Origin: Chthonomonadaceae bacterium
Lineage (GTDB): Bacteria; Armatimonadota; Chthonomonadetes; Chthonomonadales; Chthonomonadaceae
Assembly (NCBI GenBank): GCA_025054835.1
Contig: JANWZQ010000164.1
Location: 1 to 57,728 of the forward strand
Length of the DNA stretch: 57,728 bases
Direction of reading: 5' to 3'
In this document: positions 1-57,728 of the stretch, piece after piece
How the letters are laid out: every line of letters begins with the position of its first letter
How positions within the stretch are numbered: position 1 is the stretch's first letter
Program-made: the position numbers and the translations under genes
Notes under the pieces: model-generated
Databases searched by the model: none
The model's input: only the letters and a program-made list of their open reading frames with translations
Told to the model about the DNA's origin: nothing

Positions 1-934
1 CCTGCACGACGAAGGCGTCTGCGGCCAGCACAAGCTGACGCGTGAAGTGATCGCGTGCGCCGGACACCTGAACCAGCGATTGTTGCCGGGATACAAGGGC
101 CTCCCACGTGTCCCGGGCCGGCGGATCGGGGTCGGGCTCCACCGAAGCGACCGCGACGAGCGTCTCTCCAGCATGTAGAGGCGCGACAAAGTCCCCCGGT
201 GTGTACAGGTCTTCCTCACCCTCCATGCCACGCTCCCATTCCCGCGGGTGCTGGAAACGGTAGTACCACCATCCAGTCTCCTGGAACGCGGTGCCGGGGT
301 AGGAGCTACCATCCTCCCGCAGCAGGGCGATCCGTAGTGTGGTTGGCCGGCTGGTCACCTGCCAGATCGGCGGGAGCTCCAGCTGGATCCCTTCGGGCGT
401 GCGCGTCGTCCGCGGCGGATCCGCACAGCGCATCTCGCTGTGGTAATCCTTCCAGGCCAGCAGGGGTGTCAGACGGAGGAGGGCTGTATGGCCTGCGGGC
501 AGGGCGTTCAGGCGGTAGGCGATACAGACGCTGTTGCGCCCTCGCGGCATCCAGATCCGTTTTTCCAGACGTATGCCCGGTTCCGGCGCCCAGACCCACG
601 TCGGCGCGGGGTAGGCCTGCCAGGACTCCAGCCAGCGGTATCCTTGCGGGTGGATCGTGTCGGGGTAGAAATTCGCAGCGAGGGGATAGGCTCTCAGCCC
701 CGGGGCACTGTTGACTTCCAGCACTGCTTCCAGTCTGGACAGCAGCACGGCACGCCCCAGCGGAGGCCGGAGCGCAGCAACCAGAAGGCCATGATAGCGC
801 CGGGTGCTGGCGGTGCCCAGAGTAGCGGAGGCGTACCCCCCCAGACCGTTGGTCACAAGCCATTCGCGCTGGAAAACGACGGTCGTGTCACGCAGGACGT
901 CCGGTCCAAAGGAGATGTGCGCATCATCAGGCAT
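1..934 (-). CDS. Glycogen debranching enzyme (amylo-alpha-1,6-glucosidase type), N-terminal part
   Basis: The reading frame runs off the left edge, so about 311 N-terminal residues are visible. They carry the hallmark of the glycogen-debranching N-terminal domain: EWLVTNGLGGYAS at residues 24-36, then TRRYHGLLVAALRPP at 44-58, followed by a beta-rich stretch. The family removes alpha-1,6 branches of glycogen or maltodextrin in the cytoplasm; the catalytic (alpha/alpha)6 barrel would lie outside the window. The ATG at 934 is chosen because it is preceded by a purine-rich GAGAGGA ribosome site and starts just before the conserved block. A hairpin at 967-1000 separates it from the cytochrome gene upstream. 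The family call is firm; exact substrate is not visible. Confidence 0.88.
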   Translation of the reverse strand, partial: MPDDAHISFGPDVLRDTTVVFQREWLVTNGLGGYASATLGTASTRRYHGLLVAALRPPLGRAVLLSRLEAVLEVNSAPGLRAYPLAANFYPDTIHPQGYRWLESWQAYPAPTWVWAPEPGIRLEKRIWMPRGRNSVCIAYRLNALPAGHTALLRLTPLLAWKDYHSEMRCADPPRTTRTPEGIQLELPPIWQVTSRPTTLRIALLREDGSSYPGTAFQETGWWYYRFQHPREWERGMEGEEDLYTPGDFVAPLHAGETLVAVASVEPDPDPPARDTWEALVSRQQSLVQVSGARDHFTRQLVLAADAFVVQ

Positions 935-960
935 GCCTGGATCCTCTCTGAAAGGGGCGC

Positions 961-1000
961 ACGAAAAGGCCCGACTCCACTTTTCGAAGCGGTCGGGCCT
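961..1000 (-). terminator. Rho-independent terminator after the cytochrome c gene
   Basis: A 9-bp perfect stem (967-975 with 992-1000, GC-rich, 16-nt loop) is followed on the minus strand by TTTTCG. It lies about 20 bases after the cytochrome c stop codon and before the debranching-enzyme start, so it probably ends the cytochrome transcript. Confidence 0.6.
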
Positions 1001-1020
1001 GCAGCGGCATATGGACGCAC

Positions 1021-1455
1021 CTACTTCAGGCTCTGCAGGTAGGCGATGAGCGCATCAAGGTCCTTGCCCTTGATGGTCTCCTCATACGAAGGCATGGAGG
1101 AGTCGGGGCTGTCCGCCTTCGGGTTATGGATGGACTCTTTCAGGAACGCGGTGGTTCTCTTTTTCGGGTCCGCGCCGATCTTGGTCAGTTCCGGGCCACT
1201 GGTGCCTCCCTGCCCGGCGATCACATGGCAGGCGGCGCACCCGTTGGCCATGTAGACTTTTTTGCCCGCGGCGATCAGTGCCTTCTCGTCTTTCTTTTCG
1301 TCCTTTTTCGCGGGGGGTTTCTTGGGGGCAGGCTTCTTTTTCTGTGGCTCCGCTACGGTAGCGGTGACCACCATGGAAACCAGAAGAACAAAGGTAGCCA
1401 GTGCCATCGCACCGGCGCGTTGCACTCGACAGGTCAAAACCGGAACTCCTTTCAC
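1021..1455 (-). CDS. Secreted or membrane-anchored class I cytochrome c
   Basis: This 144-residue protein has a basic N-terminus and a hydrophobic segment (about 16-35) that is a signal peptide or anchor. A Lys/Pro/Ala-rich linker (38-58) follows, then a single cytochrome c domain. Haem attachment is CAACH at 73-77, and Met121 in SSMPSYE is the likely distal ligand. It should act as an electron carrier on the outer face of the cytoplasmic membrane. The start is GTG with a weak ribosome site; the internal ATG at residue 17 would still leave a signal. No oxidase or haem-maturation genes are adjacent, so its partners are unknown. Confidence 0.85.
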   Translation of the reverse strand: MKGVPVLTCRVQRAGAMALATFVLLVSMVVTATVAEPQKKKPAPKKPPAKKDEKKDEKALIAAGKKVYMANGCAACHVIAGQGGTSGPELTKIGADPKKRTTAFLKESIHNPKADSPDSSMPSYEETIKGKDLDALIAYLQSLK

Positions 1456-1662
1456 CCTGTGATCCTGGCCACGTGCGTTTGCACACGTTCCCTGTGCTCT
1501 ATAGACGCACCGGCCTGCAAAAGGCTACAGGTATTTCCACGCCCGGCTCGCTTCTTCCTGCCGCATCCATTCCTGCTCTTCCTGAGAGATGCCAGAGGTT
1601 GACGTGTTGCAGATGGCGTATATTACATCGACCGTACGATCCCCGCAAGGAGGCAACTGGCA

Positions 1663-2424
1663 ATGGCGAGAATCAAGCAGTCGTTTGCGTGGTGGGCTGT
1701 GGCCCGCCATTTCGAGAGCCCGGAAGCGTTGATCCAGACTGCGGCGCGCATCGGCTATGTCGGCGTGGAGATGTGCCCCCAGGAGGTATGGCAACGGGTG
1801 ATCGACGCCGGTATGAAGGTCGTCACCATCGGTGGGCATCAGTCGCTCACAGACGGTCTGAACCGACTGGAGAATCACGACCGTATCGAGCGTGAGATCC
1901 ACGATAATCTGGCGCTGGCGCAACAGTGGGGCATTCCCGTGTTGATCGTCTTCAGCGGTAACCGCAACGGACTGGATGACGCGCAGGGTAAGGAGAACAC
2001 GGCAAAAGGGTTGCAACGCGTGGCCCGAGCAGCGGAGGATGCCGGGGTCACGCTGGCTCTGGAGCTGTTGAACTCCAGGGTGGATCACCCGGACTATCAG
2101 TGCGACCACACCACGTGGGGGGTCGAGGTTTGCCAGATGGTCAATTCTCCACGCGTCAAACTGCTCTATGACATCTATCACATGCAGATCATGGAGGGAG
2201 ACATCATCCGCACCATCCGTGCGCATATCGATTGGATCGGGCACTTCCACACAGCGGGCAATCCCGGGCGGAATGAACTGGACGAGAATCAGGAGCTCTA
2301 CTATCCGGCCATCATGCGCGCCATTGCCGCCACCGACTACGACGGATATGTCGGGCAGGAATTTGCGCCCAAAGGGGATCCGATTGCTGCGCTGCAACAG
2401 GCCTTTGATGCCTGTAATGTGTGA
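1663..2424 (+). CDS. Hydroxypyruvate isomerase-like TIM-barrel protein
   Basis: A 253-residue AP-endonuclease-2-type TIM barrel, resembling the hydroxypyruvate isomerase/OtnI branch of sugar isomerases and epimerases. Likely metal and catalytic residues are Glu134 (LALELLN), Asp170 and His173 (YDIYHMQ), His196 ([15 protein letters not shown]) and Glu233 (GYVGQEFAP), in the order expected for the family. There is no signal peptide, so it is cytoplasmic. The ATG has a strong GGAGG site nine bases upstream. It is followed after 117 bases by a second TIM barrel of the same superfamily, suggesting joint action on a carbohydrate or hydroxy-acid intermediate. The substrate cannot be read from sequence. 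Confidence 0.82.
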
Positions 2425-2541
2425 TTGCAGGTGCGCTGTCCTGGCGCTCTGTTCCCCGGCAGGTTCTGCACGAATGCCAGAAGATCTCCGGAGCCCGCAG
2501 GACCTGCCGGCGTACTGTGCCGGGGCCGGGAGAGGCCAGTC

Positions 2542-3354
2542 ATGATCCCGATTGTGTTTTTCAGCAAGGAACTGAGAAGCCTGTCTGTGCCGCAGTTGAT
2601 CGATGCATTGCATCGAATGCGCTGCGACGGGATCGATCTCTGCGTACGTGAGGGGTACCCGATCAACCCGGACAACGTGAAGTCGGAACTGCCGCAGGCG
2701 GCCCGGCGGTTCCGCGAGGCCGGGCTGAAAATCCCGATGATCTCCGTGGCAACGGACCTGACAGACCCGCATCTGCCCGTCGTTGACCGCCTGCTTGGCG
2801 CCTGTCACGACGCGGGCGTCGCCCTGCTGAAGCCAGGATACTGGCGCTTTGTGGAAGGAGACTACTGGCATCAGGTGGATCAGGTGCGCCGTAGCCTCGA
2901 AGTCTGGCAGCAGAAGGCGACCGCACAGGGGGTGCGGATTGCCTGGCACACGCACAGCGGCTACAATCTGGGCCTGAACGCCGCGGCGATGATGCATCTG
3001 GTGCGCGGGTTCAACCCGGCGCACATCGGCGTTTACCTGGACACCACACACCTGTTGCTGCACGGGGAGCCCCTGCCAATGGCCATCGACATGGTGCGCC
3101 CGCACCTGTGCGTGATCGGGGTGAAAGATGTGCTGCGAGTGCGACAACCGGATCGTCCGGGAGCTTTCGCGGCCACTCCGATTGGCGAGGGCATGGTCGA
3201 CTTCCCCGGGCTTGTGCGAGCGATGCGGCAGCGCGATCTCGCGGTCCCACTCACGTTGCACACCGAATACCGCGTGGGTTCGGAGGAAGAGCGCATCGCA
3301 CAGGCAGGTCGTGATGTGGCCTATCTACGGCAATTGCTGGGGGCACAGTCCTGA
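2542..3354 (+). CDS. Sugar phosphate isomerase/epimerase-like TIM-barrel protein
   Basis: A 270-residue xylose-isomerase-like TIM barrel. Blocks typical of the superfamily include IAWHTHSGYNLG, GVYLDTTHLLLHGEP and IGVKDVLRV, followed by a C-terminal HTEYRVGSEEE segment. Residues that could bind a divalent metal (His of WHTHS, Asp and His of LDTTHL, Glu of HTEYR) are present. The ATG at 2542 is preferred over earlier in-frame starts because it follows GGGAGAGG and matches the beginning of the first beta strand. It is probably co-transcribed with the hydroxypyruvate isomerase-like gene upstream. It converges with the SDR gene, whose stop lies six bases downstream. Precise reaction unknown. Confidence 0.78.
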   Translation: MIPIVFFSKELRSLSVPQLIDALHRMRCDGIDLCVREGYPINPDNVKSELPQAARRFREAGLKIPMISVATDLTDPHLPVVDRLLGACHDAGVALLKPGYWRFVEGDYWHQVDQVRRSLEVWQQKATAQGVRIAWHTHSGYNLGLNAAAMMHLVRGFNPAHIGVYLDTTHLLLHGEPLPMAIDMVRPHLCVIGVKDVLRVRQPDRPGAFAATPIGEGMVDFPGLVRAMRQRDLAVPLTLHTEYRVGSEEERIAQAGRDVAYLRQLLGAQS

Positions 3355-3359
3355 GGGGG

Positions 3360-4103
3360 CTAACGCAACCCGCCACCGGCGTAGATCACCTGCCCGGTGA
3401 TCCAGCCACCCTCTTCCGAGGCCAGAAAGGCAACTACAGCGGCGATATCCTCCGGTGTGCCCAGTCTGCCGAGCGGCGTGCTGGCGATCACCTGCTGCTT
3501 CTGTTCTGCCGACATGAAGGCATCCAGCATATCGGATTCGGTGGCGCCGGGAGCGACCGCGTTGACGGTAATACCTCGCGGTCCCAGGTCATGGGCGATG
3601 CTGCGCGTCAGGTTCTCCAGAGCGGCCTTGGTAGCCGCGTAGACCGGGGCCATCGGCGCGGGCACCTGCGTGATCCCGGAGGAGAGATTGATGATCCGGC
3701 ACCCGGGACCGTGAAAGTGGCGCGCTGCCTGCTGCATGGCGAACAACGGCCCACGCACGTTGACGTGGAACATGCGTTCGAAGTGCCCTGCGTCGAGAGA
3801 GTCCAGCGACAGGCGCTCGGCGATCGCGGCGTTGTTGACCAGAATATCCAACCGACGAAAGCGATCCATGACCTCTGTGAACAGACGCTCGATGGCGCGC
3901 AGGTCCCCCATGTCGGCCTGTAGCGCCATCGCCTCGCCCCCGGACTGCTCGATCCGGCGAACAACCTGCTGCGCTGCCTCTTCTCGCTGCGCGTAGCCCA
4001 CGACGACCTTTGCACCGTCAGCAGCCAGACGCCGGGCGATCCCGGCGCCGATCCCCCGGGACCCTCCGGTCACAATAGCAACTTTTCCCGTCAGTCCTGC
4101 CAC
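3360..4103 (-). CDS. Short-chain dehydrogenase/reductase (FabG-like)
   Basis: A 247-residue classical SDR. The nucleotide-binding motif TGGSRGIG is at 12-19, NNAA at 90-93, the catalytic Ser in NLSSG near 141-142, and YAATK gives Tyr155 and Lys159. Family members use NAD(P)H to interconvert ketones and alcohols; this one resembles 3-oxoacyl-ACP reductase and sugar or cyclitol dehydrogenases. Its start overlaps the end of the aminopeptidase gene by 13 bases, so the two are translationally linked. No acyl carrier protein or fab genes are adjacent, so a role in fatty acid synthesis is not supported by context. Confidence 0.85.
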   Translation of the reverse strand: MAGLTGKVAIVTGGSRGIGAGIARRLAADGAKVVVGYAQREEAAQQVVRRIEQSGGEAMALQADMGDLRAIERLFTEVMDRFRRLDILVNNAAIAERLSLDSLDAGHFERMFHVNVRGPLFAMQQAARHFHGPGCRIINLSSGITQVPAPMAPVYAATKAALENLTRSIAHDLGPRGITVNAVAPGATESDMLDAFMSAEQKQQVIASTPLGRLGTPEDIAAVVAFLASEEGGWITGQVIYAGGGLR

Positions 4104-5596
4104 AGGTCTTCCTTCTGTAACCCATGCACCAGCTCTGCCAGCAGGCGCACTCCGTAGCCCGTCGGCCCTTTGATGAAGGGGCCCCTGTCAGCGTCGACCG
4201 CGTGTACACCAGCGATGTCGATGTGTGCCCAGGGAATTTTTCGCTCAACAAAGTGGGTGAGAAACACGGCACCCTGTATGGGATGCGCCTTGCGGCCGGG
4301 GTTGGAATTGACCAGATCGGCAACCGGGGATTTCATGAGCTCACGGTACTCGGCGTGCAGTGGCAGGCGCCAGACGCGTTCGCCACTGACTTCCGCAGCA
4401 CGCTCCAGACGGGCCAGAAGCGATACATCCTCGCAGAAGAGCCCGGCATACACGGAGCCCAGCGCAACCACCACACCTCCAGTGAGTGTGGCCAGATCCA
4501 CGATCAGGGCAGGCTTCTCGATCTCACAGGCCCAGCACAGCGCGTCCGCCAGCACCAGACGGCCCTCCGCGTCCGTATTGGTGATCTCGACGGTGACCCC
4601 GTTCCGGTAGGTGATCACGTCGTCCGAGCGCATGCTGGCGGCGCCAATGCTGTTTTCCGCCGCTGCCAGAAGCCCCACCACAGGAAAATCCGGTCGGATC
4701 AGGGTGCTGACCGCCTGCATCACTCCAAGCACAGCACATCCGCCATCTTTATCGCGCTTCATCCCGACCATGTTCTCCCGGGACTTGATGCTCAGGCCGC
4801 CCGTATCGTAGGTAATGGTCTTCCCTACGAAGACGACCGGAGGGCGCGTTGTGCCCTTCTCCGGGCGATACTCCAGCCGGATCAGACAGGGAGGGTTGGC
4901 AGAAGCACGGCCAACATGAAGTAACCCCTCCATGCGTTCGGCTTTCAATTCTTCTCCCTGCAGGACCCGGCAGTGCAGGCCACTCTGCTGCGCCATCTGT
5001 TCCGCACGTTCCGCGATCCACAGGGGCGTGGCAATGTTGGGTGGGGTCTGCGACAGGTCGCGGGCCAGATTGACGGCCGAGGCGAGCCGCAGGCCATACT
5101 CCACACCAGCGCGAAAGGTGTCATCCGGAACGATAAGGGTCAACGGATCAGGCGTCTCCGGTTTCGTTGCAGAGCCCCGGAAGGCGTCGCCTTTCCACGC
5201 GAGCAGACCCGTACCCTCCCCGAAGGCCCTGCCGCAGGCATTCATGTCCAGCCCTGCCTCCCGGACCTGCGGACCCAGCGCCACGTGAACGGTGCAGATC
5301 CTTGCCTGTGCCAGTCGTCGTCCGGCTACGGCTGCCAGGTTGCGGAAATCGCCGGGGCGCAGCGCGCCCGGTTGCCCCAGACCCAGTAGCAGGATCCGTA
5401 TCTCCCGGTCCTCCTTCAGGTAGAAGGTCTCTACAAGGTTCTCTTTCTCACCTGTGCATTCTCGACGCGCCAGTGCGGCCTGCAGGGTAGGAAACGCCTC
5501 CGGGAACACCTCCGGGGCAACACGTTTATCCTGAAAAACACCGAGGATCAGCGCTTCCGCCTCTCCTTCCGGCGCAACATGTACCGACTGAAACAT
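4091..5596 (-). CDS. pepA: Leucyl aminopeptidase (M17 family)
   Basis: A 501-residue cytosolic aminopeptidase with an N-terminal macro-like domain and a C-terminal M17 catalytic domain. The dimetal site is intact. Counting from a TTG 39 bases further upstream, Lys272 and Asp277 lie in GKTITYDTGG, Asp295 in MKRDKDGG, and Asp355, Glu357 and the bicarbonate-holding Arg359 in NTDAEGR. It releases N-terminal amino acids from peptides. The first in-frame start is the TTG at 5635. I prefer the ATG at 5596 because it gives the usual family length and precedes the first conserved residues, though neither start has a strong ribosome site. It overlaps the SDR gene downstream. Confidence 0.9.
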   Translation of the reverse strand: MFQSVHVAPEGEAEALILGVFQDKRVAPEVFPEAFPTLQAALARRECTGEKENLVETFYLKEDREIRILLLGLGQPGALRPGDFRNLAAVAGRRLAQARICTVHVALGPQVREAGLDMNACGRAFGEGTGLLAWKGDAFRGSATKPETPDPLTLIVPDDTFRAGVEYGLRLASAVNLARDLSQTPPNIATPLWIAERAEQMAQQSGLHCRVLQGEELKAERMEGLLHVGRASANPPCLIRLEYRPEKGTTRPPVVFVGKTITYDTGGLSIKSRENMVGMKRDKDGGCAVLGVMQAVSTLIRPDFPVVGLLAAAENSIGAASMRSDDVITYRNGVTVEITNTDAEGRLVLADALCWACEIEKPALIVDLATLTGGVVVALGSVYAGLFCEDVSLLARLERAAEVSGERVWRLPLHAEYRELMKSPVADLVNSNPGRKAHPIQGAVFLTHFVERKIPWAHIDIAGVHAVDADRGPFIKGPTGYGVRLLAELVHGLQKEDLWQD

Positions 5597-5684
5597 CGCT
5601 CTGCGTATCCGCAAGGAAGCTCCTGCGCTGCGCAAGATTCGCGCGGCCGGGCAGGCTCATGATAGCAGAGTCACTTCAGAGGTG

Positions 5685-6581
5685 TCAACCGCGGTCAGCA
5701 AATGCGCAGGACAGAGCCGTGAGACGTGTCTGCACACGCTCATGCTCCTCTGCCAGGCGGGCATGCAGCACTCCCAGCTCCCGCTCGGCAAAGGTGTAGC
5801 CCTCCACACACAGTTGCCTGTACTCTGCTGCGAAGTGATCCCGGATCGGGCGCACGCGACGGTAGACGCGCATGTGAGCGCAGGTCGTGTCGTAGACGGG
5901 ATGATTGCCAAGCAGGGACTCCATCCCTAGATGGTGCAGGAGCGCGTCGTAGACGGGGGCATAGAAGTCGTTGGCAGGTCGATGATCGCAGTTCCCTGCG
6001 TGGTTGAACAGGTCCAGAGAGACGAAGAGCAACCCTCCGGGAATGAGGTGCGCCACCCAGTTCACCAGCAGTTGCACCGGATCATCCACATGCTCGAAGC
6101 AGTCATGACACCCGATGAGATCGAAGCGCTCCTGCGGCAGGGCGCGTGCGTCCACGAAGCGTGCCCGAATGCCCCGGCGTGCGTAACGCCACTGCGCGAA
6201 CTCCAGCTCATGACAGGGAATATCCGCGTGCACGATCCGGGCACCGCACCGCGCAAACGCAATACAGTCCCTGCCAATGCCCGGGCCGATATCCAGATAT
6301 GCCCTGCCACGCACATCGCCAGCGAGCGCCAGAGTGACCTGCAGGCGCGCCAGCACATGCGGCAGGCGTGCTTCCGAGACCAGGGGCAGCAACAACGTGT
6401 GCTCCGGGTCCACCGGTTCCTGAAAATCGGAGGCGCGCAATCGGTCGTAGAGTGCGCGCACCTGCTCCAGTGGCAGACGCCGGTAGTCGGCGTACTCCAG
6501 TGCAGCATCTTCAAACAGGTCGAGCACGCGATAGCGGAGCAACGCCTGCACCTGTTCTACCGGCATCGCGACGATTTCCAT
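5685..6581 (-). CDS. Class I SAM-dependent methyltransferase
   Basis: A 298-residue protein with a Rossmann methyltransferase domain in its middle. Motif I is LDIGPGIGRD at 96-105, then acidic motif II (IVHADIP), and a motif IV-like stretch DLIGCHDCFEHVDDP, typical of methyltransferase types 11, 12 and 23. The N-terminal 90 residues are helical and not recognised. It starts one base after the stop of the lytic transglycosylase, so it is the last gene of the fliI-fliJ-transglycosylase operon. Its target is unknown; a role in modifying flagellar or cell-wall components is only suggested by position. It could equally be an unrelated small-molecule methyltransferase. Confidence 0.75.
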   Translation of the reverse strand: MEIVAMPVEQVQALLRYRVLDLFEDAALEYADYRRLPLEQVRALYDRLRASDFQEPVDPEHTLLLPLVSEARLPHVLARLQVTLALAGDVRGRAYLDIGPGIGRDCIAFARCGARIVHADIPCHELEFAQWRYARRGIRARFVDARALPQERFDLIGCHDCFEHVDDPVQLLVNWVAHLIPGGLLFVSLDLFNHAGNCDHRPANDFYAPVYDALLHHLGMESLLGNHPVYDTTCAHMRVYRRVRPIRDHFAAEYRQLCVEGYTFAERELGVLHARLAEEHERVQTRLTALSCAFADRG

Positions 6582-6582
6582 G

Positions 6583-7164
6583 TCACTGTCCCAGCATGCT
6601 CAGGATACGTTGCACGTACTGCCGGGTCTCTGTGTAGGGCGGTATACCCCCGTAGCGACGTACCGTACCGATGCCAGCGTTGTAAGCAGCCAGCGCCAGT
6701 GGCAGGTCTCCGCGAAATTCGCGCAACAACCCGGCCAGATGCCGGGTGCCGGCAGCGATGTTCTGCTCCGGATCGAAGCTGTCCCGCACGCCGTAGAGAG
6801 CGGCCGTCTCAGGCATCAGTTGCATCAGGCCCTGCGCCCCGGCTGTTGAAACGGCCCGCGGGTTACCCCCGGACTCCTGCTGAATGACGGCGCGTACCAG
6901 TTGCGGGTCCAGACCATTCAGGCGGGCATACTTTTCAATGTGCGCCTCGATGTCCCGACTGAAAGTTCCCACGCTACCGGTTACGGGTTGCAGTGTGATC
7001 TGACCTTTCGCCTGCGCCAGAGCCACATCGAACAGAGCCGCTTCCCGGCTCTCTGTTCGAGGAGCCTCCCACGGTGCCGGGGAGTTGCCCGGACTCAGAG
7101 CTTCCAGACGCATCTGCAGCTCCTGAACGCGGGCGAGCGTCTCGTGTATGCGTGACTCCATCAT
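6583..7164 (-). CDS. Lytic transglycosylase (SLT domain) in the fliI-fliJ operon
   Basis: A 193-residue protein with a C-terminal soluble lytic transglycosylase domain. The catalytic Glu97 lies in VIQQESGGNPRA, followed by GLMQLMP (112-118) and AYNAG (160-164). It cleaves the MurNAc-GlcNAc bond of peptidoglycan. The start ATG at 7164 overlaps the fliJ stop (ATGA) and has a GGGAGG site, ruling out the longer upstream start. There is no Sec signal peptide or lipobox. An SLT enzyme with no signal encoded inside a flagellar export operon suggests that it opens the wall for the rod, the job done by FlgJ elsewhere, perhaps exported by the flagellar apparatus. That role is inference. Confidence 0.85.
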   Translation of the reverse strand: MMESRIHETLARVQELQMRLEALSPGNSPAPWEAPRTESREAALFDVALAQAKGQITLQPVTGSVGTFSRDIEAHIEKYARLNGLDPQLVRAVIQQESGGNPRAVSTAGAQGLMQLMPETAALYGVRDSFDPEQNIAAGTRHLAGLLREFRGDLPLALAAYNAGIGTVRRYGGIPPYTETRQYVQRILSMLGQ

Positions 7165-7637
7165 GCGGCCTCCCGGTATTCCTGAATTGCAGGCCGGAGC
7201 CGGGTGTGGCGCCGGGTCGCGATTTCGTCCAGCGCGTCCTGCTCCATTTTGTTGCAGAGATGGACGTGCGCCTGCCATTCTCTCTCATACAGGCGGGAGA
7301 GCGCCTCTCGCGCCTGTCGCGCTGCGATCAATTCCTGCCGCTTCTCCTCCAGCAGGATCTGCGCGGTCTCCAGAGCGCGCTTCTGCCGCTCGATGGCCGA
7401 CTGCACGACCTGCAGGTAGCGCTCCCGGTCATAGATGCTGCCGACGTCGAAGGGGACGCCAACACATCCACCGGGCCGGGACAGGACAATGCTGCGAAAC
7501 TCCTGTTGTAACTCCCGCAGGCGCGCCTCGATCGACTGCACGTTCTGCTGGACCTGCGCGAAGTCCCGCTCCCGCAACTCCTCGACAGTCTCACGGTGCC
7601 GCAGTACTGCGGCCAGTCGAAACTGAAAACGTCTCAC
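7161..7637 (-). CDS. fliJ: Flagellar export protein FliJ
   Basis: A 158-residue almost entirely helical protein predicted to form an antiparallel coiled coil, beginning FQFRLAAVLRHRETVEE. This matches the N-terminus of FliJ, the stalk-like partner of the FliI ATPase and chaperone-escort factor of the flagellar type III export gate. Its identity is supported by its place directly after fliI, with which it overlaps by four bases, and by length (FliJ is usually about 145-160 residues). The short non-helical GGCVGVPFDVG stretch near the middle is the coiled-coil turn. Confidence 0.85.
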   Translation of the reverse strand: MRRFQFRLAAVLRHRETVEELRERDFAQVQQNVQSIEARLRELQQEFRSIVLSRPGGCVGVPFDVGSIYDRERYLQVVQSAIERQKRALETAQILLEEKRQELIAARQAREALSRLYEREWQAHVHLCNKMEQDALDEIATRRHTRLRPAIQEYREAA

Positions 7638-9034
7638 GATACACCCCCTGGCGGGAACTGGCGCAACAGCTCCCGCAATGTCTCGCCGAACGTGCTGGTC
7701 TCACTGGCACGCTGGCGCAGGAAGGCAGTGACCCCGTCGATCTTCGCGCGGGCAGCGTCGATCCGCGGGTTGCTCCCTTCCACATAGGCACCGATGTTGA
7801 TCAGATCTTCCGCGCTCTGATAGACGGCCAGCGTCTCGCGCAGGGCGCCAGCCGCCTCCTGATGTTCTGGCCCGGTGATCGCCGGCATGACGCGGCTGAC
7901 GCTCTGCAGGATGTCAATGGCCGGGTAGTGCCCCCGGTGCGCTAGGTGGCGCGATAGCACCACGTGACCGTCCAGAATACCCCGTACGGTGTCTGCGATC
8001 GGCTCATTCATATCGTCGCCTTCCACCAGCACGGTGTACAACCCGGTGATGCTGCCCACGCCACCGTCGGAAGTGCCTGCGCGCTCCAGCAGACGGGGCA
8101 GCAGGGCGAAAACGCTCGGTGGGTAGCCCCGTGTGGCCGGCGGTTCGCCAATGGCCAGCCCGACTTCACGCTGAGCCATTGCAAGCCGCGTGACAGAGTC
8201 CATCATCAGCATCACGTCGGCACCACGGTCGCGGAAGTATTCGGCAATCGCGGTCGCCACCAGTGCAGCCTTGATACGCACCAGGGCAGGCTGGTCGGAC
8301 GTGGCGACGACCACTACCGACCGCTGGATGCCCTCCGCCCCGAGGTTCTCCTCGATGAAATCGCGTACCTCACGCCCGCGTTCTCCGACCAAGCCAATCA
8401 CGTTCACGTCTGCGGCGGTGTTCCGGGCGATCATGCCCAGAAGCGTACTCTTACCCACGCCAGACCCCGCAAAGATCCCCATGCGCTGTCCCTTGCCGAT
8501 GGTCAGGCAGCCGTCCAGCGCACGAACGCCGGTCTGCAGGGGCTCGCAGATGCGGGCACGCGTGACTGCGTTGGGCGGTGGCGCGTTGACCGGGTAACTC
8601 GATGGCAGCTCGATGGGCGGGCCCCCATCCATCGGACGGCCCAGACCGTCCAGCATGCGCCCCAGCAACGCCTCGCCGACCATGACCTGATGGGTCTGGC
8701 GCGTGGCCACCACCTCACTCCCCGGTTTGATCCCCTCCATCGGGCCCAGAGGCATCAGCAGAACCCGATTGTTGCGGAAACCCACCACTTCCGCTCGGAT
8801 GGGTGGGCGCGCCGGGTCGTAGTCGTTGGCCCGGTCGTAGTAGATCTCGCAGATCTCCCCGACCATTGCGTTGGGGCCAACCGACTCGATCACCAGGCCA
8901 ATTACCTGTGCGACTTTACCGTTCTGCCGGACCGGGTCGAGCCGCTCCAATCGTTGACGATAGCGGCTCAGGTCCACAACCGGCGGAGGGATCTCGGGTA
9001 AGGGAATTCGCGTGTCGGGCATCTCCTTCTTCAT
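7634..9034 (-). CDS. fliI: Flagellum-specific ATPase FliI
   Basis: A 466-residue F1-beta-like ATPase. Walker A is GIFAGSGVGKST at 186-197, Walker B is VMLMMDSVTR near 274, and the export-ATPase signature GEPPATRGYPPSVFA follows. A beta-barrel N-domain precedes the catalytic core. FliI hexamers energise export of flagellar proteins at the cytoplasmic face of the basal body. The ATG start has GGAAGG five bases upstream. The gene heads an operon with fliJ, a lytic transglycosylase and a methyltransferase. No fliH or fliG is visible upstream; the adjacent divergent gene is unrelated, so flagellar genes are split across the chromosome. Confidence 0.93.
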   Translation of the reverse strand: MKKEMPDTRIPLPEIPPPVVDLSRYRQRLERLDPVRQNGKVAQVIGLVIESVGPNAMVGEICEIYYDRANDYDPARPPIRAEVVGFRNNRVLLMPLGPMEGIKPGSEVVATRQTHQVMVGEALLGRMLDGLGRPMDGGPPIELPSSYPVNAPPPNAVTRARICEPLQTGVRALDGCLTIGKGQRMGIFAGSGVGKSTLLGMIARNTAADVNVIGLVGERGREVRDFIEENLGAEGIQRSVVVVATSDQPALVRIKAALVATAIAEYFRDRGADVMLMMDSVTRLAMAQREVGLAIGEPPATRGYPPSVFALLPRLLERAGTSDGGVGSITGLYTVLVEGDDMNEPIADTVRGILDGHVVLSRHLAHRGHYPAIDILQSVSRVMPAITGPEHQEAAGALRETLAVYQSAEDLINIGAYVEGSNPRIDAARAKIDGVTAFLRQRASETSTFGETLRELLRQFPPGGVS

Positions 9035-9144
9035 TCTGGCCTTCCCATGAAAAGATTGCAGGGATTTTGTGAGCCCATCCTCTGCAGGGATCGATGCGGA
9101 GCGTGCGGAAAAGTGCTGTGGACCTTCATCAGGGAGAAGCGATC

Positions 9145-11304
9145 ATGGACGCGCCAGTTATCTTGAGCCGGAGAGAGTTGCTCCAGCTGGGAATGACGGC
9201 CACAGGGCTGGTTCTGGGAGTCGCGATCGATACAGAGGCACAAAAAGCGCCTTCACGAGCGCAACTGTCCCCACGCCTCCACCAACTGAACACCTTCGTT
9301 CACGTCGCCACAGATGGCACAATCACGCTTTATATTCCGCGTGCTGAAGTAGGACAGAGCGCACACTCCACGCTCGCTATGCTGATCGCCGAGGAAATGG
9401 AGGCGGACTGGAACATGGTCCGGGTGAGGCAGGCGCCCCTGCGCCCGGAAGCGGGGGATCAGCGAACTCACGGCATGTCCGTCAGCGTCCTGTGGGAGCC
9501 GCTCCGCAGCGTGGGCGCTACCGCCCGGGAGCTGCTGGTACGGGAAGCCGCACAACGGTGGAACGTCACGCCCGACACATGCCGCGCCCGAAACGGCACT
9601 GTGACGCACGTCTCTACCGGACGCACACTCTCTTTTGGCGCACTGGCGGAGGGCGCGGCAAAGCAGGTGTTGCAGGAACCCGCATCCCTCAAGCCCGATA
9701 CACAGTTCACTCTGATCGGTCGTTCCGTTCGCAGACGCGACACGCTCTCCAAAATCGATGGCACCGCGGTGTATGGAATTGACTTCCGGCTGCCGGGGAT
9801 GGTGTTTGCTGTGATGGCGCGGCCTCCTGTGGCGGGAAGCGCGCCGAACCGGGTGGACGACCGGGATGCGAAGAAAGTGCGTGGCGTGCGGCAGATCCTC
9901 CATCTGGGCGAGCGCGGGGTTGCGGTAGTCGCCGACACAACCTGGACGGCCATTCAGGGACGCAATGCGCTCAAAGTGGAATGGGGAGAGAGCGAGGCCG
10001 CACAGGAGAGCAGCGACGCTCTGCGCACCACACTCTCCGAGGCAGTGAGCCAGCCGGGGAAAGTGGTCTATCGGCAGGGCACTCCCCCGGAGGACGCTGA
10101 TCTGAAATCAGTGGAAGCGCTGTACGAACTGCCGTTCCAGGCGCATGCCCCCATGGAACCGCCGAACTGTACGGCGCGCGTTCAAGGCGGCCGTTGTGAG
10201 CTCTGGCTCGCCACACAGAACCCGGAGCGCGTGCGCCGTGCGGTTGCAGAGGCCCTGCAACTTCCGGTGGAACGCGTCGTGCTGAACCCTCTGATGGGTG
10301 GTGGCAGCTTCGGGCAGGACCGTTCCGGGGTCGCATGCGAGGCTGCGCTGGTCGCACAGAAGGCCGGTCGGCCGGTCAAGCTGCTCTACACGCGCGAGGA
10401 TGACCTGCAGCACGACGACTACCGCCCCGCCAGCGCGCACCGTCTGACGGCTCTGCTGAGCGCGGAGGGCCTGCCTGTCTCTCTGACTCATGCCATCGCC
10501 TCAACACCCCCGACTGCCGGGGACGCTCCAGAAGAGACCGAGCTCTGGGGGGCTGCCGCGTCCCTGTACGCTATACCTCATGTGCAGGTCGAGTACACCC
10601 CGGTCCCCGCGTCTCTGCGTCGTGGCGAATGGCGTTCGGGCAGTCACAGCAACAACGCGTTCGCCATCGAGAGCTTCCTCGACGAGCTGGCTGTCGCCGC
10701 AGGAAAAGATCCCATCGCCTTCCGACTGGCCCTGATTGGCCCCCCGCGCGAAGTAGCATCGCCTGACGGCGCTCCGATCGACACAGGTCGGATGCGGCGT
10801 GTTCTGGAGGTCCTGGCAGACAGAGGGGGCTATGCCAGGCCGTTCGGTGGCGTGCAGGCACGCAGAGGACGTGGCATGGCCTGCCACATCGCGACCGGTA
10901 GTTACTGCGCCCAGTCGGTCGAGCTGGAGGTCGATGCGGACGGCAGAGTGAAGGTAACCCGTGTGGTCTGTGTGGTGGACTGCGGACGAAATGTGCACCC
11001 GGACACCGTGGTAGCACAGGTAGAGGGGAGCATCGCCTACGCGCTGACCGCCGCCCTGAAAGCGTCCATCACAGTCGAGAACGGGCAGGTCATGCAAGCC
11101 AATTTCCACAACTATCCCGTGTTACACATCGGCGAGATGCCGAAGGTAGAGGTGTTCTCCGTTGCCAGCACGGCGCACCCGGGCGGTGTGGGCGTTGTAG
11201 CAGTTCCCCCGCTGGCTCCCGCGCTGTGTAATGCGATCCATGCAGCGACCGGCAAGCGCGTGCGGCGCCTCCCCGTTCGCACTCGCGAGTTGCGTCAACG
11301 GTGA
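9145..11304 (+). CDS. Tat-targeted molybdopterin hydroxylase large-subunit homologue (IorB-like), catalytic Glu replaced
   Basis: A 719-residue protein of the xanthine dehydrogenase/isoquinoline 1-oxidoreductase beta family. It begins with a twin-arginine signal (SRRELLQLGMTATGLVLG), so it is probably exported folded with its cofactor. Family blocks are present: MEPPNCTA, the MGGGSFGQD loop, YRPASAHR and RSGSHSNNAFAIESFLDE. The C-terminal motif that normally reads GGVGEPGTPP, with the catalytic Glu, reads GGVGVVAVPP here. No 2Fe-2S subunit or electron-acceptor gene is adjacent. It may be inactive, use other chemistry or have another role. The ATG at 9145 follows AGGGAGAAG. Its 3' end overlaps convergent comEC by ten bases. 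Confidence 0.82.
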   Translation: MDAPVILSRRELLQLGMTATGLVLGVAIDTEAQKAPSRAQLSPRLHQLNTFVHVATDGTITLYIPRAEVGQSAHSTLAMLIAEEMEADWNMVRVRQAPLRPEAGDQRTHGMSVSVLWEPLRSVGATARELLVREAAQRWNVTPDTCRARNGTVTHVSTGRTLSFGALAEGAAKQVLQEPASLKPDTQFTLIGRSVRRRDTLSKIDGTAVYGIDFRLPGMVFAVMARPPVAGSAPNRVDDRDAKKVRGVRQILHLGERGVAVVADTTWTAIQGRNALKVEWGESEAAQESSDALRTTLSEAVSQPGKVVYRQGTPPEDADLKSVEALYELPFQAHAPMEPPNCTARVQGGRCELWLATQNPERVRRAVAEALQLPVERVVLNPLMGGGSFGQDRSGVACEAALVAQKAGRPVKLLYTREDDLQHDDYRPASAHRLTALLSAEGLPVSLTHAIASTPPTAGDAPEETELWGAAASLYAIPHVQVEYTPVPASLRRGEWRSGSHSNNAFAIESFLDELAVAAGKDPIAFRLALIGPPREVASPDGAPIDTGRMRRVLEVLADRGGYARPFGGVQARRGRGMACHIATGSYCAQSVELEVDADGRVKVTRVVCVVDCGRNVHPDTVVAQVEGSIAYALTAALKASITVENGQVMQANFHNYPVLHIGEMPKVEVFSVASTAHPGGVGVVAVPPLAPALCNAIHAATGKRVRRLPVRTRELRQR

Positions 11305-13826
11305 GATGAGGCCTGCGGATCCTCCCGTAACGTCGGCTCAATGGTCAGCACGGTCCCGTCTGTCCGGCAGGTGATCGCGCCCATGCGGTCGGTGCGGTAG
11401 ATCCTTGCACCTGCCCGCTCCAGCCGCGCGAGCACCTGGCGGCGCGGGTGCCCGTACGCATTGTTTCTTCCCACAGAGATGACGGCCACGCGCGGGCGTA
11501 TCCCGCTCAGGAACTTCTCCGAGGAAGAACTCAGGCTGCCATGATGGCCAACCTTCAGCACATGACACGGTTGCAGCAGCCCGCTCTGGGCCAGCGCCTG
11601 CTCTGCCGGTTCTCCTGCATCGCCAGTGAAGAGGAAAGAGATCTGTCCGTACTCAAGCCGTGCTACAATGCTGGCCTCGTTGTCACTGTCCAGGCCACTG
11701 TCCGACAGATCCTGTCCGGCAGGCGCCAGGATCCGCATCGTTACCCCGTCGTCTGTCTGCCATACCTGCCCGCGACGCGCCGGATGCAGGGGTGTGCCAT
11801 GAGTCCGCGCAGCCTGTAATGCGCTGGCAGCAGGCGCCGAGTCCGACCGTGTGAGCTGCCCGTTGTCCATCAGCAGGCCGGTCGGAAACTGCTGCAACAG
11901 AGTCGCCGCACCGCCGATGTGGTCCGCATCCGGGTGTGTGAGGATCAGCGCATCGATCCGGTTGATCCCGCGCCATCGCAGGTAGGGCGCAACCACGAGC
12001 CGCCCCATGTCGTCCTCGCCATCCGCAGTGATGTTGCCCGCGTCTATCAGCAACGTTTTGCCGCAGGGGGTCTCAATCACGGCAGCGTCCCCCTGACCGA
12101 CATCCAGAAACGTGACGCGCAGTTCCTGCGAAGGGCGCCGCGCAAAAACCCCTGTCGTCACAACGAGCAGGAGGACCATTACAAGACCGGCGGCCCATCG
12201 TGGGTGCATCTGCCATCCCCTCGTTCTACTCTGGCCTCCTATCCTCGCTGGATACCTCCACCATCGGGAAAACGCCAGTACGCTCGCTCCGCAGAGGACG
12301 ACCCACCAGACCGGCGGGGAGATCACGTTGATGCTGGATAGCGGCAACCGGGAGCAGAAAGCCACCCAGGAGAGCAGGCACGCCATCAGGAAGTCCAGCA
12401 CGCGATCCGGCACTGCAGACAACCACGGATGTATCGCCTCGAGCGCGGCTGCGGAGAAGCCCAGGGCAATGATCATGCCCATTGCAGGCACTGCGGGCCC
12501 GTTGGCAATCAACCCGCTCAGTGAGACCGTGTTGAAGTAGCAGGCTGTTAGCGGGGCAGTCCCCGCCTGCGCACACAGAGTCAGGAGCAGACAGGCCATC
12601 AGTGTCGTGGCCGTAGCACGGACGATACGTGCCCCGGGCCAGTCCCCCCGGATTGCGTCCTCAACCCGCCTCACCAGTGGTTGTGTGCAGGGCCATAACA
12701 CGGCGATGGCGATCACGGCGGCGTAGGACAGCTGGAAGCCGATGTGGAACAGGTTGTGCGGGCTCATGAGGAGCGCGATCAGGGCCGACAGCGCCACGGC
12801 ACTGGCAAAGTCCGGCTCACGGTCCAGCAGCATCCCGATCAGTACGACGGTCGCCATGAGCGTGGCGCGCAGGACGGAAGGGCTCAGGTCCGCCATGAGC
12901 GCGAAGACCCAGATCGCGCCCAGCGCCACCGCGTACGTTGCGCGATACCCCATGCCGAACAGGCGCAGCACGGCCAGCACCAGCACGGTGACCAGCGCCA
13001 CATTCAAGCCGGAGGTAGCGAGCAGATGCGCAGTTCCGGTGCGCTGGAAGGCGTCCCGGACGGAACCGGGCAGGGCGTCTCTGGCGCCAACCAGAATACC
13101 GTTGAGCAGGGCAGCATGCGTCGCAGGCATCGTCCGGTGGGCATGTTCCATCACGGCCTCCCGCAGCTCATAGGCCATGCGACGCAGAGGGTTGCTGTGT
13201 ATGCCCGGTCGGGCCAGTATGTCCCAGTCTTCTTTCCGGCGGACGCGCAACGTGGCGTGAATGCCAGCGCGAGCGAGGTAGGCACGTAGATCAAGTGCGC
13301 CGGGGTTTCGTGCGGTGTCCGGGATTTCCAGCCTGCCTCGCAGGCGTACAGTGTCCCCGTAGCGGGGCAGAGAAAGGTCCGTACGGGCAGAGGTTTCTCC
13401 TGTGGAAGCGGCAGGAGCATACACTCGCACGTGGCCGGAGACGCGGAACGGGGGCGCAGCAGGATCCGGCGTCGCGCCAGTTACCGCGAGGGTGAACTGC
13501 GCGATCGGCGGGGCATGTCCGGTGGCGGTAAAATCATGCTCGACATCAGAGTCGACAGTTCCTGTTAGCGTCAGGATCCCCGGGGCCAGCGTGGCAACGT
13601 CATCCGGCGGACGTACGGTTACCGTATGGTATCGGAGACCTCCGAGCAGGGCGAACACCAGCACCATGGTGACCGGCATCCAGAACGCCCCGCGGATCAC
13701 GACCAGTAACGCGCACAGCACGGTAACGCCGGCAAGCCCGTACAACCCCTGCACGGAGTACCTTTCGGCCAGCAGAATGCCTGCACTGCAGGCCACGGTC
13801 ATGGCTACCAGTGGCCGCGTGCCCAT
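11295..13826 (-). CDS. comEC: DNA uptake channel ComEC/Rec2
   Basis: An 843-residue polytopic membrane protein in the usual ComEC order. An N-terminal membrane segment is followed by an extracytoplasmic OB-like domain (about 70-200), then the ComEC transmembrane competence domain with LLATSGLNVALV and SPSVLRATLMA. A C-terminal metallo-beta-lactamase domain carries FLDVGQGDAAVIETP, then THPDADHIGG and GHHGSLSSS. It forms the inner-membrane channel for single-stranded DNA in natural transformation, and its lactamase domain may degrade the non-entering strand. All three domains are intact. It is transcribed leftward after dciA; comEA and pilus genes are not in the window. Confidence 0.93.
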   Translation of the reverse strand: MGTRPLVAMTVACSAGILLAERYSVQGLYGLAGVTVLCALLVVIRGAFWMPVTMVLVFALLGGLRYHTVTVRPPDDVATLAPGILTLTGTVDSDVEHDFTATGHAPPIAQFTLAVTGATPDPAAPPFRVSGHVRVYAPAASTGETSARTDLSLPRYGDTVRLRGRLEIPDTARNPGALDLRAYLARAGIHATLRVRRKEDWDILARPGIHSNPLRRMAYELREAVMEHAHRTMPATHAALLNGILVGARDALPGSVRDAFQRTGTAHLLATSGLNVALVTVLVLAVLRLFGMGYRATYAVALGAIWVFALMADLSPSVLRATLMATVVLIGMLLDREPDFASAVALSALIALLMSPHNLFHIGFQLSYAAVIAIAVLWPCTQPLVRRVEDAIRGDWPGARIVRATATTLMACLLLTLCAQAGTAPLTACYFNTVSLSGLIANGPAVPAMGMIIALGFSAAALEAIHPWLSAVPDRVLDFLMACLLSWVAFCSRLPLSSINVISPPVWWVVLCGASVLAFSRWWRYPARIGGQSRTRGWQMHPRWAAGLVMVLLLVVTTGVFARRPSQELRVTFLDVGQGDAAVIETPCGKTLLIDAGNITADGEDDMGRLVVAPYLRWRGINRIDALILTHPDADHIGGAATLLQQFPTGLLMDNGQLTRSDSAPAASALQAARTHGTPLHPARRGQVWQTDDGVTMRILAPAGQDLSDSGLDSDNEASIVARLEYGQISFLFTGDAGEPAEQALAQSGLLQPCHVLKVGHHGSLSSSSEKFLSGIRPRVAVISVGRNNAYGHPRRQVLARLERAGARIYRTDRMGAITCRTDGTVLTIEPTLREDPQASSHR

Positions 13827-13892
13827 GCCTCTCGCCCCCCAGAGCTCCGAGGTACCATTCGCATTGCTCTCTTCTCGAGTCAGACAGGCCCC

Positions 13893-14618
13893 TCACGCGT
13901 TCAGCCGGCATATCGGGCATACCGGGTAGTCGGTCTTGTGCGTGGCACCGCACTTCGGGCAGACGCGCCAACCGCGTTCCAGACGCCAGTGCCGCAACCG
14001 GGCATCCAGTGCCACGCACCGGGCAATGCGGGTCCGGATCGCGTTGTCCTTGATGGAGATGAGCGCATGCAAGCGGGAACGTAACTCCGCTTTCTCCGCC
14101 GGGTCCAGAACGACTGCCTGCAACTCTTCCATGGAGGGGGCTTCTTGCTCGGGCGTCCTCTCCACGGTCGGGACTCCCTGAGCACGAAACACGATGTCCT
14201 GAATGATCGGTGCGCCCAGCAGGCAGTTGAGTGAGTGGAGGATGCGCGCCTTGTGAAAGGTTAGCTCATGTGACCAGACCGAGCTGCGCGTGCGGACAAA
14301 TAGAATGCCATCGCGCACCGCCTCCGGCTGTGTTGCCGCCGCTGCCTGCGGTCCGACCGCGCGCGACCAGCAGGCGAGCGCAAGGCTCTCCAGGATCCGT
14401 GTGGCGCTCTGCATCCCGTAGATCGCACCGGTCAGTGCTTCCGCGAGAGGGCTGTCCTGCCTCCCGATGAGCGCCGGTTGCCGCGCCAGCGGGCTGGAAG
14501 AGCGCGGAGGTACCGGTTCGCGATCAGGACGTAGCCCGGACGCCGTTGCTGGCGATTTCTTCGACAGGTTGCTCTTTTCGCCGGCTCCTTGCGGTCTTCT
14601 CGGTCTTTCCTCTGGCAT
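13893..14618 (-). CDS. DciA/DUF721 family protein with C-terminal zinc ribbon
   Basis: A 241-residue protein. Residues about 60-150 form the DUF721 domain (ALACWSRAVGPQAAAAT, then LFVRTRSSVWSHELTFHKARIL). This domain defines DciA, the ancestral loader or operator of the replicative helicase DnaB. The N-terminal 60 residues are low-complexity. The C-terminus ends in a four-cysteine ribbon, Cys220, Cys223, Cys234 and Cys237 (CPKC...CPIC), not part of the minimal domain. The start overlaps the recF end by 95 bases. The position next to recF, oriC and dnaA supports a role in initiation. The ribosome site at the chosen ATG is poor, so a shorter protein is possible. Confidence 0.78.
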   Translation of the reverse strand: MPEERPRRPQGAGEKSNLSKKSPATASGLRPDREPVPPRSSSPLARQPALIGRQDSPLAEALTGAIYGMQSATRILESLALACWSRAVGPQAAAATQPEAVRDGILFVRTRSSVWSHELTFHKARILHSLNCLLGAPIIQDIVFRAQGVPTVERTPEQEAPSMEELQAVVLDPAEKAELRSRLHALISIKDNAIRTRIARCVALDARLRHWRLERGWRVCPKCGATHKTDYPVCPICRLNA

Positions 14619-15795
14619 CGGGTGTCACCGTTCCGGCCACAACACAAAACGTCCGTGCCCCGGCAAGGATCTCTTTCGGGAAGGCGTTCAGACTGGTACA
14701 GGTCAGGAAGGTCTGGCAACGCCGCTGCACCCAGCGCAGCAGGTGCTGGCGGCGCGCGTCATCCAGATCGCTCATCACGTCGTCCAGCAGCATCACAGGG
14801 GGTTCGCCAACGAGGTTCTGGATCAGCTGAAACTCCGCGAGCTTCAGCGCGAGAACGACAGTGCGTTGTTGCCCCTGAGATCCGTAGATCCGCGCATCCG
14901 CGCCGTTGATCCGGAAGCAGAGATCGTCACGCTGCGGGCCGATCAGGGTGGTCCCCCGGCGTATCTCTTCCATACGGCAGGCGATCAGCTGCTCCCGGAA
15001 CCGTTGTGCGACTGCCTCCGTGTCGTTCAGGTTTACAGCCACCGTGGAGTCGCTCGTGCTCGCCTTCCGCTCTTCTACCGGAAGATTGGAAGGCAGGGGA
15101 AAGCTGGGAACATACTGGATCTCCAACCCTTCTTTACCGTCCGTCAGTTCCCGCTGCACCTGATCGGCAAGAGGCGAGAGACGTTCGATGTAGAACTGAC
15201 GCTTCTGCAGCAGACGCGTCCCATAGCAGATCAGTTGTTCATCCCAAGCGTCAAGGCCACTTTCCTCAATGTAGCGGGGGCGTTCACGCAGATCCTTCAG
15301 CAGACGATTGCGATTGGCCAGCACCCGCTTGTAGTGCCCCAGATCGTAGACATAGCGCGGACTGACCTGCGATATTTCCACATTCAGGAAGTGCCGGCGG
15401 TCTGCGGGCTCTCCGGTGATGATCTTCAGATCGATCGCGCCGAAAGAGACGGCGTTGAACTGCCCGAGCAGATCCAGGACGCGTTCGCGCTTCATGCCGT
15501 TGATGCGAACGGTTTTCCGGTCGCCCTGTTGCACGGAGATCTGCAGTTCTGCGTCACCCTCCTGCTCGCGCTCTATCTCCGCAGTGACGTGTGCGGCCTC
15601 AGCGCCATGGTGGATGAGTTCCGAGTCCCTGCTAACCCTTGGCGAGCGTGTGGTGGCTAGAAGGAATATCGCCTCAAGGATGTTGGTTTTGCCCTGCGCG
15701 TTCTCCCCGTGCAGGATGTTCAGACCCTCTCCGGGATCAAGGGTTAGATCCCTGTAGTTGCGGAAGCAGTGCAGCTTCAACTGGCAGACACGCAT
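14524..15795 (-). CDS. recF: DNA replication and repair protein RecF
   Basis: A 423-residue SMC-like ATPase. It starts with the RecF signature LKLHCFRNYRDLTLDPGEGL, then Walker A GENAQGKTN at 30-38, the ABC-type signature YGSQGQQRTVVLALK, and Walker B MLLDDVMSDLD near 341. RecF binds gapped DNA and helps RecO and RecR load RecA. The C-terminal 40 residues are a basic tail beyond the usual end and overlap dciA. It is the first gene on the left of the origin region and is read away from it. dnaN, often found between dnaA and recF, is absent here. Confidence 0.93.
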   Translation of the reverse strand: MRVCQLKLHCFRNYRDLTLDPGEGLNILHGENAQGKTNILEAIFLLATTRSPRVSRDSELIHHGAEAAHVTAEIEREQEGDAELQISVQQGDRKTVRINGMKRERVLDLLGQFNAVSFGAIDLKIITGEPADRRHFLNVEISQVSPRYVYDLGHYKRVLANRNRLLKDLRERPRYIEESGLDAWDEQLICYGTRLLQKRQFYIERLSPLADQVQRELTDGKEGLEIQYVPSFPLPSNLPVEERKASTSDSTVAVNLNDTEAVAQRFREQLIACRMEEIRRGTTLIGPQRDDLCFRINGADARIYGSQGQQRTVVLALKLAEFQLIQNLVGEPPVMLLDDVMSDLDDARRQHLLRWVQRRCQTFLTCTSLNAFPKEILAGARTFCVVAGTVTPDARGKTEKTARSRRKEQPVEEIASNGVRATS

Positions 15796-16145
15796 GCGTG
15801 CGCAGGCTCCGTTCTGTCGCGTTTCTGTCTGAATGATATCATACCTTTACCGGGTTCATTGATCGGCTCTTCCGGTCTGTCTTCAGCGTGTTGTTTCTCT
15901 GGCAGGTTTCAACCGATACACGGGGTGTGCCGGAACTCCAGAAATAACCACTGTTTCTTTCTTATATAAAGAGTCTTATGGTGCTTATGCTTATCTGGTG
16001 AATTTGGTGAATAACTCCTCGCAGAGAGGGGGCAAACCTCTCCTCCGCTCTACGGTAGATGTGAGTATTTGACAGAATTGGATACTCAAAGAGCCTCAAA
16101 AGTAGTTTTAATGTGTCTACTATTTTTACTCTGAGACCGGGTCAA

Positions 16146-16170
16146 GTTATTCACCAAGTTGGTGAATAAC
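16146..16170. repeat. Perfect palindrome of two head-to-head DnaA-box-like sites
   Basis: Two TTATTCACC boxes face each other with a five-base centre (AAGTT), giving 12-bp perfect arms around a single central G at 16158. Confidence 0.85.
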
Positions 16171-16267
16171 CTGGTGGATAACCGGGCAGTTATTCACCAG
16201 AATTCACCGGAGCGGAGACTGGCAGGGCCTCTGCAGGGCAGTTATTCACCAGAATTCACCAGAATTC

Positions 16268-16302
16268 ACCAAGTTATTCACCAACTTGGTGAATAACTTG
16301 GT
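16268..16302. repeat. Second, longer box palindrome at the dnaA side of oriC
   Basis: The same box pair as at 16146-16170 but with arms extended to 17 bp on each side of a central C at 16285. The inner 12 bases of the arms are identical in both palindromes, pointing to selection for the paired arrangement. It lies about 95 bases from the dnaA stop codon. Confidence 0.85.
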
Positions 16303-16397
16303 TTAAGTACAGGTTCAGGCCAGAAAGTTATACACGAAGGGCTTGATTCCGGGCACTTTCTGCAAGTGCAAAGGGCTGGAATGCGGGTTTCTACAGA

Positions 16398-17969
16398 CTA
16401 AACTGACAGAACCGCTGACAACTTGCGGACCAGCTGCGCGATGTCTGCATCTACTTCCATCAGGGCGCGTACTTTCTGGTAGGCGTGTACGATCGTTGTG
16501 TGGTCTCTCCCGCCAAGCGCGGCTCCGATGACCCGTGTGTTCACTTCCGGCAATAACTCCCGGCACAAGTACATGGCGATGTGGCGAGCCAGCGAGACGT
16601 CCTTGTTGCGACTGGTTCCCTTGATCGCTGCCGGCGTGGTGCCGAACTGCTCGGCTACCGCCGCCAGGATTTCTTCCACGGTCACCTTGCGGTAGCGGAT
16701 CGGCTTCTCAATGAAGTACTCGCTCAGCGCATCATGGGCCAGCTCCGGCGTGATGGGTACTTTCATGATGGAGGAGTAGGCGATCAGTTTTGTCAGTGCG
16801 CCCTCCAGTGCCCTGATATTGGACTGGATGGCGCTGGCAATGTATTCCAGCACCTCATCAGGCACATCGGCCCTTTCCCGGTTACGGCACTGTTGCAGGA
16901 TCGCGATCCGCGTCTCCAGCTCCGGGGGACCGATGTCCGCGATGAGACCACTCTGAAACCGGGAGCGCAGGCGCTCGTCCATGGTATTCAGGTCGCGTGG
17001 GCTTCGGTCGCTGGCAATGACAATCTGTTTGCCTCCCTGATAGAGCGAGTTGAACGTGTGAAAAAATTCTTCTTTGGTGTGCTCTTTGCCCGCAATGAAC
17101 TGCACGTCGTCGACCAGCCATACGTCGATCTCCCGGTACTGCCGGCGAAAGTTCTCGGTAGCGTGCTCGCGCAATGCCGCAATGTAGCTCTGCGCAAACA
17201 GCTCCCCGGAGATATAAGCCACGCGCAGATCCGGGCGTTTCCTCCGGATCTCGTGAGCGATGCCATGGAGCAGATGCGTTTTGCCCAGACCCGGCGCACT
17301 GTACAGAAAGAGGGGATTGTAAACCTCGCCCGGGCGGGCTGCTACCTGAACCGCCCCGGCGTGGGCCAGACGGTTAGAGCGGCCGACCAGAAAGTTCTCA
17401 AAGATGTAACGCTCGTTCAGGGGCAGGCAGGGAACGGGTAACGACTCCGGAGTGTCCCGCTTCCCCCGGTGCGCGTGTGCTTCCTGCGCGGTCGTTTGCT
17501 TCTTACCCGTGGGGGTAGCAGGAGAGTTCGGGCGGCTGGCCGTTGCGGTGGCCTCGCGATGGGAAGGGTGCGGAGCGGGCTTTACCAGATCGATCTCCTC
17601 CGGGTCGTCCAGAGGCAGAGTCGGCTGAGCGCTCGATGCAGCGGGCTTCCCTGCGCCTCGTCGCGCAGGACTGCTGGCGTCACGAGGAAGTACAACAAAC
17701 TGCACCTGAATGCCTGTGGCGTCCAGATGGAATTCCAGGGCGCTGCGGATTGAATTGACCGCCTTTTTCTCCAGCCAATCTCGCGCGTACGGGCTCGCAA
17801 CCCCTAGGGTGATCACGTTATTCTCGCGCTTGAGGGGAACGATCGGGCGAATGTAAGTCTCGAAGGTGACAACGGGGACTTTGCCAGCGAGCATGTGGAG
17901 GCACAGGTCCCATACGCCGCTCAGAGCGTCAACACGATCGTCCTCTCCGAATTCGAGTTGTCCGCTCAC
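16398..17969 (-). CDS. dnaA: Chromosomal replication initiator protein DnaA
   Basis: A 523-residue protein with all four DnaA domains. Domain I (about 10-90) includes WDLCLHMLAGKVPVVTFETYI. Domain II is a long low-complexity linker. The AAA+ domain has Walker A APGLGKTH near 225-232 and Walker B VWLVDDVQF near 283-291. The C-terminal helix-turn-helix carries ALGGRDHTTIVHA. It binds the boxes in the adjacent intergenic region and opens the origin. A longer frame exists upstream, but the GTG at 17969 has an excellent GGGAGGA site and starts just before domain I. The gene is read toward the origin from a TTGCGC/TATAAT promoter about 110 bases upstream. Confidence 0.95.
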   Translation of the reverse strand: MSGQLEFGEDDRVDALSGVWDLCLHMLAGKVPVVTFETYIRPIVPLKRENNVITLGVASPYARDWLEKKAVNSIRSALEFHLDATGIQVQFVVLPRDASSPARRGAGKPAASSAQPTLPLDDPEEIDLVKPAPHPSHREATATASRPNSPATPTGKKQTTAQEAHAHRGKRDTPESLPVPCLPLNERYIFENFLVGRSNRLAHAGAVQVAARPGEVYNPLFLYSAPGLGKTHLLHGIAHEIRRKRPDLRVAYISGELFAQSYIAALREHATENFRRQYREIDVWLVDDVQFIAGKEHTKEEFFHTFNSLYQGGKQIVIASDRSPRDLNTMDERLRSRFQSGLIADIGPPELETRIAILQQCRNRERADVPDEVLEYIASAIQSNIRALEGALTKLIAYSSIMKVPITPELAHDALSEYFIEKPIRYRKVTVEEILAAVAEQFGTTPAAIKGTSRNKDVSLARHIAMYLCRELLPEVNTRVIGAALGGRDHTTIVHAYQKVRALMEVDADIAQLVRKLSAVLSV

Positions 17970-18081
17970 CCTGTTCCTCCCGTGCTCCGTCCGCTTGCCC
18001 GCCTGCATCGATGGGACGCGGCTTCTCATCAGGACAGCGCGACGTGCAGAGAGCCCTGCGCCGCCCGTCCAGGAATGGCAG

Positions 18082-18110
18082 ATTATAGCAAATATTCCCC
18101 CCGTGCGCAA
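18082..18110 (-). promoter_or_regulatory. Predicted sigma-70 promoter of dnaA
   Basis: On the minus strand, TTGCGC (18105-18110), a 17-base spacer, and TATAAT (18082-18087) preceded by TGC. This is a good vegetative promoter with an extended -10. It would give a leader of about 105 bases before the GTG start of dnaA. Confidence 0.65.
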
Positions 18111-18117
18111 GGAGCGG

Positions 18118-18154
18118 GACCGCTGGAAGCGAGGTGCTTCCGGTCGCTTTTTTT
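18118..18154 (+). terminator. Rho-independent terminator with no plus-strand gene before it
   Basis: A hairpin with a GGAAGC/GCTTCC core, a five-base loop and an outer GACC/GGTC extension is followed by seven T. It reads on the plus strand, yet the nearest upstream gene (dnaA) is on the minus strand. The stretch 17970-18389 otherwise holds only the dnaA and lipA promoters. The terminator may insulate lipA from antisense transcripts or end a short RNA. Confidence 0.6.
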
Positions 18155-18308
18155 GTCTACACAAAGGCGTCTTTTCACTATATGTATACCTGTCTGGCTA
18201 CAGGCTATCTAGATGTAGTCTACTGTCCGGATCGGTTGCGGGGCAATCCTGAACGCTTCCTACGAGACCCCCCGGGTGCTGCAGCGTTCGTTCGAAGAGG
18301 CGTCCGGG

Positions 18309-18337
18309 TTGATTCGGTGGAGCAAATACGGTACACT
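18309..18337 (+). promoter_or_regulatory. Predicted sigma-70 promoter of lipA
   Basis: TTGATT (18309-18314), a 17-base spacer and TACACT (18332-18337). A transcript would start near 18345, about 45 bases before the lipA GTG. It may also feed the envelope genes downstream, because the lipA-tamB gap is short. Confidence 0.6.
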
Positions 18338-18389
18338 GGATTTCAGTAAAGCTTCCTGAATAAAGTTGACTGTTCAAGGGGTAGTTACT

Positions 18390-19277
18390 GTGAACACCCG
18401 TTTGCCCGAGTGGTTGCGCAAGCGTGTGCCAAGCCCGGAGACCGTGCAGATAGTAGAGGGAATGATCCGGGGAGCACAGCTGCACACAGTTTGCGAGAGT
18501 GCGCGATGTCCGAACCTGGGTGAGTGCTGGTCCAAGCGCACGGCAACTTTCATGATCCTCGGCGACATCTGCACGCGCAACTGTGGCTTCTGCGCCATCA
18601 AAGTGGGTCGTCCACTTGCAGTAGATCCGGATGAGCCCCGCCGGGTGGCAGAGACCGCCCGCCAGATGGGACTGAAGCACGTCGTCGTCACCTCCGTCGC
18701 CCGTGACGAACTCCCCGACGAGGGGTCTGGCCAGTTTGCTGCGACCATACAGGCCCTCCGGCAGGCAATCCCGGGTGTCATCGTGGAAGTGCTGACGCCA
18801 GATTTCAAGGGCAAACGCTGGTGTATCCGGCGCGTTGTCGAAGCCCGACCCGACATCTACAACCATAACATCGAGACTGTAGAGCGCCTCACCCCGATCG
18901 TGCGTCCACAGGCCAGGTATGAGCGAACACTCGATGTGTTGCAGGCGGTCAAGAACATGGACCCCACCATCCACACCAAGTCGGGCATCATGCTGGGTCT
19001 GGGGGAAACCCATGAAGAAGTGATCCAGACCCTGCGCGACCTGCGTCGGGTGGGCGTGAGCGCGGTTACCATCGGACAGTATCTGCGTCCTACCATACAC
19101 CATCACCTGCCCGTCGTGGAATACGTGCACCCGGATCGTTTCCGGGAATACGAGCGCATCGGAGAGGAGATGGGATTCCTGTTTGTTGCCTCCGGGCCGT
19201 TCATCCGCTCTTCCTACAACGCGCAGGCGTTCTCGGAGAAGATCCTGGCCGATCGTCTGGCGCTCGTCGGCGCGTGA
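18390..19277 (+). CDS. lipA: Lipoyl synthase
   Basis: A 295-residue radical SAM enzyme that inserts two sulfurs into octanoyl groups on lipoyl-dependent enzymes. Both iron-sulfur clusters are represented: the auxiliary cluster CESARCPNLGEC (Cys35, Cys40, Cys46) and the radical SAM motif CTRNCGFC (Cys61, Cys65, Cys68). The C-terminal RSSYNA supplies the conserved serine ligand. I prefer the GTG at 18390, which follows AAGGGGT at a suitable distance, over the TTG 24 bases earlier. No lipB or dehydrogenase genes are adjacent. It is the first rightward gene beyond dnaA. Confidence 0.95.
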   Translation: MNTRLPEWLRKRVPSPETVQIVEGMIRGAQLHTVCESARCPNLGECWSKRTATFMILGDICTRNCGFCAIKVGRPLAVDPDEPRRVAETARQMGLKHVVVTSVARDELPDEGSGQFAATIQALRQAIPGVIVEVLTPDFKGKRWCIRRVVEARPDIYNHNIETVERLTPIVRPQARYERTLDVLQAVKNMDPTIHTKSGIMLGLGETHEEVIQTLRDLRRVGVSAVTIGQYLRPTIHHHLPVVEYVHPDRFREYERIGEEMGFLFVASGPFIRSSYNAQAFSEKILADRLALVGA

Positions 19278-19304
19278 GACCGATGTGACTGCGGACAGCC
19301 ACCG

Positions 19305-22300
19305 ATGCGCAGTCTGCGTTCGTGGGTCAACCTGCTTCTGCTGCTCCTGCCACTGCTCTGGCTCGGAATAGGGGCGTCGCGCCTGTTGCGCGACGTCTGT
19401 TCGCATCTCCTGTCCGGGCAACGCCTCGCATGGATCGTCTCAGCGGAAGCGACCCGTCAGCTGGAGCGTGAAGTGCGGATCGCTTCTCTCCACTGGAGCG
19501 GCAACCTCCGGGAATGGAACGCGCCATTCCGGGTCGAGGCACGCAACGTGCAGGTTGCAGAAAAAGACCTCCTCGCCAGTGGAATATTTGCCACCGTGGG
19601 TGAGATCCATATCGCCCCTGTATGGAGCCGCCTGTTCTCTGCGGACGTGCGTCTGCCGCTCTTCGACCGGATCGATCTGGTGGATCCATACGTGCTTCTA
19701 TCCCGGGATCGGCAGGGGCGGTGGAACTTCGAGTCCTTTCTCAAACCAGAGAAGCCCCCGGGGCGACTTCTGGCCGACCGGATTACCGTAACGAGAGGCC
19801 GCCTGCACTACCGGGATGCTGCGTTTCCCCACCCTCCGGGAGTGTCACGCAGGCCTGTGACGTTGCGCGCAGAGGGCATCGATGGAACGATACTGATCCA
19901 CCGCGACCGGAGCGTCGCCTTTCAGGCCGGGGCCCGGTTGCCCGGAGGTCCTGCACGGCAACTCTTCGTTGTCGGGGTCAGCGCGCCGGAGCAGACCGGT
20001 ACCGATCTGGGGATCCGGGCATATGGATTGCAACTGTCCTCTCTGGCTGCACAGTTCCTGCCACGTCGGTACGGCCGCTTCACACGGGGCACTGCAGATC
20101 TGGAACTCTCCCTGCATCTGCCAGCACAGCATGCGCCGGGAACGTCCCGCGTTGCAAAGGCTGGAAGTGCGGTCAGCAACCCGGACTACCACGGCCGTAT
20201 CTGGTTCTCTGATGTGGACTACCGGCACTCCCGGTGGGGAGTACCTCTGCAGAAACTAACTGGAAAAGTGCAGGTCACGGGCGATACGCTGGTGGGCCAG
20301 ATGCATGCACGTGTTGCCGGTGCGGACGTGCAGCTGCAGGGGCAGCTGCAGGGCCTGAAAGGCCTGCAAAAGCCTGTTGTTTCCGCCCGGGTAGCAATAG
20401 ATCGGGCCGACATTGCCCGGCTCATCCACACATCCGGCCTCACACAACGATTGTCCAGTTTGAGCCCGCAGTTGCGTCGGCACATCGTCCTTGCGTCCGG
20501 GCAATTCCGGGCGTTCCTCGACGTGAGAGGTCCCCTTTCCGGGCCGGAAGTGAGCCTGCACGGACGTATTCCATTGCTTGCCTCCGGGGCCTACCGGGCG
20601 CAGGACATCGTGCTGCGCGCGCACTATGCGAACGGGCATGTGGACGCCGACGTACGTGGAAGCTACGCCGGTGGGAAGATCGCGGCGCAGGCACGCTACC
20701 ACAGGGATGCCGGCACCTACCGGGTCATTGGACGGGGCAGAGGTCTGAGTCTGGCTGCACTCGGTCTGCCGCTGGACGAGCCTCCCGATGGGACCGGGCA
20801 GGTGGATCTGATCGCGTGGCGCAACGGGGGGAAAAACCCGCGCATCGAAGCGCAGGCAGAGGCGCAACAGCTGAAATTCCGCGGGCAGTCCCTCGACACG
20901 ATCTACGCTCGACTGAGCATTGCAGACCGGGAGCTCCGCCTGAGGGCATTGCGCGTGGAGGATGCGCGCGGGTTCGCTCTGGCTCACGGGGTAGTGAACC
21001 TCGACACGAAGCAGGCGCAGCTGGACTTCGGCGTGGATGAGCTGGATCTCGGCGCGCTGACCCGGTCCCTGCGTCCTGATCCAGCAACACGCGGTGACCC
21101 ATCTGGCATCGCACCGCCCGAGAGGTTCCCTCTGGAAGGTATCGGCTATCTCAGAGGGCAGATTTCCGGCACCTGGGATAACCCGCGCCTGCAAGCCCGC
21201 CTGAATGCGTTTGCGTTGCAGGCCGGCAAACTCCAGCTGGACCAGATGCTGGCAGACCTGAGTTTCTCCCGGGAAGCACTCATCATCAGTCAGGGAGCTG
21301 TACGGCGATACCCGGGAGGACTGCGGTTCTCGGGCCTGGTAGTCGGTCCCCTGGAGAAGGACCCTTCTGTGCGCCTGACTCTCGATGTAGACGATCTGGA
21401 CGTGCGTTACCTGCTGGACGCGGCCGGGATAGACAGTCAGAAACTGGGCCTGGCCGGCACACTGAACGCGCAGGGTATCTCCGTCGTAGGAACCCCGGGC
21501 GACCTGCGTATCACCCGTCCCTTCCAGATTGTTCTGGAAGGTGGAGTCATCAACGGCCTGCCCGTAGAGCGGGCCTCCCTGAGCGCGACACAGACCCCGG
21601 AAGGAATAGTTCTCTCCGACGGGGAAGCCCGATTAGCCCGGGGCATCGCCCAACTGAGAGGAAATGTCAGCTTCAAGGGGGATGTGGACCTGCGCCTTGA
21701 CGGTCAGGGATTCCAGCTGGAGGACGCCATTGCAGCCCTCCCGGGTCTCTCGGATGCGATTGGCGGCACCCTCAACCTCGAAGGCACCGTGACCGGCACC
21801 ATCGAGCAACCCCGGATCGAGATCCGCTTTTCCGCCCCGGACCTGCAGTACAATCGTTTCCCGGTGGGCTCGTTGCAGGGGATCGCGACCTACTCCGGAC
21901 GACAGTTCGGTTTACAGGACGTGCAACTGCAGGCACCGCCGGATCCGGGGGGCACGGCATCCGGATCTATCACGCTGACGCGCTTCACATTCGATCCGGA
22001 AGACAACTCCGTGGTAGGAGAGGGCCGCTGGAACAATCTCAGGATCCAGCGTCTGAGTGATCTGTTTCTGGCCACGCCGTATGCCAGCACGGAGAGCGCT
22101 CTCCCGTTGCGCCGTGCTGTCGAGCGGCTCTCAGGCCGGATGCAGGGAGCCCTTCAGGGGACTGTGTCGCTGAAGGGCAATGTAGAACGGCCCCGGGTCG
22201 TAGTAACGTGGCAGGCAGAGAACCTGCGTGCTGACGAGTACGAGATCGTCTCGCTGAACGGTAGCGCGTTGCTCACCAGAGAAAGCGTTACCATCCCGGA

Positions 22301-24152
22301 CCCGGAAAGGCCGCGCCAGTGGCTCCAGATCGAGTTGCCAGCCGGCATCATAGAGGCGCGGCAGGTCCATGCAGAGTTCGACGGCCGTATAGAGGCGGAC
22401 GTCAGCGCACGCAACGTGGACCTGGGACTCCTTCAGAAGTGGGTTGGCGCGGACCCGACGAGGCCCGTTCGGGGCACTGGAGACCTGTTCCTCGTAGCCG
22501 GGGGACAGACGCGGCGGCCCGATCTGACCGTCTCCGTTCTCCTGAATGGTCTGGAGTATGAGGGGCGCCGCATCGAGAGCATCGAGCTCACACAGGCCGC
22601 GGTCACAGAGGGGCGCATACAGGCTGACGCCATACGCATGATCGCTACCGATCCGGTCTCCGGGCAACGCTTCGTGGCGCAGGCAAGTGGGAGCGTCGGT
22701 TTCTCCTACGAACCCCCCTATGTCCGTCCGGACGCTCCTCTGAGCTTCGTTGCAAGCCTGGAGGACCAGGACATTCAGGCCTTTTCCTCTCTGGTGAACG
22801 GGCAACTGCGCGACAGTGCAGGGCGTTTCTCCGCCCGTCTGGAGGTGCAGGGCACTCGCGAGCAGCCAGTAGTCACCGGCACATTGAGTCTTGATGCCCC
22901 GCGCATCAAGCTGCAGCAGTTCGCTACCGGGCTTGCCGACGTGCGAGGCACCCTGCGTTTCGAGGGCGATCGGGTTACTGTGGAGCAGGGCTTCCGGGCA
23001 CGATCGCAGATCTTCACCGGGGGAGGCCCGGTCACAAACACAGCGGGCAGCCCCATTGTGCTGGAGGGTAGCCTGCCACTCGGTTTCAATGAGAATTCCG
23101 CACCCGGCGAGCTGCGCCTGCGGGCTTCACGCATTGCCTTCCGGGAGAACCCCTTCCCCGGCGCTACTACCGGTAGACTGTATGGCGAGGCCGCTCTGGA
23201 CCTGCGGCTCACTGGCTCGGCTCTCAGGCCCCTGTTGCAGGGCGAGGTTGTGATCACGGATGCGCTTGCCGCCCTGCCGGCCGAATTTGCCCGTACTGCG
23301 GGTGCAGGGACACTGCCTGTCGACCCGCGCCTCGATCTGACTGTGCACCTCAGGAACAACGTGCGGCTGGCTAATAGTCAGCTGGATGCCCGGACCGAAG
23401 GGGACATTCGATTGACCGGTTCCCTTTCGGATCCAACCCTCTTCGGGCGCCTCGCGCTCAATGAGGGCCGCCTCATCCTGCCGACCACTCGTTTCCTGAT
23501 CCAGCCCCCCGGCGCCCTGACCCTTGCATACCCGACCTATGAACCGGGACCGCAGGGACGCCCCGTGCCCACCATGGGCGTCAGTGTTGACTTGCGGGCG
23601 CAAACCCGGGTCACCGCGCCCTCCATCTACGGCACTGTAAAGAACTACCGCGTCACTGTATCCGCCCGTGGGCCGCTTACAGGCGGTGCAACGGACCCGG
23701 TCACAGGACGCCCGAGACTCACGCTGATCTTCACTACCGACCCTCCTGACCTCGCTGGTAGTCAGGAAGCACTCGCCCGGCGTCTGGCCGGTATCTGGAT
23801 CGGAGAGAGCGCCATCGGACAGATCGGTGTCAACCCCACACAGGCCATTGCAACCCAGCTCACCAACGTCTTCACTGGATCGGTTCTGCCCGGATTGTTC
23901 GATCGTCCTGCTGCCGCACTGGGCTTCGAGCAACTCTCCTTCACCTACGACCCGGTGCAGCGGATCACCATCAACATCAGCCGACAGCTCTTCGGTCCCT
24001 TCTACGCCTTCTACGCCCGTAGCCTCTCCTCCGAGGACGAAATCTTCACGTTCCGCCTGAGCGCGCGCTTCCGTGAGCGACTCCAGGCCTCCTGGGAGGT
24101 CAACGAGCGCAACGAGCAGCGTATCCTGCTGGAAGGAATCTGGAGGTTTTGA
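19305..24152 (+). CDS. tamB: TamB-like translocation/assembly or lipid-transport protein (AsmA-like superfamily)
   Basis: A 1615-residue protein with one N-terminal membrane segment (about 8-28, very Leu-rich), then a long run of beta-rich repeats of the bridge-like AsmA/TamB type. It ends in a TamB/DUF490 domain (about 1270-1615) with RVTAPSIYGTVKNYRVTVSA and a C-terminal Trp-Arg-Phe. TamB spans the periplasm, and with Omp85-family partners is implicated in outer-membrane protein assembly and phospholipid transport. Here it lies just upstream of bamA, separated only by an ECF sigma factor, so it may work with this BamA homologue rather than a dedicated TamA, none of which is visible. Length is somewhat above E. 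coli TamB. Confidence 0.85.
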   Translation: MRSLRSWVNLLLLLLPLLWLGIGASRLLRDVCSHLLSGQRLAWIVSAEATRQLEREVRIASLHWSGNLREWNAPFRVEARNVQVAEKDLLASGIFATVGEIHIAPVWSRLFSADVRLPLFDRIDLVDPYVLLSRDRQGRWNFESFLKPEKPPGRLLADRITVTRGRLHYRDAAFPHPPGVSRRPVTLRAEGIDGTILIHRDRSVAFQAGARLPGGPARQLFVVGVSAPEQTGTDLGIRAYGLQLSSLAAQFLPRRYGRFTRGTADLELSLHLPAQHAPGTSRVAKAGSAVSNPDYHGRIWFSDVDYRHSRWGVPLQKLTGKVQVTGDTLVGQMHARVAGADVQLQGQLQGLKGLQKPVVSARVAIDRADIARLIHTSGLTQRLSSLSPQLRRHIVLASGQFRAFLDVRGPLSGPEVSLHGRIPLLASGAYRAQDIVLRAHYANGHVDADVRGSYAGGKIAAQARYHRDAGTYRVIGRGRGLSLAALGLPLDEPPDGTGQVDLIAWRNGGKNPRIEAQAEAQQLKFRGQSLDTIYARLSIADRELRLRALRVEDARGFALAHGVVNLDTKQAQLDFGVDELDLGALTRSLRPDPATRGDPSGIAPPERFPLEGIGYLRGQISGTWDNPRLQARLNAFALQAGKLQLDQMLADLSFSREALIISQGAVRRYPGGLRFSGLVVGPLEKDPSVRLTLDVDDLDVRYLLDAAGIDSQKLGLAGTLNAQGISVVGTPGDLRITRPFQIVLEGGVINGLPVERASLSATQTPEGIVLSDGEARLARGIAQLRGNVSFKGDVDLRLDGQGFQLEDAIAALPGLSDAIGGTLNLEGTVTGTIEQPRIEIRFSAPDLQYNRFPVGSLQGIATYSGRQFGLQDVQLQAPPDPGGTASGSITLTRFTFDPEDNSVVGEGRWNNLRIQRLSDLFLATPYASTESALPLRRAVERLSGRMQGALQGTVSLKGNVERPRVVVTWQAENLRADEYEIVSLNGSALLTRESVTIPDPERPRQWLQIELPAGIIEARQVHAEFDGRIEADVSARNVDLGLLQKWVGADPTRPVRGTGDLFLVAGGQTRRPDLTVSVLLNGLEYEGRRIESIELTQAAVTEGRIQADAIRMIATDPVSGQRFVAQASGSVGFSYEPPYVRPDAPLSFVASLEDQDIQAFSSLVNGQLRDSAGRFSARLEVQGTREQPVVTGTLSLDAPRIKLQQFATGLADVRGTLRFEGDRVTVEQGFRARSQIFTGGGPVTNTAGSPIVLEGSLPLGFNENSAPGELRLRASRIAFRENPFPGATTGRLYGEAALDLRLTGSALRPLLQGEVVITDALAALPAEFARTAGAGTLPVDPRLDLTVHLRNNVRLANSQLDARTEGDIRLTGSLSDPTLFGRLALNEGRLILPTTRFLIQPPGALTLAYPTYEPGPQGRPVPTMGVSVDLRAQTRVTAPSIYGTVKNYRVTVSARGPLTGGATDPVTGRPRLTLIFTTDPPDLAGSQEALARRLAGIWIGESAIGQIGVNPTQAIATQLTNVFTGSVLPGLFDRPAAALGFEQLSFTYDPVQRITINISRQLFGPFYAFYARSLSSEDEIFTFRLSARFRERLQASWEVNERNEQRILLEGIWRF

Positions 24153-24408
24153 AATGAAGTAATGTCGGAACAACCCCCGGCCAGAGAACACACGGGCCTG
24201 ATGTGAGTTGTCGTGCACAGGCGCAGGCCATCCTGTTTGGCCCCGGATCGGCGCGCGCTTGCCTGTAACAAACCCCCTGCGCGGACGTCCATCTATAGCG
24301 GTTTGCCGGACAAAGGCGGGGACCATCTGACAGAGCTACTGCGGCAAACCCGTCCCTGTCATCGAAACCGCCGGTCACCGGCCCCATGCCAGGAGTACCG
24401 CTCGGCTC

Positions 24409-24981
24409 ATGAATGCGAACCCGCCGGAAGACGCCGACAGAAATCTGGACTTCGATGCGCTGGTCGCCAAGTATGAGAAGAAGATTTTCAACGTCATCTA
24501 CCGGTTTATCGGTGACTATGAGGAAGCGGTAGACCTCACACAGGAGACCTTCATCAGCGCCTATCGTCACTACGACCGATTCCGCGGCGAAGCCAAAGTC
24601 TTCACATGGCTCTACCAGATCGCGCGCAACCTCTGCATCAACCGTGTGCGTCAGAGAGACCGGCAACGCGCCCTGCGTGTGGAGTCCCTGGATCAACCCA
24701 GAGACCTTGATGAGGAGGATAATCTTACCAGGGAAATCGCCGACTGGTCCAGCGCGCCGCAGGTCGTGCTCGAAGACAAGGAATTGCGGCAGCGCATCCT
24801 TGCCGCTATCGACTCCCTTCCGCCAGACTACAAAGAGGTAGTCGTGCTCCGGGAGTTCCAGAACATGTCCTACAACGATATCGTGGAAGCGACAGGCCTC
24901 ACTCTGGAGAACGTCAAAACACGTCTCTCTCGTGCTCGCGCCATGCTCCGGCGCAAGCTCGAGCCCTACTACCGCATGTGA
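24409..24981 (+). CDS. ECF-type RNA polymerase sigma factor (RpoE-like)
   Basis: A 190-residue sigma factor with region 2 (about 30-82: EEAVDLTQETFISAYRHYDR, then VFTWLYQIARNLCINRVRQ). Region 4 (about 125-180) reads PPDYKEVVVLREFQNMSYND and ends in the helix-turn-helix TLENVKTRLSRARAMLRR. It directs RNA polymerase to stress or envelope promoters. It sits between tamB and bamA, which suggests a role in envelope homeostasis, but no anti-sigma gene (zinc-binding or membrane type) is adjacent. Control must therefore be elsewhere or transcriptional. The ATG lies 13 bases after a CAGGAG site. The 256 bases before it contain no gene and no clear promoter. Confidence 0.9.
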   Translation: MNANPPEDADRNLDFDALVAKYEKKIFNVIYRFIGDYEEAVDLTQETFISAYRHYDRFRGEAKVFTWLYQIARNLCINRVRQRDRQRALRVESLDQPRDLDEEDNLTREIADWSSAPQVVLEDKELRQRILAAIDSLPPDYKEVVVLREFQNMSYNDIVEATGLTLENVKTRLSRARAMLRRKLEPYYRM

Positions 24982-25030
24982 GACCTGTGCATACCGATCG
25001 TTCCCTGAAACCGAGGAGAACTCTGCCTAC

Positions 25031-26980
25031 ATGAAGCAACTCTTCTGCAGGAAAAAACACTTCCTGTTGTGCCTGCATGCCCGCATGATGCCCATTACCG
25101 GTGCGCTGTGTGCTGCTATGTTGCTGTTTCACATGCTCGCATTCCCCGTAACCGCCATGCCCCTGCAGGGACAGGACGCGCCACAGCAACCCCCGACCGG
25201 GTCCCCGCCCACGGTGCCTGCCGGCCTGGTGATTGGCGAAATCGTGATCCTCGGCAACAAGGTGCTCAACTCTGAAGCGATCATCATCTTCAGTGGCCAC
25301 AAGGTCGGTGACCCCTGCAACAACCAGACGCTGCTGGAAATGCAGGAAAACATCGCGCGCACCGGCTATTTCGGCCGCATGAGCGGTTCGCTCGATGAGG
25401 CCATCCGTATCCGCACCGAGGAGAGCAATCCGCCAGACGGAAAGTGTAAGGTCATCATCGAGGTCGAAGAAAACCCGAAGGTGACTGCCACCCAGATTAC
25501 CGGATCCGGGCCCATCAAGCCTGAAGAAATCGCCCGGCTCATCACGCCGACGCCCGTGTTCAACGAGATCCAGATCCAGCGTGACGCTATCGCCATACAG
25601 GAGGCCTACGAAAAACAGGGCTACATTGGCACCATCGCAGGCCTGGACATCGATGAGAGCGGCGTGCTCAAGATCGACATTCTGGTCGCTCGCGTTGCGG
25701 AAATCAAAATCGCTGGCAACCGCAAAACCCGAAACCGGGTCATTCTGCGCGAGATGGAGACCCGAGAGGGAGATTACTACAACATCAACACTGTCCTTGA
25801 GGACCGGCGCCGTCTCACCAATCTTGACCTCTTCGAAGAGGTCAACATCACAGAAAACAATCTGGGGCCGGGACGCATCGGGCTCACCATCAACGTGCCG
25901 GAAAAGCGCTCCGGACAGATCCTGGCCGGCGTCGGCTTCAGCAACCGGGCACAGCTCGTTGGCACTGCAGAAATCAGTGACACCAACTTTCAGGGCATGG
26001 GGCGTCAGCTTAGCCTCCGATGGGAAGCAGGAGGCGCGGTCGGGCGTAACAGCGTCGAGCTCGGCTTCTTCGAACCCTGGCTCGATCGGCACCATACCGC
26101 CATGGACCTGCGCATCTACGACCGGACTTTCTACCGCTTCTCGCAGAACCTCAACAACGCTTTTGTCGGTGGGGGGACCCTGGTTGGCACGGACACCCGC
26201 TACAACGAACAGCGCACCGGGTTCACAGGCACCATCAGTCGGCCCTTCCGCAGAACCTATCGGGGTGCGCTCACCCTGCGTGCAGAAAACGTACGTGCTG
26301 ACCCGCTGGCCCTTTCCCCGGAGAACGCCGCGATCCTGCAGAACGGCCCCATCGCGCTTGTTGGCTTCTCCCTGCTGCACAACACACGCGATCTGGATCT
26401 GGACCCCGTCTCCGGTGCCTTCCAGTCCTACAGCCTGCAGGTCGGCTACGCCAACGTCAACCCGGTGCGTGGTGTAGACCCGGCCTCCCTGCCGGGTGTC
26501 TTCGGAACCACTAACTTTCTCAAAGTGTTCACCGATCTGCGCTACTACCTGCCTGTCGCCGGACGTCGGGCTCCCGGTAAGATCGATCAACAGAAAACCA
26601 CACTGGCCCTGCGCCTCTACGGTGGTACCTCTACCGGGCGACTTCCCTTCTTCGAGCAATTCTTCCTCGGAGGTGCCGAGTCGCTCCGGGGATATCGGGA
26701 GGATCGCTTCTGGGGCAGCAATGTCCTGCTCGCTTCCGTGGAACTGCGTCAACCCATTGCCCGGGGCATCAACGGGGTACTCTTCTTCGACACCGGGTCC
26801 GCATGGGGAGGAAATTTCCGCAACGTCAACATTCTGGGGTTCACGCAAACCTCATTTCGCCTCCACTCCGCGATCGGTCTGGGGATCCGCGTCCGAACAC
26901 CCATCGGGCCACTGCGACTGGACTTCGGCTATGGCGAGGAAGGGGGCCGCACCCACATCAGTTTCGGTAACGTCTTCTAA
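25031..26980 (+). CDS. bamA: Outer membrane protein assembly factor BamA (Omp85 family)
   Basis: A 649-residue protein. An N-terminal hydrophobic segment (about 18-42) is the signal peptide. POTRA domains (about 50-290) follow, for example VIGEIVILGNKVLNSEAI and VARVAEIKIAGNRKTRNRVIL. A 16-strand Omp85 barrel then ends in Phe, the usual barrel-recognition residue. The conserved loop-6 motif is GGAESLRGYRED, with RGY at 553-555. It inserts beta-barrel proteins into the outer membrane. Fewer POTRA repeats fit before the barrel than in E. coli BamA (810 residues, five POTRAs). The ATG at 25031 is preferred because earlier in-frame sequence overlaps the sigma factor end and lacks a signal. skp follows. 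Confidence 0.92.
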   Translation: MKQLFCRKKHFLLCLHARMMPITGALCAAMLLFHMLAFPVTAMPLQGQDAPQQPPTGSPPTVPAGLVIGEIVILGNKVLNSEAIIIFSGHKVGDPCNNQTLLEMQENIARTGYFGRMSGSLDEAIRIRTEESNPPDGKCKVIIEVEENPKVTATQITGSGPIKPEEIARLITPTPVFNEIQIQRDAIAIQEAYEKQGYIGTIAGLDIDESGVLKIDILVARVAEIKIAGNRKTRNRVILREMETREGDYYNINTVLEDRRRLTNLDLFEEVNITENNLGPGRIGLTINVPEKRSGQILAGVGFSNRAQLVGTAEISDTNFQGMGRQLSLRWEAGGAVGRNSVELGFFEPWLDRHHTAMDLRIYDRTFYRFSQNLNNAFVGGGTLVGTDTRYNEQRTGFTGTISRPFRRTYRGALTLRAENVRADPLALSPENAAILQNGPIALVGFSLLHNTRDLDLDPVSGAFQSYSLQVGYANVNPVRGVDPASLPGVFGTTNFLKVFTDLRYYLPVAGRRAPGKIDQQKTTLALRLYGGTSTGRLPFFEQFFLGGAESLRGYREDRFWGSNVLLASVELRQPIARGINGVLFFDTGSAWGGNFRNVNILGFTQTSFRLHSAIGLGIRVRTPIGPLRLDFGYGEEGGRTHISFGNVF

Positions 26981-26991
26981 AAGATCACGTA

Positions 26992-27000
26992 TGCTATAAT
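26992..27000 (+). promoter_or_regulatory. Extended -10 promoter upstream of skp/ompH
   Basis: TGCTATAAT lies in the short bamA-skp gap and could give a separate transcript start near 27007, about 50 bases before the skp ATG. No good -35 is visible; the same TGCTATAAT string precedes gatC. Confidence 0.5.
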
Positions 27001-27055
27001 ATGCGAACCCGTCGGGGGGCTCCCGGCCTCACAAGGAAAGGATGACCGAATAATC

Positions 27056-27730
27056 ATGAAGCAGACTACAGACGGCGTGCGCGCCATCATTCTGGCCTCG
27101 ATCCTCCTCTGCATCACCATCTCCCTCACTGGAGCCCGGGCGGTGCAGGAGAAAAACGGAGGCCTCCGCGTTGCAACGGTCGATGTTGGGCGACTCTACA
27201 ACGAGTACAGCTTCACCATCAACACACTGCAGGAACTGCAAAAGCGCGAGCAAGTCAGCATTACCGTACTGCGCACCCTGGCACAGCATGCCCTCCTGTC
27301 GGAAGCAGACCAGAAGGCCCTCGCCGATCTGGTCACAGCAGAAGCTACCAGCCCTAACGGCCTCACCCCGGAACAGAAGACAAAGAAGCAGCAGTTGCTC
27401 GATAAAAGCAAGGCTATGTCCGAAGAATTCCTGGCCCTGCAACAGAAAGTGGTCGGACAGCTCACTCCGCAGGATAAAGAAAAGCTCAACCAGTACAGTC
27501 GCGCCCAGAACGAGACCGAACAACGCCTGCAGCGGAGCAGAGCGGAAACGGAAGAGGCCCTGCAGGGCGACATGATCAAAAATCGCAACAAGGCGTTCAA
27601 AGATGTGCGTGATGCAGTCGCGAAAGTCGCCCGGGACAAAGGGGTCACTCTGGTTCTGGAAAGCCAGTTCGCCTGGTATGCAGAAACCGATCTGACAGAG
27701 GACGCACTCAAGGTGCTCAACAAAAAGTAA
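27056..27730 (+). CDS. Periplasmic chaperone Skp/OmpH family
   Basis: A 224-residue protein with a signal peptide (hydrophobic 10-27, cleavage near 29). It then has the OmpH start RVATVDVGRLYNEYSFT and a long charged helical region (about 60-190) predicted to form the coiled-coil tentacles. The C-terminus returns to a beta strand (KGVTLVLESQFAWYAETDLT) and ends with the DLTEDALKVLNKK helix typical of Skp. It holds unfolded outer-membrane proteins for BamA, encoded directly upstream. It is longer than E. coli Skp (161 residues) because of an extended helical middle. Confidence 0.87.
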   Translation: MKQTTDGVRAIILASILLCITISLTGARAVQEKNGGLRVATVDVGRLYNEYSFTINTLQELQKREQVSITVLRTLAQHALLSEADQKALADLVTAEATSPNGLTPEQKTKKQQLLDKSKAMSEEFLALQQKVVGQLTPQDKEKLNQYSRAQNETEQRLQRSRAETEEALQGDMIKNRNKAFKDVRDAVAKVARDKGVTLVLESQFAWYAETDLTEDALKVLNKK

Positions 27731-27753
27731 GCTTCCGGAGCTCTGTGTGACAG

Positions 27754-28845
27754 GTGCGCTCTGTGCTGGCCATGCTCGCAATCGGCGTCGTGGGGTTACA
27801 ACCCGCAGGATGTCGTAAAACGCAACCTCCTGCCCCTCGTTACGCTGTCCGGATGCAGGACCTTCTCCCTCTGCACCCGCTCTGGGCCCGATCCGTCATC
27901 CTGCAAGAAAGCCCTGCTGAGCAGGAAAACAGAGCCAGCCAGCGCCTGCCCGGACATGTCTTCTATCCCCTGCCCCCGCCGTTCCCGGAACCCGGGCCCC
28001 TGCCCCCGGATCTCACGCAGGAACGCCAGCGCCGGCTGGAGACCGATGCCCGGCGGTACGTCCAGCAACTCGAAGAGTTCCTCCGGCAGCGCGCTAACGA
28101 CGCGCTGGCTCGCCTGGAGCGTGCCGAACGCAAAGCCATCGAGGCACGTCTGACCGATGCCCGGGAGCGCCGGATAGCTGCAGAAACCGAAGAGAACCGG
28201 AAACAGGCGCAGAGACTGATCGGAGAGATCACGCGCCTGCGCATCCGGCGTATCGCCTTCGAGTCTCAGGTGCGAACCTTCAAAGGGCAGCCCCGATCCG
28301 ACGCACAGAAACAACTGGGAATACTCGACGCGCGTATTGCTGCGCTGGAGGCCGAACGCGCCCGGATGCTCGATGACGTGCGCCCACGCATCTTTCAGGA
28401 GATAGAACAGCAACGGGATCAGTTGCTCAACGAGCTAGCAGAGAGAATGCGCGCGCGCCGGGCCGCTGAGGAGCGTGCGATCGCCGAAGCGCTATCCAGC
28501 GCACGCGAGCGCCTGCGCTTCGAAGCCGAAGCGTTCACACCCCTGCGCCTGCCAGAGCAGGACACACCTCACCCGCAGGCCATGGCGCAGCTCCGGGAGC
28601 CTGCTACCCGGATCGCAGAGTCGACGCGGGATGCCCTGCAAACCGCGCAACACAACAGCCGTGCCGCATGGGAAGCACACCGCCAGCGACTGCGCGCCGT
28701 CATCCGGGCCGACACCGAGAAAACCGTGCAGCAGATCGCACAGCACGAAGGATGGATCCCGGTTCCCCCCGGAACTCCCGGCGCACCCGACCGCACAGAG
28801 CAGGTCGCGCAGGCCATACGTCGCATCTGGCGTCAGCACCGATAA
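27754..28845 (+). CDS. Exported coiled-coil protein of unknown function in the envelope operon
   Basis: A 363-residue protein I do not recognise. A short hydrophobic N-terminus (about 3-17) ends in QPAGC, a weak lipobox-like site with Pro at -3, so a lipoprotein is possible but not secure. A Pro-rich stretch (70-90) follows. Residues about 92-325 are almost continuous charged helix, rich in Arg, Glu and Ala, with heptad-like spacing. It starts with GTG 23 bases after the skp stop and ends 18 bases before lpxD, so it belongs to the same transcript. It may be a second Skp-like chaperone or a spacer between membranes. The helical part alone says little about function. Confidence 0.65.
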   Translation: MRSVLAMLAIGVVGLQPAGCRKTQPPAPRYAVRMQDLLPLHPLWARSVILQESPAEQENRASQRLPGHVFYPLPPPFPEPGPLPPDLTQERQRRLETDARRYVQQLEEFLRQRANDALARLERAERKAIEARLTDARERRIAAETEENRKQAQRLIGEITRLRIRRIAFESQVRTFKGQPRSDAQKQLGILDARIAALEAERARMLDDVRPRIFQEIEQQRDQLLNELAERMRARRAAEERAIAEALSSARERLRFEAEAFTPLRLPEQDTPHPQAMAQLREPATRIAESTRDALQTAQHNSRAAWEAHRQRLRAVIRADTEKTVQQIAQHEGWIPVPPGTPGAPDRTEQVAQAIRRIWRQHR

Positions 28846-28863
28846 CCATCAAACAGGCAAGCC

Positions 28864-29925
28864 ATGTCCCGACCACACAAACAACCGCACTGGACCCTGC
28901 AGGAGATCGCCGCGATCACGCGCGGCCAGATCCATGGGGACAGCGCCACCCCCATCACCGGCGTTGCCAGCATCGCCGAAGCCGCGCCCGGCGATCTGGT
29001 CTTCGCAGAAAGTGCCCGCTACCTGACCGAGGCGCTCCGATCACCGGCTGCGGCCATTCTCACGGCCCCGGAAGTCCCGGTTGCCGTAGAAGAAATCCAC
29101 AAACCCCTGATCCTGGTCGATAACCCCCGCCTTGCCTTCCTGCAGGTTCTGGAAGCCCTCGCGCCACCACCCCGCTACCCGGCCAGCATCCACCCCACGG
29201 CAGTACTCGGCGATCATTGCCAGATCGGTGCTGGAAGCCACATCGGGCCCCATGTCACCATCGGAGCCCGCGCTACTCTGGGTGACCGGGTCGTGGTGCT
29301 CTCCGGGGCGCACATTGGCGATGAATGTGTCATCGGTGACGACACCATCATCCACCCCAACGTCGTCCTCTACCCCGGTGTCACTGTCGGCAAGCGCTGC
29401 CTCCTCCACGCCGGATGTGTCATCGGTGCCGACGGCTTCGGCTTCATTCCCGTCGGAGAGACCCTGCGCAAAGTCCCCCAGCAGGGTACCGTCATCATCG
29501 ACGATGACGTGGAGATCGGTGCCAGCACCTGCATCGACCGGGCAAAAACCGGCGCTACCCGCATCGGCCCCGGTACAAAAATTGACAACCTCGTTCATGT
29601 CGGCCATAATGTGCATATTGGCGCCTCCTGCATCATCATTGCGCAGGTGGGCATCGCTGGCAGTGTGGAAATCGGCAATGGCGTCATCCTGGCAGGGCAG
29701 GCAGGCATCAAAGACCACGTGAAAATCGGCGACGGGGCACGCATTGCCGCGCAGGGAGGAGTATTTGGCGACGTGCCGCCGGGGGCCACCTACTCCGGAT
29801 ATCCGGCCCGGCCACACGCACAGAAGCTGCGCGAGCACGCGGCTACCGCGCAGCTGCCCGAATATCTCCGGCGCATTCGCGCCCTGGAGCAAAAGGTCGA
29901 AGAACTCCTGCGCCGACAGAGCTGA
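28864..29925 (+). CDS. lpxD: UDP-3-O-acylglucosamine N-acyltransferase
   Basis: A 353-residue lipid A enzyme that adds the N-linked hydroxyacyl chain to UDP-3-O-acylglucosamine. The N-terminal uridine-binding domain (about 10-105) is followed by a left-handed beta-helix of hexapeptide repeats. This carries the LpxD block GADGFGFIP and the catalytic-histidine region NLVHVGHNVHIG. It ends in a C-terminal helix (LRRIRALEQKVEELLRR). Length is normal. It is separated by four bases from lpxC and shares the transcript with fabZ, lpxA and lpxB, giving the early lipid A pathway in one block. Confidence 0.94.
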   Translation: MSRPHKQPHWTLQEIAAITRGQIHGDSATPITGVASIAEAAPGDLVFAESARYLTEALRSPAAAILTAPEVPVAVEEIHKPLILVDNPRLAFLQVLEALAPPPRYPASIHPTAVLGDHCQIGAGSHIGPHVTIGARATLGDRVVVLSGAHIGDECVIGDDTIIHPNVVLYPGVTVGKRCLLHAGCVIGADGFGFIPVGETLRKVPQQGTVIIDDDVEIGASTCIDRAKTGATRIGPGTKIDNLVHVGHNVHIGASCIIIAQVGIAGSVEIGNGVILAGQAGIKDHVKIGDGARIAAQGGVFGDVPPGATYSGYPARPHAQKLREHAATAQLPEYLRRIRALEQKVEELLRRQS

Positions 29926-29929
29926 AACC

Positions 29930-30757
29930 GTGCAGCAACACACGCTCGCAGCACCATTCCTGCTCGAAGGCACGGGCATCCACACCGGAGCGCCCTGCCG
30001 CGTTATCGTGCACCCGGCCGGGGCAGACACCGGGCGCAAGTTCGAAGTCGGGGGTACCGTCATCCCGGCGCGCGTCGAGTACGTGGTCGACACCAATCGC
30101 TCCACCACGCTCGGCCGCAACAACGTTCGGGTGCAAACCGTCGAACACCTCCTCGCCGCGCTCTACGGCGCCGGCGTGGACAACGCCCGGATCGAAGTGT
30201 TCGGACCCGAGATCCCGATACTCGACGGCAGCGCCGCGCCCTTCGTGCAGGCAATCCAGTCCGTCGGTATGAAACCGCAGGACCGGCCAGCGCGCCAGAT
30301 CACGCTGACCGCACCGGTCGAGATCGCAGAAGGCCATACCCTCCTGCGCGCAGAGCCCGCAGACAGCTTTGCCTGCGAGGTCCACACCCGGTTCGATCAC
30401 TGGCCTGAAGGGCAGGCAACCGTGCACATCGCAGACGGGCCGAACTTCGCAGAGCGATTTGCTGCCGAGATCGCGCCCGCCCGCACCTTCGCCTTCCGGC
30501 AGGAAGTCGATGCGCTCATCACCGCCGGCCTGGCCAGAGGGGGAACAACCGACAATGCACTCATCATCACACCGCCGGAAACCTTCTCGACCCCGCTCCG
30601 CCGACCCGGGGAGTGGTGCGCGCACAAGTTACTGGACATGATCGGCGATCTGGCGCTGCTGGACGCCCGCCTGCGCCTGCGCCTGTACGCCCTGCGGCCC
30701 GGCCACCGGGCCAACATCCGGCTCGCCGCGTTAATCCGAGAAAAGGGGACAACCTGA
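29930..30757 (+). CDS. lpxC: UDP-3-O-acyl-N-acetylglucosamine deacetylase
   Basis: A 275-residue zinc deacetylase that catalyses the committed step of lipid A synthesis. Zinc ligands are His73 (VEHLLAALYG), His232 and Asp236 (HKLLDMIGD); His259 (PGHRANIRL) is the acid-base residue. The GTG start follows the lpxD stop by four bases and has only a weak purine site, suggesting coupling. In-frame sequence further upstream lies inside lpxD and is not part of the protein. The stop overlaps the fabZ start (TGATG). It is a little shorter than E. coli LpxC (305) but complete. Confidence 0.93.
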   Translation: MQQHTLAAPFLLEGTGIHTGAPCRVIVHPAGADTGRKFEVGGTVIPARVEYVVDTNRSTTLGRNNVRVQTVEHLLAALYGAGVDNARIEVFGPEIPILDGSAAPFVQAIQSVGMKPQDRPARQITLTAPVEIAEGHTLLRAEPADSFACEVHTRFDHWPEGQATVHIADGPNFAERFAAEIAPARTFAFRQEVDALITAGLARGGTTDNALIITPPETFSTPLRRPGEWCAHKLLDMIGDLALLDARLRLRLYALRPGHRANIRLAALIREKGTT

Positions 30758-31302
30758 TGGAGTTCATGCTGGACGTAGAGGACATCCGGGCTCTGCTCCC
30801 GCACCGCTACCCGCTCCTGCTGGTAGATCGCATCCTGGAAGTGCAGCCGGGAGAACGCATCGTGGGCCTGAAGAATGTCACCATCAACGAACCGTTCTTC
30901 AATGGCCACTTCCCCGGTCAGGCCATCATGCCGGGCGTGCTCATCCTGGAAGCCATGGCACAGGTCGCCGGTGTCATGCTCATGCTGATGCCGGAATATC
31001 GGGGCAAACTGGCCTACATCGGCGCCATGGAAAACGTCCGATTCCGCCGACCCGTCATCCCCGGCGACACCCTCGTCACCGAGGCAACCCTCACGGCGAT
31101 CCGCAAAACCATCGGCAAAGTCCACATGATCGCCCGGGTTGGAGACGAAGTCGTCGCCGAATGCGACCTGACACTCGCCATGAAAGAGCACCGTATGGCC
31201 GAGGAGACGCAGGCGCGACTCCAGCGTATTGCACAGGCGCGCAACGGCGCCAGAGAGGCCGCAGGAGGTAAGCCGGATGGCACAACCCTCACTCGTCAGT
31301 GA
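30757..31302 (+). CDS. fabZ: 3-hydroxyacyl-ACP dehydratase FabZ
   Basis: A 181-residue hot-dog fold dehydratase. The active site is NGHFPGQAIMPGVLILEAMAQ, with His51 and Glu65. It removes water from 3-hydroxyacyl-ACP during fatty acid elongation and competes with LpxA and LpxD for hydroxyacyl-ACP, which explains its place among the lpx genes. In some bacteria lpxC and fabZ are fused; here they are separate genes joined by a one-base stop/start overlap. The C-terminal 35 residues extend past the usual end and overlap the lpxA start by 26 bases. Confidence 0.93.
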   Translation: MEFMLDVEDIRALLPHRYPLLLVDRILEVQPGERIVGLKNVTINEPFFNGHFPGQAIMPGVLILEAMAQVAGVMLMLMPEYRGKLAYIGAMENVRFRRPVIPGDTLVTEATLTAIRKTIGKVHMIARVGDEVVAECDLTLAMKEHRMAEETQARLQRIAQARNGAREAAGGKPDGTTLTRQ

Positions 31303-32143
31303 TCCCGCACAGCCCGCGCCGGAAAGAGGATCCGAAAAAAACAACACTGTTCGGATCCATCCCTCCGCCATCGTGGATCCAACCGCGGAAATCGAGCCCG
31401 GCGCCGAGATCGGCCCCTTCTGCATCGTCGGCCCCAACGTCCGCATCGGCGCAGGAACCGTGCTCGCGTCCCATGTTCTGCTGGAGCGCAACATCCGCAT
31501 CGGGCGCAACTGCCGCATCTTCCACGGCGCCGCCATCGGAGGCCCCCCGCAGGACACCAAATACCGGGGCGAGGAAACCTTTGTGATCATCGGCGACAAC
31601 AACATCCTCCGGGAATACGTCACCATCCATCGGGCCACCGGCGAGGAGTGCGTCACCCGCATCGGCAACAACAACATGCTCATGGCCTACGTCCACGTCG
31701 GCCACAACTGCGACATCGGCAGCCACGTCACGCTGGCTTCTTACGTGGGCGTCAGCGGGCACGTCAGCATCGAAGACTACGCCAACCTCGGAGGCATCAC
31801 CGGCGTGCATCAGTACTGCCGGATTGGCAAGCTCGCCATGGTCGGCGGACTCTCTGGCGTCGTGCAGGACATCCCACCCTTCATGCTCGCCAACGGCCGC
31901 CCGGCCCGCGTCTACGACGTCAACGTCCGCGGATTGCGCCGGGCTGGCATCCCCGCCAAAGTCCGTGCCGAACTACGCGAGGCCTACAAACTGCTCTACC
32001 GATCCAACCTCAACGGCACACAGGCTCTGGAAGCCATCGAGGAAGAGATCGAGCCGAGCCCGGAGCTGGAACACCTGCTCAACTTCATCCGGAGCACTCG
32101 CGAAGGTTACGGCGGCCGGGGCAACAACCCTGTGCCCGTGTAA
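31277..32143 (+). CDS. lpxA: UDP-N-acetylglucosamine O-acyltransferase
   Basis: A 288-residue protein starting lipid A synthesis by transferring a hydroxyacyl chain from ACP to UDP-GlcNAc. It has about ten coils of hexapeptide beta-helix, the diagnostic GGPPQDTKYRGEET, and the catalytic His143 in YVHVGHNCDIG. A helical C-terminal domain (LRRAGIPAKVRAELREAYKLL) follows. The ATG at 31277 has a strong AGGAGGT site and lies inside the end of fabZ. A 24-residue N-terminal tail precedes the helix. Confidence 0.94.
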   Translation: MAQPSLVSDPAQPAPERGSEKNNTVRIHPSAIVDPTAEIEPGAEIGPFCIVGPNVRIGAGTVLASHVLLERNIRIGRNCRIFHGAAIGGPPQDTKYRGEETFVIIGDNNILREYVTIHRATGEECVTRIGNNNMLMAYVHVGHNCDIGSHVTLASYVGVSGHVSIEDYANLGGITGVHQYCRIGKLAMVGGLSGVVQDIPPFMLANGRPARVYDVNVRGLRRAGIPAKVRAELREAYKLLYRSNLNGTQALEAIEEEIEPSPELEHLLNFIRSTREGYGGRGNNPVPV

Positions 32144-32157
32144 GTCCGGCCGTGCCC

Positions 32158-33531
32158 ATGAACATCGCTCTGTTTGCTGGCGAACTATCCGGAGACCTGA
32201 TCGGCGGCGCGCTCGCCCGTGAAATTCACCGACTGGATCCCGAAGCACACCTGTGGGGGCTCGGAAGCCACTCCATGCGCGCCGAAGGAGTCGAGCTGCT
32301 TGCCGACAGCGCCACATGGGGCGCCATCGGAATAGTGGAAGCGCTCAAACGCGTCCCCGGAATGCTCCTGCACACCCTGCCGGAGGTGCGCCGGGCACTT
32401 CGCGAACGACGCCCCGACGCCGTCGTACTGATCGACTTCGGAGCATTCAACGTACCGATCGCCCGCGAGAGCCGTCGGCTCGGGCTCAAGGTCTGCTACT
32501 ACTTCCCACCCGGAGCGTGGCGCCGCACCGGCAGGCACGGAGCCGAACTGGCGCGCATCACCGACGTCGTCGCTACCCCCTTCCCATGGTCCGCTGAACG
32601 CTTTCAAGCGTTGGGCGTCAACGCCGTCTGCGTCGGTCACCCGATCGTGGAACGCGTTCAGCCCGCCATGACACGCGAGGCGTTCTGCAACCGCTTTGGT
32701 ATGGACCCCGCGCATCCCATCATCGGCCTCCTGCCCGGCAGCCGCCAGCACGAAGTCGCCCACCTGATGCCCGTTCTGCTGGAAGCCGCCCGCCTGCTCC
32801 ACAACGCAATCCCGGAAACGCAGTTCGTCGTCGCCGTGGCCCCCTCCATCTCCGAAGAAATGATGGCACGCTACCTGCGCAGTCAGCCAGAATGGGGCGA
32901 GCGATTGGGCGAGATCTGGCACGAGTTCACACAGGAAGCGGAAACACAGGTCTGGAAGCATGTCACGCGCACCGCACAACAACTGACACGCACACAACAA
33001 CCCGCCTACGTCACCACCGGAGGAGTGCTCCTGTCCGACGACACGCTGGAAGAGCGCGAAAAAGAACGCCGGCGCGCCCTGCAACGACGCAACCAGCTCG
33101 GAAAATTGCCACCCCCCACTGTCCTGGCCAGAGGCCTCACCTACGACATCATGGCCCACAGCGACCTGCTGCTCACCTGCTCCGGCACCGCCACTCTGGA
33201 AGCCACTCTCTTCGCCACGCCCATGGTCATCCTCTACCGGGGCTCCCGGATCATGGAAATCGAGTACCGCCTGCGTGGCATCCGGCGTAAAGTCCCGCAC
33301 ATCGGGCTGCCGAACATTCTGGCCCAGCAACGCATCTGTCCCGAACTTATCCAGAACGAAGCGACCCCGCAGGCCATCGCACAGCACGCCCTGACCCTGC
33401 TCACAGACATGCAGGCGCGGCAACAGGTTCGTAATGCCCTCCGGGCCCTCCGTCCCCTGCTCGGAGAACCCGGAGCCAGCGCGCGCACCGCACAGATCGT
33501 CACACACCTGGCCCGACAGTCCAGACCATGA
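32158..33531 (+). CDS. lpxB: Lipid-A-disaccharide synthase with an internal insertion
   Basis: A 457-residue glycosyltransferase that joins two lipid A precursors into the tetra-acyl disaccharide. It has the LpxB start IALFAGELSGDLIGG, the YFPPGAWRR block (about 115-123), GLLPGSRQHEV (190-200) and LTCSGTATLEATLFATPMVILY (339-360). LpxB is usually about 380 residues. The excess is a charged stretch at about 242-320 inserted between the two Rossmann-like halves. The start is the ATG at 32158; a GTG two codons earlier is possible. The stop overlaps the msbA start (ATGA). Confidence 0.92.
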   Translation: MNIALFAGELSGDLIGGALAREIHRLDPEAHLWGLGSHSMRAEGVELLADSATWGAIGIVEALKRVPGMLLHTLPEVRRALRERRPDAVVLIDFGAFNVPIARESRRLGLKVCYYFPPGAWRRTGRHGAELARITDVVATPFPWSAERFQALGVNAVCVGHPIVERVQPAMTREAFCNRFGMDPAHPIIGLLPGSRQHEVAHLMPVLLEAARLLHNAIPETQFVVAVAPSISEEMMARYLRSQPEWGERLGEIWHEFTQEAETQVWKHVTRTAQQLTRTQQPAYVTTGGVLLSDDTLEEREKERRRALQRRNQLGKLPPPTVLARGLTYDIMAHSDLLLTCSGTATLEATLFATPMVILYRGSRIMEIEYRLRGIRRKVPHIGLPNILAQQRICPELIQNEATPQAIAQHALTLLTDMQARQQVRNALRALRPLLGEPGASARTAQIVTHLARQSRP

Positions 33532-35369
33532 GCACCGAACGACGCCTATTTGCCTATCTCAAGCCCCACATCGGAACTCTCACTCTTGGCCTCCTCTGTG
33601 CCGGGGCTGTGGCCGCCATCACGGCAGGTATCTCCTGGCTCATTCAACGCGCCATCGACGCCATGGTCAGCGGCGAAGTCGGGCACCTCAACTTCCTCTG
33701 CGGGTTCGTGCTCGTCGTCTTCATCATCAAAGGCCTCTTCTCCTACGGCCAGAGTTATCTGCTCTCGCTGGTAGCCAACCGCATCGGCACCCGCCTGCGC
33801 GAAGAGATCTTTGCCCACCTGCACACCCTCTCCCTCTCCTTCTTCAACCAGCGGCGCACAGGTGCCATTCTCTCCACACTCACCAACGATGTGCCCGTCG
33901 TGCAGAACGCCGCCATGAGCCTGCGCGAGATCGTCTCCGCGCCCATCATCATCCTGGTGAGCCTCGGCGCGCTCTTCTACGTCAGCCCGCGACTCGCCCT
34001 CGCCTCCATCCTCTTCATCCCCTTCATGGCCGCGGTCATCTCGCGCATCGGCAAACGCATCCGGACCATCTCCGTCCGCGTACAGGGCAAACTCGCCGAT
34101 GTCACCACCATCATCGAAGAGACCGTGGCCGGCGTGCGCATCATCAAATCCTTCGGAACCGAGCACCACGAGGTCTCACGCTTCTCCAGCGAAAATGAGC
34201 GCACTCTGGAAGCCATCCTGCAAGGAGCTCAGAAAAGCGCACAGTTACGCCCCATGATCGAGTTCATCGGCGCGTTCGGCATTGCGCTGGTCCTCTTTCT
34301 GGGGGGCAACTACGTGGCGCACACCTACCGGTATCAGGCCCGGCAACGCGAGGCCTGGGTGGCATCCCTGCCAGAGTGGTTCGCCAGAAACCCCGGCGCA
34401 CGCACCCTGCCCCCGGAGCCGCAGTACACTGTTCCACCCGGAGGGATGACTCAGGGTGAGCTCATTGCCTTCCTCTATCTCCTCAACGCCGTTGCCCGCG
34501 CCGCCGGAGAAATCGGAGGAATTGCCACCATACGTGCGCAGGCGCTCGCCGCCGCCCGACGTATCTTCGAGGAAGTACTCGACATCGAACCCGACGTCCG
34601 CGAAAAACCAGACGCCATTGTCCTCTCCAGCATCTCCGGACACATCCGCTTCGAGAACGTCTCCTTCCGGTACCACCCGGACGCCCCGGATGTGCTCAAA
34701 GACATCTCCTTCGAAATCCACCCGGGAGAGGTCATCGCACTCGTAGGCCGCAGCGGGGCCGGCAAGTCCACACTCGTCGACCTCATCCCACGCTTCTACG
34801 ACCCCACGGAAGGACGGATCCTCATCGACGGCATCGACCTGCGTGACCTCAACCTGCGCTCCCTGCGACGGCAAATTGGCATCGTCCCGCAGGAAACATG
34901 GCTCTTCGCCGGCACCCTGCGCGACAACATCGCCTACGGCAACCGCGATGCCACCGACGAAGAGATCCGCGCCGCCGCCTATGCCGCCAACGCCTCCTTC
35001 ATCGAGAGCATGCCCGACGGGCTCGATACCGTCGTCGGAGAACGAGGCGTGCGCCTCTCCGGAGGAGAACGCCAGCGCATCGCCATCGCACGCGCCATCC
35101 TGATGAACCCCCGCCTGCTCATCCTCGACGAGGCCACATCGTCCCTCGATGCATCCTCGGAGGCGCTTGTGCAGGAAGCCCTTGATCAGCTGATGAAAGG
35201 CCGCACCACGATCGTGATCGCGCACCGCCTCTCCACCATCGTCAACGCCGACCGCATCTTCGCCATGAAAGACGGGCGCATTGTAGAAACCGGCTCCCAC
35301 CGCGAACTGATGGCCGCCGGCGGGTACTACGCGCAACTCTACGAAACCCAGCTCCGCGGCTTCGAATGA
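33528..35369 (+). CDS. msbA: ABC exporter of the MsbA (lipid A flippase) type
   Basis: A 613-residue half-transporter with six membrane segments followed by a nucleotide-binding domain. Walker A is GRSGAGKST at 407-415, the Q-loop is IVPQETWLFAGTLRDNI, the signature is RLSGGERQRIAIARA, and Walker B is LLILDEATSS, with the switch His in VIAHRLST. Position immediately after lpxB strongly suggests that it flips lipid A core across the inner membrane. Compared with MsbA there is about 40 extra residues (264-304) after the fifth membrane segment, on the predicted periplasmic side. It overlaps lpxB and the acyltransferase gene by four bases each. Confidence 0.87.
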   Translation: MSTERRLFAYLKPHIGTLTLGLLCAGAVAAITAGISWLIQRAIDAMVSGEVGHLNFLCGFVLVVFIIKGLFSYGQSYLLSLVANRIGTRLREEIFAHLHTLSLSFFNQRRTGAILSTLTNDVPVVQNAAMSLREIVSAPIIILVSLGALFYVSPRLALASILFIPFMAAVISRIGKRIRTISVRVQGKLADVTTIIEETVAGVRIIKSFGTEHHEVSRFSSENERTLEAILQGAQKSAQLRPMIEFIGAFGIALVLFLGGNYVAHTYRYQARQREAWVASLPEWFARNPGARTLPPEPQYTVPPGGMTQGELIAFLYLLNAVARAAGEIGGIATIRAQALAAARRIFEEVLDIEPDVREKPDAIVLSSISGHIRFENVSFRYHPDAPDVLKDISFEIHPGEVIALVGRSGAGKSTLVDLIPRFYDPTEGRILIDGIDLRDLNLRSLRRQIGIVPQETWLFAGTLRDNIAYGNRDATDEEIRAAAYAANASFIESMPDGLDTVVGERGVRLSGGERQRIAIARAILMNPRLLILDEATSSLDASSEALVQEALDQLMKGRTTIVIAHRLSTIVNADRIFAMKDGRIVETGSHRELMAAGGYYAQLYETQLRGFE

Positions 35370-36136
35370 GAGCAACCATGGCCACGCATGCAACACCAAC
35401 ATCCACAACTGCTTCGCCAGAAGTGCCCGCATCCGAAACCGAGGCGCAGCGCCGGGAGCGCCTCCGCCACGAACGCCGGGCGCAACGCCTGGGATGGCTT
35501 ATCTACCTGATTGCCCGCACCCTCTACCGCACCCTGCGTCTCTCCCTCATCAATCCTGAGAGGCTCGATCCGCAGGGAAAAGGCGCCATCTTCGTCACAT
35601 GGCATGGCCGCTCCCTCATCCCCGCCAACCTCTTTCGCAATCGCGGCTACTGGGCTCTCATCTCCCTCTCACGCGACGGAGAGATCCAGACCAACGTCTT
35701 CCGTCACTTCGGCTTCCAGATCGTGCGCGGTTCCACCGGACGCGGAGGTGTTCGCGCCGCGCTCCAGATGGCCCGCAAAGTCAAAGAAGGAGGCGTGCTC
35801 GCCTTCACCCCGGATGGCCCGCGTGGACCCACGCACCGGGTACAGCATGGCGTCATCCTGATGGCCGAGAAGTCCGGTGCCCCCATCATCCCCATCGGCG
35901 TCAGCGCCGATCGGCGCTGGCTCATGAAAAGCTGGGATGCCTACATGATCCCGAAGCCCTTCGCACGCGCCTTCTGCATCGTAGGAGATCCCATCTACAT
36001 ACCACCGGATCTGGATGACGCCGCACGAGAAACCATGGCCCGCAGGGTCGAAGTAGCGATCAACCGTCTGGAAAAAGAGGCAGAGCGTCTGGCCGGGCAC
36101 CCGAACTACCCTGCGGAATGGACCACGGAACTCTGA
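35366..36136 (+). CDS. DUF374 lysophospholipid acyltransferase-like protein
   Basis: A 256-residue protein of the DUF374 branch of the acyltransferase superfamily. The active-site-like segment is VTWHGRSLIP (His80), followed by SLSRDGE (Asp104) and the substrate block FTPDGPRGPTHRVQHG. Relatives lie next to lipid A genes in bacteria that lack classical LpxL, so it is probably the late lipid A acyltransferase. A disordered Thr/Ala/Glu-rich N-terminus (1-40) precedes an amphipathic or membrane-dipping helix (43-60). The first ATG overlaps the msbA stop; a second ATG four codons later is an alternative. It is the last gene of the envelope block. Confidence 0.83.
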   Translation: MRATMATHATPTSTTASPEVPASETEAQRRERLRHERRAQRLGWLIYLIARTLYRTLRLSLINPERLDPQGKGAIFVTWHGRSLIPANLFRNRGYWALISLSRDGEIQTNVFRHFGFQIVRGSTGRGGVRAALQMARKVKEGGVLAFTPDGPRGPTHRVQHGVILMAEKSGAPIIPIGVSADRRWLMKSWDAYMIPKPFARAFCIVGDPIYIPPDLDDAARETMARRVEVAINRLEKEAERLAGHPNYPAEWTTEL

Positions 36137-36204
36137 GCCTGCAACCCCCACCCGCTCCGAACCATGCCCTCCTGACAGGCAACGCGCAGGCACAGAGTAG
36201 CCCC

Positions 36205-36233
36205 TTGACAGCGGGTCGGAGGAAGGGTAACAT
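36205..36233 (+). promoter_or_regulatory. Strong sigma-70 promoter of the purH transcript
   Basis: TTGACA (36205-36210), a 17-base spacer and TAACAT (36228-36233). Transcription would start near 36240, just ahead of the ZTP riboswitch, making purH independent of the envelope operon. Confidence 0.75.
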
Positions 36234-36249
36234 ACCCGCATATACAGAA

Positions 36250-36362
36250 CCCACGCGACGCGCGTGACTGGCGTTCACGAAGAGCACTTCGGGGGAGCGC
36301 GCGCCGCAGAGATGTGCCGCACGCCTGGGCCACCTGCAACCTGCGGGCCCCGGCGTTTTTTC
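36250..36362 (+). promoter_or_regulatory. ZTP/ZMP riboswitch (pfl motif) with overlapping terminator
   Basis: The leader contains the conserved pfl elements: CGCGTGACTGGCG (36261-36273), the GGGGGAGCGCGCG stretch (36291-36303) and CGCCTGGGC (36323-36331 region). Immediately after it, the sequence around 36343-36355 can pair back with CGCCTGGGC to form a GC-rich hairpin ending in TTTTTT (36356-36361). The aptamer 3' half and the terminator stem therefore compete. In this class, bound ZTP or ZMP (AICAR) stabilises the aptamer and lets transcription continue. Downstream purH consumes AICAR, as expected. Confidence 0.9.
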
Positions 36363-36410
36363 TGCGCCCGTGCCACGTAACCCCGACCAGCAGAAAGGAG
36401 CCCTATCGCC

Positions 36411-38036
36411 ATGTCCCGGCAACCAGACGGAACACGACGTGCCCTCATCAGCGTCTCCAATAAAACCGGCCTCATCCCCTTCGCGCAGGGTCTCATCCAG
36501 CTTGGCTTCCAGATCCTCTCCACAGGAGGCACGGCCCGTACCCTCCGCGACGCGCAGATCCCGGTCACTGACGTCGAGCAAATCACCGGATTTCCCGAGA
36601 TGCTCGACGGGCGCGTTAAAACCCTCCACCCGGCAGTCCACGGAGGCATCCTCGCCGACCGGAGCAAGCCCGATCACCTGCAGGCTATCGCGCAACAGGG
36701 CATCGCCCCCATCGATCTCGTCTGCGTTAACCTCTATCCCTTCACCACCACCGTCGCCCGACCGGACGTCACGCTGGAAGAGGCCATCGAGAACATCGAC
36801 ATCGGCTGCCCCGCCATGATCCGATCGGCGGCCAAAAACCACACCAGCGTCATCGTAGTAGTACATCCGGAGGACTACACAGCACTTCTGACCGAACTGC
36901 AGGCGCACAACGGCGACGTCACGCCTGCCACGCGCCGCGCTCTGGCCGTCAAGGCCTTCGAGCACACCGCGCAGTACGACGCACACATCAGCGCATGGAT
37001 GCGCCAGCGCTTCCTTACAGAGCCCGACTCGACCACCGACAGCGCCCCGTTCCCGCAGGAGCTCACTCTGGCCCTCCACAAGGTGCAGGACTGCCGCTAC
37101 GGCGAGAACCCCCATCAGAAAGCTGCCTTCTACGTCCAGCAAAACCTCACCGAGCCCTGCGTCGCCACCGCGCAGCAGATCCATGGCAAAGAGCTCTCGT
37201 TCAACAATCTCTACGACCTGAATGCCGCGCTGGAAACCGCCAAAGAGTTCAGTGAAGAGCCCCGGCCCGCCGCAGTCATCATCAAGCACGCCAACCCCTG
37301 TGGCGTTGCCCTCGGGGACACCCTCGCCGAAGCTTTTCAGAAAGCCCGTGAGGCCGATCCCGTATCCGCCTTCGGAGGGATCCTTGCCGTGACACAACCC
37401 ATCGACGTCGCCACTGCCGAAGAGATCACCGGCAGAAACACCTTCTTCGAGGCCATCATCGCGCCCGGGTACGCGCCAGAAACCATTCCCATCCTGACCG
37501 AACGCAAAAAATGGGGAGCCAGTCTGCGCCTGCTGCAGGTCGACCCGCTCCACGGATGGCGTGCGAAAACCACTGCTACCGGCTACGACTTCAAACGCAT
37601 CACCGGTGGACTGCTCCTGCAGACCCCCGATCACCACGAACTCACCCCGGATGCCCTGCAAACCGTCACCGAACGCGCCCCGACAGAGGAAGAACTGCAG
37701 GAACTGCTCTTTGCCTACCGGGTGGTCAAACACGTCCGGAGTAACGCCATTGTCCTCAGTCGAAACCGACAGACCATCGGCGTGGGCGCAGGACAGATGA
37801 ATCGCGTGCAATCGGTACGCATTGCTGTGGAGCAGGCCGGGCAGAAAGCCCGTGGCGCCGTCATGGCCTCCGATGCCTTCTTCCCCTTCCCGGATGGCCC
37901 GGAGGTCGCCGCACAGGCCGGCATCACCGCGATCATCCAGCCGGGGGGCTCTGTCAAAGACGCAGAGACCATTGCCGTGGCCAATCGCTGCGGCATCGCC
38001 ATGGTCTTCACTGGCGTGCGGCACTTCCTCCACTGA
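36411..38036 (+). CDS. purH: Bifunctional AICAR formyltransferase/IMP cyclohydrolase
   Basis: A 541-residue enzyme catalysing the last two steps of IMP synthesis. The N-terminal cyclohydrolase domain (methylglyoxal-synthase fold, about 8-200) shows [29 protein letters not shown] and [18 protein letters not shown]. The C-terminal transformylase domain has [27 protein letters not shown] and [11 protein letters not shown]. It ends FTGVRHFLH, the usual PurH C-terminus (RHFRH or similar). The ATG has a strong AAAGGAG site. Its own promoter and ZTP riboswitch place it under purine-intermediate control. It converges with the oxidoreductase gene after 15 bases. Confidence 0.95.
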
Positions 38037-38051
38037 GTCCCATCCGTACCG

Positions 38052-39233
38052 CTAGGCGCCGGACGTACCGAACCGATGCGGTCGGTACGGGGCCAGCAGC
38101 GAAGGCACACGCCCCAGAACAATCTGCTCCGCCAGCAAACGCGCCAGCAGCGGTGCCAGCGTCACCGCACTGTGCGCCACGGCCACAAAAACCTCGCGCA
38201 CTTCTGGCAGATCGCCCACAATCGGGCGCCCATCCGCCGGGAAAGGGCGCAGGCACACCCGGGCCTGCGCCTCCCGCTCTGCCATCGAGGCCAGACCCGG
38301 CAGCACATCGGCAACCCGGGCTAGCAGGCGAGACGGCGCGCCCCGCACTGTTTCCTCCCGGATCTCCTGCTGCAACTCCCGATCCAGATCCTCCGCGCCC
38401 ACCAGCACTCCTCCGGAGGCAGTTGGGCGCAGATGCAGCCCCCCGGAGTCCGGCGGGTACAGCACGCGATGAATCAGTCCGGAAGCGCTCTCCGGAGCCG
38501 TCTCCACCAGTATCCCGGGCGCAGATCGAAGCGGGATCCACTGCCCTGCGGCCGGCCCGATCAGCTGCGACGCGATGACCGGTGTCTGCACACCTGCGGC
38601 CAGCACCAGCGCCGACGTGCTGATCCCGCGCTCCGGCGTCTTCACCTGGGCAATCCGCCGCGTCGAGTCCAGCACAAACGCGATGGCCGGTGTGTACTCA
38701 TATACGATTGCTCCGCGCCGCCGGGCAATATCGATCAGCAGCCGTGTGAAGCGCACAGTATCCAGCCAGCGATCCATTGGAGCAAAAAGACCGATCAACG
38801 GCGGCACGCCCCTGCCCCGGAACGTGACAGCGCGGGGTTCCAGCGCCAGGATCTCCCCGGTGTTCAACAGAGCTACCGGGTAGCCCCAGCCCTGCAACCG
38901 GGAGGCCATCCCCATGAGACGCTCCCGCCCGACCGCATCCTCCTCCGGCACCCAGAACAACGCGCCCCCCTCACGCAACCCGATCTGCTCTGCTCCCCAC
39001 TCCAGTGCCAGCGCATCATAACAGGCCATTGCACGCGCATGCAACCGGTGCTGCGTCTCCTCTGCCGTCTTCGAGGTTGCGTTGATCCACCCGAACCCAC
39101 TGCCCGTTGCGCCACTGGCGAAAGCGTGCGCCTCCAGCAGAACCACGCGCTGGTGCCGTTGCGTCAGCTCGTAAGTCAGCGCGGCCCCCAGGATCCCTCC
39201 ACCCACAATCACCACATCCGCCAGCTCTGCCAT
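38052..39233 (-). CDS. FAD-dependent oxidoreductase (D-amino acid oxidase/DAO family)
   Basis: A 393-residue flavoprotein with the N-terminal dinucleotide-binding motif [17 protein letters not shown] (GxGxxG at 11-16), then a Glu for ribose (LLEAHAF) and the DAO block GSGFGWINA. Near the C-terminus is [15 protein letters not shown] followed by [22 protein letters not shown], which closes the FAD site. The family includes glycine oxidase (ThiO), DadA and sarcosine oxidase-like enzymes. No thiamine genes are near, so ThiO is not supported, and the substrate is unknown. It probably acts in the cytoplasm on a primary or secondary amine. Confidence 0.8.
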
Positions 39234-39334
39234 GGCTCTCCGCTACCCCTGTGGTTGTCCCGCTTCACAGGCACACCGTGCCAGCAAGGAAAAGATCCCC
39301 TGCAAGGCGAAATTACCCCACACTCTTCCTGAGA

Positions 39335-41368
39335 ATGCATAGCACGCAAGAGGTCTCTCGCCCCGTGAGTGAACACCCGCAGAAGCCCGATGAAAGGCCC
39401 GCTACCCCGATGATGGTCACGCAGGATCCTCCGCCCCGCCCGCGCATGGTCACGGCGCGCGCAGTCCTGCTGGCCCTGATCCTGATGCCCCTCAATGCCC
39501 ACTGGGTTATCTGCATGGAAGTGATCCGGTACTCCGGTCACCCCACCACCATCTCCCTCTTCTTCAACGTCGTATTCCTGCTGACCGTACTCCTGCTCCT
39601 GAACGGGCTTCTGAAGCGCCTCGCGCCCCGTCACGCACTGGCCCCCGGAGAACTTCTCACGATCTACATCATGCTGGCGCTCGGCTCCGCCATCGCCGGG
39701 CACGACATGATCGAGGTGCTCACACCCATCCTGTCGCACGCGCACTACTTCGCGCGCCCCGAAAACGGCTGGGCCAACGACATCCTGCCCTACCTCCCTC
39801 CGTGGCTCACCGTCTCCGATCCCCGCGCCCTGCGGGAGTTCTACACCGGCACCGGTTCCTTCTATCAGCCGCACAACCTGCGTGCGTGGGGCATTCCCGT
39901 GCTCTGGTGGACGCTCTTCTTCGTGCTCCTCGGCTTCATCATGCTCTGCATCAACACCCTGCTCCGCCGGCAATGGACCGAGAGCGAGCGTCTCTCTTAC
40001 CCTCTGGTCACGCTGCCGCTGGAAATGGTCAACCCCCGCACACAGCTGTTTCGATCCCGGCTCTTCTGGGCAGGCTTCGCCCTCGCAGCCCTGCTCGAAC
40101 TCTGGAACGGATTTGCCTACCTCTATCCGCAGATCCCATCCCTGCCCCTGAAACGCAGTGGCGCCATGCAGGACCTCAATAACTACATCACTACCCCCCC
40201 GTGGAACGCCATCGGATGGACCCCTGTCGCCGTCTACCCGTTCGGCATCGCGCTGGGAATGCTCCTGCCCGTCGACCTGCTCTTCTCCGCATGGTTCTTC
40301 GCATGGGTCTGGCGCCTGGAGCGCGTGTTCGGCGCGGCGTCAGGCTACGCGGAAATCCCCGGCTTCCCCTACGTGGAAGAGCAATCCTTCGGCGCCTACA
40401 TCGGCCTGGCTGTGTTTGCCCTCTGGACCAGTCGGGGCCACTTCGTACGTATCTGGCGCGGACTGTGGAGTCGTGGAGTCGACCTGAACGATCGAGAGGA
40501 ACCGTTGCCCTACCGGTGGGCTGCATTCGGGCTGCTGATGGCCAGCATCGCCCTGTTCGCGTTCTGCCGGGCCTGCAGGATGTCACCCCTCTGGATCCTT
40601 GCCTGCTTCACCATCTACTTCGCGCTGGCCATTGCCATCACACGCATGCGCGCCGAACTCGGGCCGCCGGCACATGACCTCCATCGCGCAGGACCCGACA
40701 GCATCCTGCCTGCCGTGTTCCCATCCAACCAGATCCCGCGCGCGGATCTGGCAATGTTCTCGCTCTTCTACGGGTTCAATCGCGCCTATCGTTCGCACCC
40801 GATGCCGGTGCAACTGGAGGGGTTCAAGATCGCGGAACGCGTCGGGGGAAACTATCGCTGGCTCTTCTGGGCCATGCTCCTCGCAATCGCGTGGGGGGCG
40901 CTCTCCGCCTTCTGGGCCGACCTGCACCAGACCTACCAGGTCGGAGCCGCAGAAAAGGTCGCTCCGCCCAACGTGCAACTGATCTTCGGCAGCGAGCCGT
41001 GGAACCGCATGGCCACGTGGGTACGCTCCCCCAATACACCCATGCAGCGCAACAACATCACGATCGCCATCACCACAGGCTTCTTCCTGACGCTGTTGCT
41101 CAACTCGCTGCGCGTGCGCCTCTCGTGGTTCCCATTTCATCCTGTGGGCTACGCGGTCTCCAGCTCATGGTCCCTCAGCCTGCTCTGGCTGCCCCTGTTC
41201 ATCGCATGGGTCGTCAAAGCGCTCATCCTCCGCTACGGAGGCCTGCGCACCTACCGCCAGACGCTCCCCTTCTTCCTCGGGGTCATCCTGGGCGAATGCG
41301 TCCTCGGGAGCCTCTGGATGCTCATCGGCATTGTCCTGCGCATCCCCACCTACGCCTTCTGGCCCTAG
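39335..41368 (+). CDS. Large polytopic membrane protein, DUF6785/DUF6784-like
   Basis: A 677-residue integral membrane protein with roughly 12-14 hydrophobic segments. The N-terminal tail (1-35) is polar, and the first segment is RAVLLALILMPLNAHWVI. Recognisable blocks include PGELLTIYIMLALGSAIAGHD, RRQWTESERLSYPLVTLPLE and RMRAELGPPAHDLH. They match my memory of the DUF6785/6784 family found mainly in Armatimonadota- and Planctomycetes-like genomes, distantly similar to oligopeptide transporters. Function is not established. The ATG at 39335 lacks a good ribosome site; a GTG ten codons later is an alternative. It diverges from the FAD oxidoreductase. Confidence 0.65.
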   Translation: MHSTQEVSRPVSEHPQKPDERPATPMMVTQDPPPRPRMVTARAVLLALILMPLNAHWVICMEVIRYSGHPTTISLFFNVVFLLTVLLLLNGLLKRLAPRHALAPGELLTIYIMLALGSAIAGHDMIEVLTPILSHAHYFARPENGWANDILPYLPPWLTVSDPRALREFYTGTGSFYQPHNLRAWGIPVLWWTLFFVLLGFIMLCINTLLRRQWTESERLSYPLVTLPLEMVNPRTQLFRSRLFWAGFALAALLELWNGFAYLYPQIPSLPLKRSGAMQDLNNYITTPPWNAIGWTPVAVYPFGIALGMLLPVDLLFSAWFFAWVWRLERVFGAASGYAEIPGFPYVEEQSFGAYIGLAVFALWTSRGHFVRIWRGLWSRGVDLNDREEPLPYRWAAFGLLMASIALFAFCRACRMSPLWILACFTIYFALAIAITRMRAELGPPAHDLHRAGPDSILPAVFPSNQIPRADLAMFSLFYGFNRAYRSHPMPVQLEGFKIAERVGGNYRWLFWAMLLAIAWGALSAFWADLHQTYQVGAAEKVAPPNVQLIFGSEPWNRMATWVRSPNTPMQRNNITIAITTGFFLTLLLNSLRVRLSWFPFHPVGYAVSSSWSLSLLWLPLFIAWVVKALILRYGGLRTYRQTLPFFLGVILGECVLGSLWMLIGIVLRIPTYAFWP

Positions 41369-41412
41369 TGACCCCGGGCTCCTGCAACGACCCGCGCGGC
41401 GCAGGACCGTAT

Positions 41413-42876
41413 CTAACGGCCCGCCAGCATCACCGTCCAGTAACCGCGATAATGGGCCACACCGATCTCGGTAAAGTTGGGATCCATCAGGTTCCGCCGG
41501 CTCTCCACACTCTGGTTCATCCAGGCCTGTACCACGCTGCGCGGCGTCTGGAACCCCGAGGCGATGTTCTCCGCAACACGCTCTGCCGGATGACCGGTGT
41601 CCTGCACACGGTCCCATGGCCGGGACCCATCGGAACCAACATGCTCGCAGAACGCGCCACTCGCCATATCCCGTGTGTGCCGGAGCGCGGCGCGGGTCAG
41701 CAGGTCATTGCGCACCAGTTCCGACAGGCCTCGCTGACGGCGCAGAGCGTTGATCTCCCGGATCACCTCGATTGCCTGCGGATCCTCGGGCAGAGGCGAC
41801 AACCCTTCCTGAGCCACAGGAGGCTTCGCAGGCGTATCCTGCGCTGAAATCTCCATCGGGGCCTCTGCGCCCTGCTCCGGCTCCATGTCCACCGGCATCG
41901 GGTTCGGAGAGGCATCGTTCTGCGCCACACTGTTGCGCGCAGCCAGCCGCAGGGCAATCTGCCGCTCCGTCAGGCCGGGAGCCACCACGCGCGCCAGAAG
42001 CGCGCGATCCTTGCCCCGGTCCTTACCGAGCACCGTAACGGGCGTTCCCGGCGTGATGTCGGCCAGCGTGGGTTCGTACGCCTCCGCACCCGGGATCTGC
42101 ACGCGCACATCCTTCAGCAACACGTAGCGCCGGGTAGGCCTCACGATCGGAACCGCCTTTTTGCCCGGGCGTGTCTCCGCCGCAAGGTTGAGCACGATCC
42201 GATCCCCCTGAATGCTGAGCACCGAGCCGTCCAGACGCATCTCACCCGGCTCCGGCCTCATCTCCGGAAACGGCAGGTTGACCACGGGCTCCTTGATGCG
42301 CCGCGCCTTCCGCAACGACAGATGCGGATTGATGTGCTGGCGCTGATACTGCAACTCGAAGTGCAGGTGCGGCGCGGTAGTCTCCGCGTTCCCGCTATTG
42401 CCCACATAGCCGATCAACTGCCCGGCCCGCACCCGATCCCCGCTCCGCAGGCCCGCAGCGAACGCGTAGAAGTCACCGCCTGCCCCATCATTGGTGCCGG
42501 GCGTGTCGTTGTTCACATGCACGTACACGGCGGTCCATCCATCATCGCTGTGCAGATAGATGTGATTGCCCGCCGTGCCATGCCCGGTGTAGAAGTACAC
42601 GGTGCCATCAAACACCGCAACCAGAGGCGTCATCTTGGGGGCCATCAGGTCCTGACCCATGTGACGGCGTCGCCCCCCATCCCGGGGAGCGCCATACGTA
42701 TCGGACCAGCGGACGTTGTACAGCACCGGAAAGATCATGGAGACCATCTTTGGCGGTGGCGCCGGGCGGCTCGCATCCGGAAAGGTGGGCAGCGGGGCCG
42801 GATCGTCCGCACACAGAGCAGGCGTTGCAAGAACACCGATCATCAGGACCAGCAACAGGCTCGGGGCACAACGCAT
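41413..42876 (-). CDS. Exported M23 metallopeptidase fused to a CAP/SCP domain
   Basis: A 487-residue secreted protein. After a signal peptide (1-22) comes an M23/LytM domain (about 45-190) with intact zinc residues: His72 and Asp76 (HMGQD), His120 (VYVHVN) and His172 (HLHFE). A middle region (about 200-330) is beta-rich and may be SH3-like. A low-complexity linker leads to a CAP/SCP domain (about 370-487; LTRAALRHTRDMA, FCEHVGSDG, VAENIASGF, NLMDPNFTEIGVAHY). M23 enzymes cut peptide bridges in peptidoglycan; CAP domains have varied roles. The second of two close ATGs (42876) has the best spacing to AGGAGG. The gap 42877-43133 holds no gene. Confidence 0.87.
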   Translation of the reverse strand: MRCAPSLLLVLMIGVLATPALCADDPAPLPTFPDASRPAPPPKMVSMIFPVLYNVRWSDTYGAPRDGGRRRHMGQDLMAPKMTPLVAVFDGTVYFYTGHGTAGNHIYLHSDDGWTAVYVHVNNDTPGTNDGAGGDFYAFAAGLRSGDRVRAGQLIGYVGNSGNAETTAPHLHFELQYQRQHINPHLSLRKARRIKEPVVNLPFPEMRPEPGEMRLDGSVLSIQGDRIVLNLAAETRPGKKAVPIVRPTRRYVLLKDVRVQIPGAEAYEPTLADITPGTPVTVLGKDRGKDRALLARVVAPGLTERQIALRLAARNSVAQNDASPNPMPVDMEPEQGAEAPMEISAQDTPAKPPVAQEGLSPLPEDPQAIEVIREINALRRQRGLSELVRNDLLTRAALRHTRDMASGAFCEHVGSDGSRPWDRVQDTGHPAERVAENIASGFQTPRSVVQAWMNQSVESRRNLMDPNFTEIGVAHYRGYWTVMLAGR

Positions 42877-43133
42877 CGGCATCTCCTCCTGAAATAGCGC
42901 GACGCATGCAGGAACGGGAGCGGCTGACACGACCATGCTGTGCCTCCGCTCCTCCACTGGCAACCAGCGTAACTCTGCCGCACGAGAGCAGGACCTGCAC
43001 CTGCAGACGATCGCACGTACTGCCCCGTGACAGCGCGCTGGCCACACAAGGGCCCTGCATCCGGGCACATCCATGCTATAATCGGCAATCAGGCCCCTTC
43101 ACGCAGAGGGGGCATACGGGTCATCGGGCCCTG

Positions 43134-45851
43134 TTACGACTCTGCAGTCCGGGTCCCCCTCTCGGGAGACCCTTCAGGTTCGGGGAGAAAGGCGCGCAGT
43201 GGTGCCACCACAGCCTCAACGCCCCCGATCAACGTGCGGCGCTCTGGCGACTCTGGCACCTGCTGCACGCCCAGCAAAGGAAAGATCTGATCGCTCCAGC
43301 AGGAAGTGCTCCGGCGGTTCACAGAGAGGTTCCCGCTCAGTACCAGGTGTTCCCGGGCGCGCGTCATTGCCACGTACAGCACACGCGTATGCTCTTCCGC
43401 CTCGGCCAGCTGGCGCTCCCTGTCGATAGCGCGATACGCCAGGTTCTCCCGGCCGTGGAGCCGGGCCCCGATCGCCATACGGTGGGGATCACACACAAAC
43501 GGGTCACGCCACCGGTGGCTCAATCCGCGCGACAGGTCCGCCAGAAAGACCACCGGAAACTCCAGCCCCTTGGCACTGTGAATGGTGATCAAACGCACCA
43601 CGTCCGATGCCTCCTCCTCGACCGGTGCATCGCCCTCCCGGTCCGCGAGCTTCTCCAGATCCCGCACACGCCGGATGAACTCGGACACCCCGATCACTGG
43701 ATCGTGATGCGCCATCTGCACCAGCTTGCGCACATTGGCCAGACGCCGCCGCCCATTGGGACGGATCAGGAGACGCACGTCGTACTGAAAGCGCGCGATC
43801 AAGCGTTCCAGCAGCAGCCCGACCAGCAACCGATCTTCCTCGGCGCGCAGTTCCTCCACGGCCTGCAGGAACCAGTTCAGGCGCTCGCGCTCGTCTTCCG
43901 GCAGCGTGTCGTCCTCCAGCAAAGCCGGGAGCGCGAGGTAGAGCGGTTGACGTTGCCCTCCCCGCTCCGCGGTGCGGGTCAGGCGTATGAGGGTGTCCAC
44001 GCTCACGCCGGCGAACGGCGAGCGCAATGCAGCCACCAGTGCAACATCGTTCAGGGGCGTGTCGATCACGGTCAACAGGTTGACCACGTCCCGGATTTCC
44101 TGCCGCGCGTAGTAGCCCCTCCCGCCACCAACCACAAAGTACGGCACGCCCTGCCGCGTGAATGCCCGCTCGTACTCCTGAATATCGGTCAGGGCGCGCA
44201 GCAACACCGCAATGTCCCGGTAACGCACCGGCTGTCCGCACCGCGGATCAGAGCGATGCGTCAGGAACAGCTCCTGCTGCTCCACCATACGCCGGATCCG
44301 CGCCGCCAGAGCGGCGGCCTCCAGCGGTACATAGTCTCGCCGCGACATGTCCTGCGTGATCAGGATCTCCACGCTCGGCACAGGCTTCCCGGCGAACGCT
44401 GCGCCGCACTGCATTGGAAGAAAGGGAGGCGATGCATCGCGCCATGCCTGCTGGAAAATGGTCTCTACAACACGCAGCAGCTCCGGGCGAGAACGGAAGT
44501 TCACCTGCAGGGCCACGTGCGCGCCCCGATCACCTTCCCGGAACTGGCGTTCCATCTGCTGAAAGAGTGTGACCCGGGCGTGCCGGAAGCCATAGATCGA
44601 TTGCTGCGCGTCGCCAACCACAAACAGCCAGTTACATCCCGGCGCATGCAGGAGCTCGATCAGACGCATCTGCAGCGGGTTCGTGTCCTGAAACTCATCG
44701 ACCAGCAGATGCCGGAACTTGCGGCGGTAGCGATCGCGCACCTCCGGATACGCCTCCAGAAGATATACCGGCTCGGCCTGCAGATCATCCGAGTCGAGCC
44801 GGCACAGGCGACGCTTCTCCTCCGTGTAGGTCTGCCAGACCTGCAGGATCAACTGCCACATGGCGTGCGTGTGCGCCGCCGTCTCGCTCTCCACATCCGG
44901 AGGCACTTCCAGCAGCGCCTGCACCTTCTGGCAGGCCTCCCGGATCCGGTAGAAGTACGGGAGCGCCTGCTCCTCTCCGGGCGCTGCACCCCGCCGCGGG
45001 CGTACCCGGCTCGCCGCCTGCAGGATGGCTGGAAGCGCCCGAAGCGTGTCCTGCACACAGGCGTCCCGGCGCAGGTGCGCCTTGCGATCCTCGATCGCCT
45101 GAAAAGCCGTCTGTAGCGCGCCCGTCAGCGTATGCCGGGCCCGCTTCAACACCCGGTAACAGGCACCGATCTCCGAGAGCACCGGATGCAGGGCAGCACG
45201 AACCGGATCCAGAGCGCGGATTGCTGTGGCATCCGGCCCGCGCAGAACATGTTCCTCCACTTCAGAGAGGCGAACCCCTGCTCCCCGGAGCGCCGCAAGG
45301 ATCTCCTCGGTGTTGCGGGCCAGAACGCTCAGGCGGTCCCCCTCCAGATCGCTCTGGGACTGGATCTGCGTGACCAGTTCGGTGATCTCCGGATCGTTCT
45401 CTGTGAACGCTCTGGCGACGACCTGATCGAACGCCTGACGCATCAGGCGTCGGGCCTGTGCCTCGTCCATCACGCGGAACTGTGGATCGACCCCGGCCTC
45501 GAACGGGTTCTCCTGCAGGAGGCGCAGGCCGAACCCATGGATGGTGCTGATGTAAGCGTTCTCGATCTGGCGACGCTCCGCGGTCATGCCGCGCGCCTCC
45601 AGCGCCGCCGCAATGCGGGATTTCATCTCGCGCGTGGCCCTGTCTGTAAAAGTGATCACCAGAATGTCATCAACCCCGGCGCGCATCTCCGGGGGTAGCG
45701 TGCCCGCGCTGCTTTCCGTGATCAGGCGCAGGAAGCGCTCCACCAGCACACGCGTTTTTCCGGACCCCGCCCCGGCCACCACGCACAGGTCGGCGTTGAT
45801 GCGAACCGCGCGCTCCTGATCTGCCGTGAAATGGGGTGACACCTGTTCCAT
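43134..45851 (-). CDS. UvrD/AddA-like superfamily 1 helicase without a nuclease domain
   Basis: A 905-residue SF1A helicase with motifs in order: Q-motif FTADQERAV, Walker A AGAGSGKT (26-33), TFTDRATREMKSRI, DEFQDTNPLQ (motif II), GDAQQSIYGFRHA (III), NFRSRPELL (IV), TIHSAKGLEFPVVFLADL (V) and VLYVAMTRAREHL (VI). Long insertions and the Ia/Ib pattern are closest to AddA of AddAB, which processes double-strand breaks. AddA proteins usually run to about 1200 residues with a C-terminal PD-(D/E)xK nuclease; this one ends about 100 residues after motif VI. No addB is adjacent. A structured repeat lies in its leader. Confidence 0.87.
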   Translation of the reverse strand: MEQVSPHFTADQERAVRINADLCVVAGAGSGKTRVLVERFLRLITESSAGTLPPEMRAGVDDILVITFTDRATREMKSRIAAALEARGMTAERRQIENAYISTIHGFGLRLLQENPFEAGVDPQFRVMDEAQARRLMRQAFDQVVARAFTENDPEITELVTQIQSQSDLEGDRLSVLARNTEEILAALRGAGVRLSEVEEHVLRGPDATAIRALDPVRAALHPVLSEIGACYRVLKRARHTLTGALQTAFQAIEDRKAHLRRDACVQDTLRALPAILQAASRVRPRRGAAPGEEQALPYFYRIREACQKVQALLEVPPDVESETAAHTHAMWQLILQVWQTYTEEKRRLCRLDSDDLQAEPVYLLEAYPEVRDRYRRKFRHLLVDEFQDTNPLQMRLIELLHAPGCNWLFVVGDAQQSIYGFRHARVTLFQQMERQFREGDRGAHVALQVNFRSRPELLRVVETIFQQAWRDASPPFLPMQCGAAFAGKPVPSVEILITQDMSRRDYVPLEAAALAARIRRMVEQQELFLTHRSDPRCGQPVRYRDIAVLLRALTDIQEYERAFTRQGVPYFVVGGGRGYYARQEIRDVVNLLTVIDTPLNDVALVAALRSPFAGVSVDTLIRLTRTAERGGQRQPLYLALPALLEDDTLPEDERERLNWFLQAVEELRAEEDRLLVGLLLERLIARFQYDVRLLIRPNGRRRLANVRKLVQMAHHDPVIGVSEFIRRVRDLEKLADREGDAPVEEEASDVVRLITIHSAKGLEFPVVFLADLSRGLSHRWRDPFVCDPHRMAIGARLHGRENLAYRAIDRERQLAEAEEHTRVLYVAMTRAREHLVLSGNLSVNRRSTSCWSDQIFPLLGVQQVPESPERRTLIGGVEAVVAPLRAFLPEPEGSPERGTRTAES

Positions 45852-45865
45852 GGCCAGTGATTGTA

Positions 45866-45966
45866 CCCCTCTTATTTCCGCACTTCCGACAGGGGTTCCT
45901 GTGAAGAGGGGAGCCGCGAAGCGGGAGCTGTCCCCCTATCGTTGCGGCCTCCGGAAATAAGCGGGG
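45866..45966 (-). other. Structured inverted-repeat element in the leader of the helicase gene
   Basis: CTTATTTCCG (45871-45880) pairs perfectly with CGGAAATAAG (45952-45961). One mismatch further out, CCCC (45866-45869) pairs with GGGG (45963-45966). Inside are two further hairpins: ACAGG/CCTGT with CTTC/GAAG (about 45883-45906), and GGGG/CCCC enclosing CCGC-GAA-GCGG (about 45908-45935). Together these form a three-way junction. The outer arm ends 15 bases before the helicase ATG and includes the purine-rich AGGGG that could be its ribosome site. I recognise no known RNA family. The rest of the gap to 46148 holds no gene. Confidence 0.5.
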
Positions 45967-46148
45967 GCGCCCGGCCAGATACTGTTCCAAAAAAAGTGAA
46001 CAAAAGTACACATTTTTGCGACAAATACAGTAGGTCACACGACCGGATACCCTGCGTGATATGGCAGGATTTCGCCGGTGTGAGGGACAACAGTAGCCCC
46101 ACGAACGTTTTCCGTGCGTGCATTCCATGGAACGGAAGGTGAACCGGC

Positions 46149-46976
46149 GTGTCTGCTGTCTACGCAGTTGTGAATCAGAAGGGTGGCGTTGGGAAGACGA
46201 CCACGGCAATCAACCTGTCGGCCTGCATGGCGCAGGCCGGGCGGAAAGTCCTGTTGATCGATCTGGATCCCCAGGCCAACGCGACCAGCGGTCTGGGGAT
46301 CGACCGCAGTGCAATCAGGCTATCCACCTATGACGTACTGCTGGAGCAGCGACCTGTGCTGGAGGCTGTCCTGCCGACGGCGGTGGCGGGCCTCCAGGTA
46401 GTACCGGCCACACTGGATCTGGCCGGTGCGGACATTGAGCTGGTACCCCGGATCGCACGGGAAGGCTACTTGAAGCGAGCCATCGAGCCGGTGCGCACGC
46501 AGTATGACATCGTGATGATCGACTCGCCTCCGTCGCTGGGTTTGCTCACGCTCAACGCGCTGGTTGCAGCAGACGGGGTGCTGATCCCGATCCAGACGGA
46601 GTACTACGCGCTGGAGGGGATCAGCCAGTTACTCCGCACGATCGGGGTGGTGCAGGAGCACCTGAACCCGCGCCTGTACATCGCCCGGGTGATCCTGACG
46701 ATGTTCGATCCCCGGACGCGTCTGGCGCATCAGGTGGTGGAGGACGTACGCCGGCATTTTCAGGACAGGGTCGCGAGCGCTGTGGTGCCGCGCAATGTGC
46801 GTCTGTCGGAGGCGCCCAGCCACGGGATGCCCATTGTGCTGTACGATCCACGTTCGCGGGGGGCGCGCGCTTACCAGCAAATCGCGATGGAGGTGTTGAA
46901 GGATGGAGAAGAAAGGTCTCGGGAGAGGTCTGGCGGCACTGATACCGGAGGCGGGGCTCACTGCGGCGCAGAATGA
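46149..46976 (+). CDS. parA: Chromosome partitioning ATPase ParA/Soj
   Basis: A 275-residue deviant Walker ATPase. The P-loop is KGGVGKTT at 11-18, motif A' is LLIDLDPQANATSGLGI, and Walker B is IVMIDSPPSLGLLTLNAL. It binds DNA as an ATP dimer and drives segregation of origin-proximal ParB-parS complexes. There is no N-terminal helix-turn-helix, so this is the chromosomal Soj type. The GTG start follows GGAAGGTGAA. The 3' end overlaps parB by 74 bases, and the last 20 residues are a low-complexity tail created by this overlap. Five parS sites follow downstream. Confidence 0.95.
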   Translation: MSAVYAVVNQKGGVGKTTTAINLSACMAQAGRKVLLIDLDPQANATSGLGIDRSAIRLSTYDVLLEQRPVLEAVLPTAVAGLQVVPATLDLAGADIELVPRIAREGYLKRAIEPVRTQYDIVMIDSPPSLGLLTLNALVAADGVLIPIQTEYYALEGISQLLRTIGVVQEHLNPRLYIARVILTMFDPRTRLAHQVVEDVRRHFQDRVASAVVPRNVRLSEAPSHGMPIVLYDPRSRGARAYQQIAMEVLKDGEERSRERSGGTDTGGGAHCGAE

Positions 46977-47817
46977 GGTGCATCAGGTTCCCCTGTCGCA
47001 GATCCGCCCGAATCCCTATCAGCCGCGTGTGGCCTTTGACCCGGAGAAGCTGGCGGAGCTGGTGGAGTCGATCCGGGTGCACGGGGTGTTGCAACCGGTG
47101 CTGCTGCGGCGTGTGGGTATCGAGCGTTACGAGCTGGTGGCCGGGGAGCGACGCCTGCGTGCGGCGGAGCTGGCCGGCCTGGCAACCGTTCCAGCGTTGA
47201 TCCGGGAGCTAACGGAACGGGACCAGCTGGAAATTGCCATTGTGGAGAACCTGCAGCGCGAGGACATCGGGCCACTGGAGACCGCACGGGCCTTCCAGCG
47301 GCTCAAGGAGGAGTTCGGCCTGTCGCTGGAGGAGATCGCGCGGCGCACGGGCAAGGCGCGCTCTTCGATTTCCAACCTGCTGCGCTTGCTGTCTCTGCCG
47401 GAGGAAGTGCTGCACAGTCTGGAGGTCCGGGAGATCACGGAGGGGCATGCGCGCGCGTTGCTGCTGCTGGCGGAGCCATGGCGGCAGTCGTTGCTCTGGC
47501 GTCAGGTGGTGCAGGAGCGATTGAGTGTGCGCAGCACCGAGGAGCGCGCCCGGAAGTTGCAGCAGGAGGCAGAACAGCAGCAGCAGGAGCTGACAGAGCG
47601 CACGGGTGTGGTGATCCCGACCGGTGTGGTGCCGCGCACGGAGGCAGCGCTGGATCCCAACGAGCAGCAGGTGCTGGAGCGTTTGCAGGAGATCCTCGGT
47701 ACGCGAGTGACGGTGCGGCGCCAGGCGAAAGGGGCCGGGCGTATCGAGATCCTGTTCTACAGTCAGGAGGAGTATGAGCGGCTGGTGGAGTTGCTGCTAC
47801 AGTCCGGTGACTCGTGA
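46903..47817 (+). CDS. parB: Chromosome partitioning CTPase ParB/Spo0J
   Basis: A 304-residue ParB. It begins with the ParA-stimulating tail KKGLGRGLAALIP. The CTP-binding domain contains RPNPYQPR, GERRLRAA (81-88) and ENLQRED (115-121). The DNA-binding domain has the helix-turn-helix LSLEEIARRTGKARSSISN (about 140-158), and a C-terminal dimerisation segment follows an acidic Gln-rich linker. It loads at parS and slides as a clamp. Matching parS sites lie 26 bases and further downstream. It overlaps parA and is ended by a strong hairpin at 48002-48047. Confidence 0.95.
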   Translation: MEKKGLGRGLAALIPEAGLTAAQNEVHQVPLSQIRPNPYQPRVAFDPEKLAELVESIRVHGVLQPVLLRRVGIERYELVAGERRLRAAELAGLATVPALIRELTERDQLEIAIVENLQREDIGPLETARAFQRLKEEFGLSLEEIARRTGKARSSISNLLRLLSLPEEVLHSLEVREITEGHARALLLLAEPWRQSLLWRQVVQERLSVRSTEERARKLQQEAEQQQQELTERTGVVIPTGVVPRTEAALDPNEQQVLERLQEILGTRVTVRRQAKGAGRIEILFYSQEEYERLVELLLQSGDS

Positions 47818-47842
47818 GAGAGCGTGCCGGGCTCTGCCATTT

Positions 47843-47858
47843 CGTTTCACGTGAAACG
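47843..47858. repeat. parS: parS site 1
   Basis: CGTTTCACGTGAAACG, a perfect 16-bp palindrome matching the conserved chromosomal parS core GTTTCACGTGAAAC. It lies 26 bases after the parB stop. Confidence 0.95.
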
Positions 47859-47918
47859 GTCGTGTACGTTCAGGCGCGGGATTGGCAACCGCAGAGTGGC
47901 ATGGATCTCTATCCATTG

Positions 47919-47934
47919 CGTTTCACGTGAAACG
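47919..47934. repeat. parS: parS site 2
   Basis: The same 16-bp palindrome as site 1, 60 bases further on, between parB and the phosphatase-family gene. Confidence 0.95.
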
Positions 47935-47950
47935 GTCTGCGAGGCACATT

Positions 47951-47974
47951 CCACCGTTTCACGTGAAACGGTGG
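47951..47974. repeat. parS: parS site 3, with extended arms
   Basis: The 16-bp core at 47955-47970 is extended by CCAC/GTGG to a perfect 24-bp palindrome. Confidence 0.95.
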
Positions 47975-48001
47975 TAGACCCGATTCTACCTGTACGATGA
48001 G

Positions 48002-48047
48002 GCGCTGCTGCCGGAGCAGGGAAAAGTCCCGGCAGCAGCGCTTTCTT
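48002..48047 (+). terminator. Rho-independent terminator of parAB
   Basis: A 13-bp perfect GC-rich stem (48002-48014 with 48029-48041, 14-base loop) followed by TTTCTTC. It ends the plus-strand parAB transcript at the point where the convergent phosphatase-family gene also stops. Confidence 0.75.
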
Positions 48048-48763
48048 CACTCCGGTGGGTGCTGCTGTGCTACGGGACGCAGGTCGGCCATAACGGGCAG
48101 GTGGTCGGATGCCTGCGTGGGGATTACCTCGACGTGTGCAGGCATGAGATCGTTGGAGTGGAGGATCAGATCGATCCGTACGGTTGGTCGGTCGGCGACG
48201 AAGGTGGGACGATTCTGCTGCGCATCATCATCCTGCAGGTTGACACATTCCCGGAGATGCCGTACGGCTGGATCGTCGGGAGGGGCATTGAAATCGCCGG
48301 CAATGAGCAGCGGCCGCGGTGCCTCCCGGGCGATCTGTGCGAGGACACTGGCTTGCTGTGCTCGTCCGGCGGGCGTGAGGCCCCAGTGGGTACAGAAGAC
48401 CGTGAGCCGGCGCAGCCCGTTCAGGTTCCGGAGGCGGACTTCCAGAGCGCCCCGGGGTTCGGTGTCTCCGGGCAGTGCGTGCTCCCGTACGGCTTCTACG
48501 GTGTGGCGGACGGCGATGCCGATGCCGTATGTGCCCCCGAGGGGGTAGCGTCGCGTAGCCTGAAACAGCATGTGGCGTGCAAGGGAGCGGGCGAGCCGGT
48601 TCGGCTGGTTTTCGCGCCCGGCGTTCCATGTGCAGCAATGCAGTTCCTGCAGGCAGATGATGTCTGCAGCGAGCGGGCGCAGGACCTGCGCGATCCGGGA
48701 GAGGGAGCGGACACCATCCATCCCCAGCCCCCCTCTCAGGTTGTACGTAACGATGCGGATCAA
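48047..48763 (-). CDS. Endonuclease/exonuclease/phosphatase family protein
   Basis: A 238-residue protein of the DNase I-like superfamily. It shows IVTYNLRGG at the N-terminus, the Glu of ICLQELH, the catalytic-type THWGL, GDFNAPPDD and the C-terminal SDHLPVMADL. It is a Mg-dependent phosphoesterase; target (nucleic acid, phosphoinositide-like lipid or other) cannot be told. A GTG at 48796 gives a longer frame, but that codon lies inside a parS palindrome. The TTG at 48763 has GGGAGAGA at correct spacing, so I choose it. The gene is flanked by three parS sites on one side and two on the other. Confidence 0.82.
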   Translation of the reverse strand: MIRIVTYNLRGGLGMDGVRSLSRIAQVLRPLAADIICLQELHCCTWNAGRENQPNRLARSLARHMLFQATRRYPLGGTYGIGIAVRHTVEAVREHALPGDTEPRGALEVRLRNLNGLRRLTVFCTHWGLTPAGRAQQASVLAQIAREAPRPLLIAGDFNAPPDDPAVRHLRECVNLQDDDAQQNRPTFVADRPTVRIDLILHSNDLMPAHVEVIPTQASDHLPVMADLRPVAQQHPPE

Positions 48764-48788
48764 GGCGCTGTCTCTCCCGACAGGGTAC

Positions 48789-48804
48789 CGTTTCACGTGA
48801 AACG
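48789..48804. repeat. parS: parS site 4
   Basis: CGTTTCACGTGAAACG, located in the leader of the phosphatase-family gene. Confidence 0.95.
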
Positions 48805-48825
48805 GTTGTACAGATCTCTTATCCC

Positions 48826-48841
48826 CGTTTCACGTGAAACG
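48826..48841. repeat. parS: parS site 5
   Basis: The fifth identical palindrome, about 100 bases before the gatCA promoter. Confidence 0.95.
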
Positions 48842-48941
48842 CAAGTAGACACAGATCTACTTCCTGGAGCGCATCGGTTTCGAGAATGGTGCTGGTATTG
48901 TAGGCCGGGAGGCACGGTCTGTCAAGGGGTTGGTGTTTCAT

Positions 48942-48949
48942 GCTATAAT
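48942..48949 (+). promoter_or_regulatory. Extended -10 promoter of gatCA
   Basis: GCTATAAT preceded by T (TGCTATAAT, 48941-48949) lies about 50 bases before the gatC ATG. The -35 is weak (GTCAAG at 17-base spacing), so the extended -10 probably carries recognition. Confidence 0.55.
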
Positions 48950-48997
48950 GGAACCCGCAGAGGTGCAGAGGTACAACCCGACGGAGGCTGGATTGGA

Positions 48998-49291
48998 ATG
49001 GCACTGTCACGGGATGCGGTGCGCCAGATCGCGTTGCTGGCGCGTCTGGAGCTGACGGAGGAGGAGCTGGACGCCCAGGTGGAGCACATGAATGCGCTAC
49101 TGGCACAGTTTGAAAAATTGCAGGAGCTGGATGTGACCGGGGTAGAGCCTACCGCGCATGCGTTCCCGGTGTACAATGTGATGCGTGAGGACCGATGCCG
49201 GCCATCCCTGCCACGCGAGGTGGTTCTGGCCAACGCGCCGGAGCAACGCGCCGGTTGTTTCGTGGTGCCGAGCATTCTGGAGGGGGCCTGA
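48998..49291 (+). CDS. gatC: Aspartyl/glutamyl-tRNA amidotransferase subunit C
   Basis: A 97-residue GatC. It has RQIALLARLELTEEELD, then the linker helix LAQFEKLQELDVTGVEPTAHA that wraps between GatA and GatB, and the acidic MREDRCRPSLPREVVLANAPEQ tail. It stabilises the amidotransferase that converts Glu-tRNA(Gln) or Asp-tRNA(Asn). The ATG follows GGAGG by 11 bases. gatA starts four bases after its stop. gatB is not in this block, so the operon is split. Confidence 0.93.
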   Translation: MALSRDAVRQIALLARLELTEEELDAQVEHMNALLAQFEKLQELDVTGVEPTAHAFPVYNVMREDRCRPSLPREVVLANAPEQRAGCFVVPSILEGA

Positions 49292-49294
49292 CGG

Positions 49295-50776
49295 ATGGGC
49301 GCGTTACACGAGCTGACGGCCGTAGAAGCATGGCGCCTGCTGGAGCGCCGGGAGATCTCGGCGCGCGAGCTGGCCGGGGCGTGTTTGCAACGTATTGAGG
49401 CCGTGGAGCCGTCAGTGCGTGCTCTGCTGACTGTAGATGCCGAAGGGGCCCTGCGGCAGGCGGACACGGTAGATGCGCGCCGGGCCCGTGGCGAGGCGTT
49501 GCCACCCGTGGCAGGCATTCCGGTGGTGCTGAAGGACAATCTGTGCACTGAGGGGATGCGCACGACAGCAGGTTCCCGGATCCTGGAGCGCTTCGTGCCG
49601 CCGTACGATGCGACCGTGGTGGCGCGGTTGCGTGCTGCCGGGGCCGTGTTTCCGGGGAAGGCCAATCTGGACGAGTTTGCCATGGGGTCTTCCACGGAGA
49701 ACTCGGCTTTTCAGATCACGCGCAACCCGTGGGATCTGGAGCGTGTTCCGGGAGGATCTTCCGGGGGCTCGGCGGCGGCGGTGGCGGCACAGGAATGTCC
49801 GCTGGCTGTGGGCTCGGATACCGGGGGGTCGATCCGGCAGCCGGCGGCGCTGTGCGGGGTGGTGGGTCTGAAGCCGACTTACGGTCTTGTGAGCCGTTAC
49901 GGATTGATCGCGTATGCGTCCTCGCTGGATCAGATCGGTCCTATGGGATGGACGGTGCAGGATGTGGCTCTGTTGCTGGATGCGATTGCCGGTCATGATC
50001 CTCTGGACACCACGTCGCTGGCCGGGAGCGCGCGGGGCGAGGACGTCACGGGGTATCTGGAAGCGTGCCGGGAAGGAGTGCAGGGGCTCCGGATAGGAGT
50101 TCCCCGGGAGTACTTCGGCGCGGGGGTAACGCCGGCCGTGGCGGCATCGGTGCGTGCGGCGGCGGATCTTCTGGCGAACCTCGGGGCGATCGTGGAGGAG
50201 TGTTCCTTACCGACGACGGATTATGCGCTGGCAGCCTACTACATCATAGCGCCGGCAGAGTGTAGCAGCAATCTGGCGCGCTACGATGGGGTGAAATATG
50301 GCCTGCGGACAAGGGAGCTGGCCGGGCATGTGGGGCTGATGGAGAAAACGCGGGATGAGGGATTTGGCGCGGAGGTGAAGCAGCGGATCATGGTGGGGAC
50401 GTACGCGCTGTCGCACGGGTATTACGATGCGTACTACAGGCGGGCGCAGCAGGTGCGGACGTTGATCCGGCGAGACTTCGAGACGGCCTTCAAGCGTTTT
50501 GATGTGCTGTTAACGCCGACCTCTCCGGACGTGGCGTTCCGGATCGGGGAGAGGGCGGATCCGCTGGCGATGAAGCTCGCAGATATCTGTACGATCCCGG
50601 TGAACATGGCGGGCCTGCCGGCGATCTCGGTGCCGTGCGGGTTTGTGGATCATCTGCCGGTCGGGTTGCAGGTGATCGGTGGGGCGTTGCAGGAGCGGAT
50701 GTTGCTGCGTGTTGCGTACACCTACGAACAGGCGACCGGGTGGCATCGGCGGCGTCCGGTGCTGCCGGGGACTTGA
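49295..50776 (+). CDS. gatA: Aspartyl/glutamyl-tRNA amidotransferase subunit A
   Basis: A 493-residue amidase-signature enzyme that releases ammonia from glutamine for transamidation of misacylated tRNA. The Ser-cisSer-Lys triad is present: Lys80 (VLKDN), Ser155 ([13 protein letters not shown]) and Ser179 ([11 protein letters not shown]). Length and C-terminus ([12 protein letters not shown], then [10 protein letters not shown]) are normal. Presence of GatCA together with a discriminating or non-discriminating gltX (57532) implies that Gln-tRNA is made indirectly. The end of the gene overlaps the -35 of the flgM promoter. Confidence 0.95.
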
Positions 50777-50801
50777 CAGGGGAAGCGATTTCTGTTAATT
50801 T
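50773..50801 (+). promoter_or_regulatory. Predicted sigma-70 promoter of the flgM leader
   Basis: TTGACA at 50773-50778 overlaps the gatA stop. With a 17-base spacer the -10 would be TAATTT (50796-50801). Transcription from near 50808 would include the whole c-di-GMP aptamer. The -35 is excellent, the -10 only fair. Confidence 0.5.
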
Positions 50802-50855
50802 TTTCGCAAATTACCCTGAGGATCGTGTGTTGTTCTGCCGAGAATAGACCTGAAC

Positions 50856-51003
50856 GACGATGTAAAAGGCAAACCCACAGAAATGTGGGGACGCAAAGCC
50901 ATGGGCCTAAGAGGAAGCATCAGATGGACGCCCGGTGAGGCGTTCCTCCCGGGGGTCCGAGAGGTTTGTTACCAGCGCTCCTGATGGCTGCCAGGTTGCC
51001 GTC
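50856..51003 (+). promoter_or_regulatory. Cyclic di-GMP-I riboswitch (GEMM) upstream of flgM
   Basis: The aptamer core is unmistakable: AAAGGCAAACC (50865-50875), a hairpin closed by CCCAC/GTGGG with a GAAA tetraloop (50880-50883), and GGGACGCAAAGCC (50888-50900). Then GGGCCTAAG, and the 3' block GGCTGCCAGGTTGCCGTC (50986-51003). P1 is GACG (50856) with CGTC (51000). The second arm, between CCTAAG and GGCTGCC, is unusually long: CATCAG/CTGATG closes more than 50 bases containing nested GGAC/GTCC and CCCGG/CCGGG pairs. Downstream are an ATAGCG-CTCG-CGCTAT hairpin (51014-51029) and the flgM ribosome site GAGGAGG (51041). CCTC at 51003-51006 could mask that site, so translational control is possible. 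Confidence 0.92.
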
Positions 51004-51056
51004 CTCTGCAGGGATAGCGCTCGCGCTATTCGTTTCCTTTGAGGAGGCAAAGATCC

Positions 51057-51374
51057 ATGAAAATCTCAAGTGAGGAAGTGGGCCGCTTGCTGGCTACTGC
51101 TCCGTCGGGTCGGGGCAATGCGCGTGTAGCCACAACGCCTGCTTCACCTGCGCAGGAGAGCTCCGGGAGCCGGGAGGCGGCTCTGGTGGAGGTCTCCCCG
51201 ACAGCGCAGGAGATCCAGCAGATCAAACGACTGGTCCATCGGTTGCCAGATGTTCGTGAGGACCGGGTGCGCTCTTTGAAGGCGCAGATTGAGAGCGGCA
51301 CGTACCATGTCAGCGGAGAGGACATTGCGGATCTGATGATCCGGCGGATGCTGGCGGACAATTCGCTTCTCTAG
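51057..51374 (+). CDS. flgM: Anti-sigma-28 factor FlgM
   Basis: A 105-residue protein with a disordered Ser/Ala/Pro-rich N-terminal half. Its C-terminal half is the FlgM domain: IQQIKRLVHRLPDVREDRVRSLKA, then IESGTYHVSGEDIADLMIRRML. FlgM holds sigma-28 (FliA) inactive until the hook is complete and FlgM is exported. The ATG has a strong GAGGAGG site. It is monocistronic here: a c-di-GMP riboswitch lies upstream and a strong terminator downstream, without the flgN and flgK that often follow. It links intracellular c-di-GMP to late flagellar gene expression. Confidence 0.92.
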   Translation: MKISSEEVGRLLATAPSGRGNARVATTPASPAQESSGSREAALVEVSPTAQEIQQIKRLVHRLPDVREDRVRSLKAQIESGTYHVSGEDIADLMIRRMLADNSLL

Positions 51375-51435
51375 GAGAACTCACACGACTGTATATTGCT
51401 TCCGAAGGTTCTGAGGAACCGCGGGGTGCAGGGTG

Positions 51436-51472
51436 ACAGACAGAGGGCATGCTCTCTGTCTGTTTTTATTTT
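51436..51472 (+). terminator. Strong Rho-independent terminator of flgM
   Basis: A 10-bp perfect stem (ACAGACAGAG at 51436-51445 with 51454-51463), eight-base loop, followed by TTTTTATTTT. A smaller GGTTC/GAACC hairpin lies just upstream (about 51408-51421). Confidence 0.9.
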
Positions 51473-51481
51473 GCTGTGGAT

Positions 51482-52426
51482 TCAGGCGAGCTCGCGTGCG
51501 CGTTCGGTGGCGCGTTCGATGGCGTCGATCAGTGCGGCGCGCAGGCCGGAGTGCTCCAGAGCGGCGATCGCGGTGATGGTGGTTCCGGCGGGGGTGGCGA
51601 CCATGTCGCGTAGCTGTGCGGGGTGCATTCCGGTCTGGAGGACCATCTGTGCGGCTCCGAGGACGGTCTGTGTGGCGAGCTGGTGGGCAATTTCCCGGGG
51701 GAGGCCGACCTTCACGCCGCCGTCGACCAGGGCCTCGATCATGAGGTAGACGTACGCGGGTCCGGATCCTGAGAGTGCGGTGACGGCATCCATCATGTTT
51801 TCCGGGACTTCGATGGCGGTGCCGACTGCCCGGAAGATGGCGGCAGTGTACTGCAGGTGTTCCGAGGTGGCGTGCGTGCCCCGGCAGTAGGCGCAGGCGC
51901 CGTATCCAACCTGAGCAGGGGTATTGGGCATGGCTCGCACGACGGGAATGCCGGGAGGCAGGAGTGACTCGAGGGTGGCGAGGTGCACGCCGGCAGCGAT
52001 GCTGATGAGCAGGGGGAGGGGTTTGCCGCTTTCGCGCCGGAGGGGTTCAGCGATTTCCGAGAGGACGGAGGTGACCGTGTGGGGCTTGACGGCCAGCACG
52101 ATGATATCGGTGTAGCGTGCGACCTGCAGGTTGTCGGTGGCGACTTTGATGCCGAGGCTCTGTTGTAGCTGGCGAACGTGCTCGGGATGCAGATCGCTGA
52201 CCAGGATGCGGTTGGGCGGGGCGGCGCCCTGGTAGACGAGGCCGCGGCAGAGGGCGCTTCCCATGGCTCCGGCGCCGATGATGCCGATGCGTTTGTCCCG
52301 CAGGAGCCCGGTTCGGGACTCCGGGGTCTGTGGTGCTGTGTCTGGCGCCGGCGCGGGAGGCGCTGGAGGGACAGAGGAGGATTCGGCCGCCTCTTCTTCA
52401 GGCGGTTCGGGCGCACGACGGGCCAT
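51482..52426 (-). CDS. proC: Pyrroline-5-carboxylate reductase with a proline-rich N-terminal extension
   Basis: A 314-residue enzyme making proline from pyrroline-5-carboxylate with NAD(P)H. It has IGIIGAGAMGSAL (dinucleotide binding, about 47-59), then VVRAMPNTPAQVGYGA, and the C-terminal signature ALSGSGPAYVYLMIEALVDGGVKVGL. About 42 residues rich in Pro, Glu and Ala precede the fold. They appear to be translated, because the upstream ATG has a clear AGGAGAG site at good spacing. It is last in the yggS-sepF-proC cluster, an order shared with many Gram-positive division clusters. Confidence 0.93.
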   Translation of the reverse strand: MARRAPEPPEEEAAESSSVPPAPPAPAPDTAPQTPESRTGLLRDKRIGIIGAGAMGSALCRGLVYQGAAPPNRILVSDLHPEHVRQLQQSLGIKVATDNLQVARYTDIIVLAVKPHTVTSVLSEIAEPLRRESGKPLPLLISIAAGVHLATLESLLPPGIPVVRAMPNTPAQVGYGACAYCRGTHATSEHLQYTAAIFRAVGTAIEVPENMMDAVTALSGSGPAYVYLMIEALVDGGVKVGLPREIAHQLATQTVLGAAQMVLQTGMHPAQLRDMVATPAGTTITAIAALEHSGLRAALIDAIERATERARELA

Positions 52427-52449
52427 GGGTTGTTCTCTCCTGTGGCGCG

Positions 52450-52899
52450 CTATTCGCCGAAAGTGGGCCGGTGATGGGAAGGCCCGGACGTAGATCCGTT
52501 ATCAACCTCGACGGTGACGTTGGCAGGCACGAACATGTAGACTTTGTCGCCAACGCGTTCGACGGTGCCGTCGAGCGCGTAGCAGACACCGTTGAGAAAG
52601 TCGATGATGCGTTCGGCCATCTGCGGCGTGGCACGTTCGAGGTTGACGATCTGGTGTTCGCCGCTCTTGAGGCCATCGGCAGCGAGTTTGGCGTCGTCGA
52701 AGGCCTGCGCATTGAGCCGCACGGCGACACGCCCTCCGCGGGCTGTTTGCAGTTTGAGGTGGGGCGTGGCCCTGCGGGCTGCGAGGTGACCTGCGTCGGT
52801 CTCTTCTTCGTCGGGTTCTTCGACGCCGAGGAGCTTGTCTTGCAGGCGCGCGAACCAGCTTTTGCGCTCGTATTCTTCCGGCATGGGGTGCGGGTTCAA
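52450..52899 (-). CDS. sepF: Cell division protein SepF
   Basis: A 149-residue SepF. An N-terminal amphipathic helix for membrane binding (YERKSWFARLQDKLLGV) is followed by an acidic linker. The SepF core (about 60-135) shows VRLNAQAFDDAKLAADGLKSGEHQIVNLE, then AERIIDFLNGVCYALDGTVERVGDKVYMFVPANV. SepF polymerises and tethers FtsZ to the membrane. The start is TTG with a good GGGAGG site nine bases upstream; an ATG at residue 6 is an alternative. SepF is typical of Gram-positives, Cyanobacteria and relatives, so its presence beside a complete LPS pathway is informative about lineage. Confidence 0.93.
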   Translation of the reverse strand: MNPHPMPEEYERKSWFARLQDKLLGVEEPDEEETDAGHLAARRATPHLKLQTARGGRVAVRLNAQAFDDAKLAADGLKSGEHQIVNLERATPQMAERIIDFLNGVCYALDGTVERVGDKVYMFVPANVTVEVDNGSTSGPSHHRPTFGE

Positions 52900-52946
52900 G
52901 TTCGTATACCTCCCTGTGGTGTGGGTTGACCCGTTGTACGGGGCCT

Positions 52947-53672
52947 TTATTCTCCTGCAGTGCTGCGGGCTGCTTCGGGCGCGCTGTGGCGTGGCCCGAA
53001 GATCGCTGTGCCGATGCGTATCATGTTGGCTCCTTCTTCAATGGCGACCTCGAAGTCGGCACTCATGCCCATGGAGAGGATCTGCCGGGCGTCGGGTGGC
53101 AGCTGCTGGAGCAGCTGACGTAGCAGTCGGAAGCCGGGGCGTGCGGCTTCCGGGTCCGGATGGAAAGGTGCCATGCCCATGAGCCCACGCAGCTGAACGC
53201 CCGGTATGTGCAGGATCTGTTGCGCGATGTCAGGGACCTGATCGGCATCGAGGCCGAATTTGGTGGCAGCGGGATCGATTTTAACTTCGAGCAGGATGGG
53301 GACCTGCTGTCCTGTTTGTATGGCGCGTTGTCCGAGTGCCCGGGCGATGCGGAGCGAGTCCACGCTGTGGATAAGGGCGAAGCGTCCGACGACGTAGCGG
53401 ACTTTGTTGGTTTGCAGGTGTCCGATGAAGTGCCAGTGGATATCGGGCAGCTGGAGCAGGGTGTGGTTGATTTTGGGGAGTGCATCCTGCACGTAGTTTT
53501 CACCGAAGTGACGTATTCCGGCGTCGTAGGCCTGTCGGACGATCTCCGGTGGCATGGTTTTGGAGACCGCGACGAGCGTGATGTCTGTGGCGGTCCGTCC
53601 AGCGCGCCGTGCGGCCTGTGCGATGCGTTCGCGCAGGTGGGCGATGTTGCGGGCGATCCGGGCCTCGGGCAT
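52947..53672 (-). CDS. Pyridoxal phosphate homeostasis protein (YggS/PipY family)
   Basis: A 241-residue single-domain TIM barrel related to alanine racemase. The PLP-binding Lys38 lies in LVAVSKTMPPE. Further blocks are HFGENYVQDALPK, WHFIGHLQTNKVR and LSMGMSADFEVAIEEGANMIRIGTAIFG, all diagnostic of the family. It binds PLP and buffers its supply without a known enzymatic reaction. It heads the operon with sepF and proC. The last 20 residues are a short tail beyond the usual end. Confidence 0.94.
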   Translation of the reverse strand: MPEARIARNIAHLRERIAQAARRAGRTATDITLVAVSKTMPPEIVRQAYDAGIRHFGENYVQDALPKINHTLLQLPDIHWHFIGHLQTNKVRYVVGRFALIHSVDSLRIARALGQRAIQTGQQVPILLEVKIDPAATKFGLDADQVPDIAQQILHIPGVQLRGLMGMAPFHPDPEAARPGFRLLRQLLQQLPPDARQILSMGMSADFEVAIEEGANMIRIGTAIFGPRHSAPEAARSTAGE

Positions 53673-53769
53673 GGTTCGGGACCAGCAATGCGTGGCACTG
53701 TTTCAGAGGGATGGCTCTACGTATAGGCCTTTCTGGCGTTGAGTGCCCTAAATATGCCGTTCGGGTATA

Positions 53770-53798
53770 AGTGTAGCAGATTTGATCCGGGGTTGCAA
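53770..53798 (-). promoter_or_regulatory. Predicted sigma-70 promoter of yggS-sepF-proC
   Basis: On the minus strand TTGCAA (53793-53798), 17 bases, then TACACT (53770-53775). This gives a leader of about 90 bases before yggS. Confidence 0.6.
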
Positions 53799-53913
53799 GG
53801 GGTGTTATCGGGTTTTTGCACATTTTTCGGGGCTTTTTCGCGTTTGTTGGAAGTTATCGTCTGTCAGCGGGGGAAAACGGTGCTTGTAGGCAACTGTTGG
53901 AGGGGGATGGCGG

Positions 53914-53941
53914 GGCTTCCCGGGGGTGTTGCCGGGAAGCC
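53914..53941 (-). terminator. Hairpin after metK, without a U-tract
   Basis: A 10-bp perfect stem (GGCTTCCCGG at 53914-53923 with 53932-53941) and an eight-base loop lie about 23 bases past the metK stop. No T-run follows on either strand, so it may protect an mRNA end rather than terminate alone. The remaining sequence 53673-53963 holds only the yggS promoter. Confidence 0.4.
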
Positions 53942-53963
53942 GTGCGGGAGATTGTTGCCGGGT

Positions 53964-55139
53964 TTACAGGAGGTGTTCGACGAGGTCGGTTTGTTCCCAG
54001 GGGAATGCGGGGTTGCCGAAGTGTCCGTTTTTGGCGGTCTGGAGGTATTTGATGCGGTTGGGGTTGAGCAGCTGGAGGCGCTCGATGATCGCACGCGGTC
54101 GGAGGTCGACAGCATTGAGGATGCGGCGTGTGATCTCCTGCTCGGGGATTTTGCCGGTGCCGAATGTGTCGACACGGACGCTAACGGGGCGGGCGACGCC
54201 GATGGCGTAGGCCAGCTGGATCTCGCAGCGGTCGGCCAGTCCGGCGGCGACGACGTTTTTCGCGAGGTAGCGTGCGGTGTAGGCAGCGGAGCGGTCGACT
54301 TTGGAGGGGTCTTTTCCGGAGAAGGCACCGCCTCCGTGTCGCGCTGCGCCTCCGTAGGTGTCGACGATGATCTTGCGTCCGGTGACGCCGGTGTCGCCCT
54401 GCGGTCCTCCGATGACGAAGCGTCCGGTGGGGTTGATGAAGTACTTGATGTTGCCTTTAACGAGGTGGTCGTATTTTTTGAGGACAGGTTTGATCACGTA
54501 TTCGTGGACGTTGGCCTGCACGCTGGCCTGTGTGTGCGAGGGGTCGTGCTGGCAGGAGACGACGATAGTGTCGATATGATCGGCGTTGCCGTGCGCGTCG
54601 TAGGCGATGGTGACCTGTGCTTTGGCGTCGGGGCGGAAGCCGAGTTCGGGTTGTGAGCGGCGGGCTTCGGCCTGCTGTTTCATGAGCTGGTGGGCGATGG
54701 TGAGGGCGAGGGGCATGTGTTCTTCGGTTTCGTTGGTGGCGTATCCGAACATGAGGCCCTGATCGCCGGCGCCCTGCTCGTAGGGGTCTTCGCGGTCGAC
54801 GCCCATGGCGATGTCGGGGGATTGTTTCTGTATGGCGAGCATGACGCCGCAGGTGTGTCCGTCGAAGCCGTAGTCGGTGCGTGTGTAGCCGACGTCGCAG
54901 ATGGTGTTGCGGACGATGTCGGCAATTTCCACGTAGGCTTCGGTGGTGAGTTCTCCGCCGACGACGCAGAGGCCCCGGGTGAGGAAGGTTTCCAGGGCGA
55001 CCCGGGAGGGGGTTTTGACTTTGTTTTCGTAGTCGAACCGGATCAGTTCGTCGAGGACGGCGTCGCTGATCTGGTCGGCGAGTTTGTCGGGATGGCCTTC
55101 GGACACGCTTTCCGAAGTGAAGAGATTGAACTCGGACAT
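53964..55139 (-). CDS. metK: S-adenosylmethionine synthetase
   Basis: A 391-residue enzyme making SAM from methionine and ATP. It has the N-terminal [20 protein letters not shown], the signature [12 protein letters not shown], and the P-loop-like [19 protein letters not shown]. Length is normal. The ATG at 55139 follows AAGGAT; the longer upstream frame is leader sequence. A SAM riboswitch and terminator lie in the leader, so expression should fall when SAM is plentiful. It converges with no gene; a stem lies after its stop. Confidence 0.96.
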
Positions 55140-55269
55140 GGTGTGTGTTGTATCCTTTCTGGGCAGTGTTGTTGGTGATGCGCTCTGCCCGGGAACGTGG
55201 CGTGCAACGCCGGAAGGTAGCGTGCCTGTGCGATGAGTGCGCTGTGTGGGAACAGGGCCGGTGGCCATC

Positions 55270-55310
55270 CAACAAGAAACCCTCTTCCGGGTGCGGGAGG
55301 AGAAGAGGGT
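55270..55310 (-). terminator. Terminator of the metK leader (riboswitch expression platform)
   Basis: A 9-bp stem (ACCCTCTTC with GAAGAGGGT, 55279-55287 and 55302-55310) is followed on the minus strand by TTTCTTGTT. It lies about 75 bases after the SAM aptamer and 130 bases before the metK ATG, as expected for an attenuator. Confidence 0.65.
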
Positions 55311-55384
55311 GTTGTGGCATCCGAGGTTGGTTCCGCCGGGTCTGGAGAGAGCCGCAGCGGTCTGTTTGCTCTGTTCGCCCTACA

Positions 55385-55500
55385 CCTCTTATCTTGCAGC
55401 ACGTAACTGCCCGGAATTAGCACCTGCCCGTCATGGCTGGCATGCGGGTGGTTGTTGTGGCGTCATCGGGCCGGTCCCTCGGCCACTCTGGATAAGAAGG
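55385..55500 (-). promoter_or_regulatory. SAM riboswitch (S-box/SAM-I clan) controlling metK
   Basis: Read on the minus strand, the element starts CTTCTTATCCAGAGTGGC, then CGAGGGACCGGCCCGATGA, ACAACC, GGTGCTAATTCC, and closes with GATAAGAGG. P1 is formed by CTTATC near 55495 and GATAAG near 55390. These are the conserved S-box blocks (the usual core is GAGGGACTGGCCC.ATGAA, then GGTGCTAA.TCC). Bound SAM would favour the downstream terminator. Differences such as GATGACGCC in the P2-side kink suggest a variant of the clan. Confidence 0.87.
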
Positions 55501-55525
55501 ATTATTCTGGCGTAATTTTCGGCAC

Positions 55526-55555
55526 AGATTACCTCAATTTGCAGTGTGGTGTCAA
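55526..55555 (-). promoter_or_regulatory. Predicted sigma-70 promoter of the metK leader
   Basis: On the minus strand TTGACA (55550-55555), 18-base spacer, TAATCT (55526-55531), placing the start just upstream of the SAM aptamer. Confidence 0.7.
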
Positions 55556-55563
55556 GGGAGGGG

Positions 55564-55593
55564 ATGACGTCACGGGGGATGCGGGGGTATAAT
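55564..55593 (+). promoter_or_regulatory. Predicted divergent promoter of the winged-helix gene
   Basis: TATAAT at 55588-55593 with a fair -35 ATGACG (55564-55569) at 18-base spacing. The -35 lies in a TGACGTCA palindrome (55565-55572) that could be a regulator site shared with the metK promoter close by. Confidence 0.5.
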
Positions 55594-55676
55594 ACGCAGT
55601 TGCGCTCGTGCGCGCAGGGTATCGGTGCGATCCGGATTGTGGGGGATCGGATCTGTTGGTTAAGGAGAAGGGACGG

Positions 55677-57728
<2,052 letters not shown>

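Follow-up and report, generated by a model that had tools for sequence, protein, structure and literature searches.

c-di-GMP is the motile-to-sessile signal, and FlgM holds back the late flagellar genes; both this signal and the FlgM/sigma-28 checkpoint rank among the best known motile-to-sessile controls, and the two are usually joined through several protein steps. The question raised by the locus at positions 50,856 to 51,374 of the stretch of DNA analysed here (57,728 nucleotides from a Chthonomonadaceae bacterium, hereafter called the window) is whether the two are joined by a single RNA and, if so, in which direction c-di-GMP acts on FlgM.

The aptamer and its gene

Detection of c-di-GMP-I RNAs was done by using the Rfam covariance model RF01051, which matched the window once (50858-51003, forward strand) with 74.8 bits and an E-value of 6.8e-13 and was aligned over its full length (model positions 1-87 of 87). 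The score lies far above the gathering score of 35 and bears out the first-pass annotation, which had recognised a GEMM-I core shortly upstream of flgM and had proposed this covariance-model check; the start that it gave to the element, 50856, is also the first base of P1. No second RF01051 match was found anywhere in the source genome (97% complete), and the search for c-di-GMP-II gave no match in the source genome or in any control genome, so that this negative carries no information. The aptamer (50856-51003, forward strand) comprises P1, in which GACG at 50856-50859 pairs with CGTC at 51000-51003, P2 (50874-50889) and a long P3. The second arm had been described as unusually long, and the length of the aptamer agrees with this (146 nt in the window, compared with 86-140 nt in the relatives of the same order). 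Because both the length and the sequence of the P3 arm vary freely among the relatives, the long P3 looks like an embellishment that the aptamer tolerates, and an extended P3 as a functional element was rejected, the arm not being conserved.

The RNA almost certainly belongs to the c-di-GMP-I aptamer class, which is in itself an ordinary class, and is predicted to bind c-di-GMP. Altered-specificity variants are known in this class, such as GEMM-Ib of Geobacter, which has an A at position 20, and the ligand might accordingly be another cyclic dinucleotide, e.g. cAMP-GMP. The window, however, keeps the equivalents of all of the Vc2 ligand-contact positions G20, A47 and C92 (PMC11218506), mapped by alignment to G50869, A50896 and C50999, respectively, and the source genome encodes 14 GGDEF domains, which makes this other ligand extremely improbable. 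On the basis of the GGDEF domains, of four flagellin-domain matches and of two FliA-class sigma factors above the cut-off, the source organism should make c-di-GMP and flagella. The two sigma factors, of the FliA/WhiG class, were located at G000:C163:42045-42716 and G000:C37:3493-4155, and several relatives likewise have two of them above the cut-off.

The gene downstream of the aptamer (51057-51374, forward strand) encodes the anti-sigma-28 factor FlgM with 105 amino acids. Its earlier identification was upheld by PF04316 (68.1 bits, cut-off 25) and by the equivalog model TIGR03824 (62.9 bits, cut-off 40.75). As had also been claimed, flgM is monocistronic with a strong terminator behind it, because a terminator-like stem with a T run is present at 51435-51464 (forward strand; 13-bp stem, 4-nt loop and then TTTATTTT) and proC, which comes next, is encoded on the opposite strand. 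The aptamer, which lies directly before the FlgM gene, is very likely to control flgM directly, and the riboswitch link proposed earlier from c-di-GMP to the sigma-28 checkpoint stands. Two riboswitches of other classes were detected elsewhere in the window, namely a SAM riboswitch (RF00162, 73.2 bits, 55386-55498, reverse strand) upstream of a metK-like gene and a ZTP riboswitch (RF01750, 59.3 bits, 36254-36337, forward strand) upstream of a purH-like ORF (36411-38036).

Promoter and conservation across Armatimonadota

Boxes of the TAAAG-N15-16-CCGATAA type were sought for the prediction of sigma-28 promoters. Upstream of the RNA, the relatives have CCTAAAG, a spacer of 15-16 bases and CCGATAAT, which is the FliA (sigma-28) type, and in the window a promoter of this type, with the boxes CCCTGAGG and then GCCGAGAAT, precedes the RNA at 50814-50845 (forward strand), with one -10 base off the consensus. 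When a promoter matrix was built from the flgM promoters of 36 relatives without the window's own sequence, this site obtained the highest score when both strands of the window were scanned (13.3 bits, the next one being 9.8 bits), and in one genome-wide pattern search it was the sole strict-pattern promoter match in the source genome. The promoter regular expression matched 33 of the 49 leaders, versus 0.03% of the mononucleotide-shuffled leaders; near flagellin and fliA genes, only 2 of 17 fetched stretches were matched by the same expression. The sigma-28-type promoter is likely used for flgM and, because it precedes the RNA of this gene, flgM probably belongs to the late genes that FliA transcribes.

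Conservation was estimated in 291 Armatimonadota genomes, among which RF01051 was present in 173 and FlgM in 215. In at least 49 genomes, the riboswitch immediately precedes flgM in the same orientation, at 166-263 nt before the FlgM domain. A second model, built from 37 of these flgM-linked aptamers, added 27 further sampled genomes in which the RNA precedes flgM, among them ones with degenerate aptamers (17-57 bits) in families f14-f18, a group that includes Fimbriimonadia. The search of related genomes suggested by the first-pass annotation thus recovered the arrangement in at least 76 sampled genomes of 17 families (f1, f2, f3, f8, f9, f14-f19, f26 and f31-f35), and the aptamer, the gene behind it and their conservation are direct results of the computation. 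The 37-aptamer model gave no match at the sampled flgM loci of f20, f36-f39, f41-f43 and f45, and likewise none at some of the flgM loci sampled in other families. A direct search for FlgM homologues in named genomes gave no match. The degenerate aptamers of f14 and f15 (L102-L116, 17-57 bits), several of which have an altered P2 and loop, may have a changed ligand affinity or specificity.

In the window's order (31 genomes), the riboswitch-flgM pair was present in 18 genomes, in 13 of which the flgM switch was the sole c-di-GMP-I match counted, and 11 genomes had neither flgM nor the riboswitch, and also no flagellin and no FliA above the cut-off. G046 had flagellin and FliA matches but neither flgM nor the riboswitch was detected in it, for which joint loss and an assembly gap are candidate readings; G035 had a tandem riboswitch, with no flgM and no flagellin. 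The tandem c-di-GMP-I aptamers of G035 were located at 2001-2091 and 2169-2264 of L077 (reverse strand), followed by a strong terminator-like stem.

Genomes outside the phylum were reached through a pattern that combined a sigma-28-like box with a GEMM core, and none of the 27 non-Armatimonadota flgM loci in 26 genomes, a small sample, had such an RNA. In some outside-phylum genomes, a c-di-GMP-I RNA together with such a box was located before genes other than flgM. In a Bacillota genome, a c-di-GMP-I RNA (L217, 374-468, reverse strand) is located behind a sigma-28-like box (CTAAAG ... CCGATAAT) and before a CheY-like receiver gene.

Expression platforms and the predicted sign

In the window, an anti-Shine-Dalgarno (anti-SD) strand, UUGCC(g)UCCUC at 50996-51006 (forward strand), overlaps the 3' strand of P1 and can pair with the Shine-Dalgarno (SD) region GAGGAGGCAA at 51041-51050 (forward strand) through ten possible pairs with one bulged G, the two strands being joined by a central hairpin at 51012-51031 (forward strand). 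The anti-SD strand shares 51000-51003 with P1 and C50999, the C92 equivalent, with the ligand site, and because the anti-SD helix takes C50999 it excludes the ligand-bound P1; these mutually exclusive base pairs are likewise given by the computation. The AGGCAAA within the SD region occurs also in the 5' strand of the aptamer, and therefore both compete for one partner. A repeat of the aptamer 5' strand near the start codon was rejected as a general rule, being clear in families f1-f3 and not general.

Since 28 of 136 other SD-like regions of the window pair with the P1 strand equally well or better, the single-sequence argument for the anti-SD pairing is weak, and the anti-SD claim therefore rests on a comparative test with 12 genera (one leader each), in which cognate anti-SD and SD strands paired better than strands mixed between genera (p 0.0005). 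By pair counting, 86.6% of the cells of the anti-SD helix were paired, versus 45-65% when the helix was slid, and its covariation score was reached by 4 of 500 shuffles. Fold z-scores of 13 f1-f3 leaders ranged from -2.05 (the window) to -5.01. Nearly all of the 18 f1-f3 leaders have an outer helix over the SD and then a central hairpin whose sequence differs by genus; the anti-SD helix and this hairpin are present in 18 of 18, and in the G048 leader the SD helix is reduced to its inner portion.

The hairpin at 51012-51031 scores as terminator-like, with an 8-bp stem followed by GTTTCCTTTG, and transcriptional control would follow if it were a terminator regulated by the aptamer. However, the T run behind it is weak and interrupted, the stem leaves the P1 strand unused, and the relatives have at the same place a hairpin of unrelated sequence with no T run. 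On these comparative grounds the hairpin was rejected as a terminator, and transcriptional control at this position is very unlikely.

For the translational platform with the anti-SD helix, the constrained fold of the window without ligand gave -83.5 kcal/mol for the OFF state and -79.9 kcal/mol for the ON state, both states retaining P2 and P3, and by inference nanomolar ligand binding should suffice to invert this energy order. The unconstrained fold of the whole window leader gave a pairing that differs from the proposed one. In the modelled ON state of the window, the SD is only 18% unpaired owing to a local hairpin (GTTTCCTTTGAGGAGGC, -5.5 kcal/mol), which, according to the model, may partly cover the ribosome site even in this state. 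In most f1-f3 relatives, with the exception of G037, the SD opens further when the P1 strand is held (0.25-0.78 unpaired).

A second type of platform was found in families f31, f32 and f35, where in 17 of 17 leaders a downstream strand can pair with the aptamer 5' strand GGCAAACTCTTCG, in which the G20 equivalent lies. The resulting helix (-13.7 to -22.7 kcal/mol) is followed by a T-rich tract, and in the folding models it looks like a terminator that is formable only with an unfolded aptamer. The f33 and f34 leaders (L138, L140 and L141) have a similar strand, and folding showed no clear switch in the platforms of f8, f9 and f19. Because the OFF structures of both platform types consume a ligand-contacting base (the C92 or the G20 equivalent), the ligand should turn the switch ON in both.

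The opposite sign, an OFF switch in which the ligand lowers FlgM and favours late flagellar genes, for instance through the local SD hairpin, can refer to this hairpin covering the SD of the window while the P1 strand is held, and to Cd1 of C. difficile, the best known flagellar c-di-GMP-I case, which is OFF (PMC5386303). However, Cd1 represses a flagellar structural operon, so that motility falls with an OFF switch at that operon just as it does with an ON switch at flgM; moreover, the alternative helix takes a ligand-contacting base in both platform types, and holding the P1 strand opens the SD in most f1-f3 relatives. An OFF switch is thus unlikely, and the ON sign, with c-di-GMP raising FlgM, is predicted with considerable confidence. 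The sign had been left unclear earlier, with the remark that an ON switch would suit the repression of motility, and the comparative evidence on the platform now favours ON. The first-pass annotation had noted neither the sigma-28-type promoter before the RNA, nor the anti-SD helix, nor the recurrence of the arrangement in much of the phylum.

The proposed circuit and known systems

It is likely that flgM is expressed from a sigma-28-transcribed monocistronic mRNA, the leader of which is a translational ON c-di-GMP-I riboswitch. Sigma-28 itself would transcribe this mRNA with its riboswitch leader. Without ligand, 50996-51006 would pair with the SD at 51041-51050, FlgM would not be made and sigma-28 would be active; with c-di-GMP bound, P1 would keep the strand, the SD would be freed and FlgM would be made, by which sigma-28 and the late flagellar genes would be shut. 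Ligand binding in vivo, the use of the promoter, and the sign and the size of the effect are what we infer in this scheme. Because the RNA would exist only while sigma-28 works, the loop would be a negative feedback loop with its gain set by c-di-GMP, provided that flgM is transcribed by sigma-28 as a late gene. On a wider scale, the balance inclines slightly towards the conserved flgM RNA switch being the main genetic route from c-di-GMP to late-flagellar shutdown in many flagellated Armatimonadota, with the platform rebuilt at least twice (translational anti-SD and terminator-like), the sign kept ON and the sigma-28/FlgM checkpoint acting as a second-messenger-gated feedback loop.

One short RNA would thereby connect c-di-GMP straight to the FlgM/sigma-28 checkpoint, in a phylum whose motility control has hardly been studied, and a predicted sign that is kept while the platform changed would offer a natural experiment on which properties of a riboswitch are maintained by selection. 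In the open-access literature, to which the search was largely confined, neither a riboswitch at flgM nor a study of riboswitches in Armatimonadota was found, and the target, the circuit and the phylum-wide conservation look new.

Compared with the GEMM-I class (Vc2 of Vibrio cholerae, and Bc1 and Bc2 of Bacillus thuringiensis), the window RNA has the same aptamer, the GAAA tetraloop and the conserved ligand contacts, but it differs from these examples in its target, which consists of the single gene flgM preceded by a sigma-28-type promoter, and in its P1-strand anti-SD platform and long P3 arm. In Clostridioides difficile, Cd1 is an OFF, terminating c-di-GMP-I switch on the early flagellar flgB operon with a sigma-A promoter, and flgM is a sigma-D-dependent late gene (PMC5386303). 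Both Cd1 and the window RNA are c-di-GMP-I riboswitches by which motility is lowered at high c-di-GMP, as is predicted here for the latter; whereas Cd1 is OFF and acts on the flgB operon, the switch in the window is predicted to be ON and its target is an anti-sigma factor. In E. coli, flgM is controlled post-transcriptionally by the sRNAs OmrA and OmrB, and lowered FlgM raises the class III genes (PMC7549644). As with OmrA/OmrB, the synthesis of FlgM would here be controlled post-transcriptionally and would set the activity of sigma-28; unlike the riboswitch of the window, OmrA and OmrB are trans-acting, work with Hfq and have no small-molecule sensor, and they lower FlgM.
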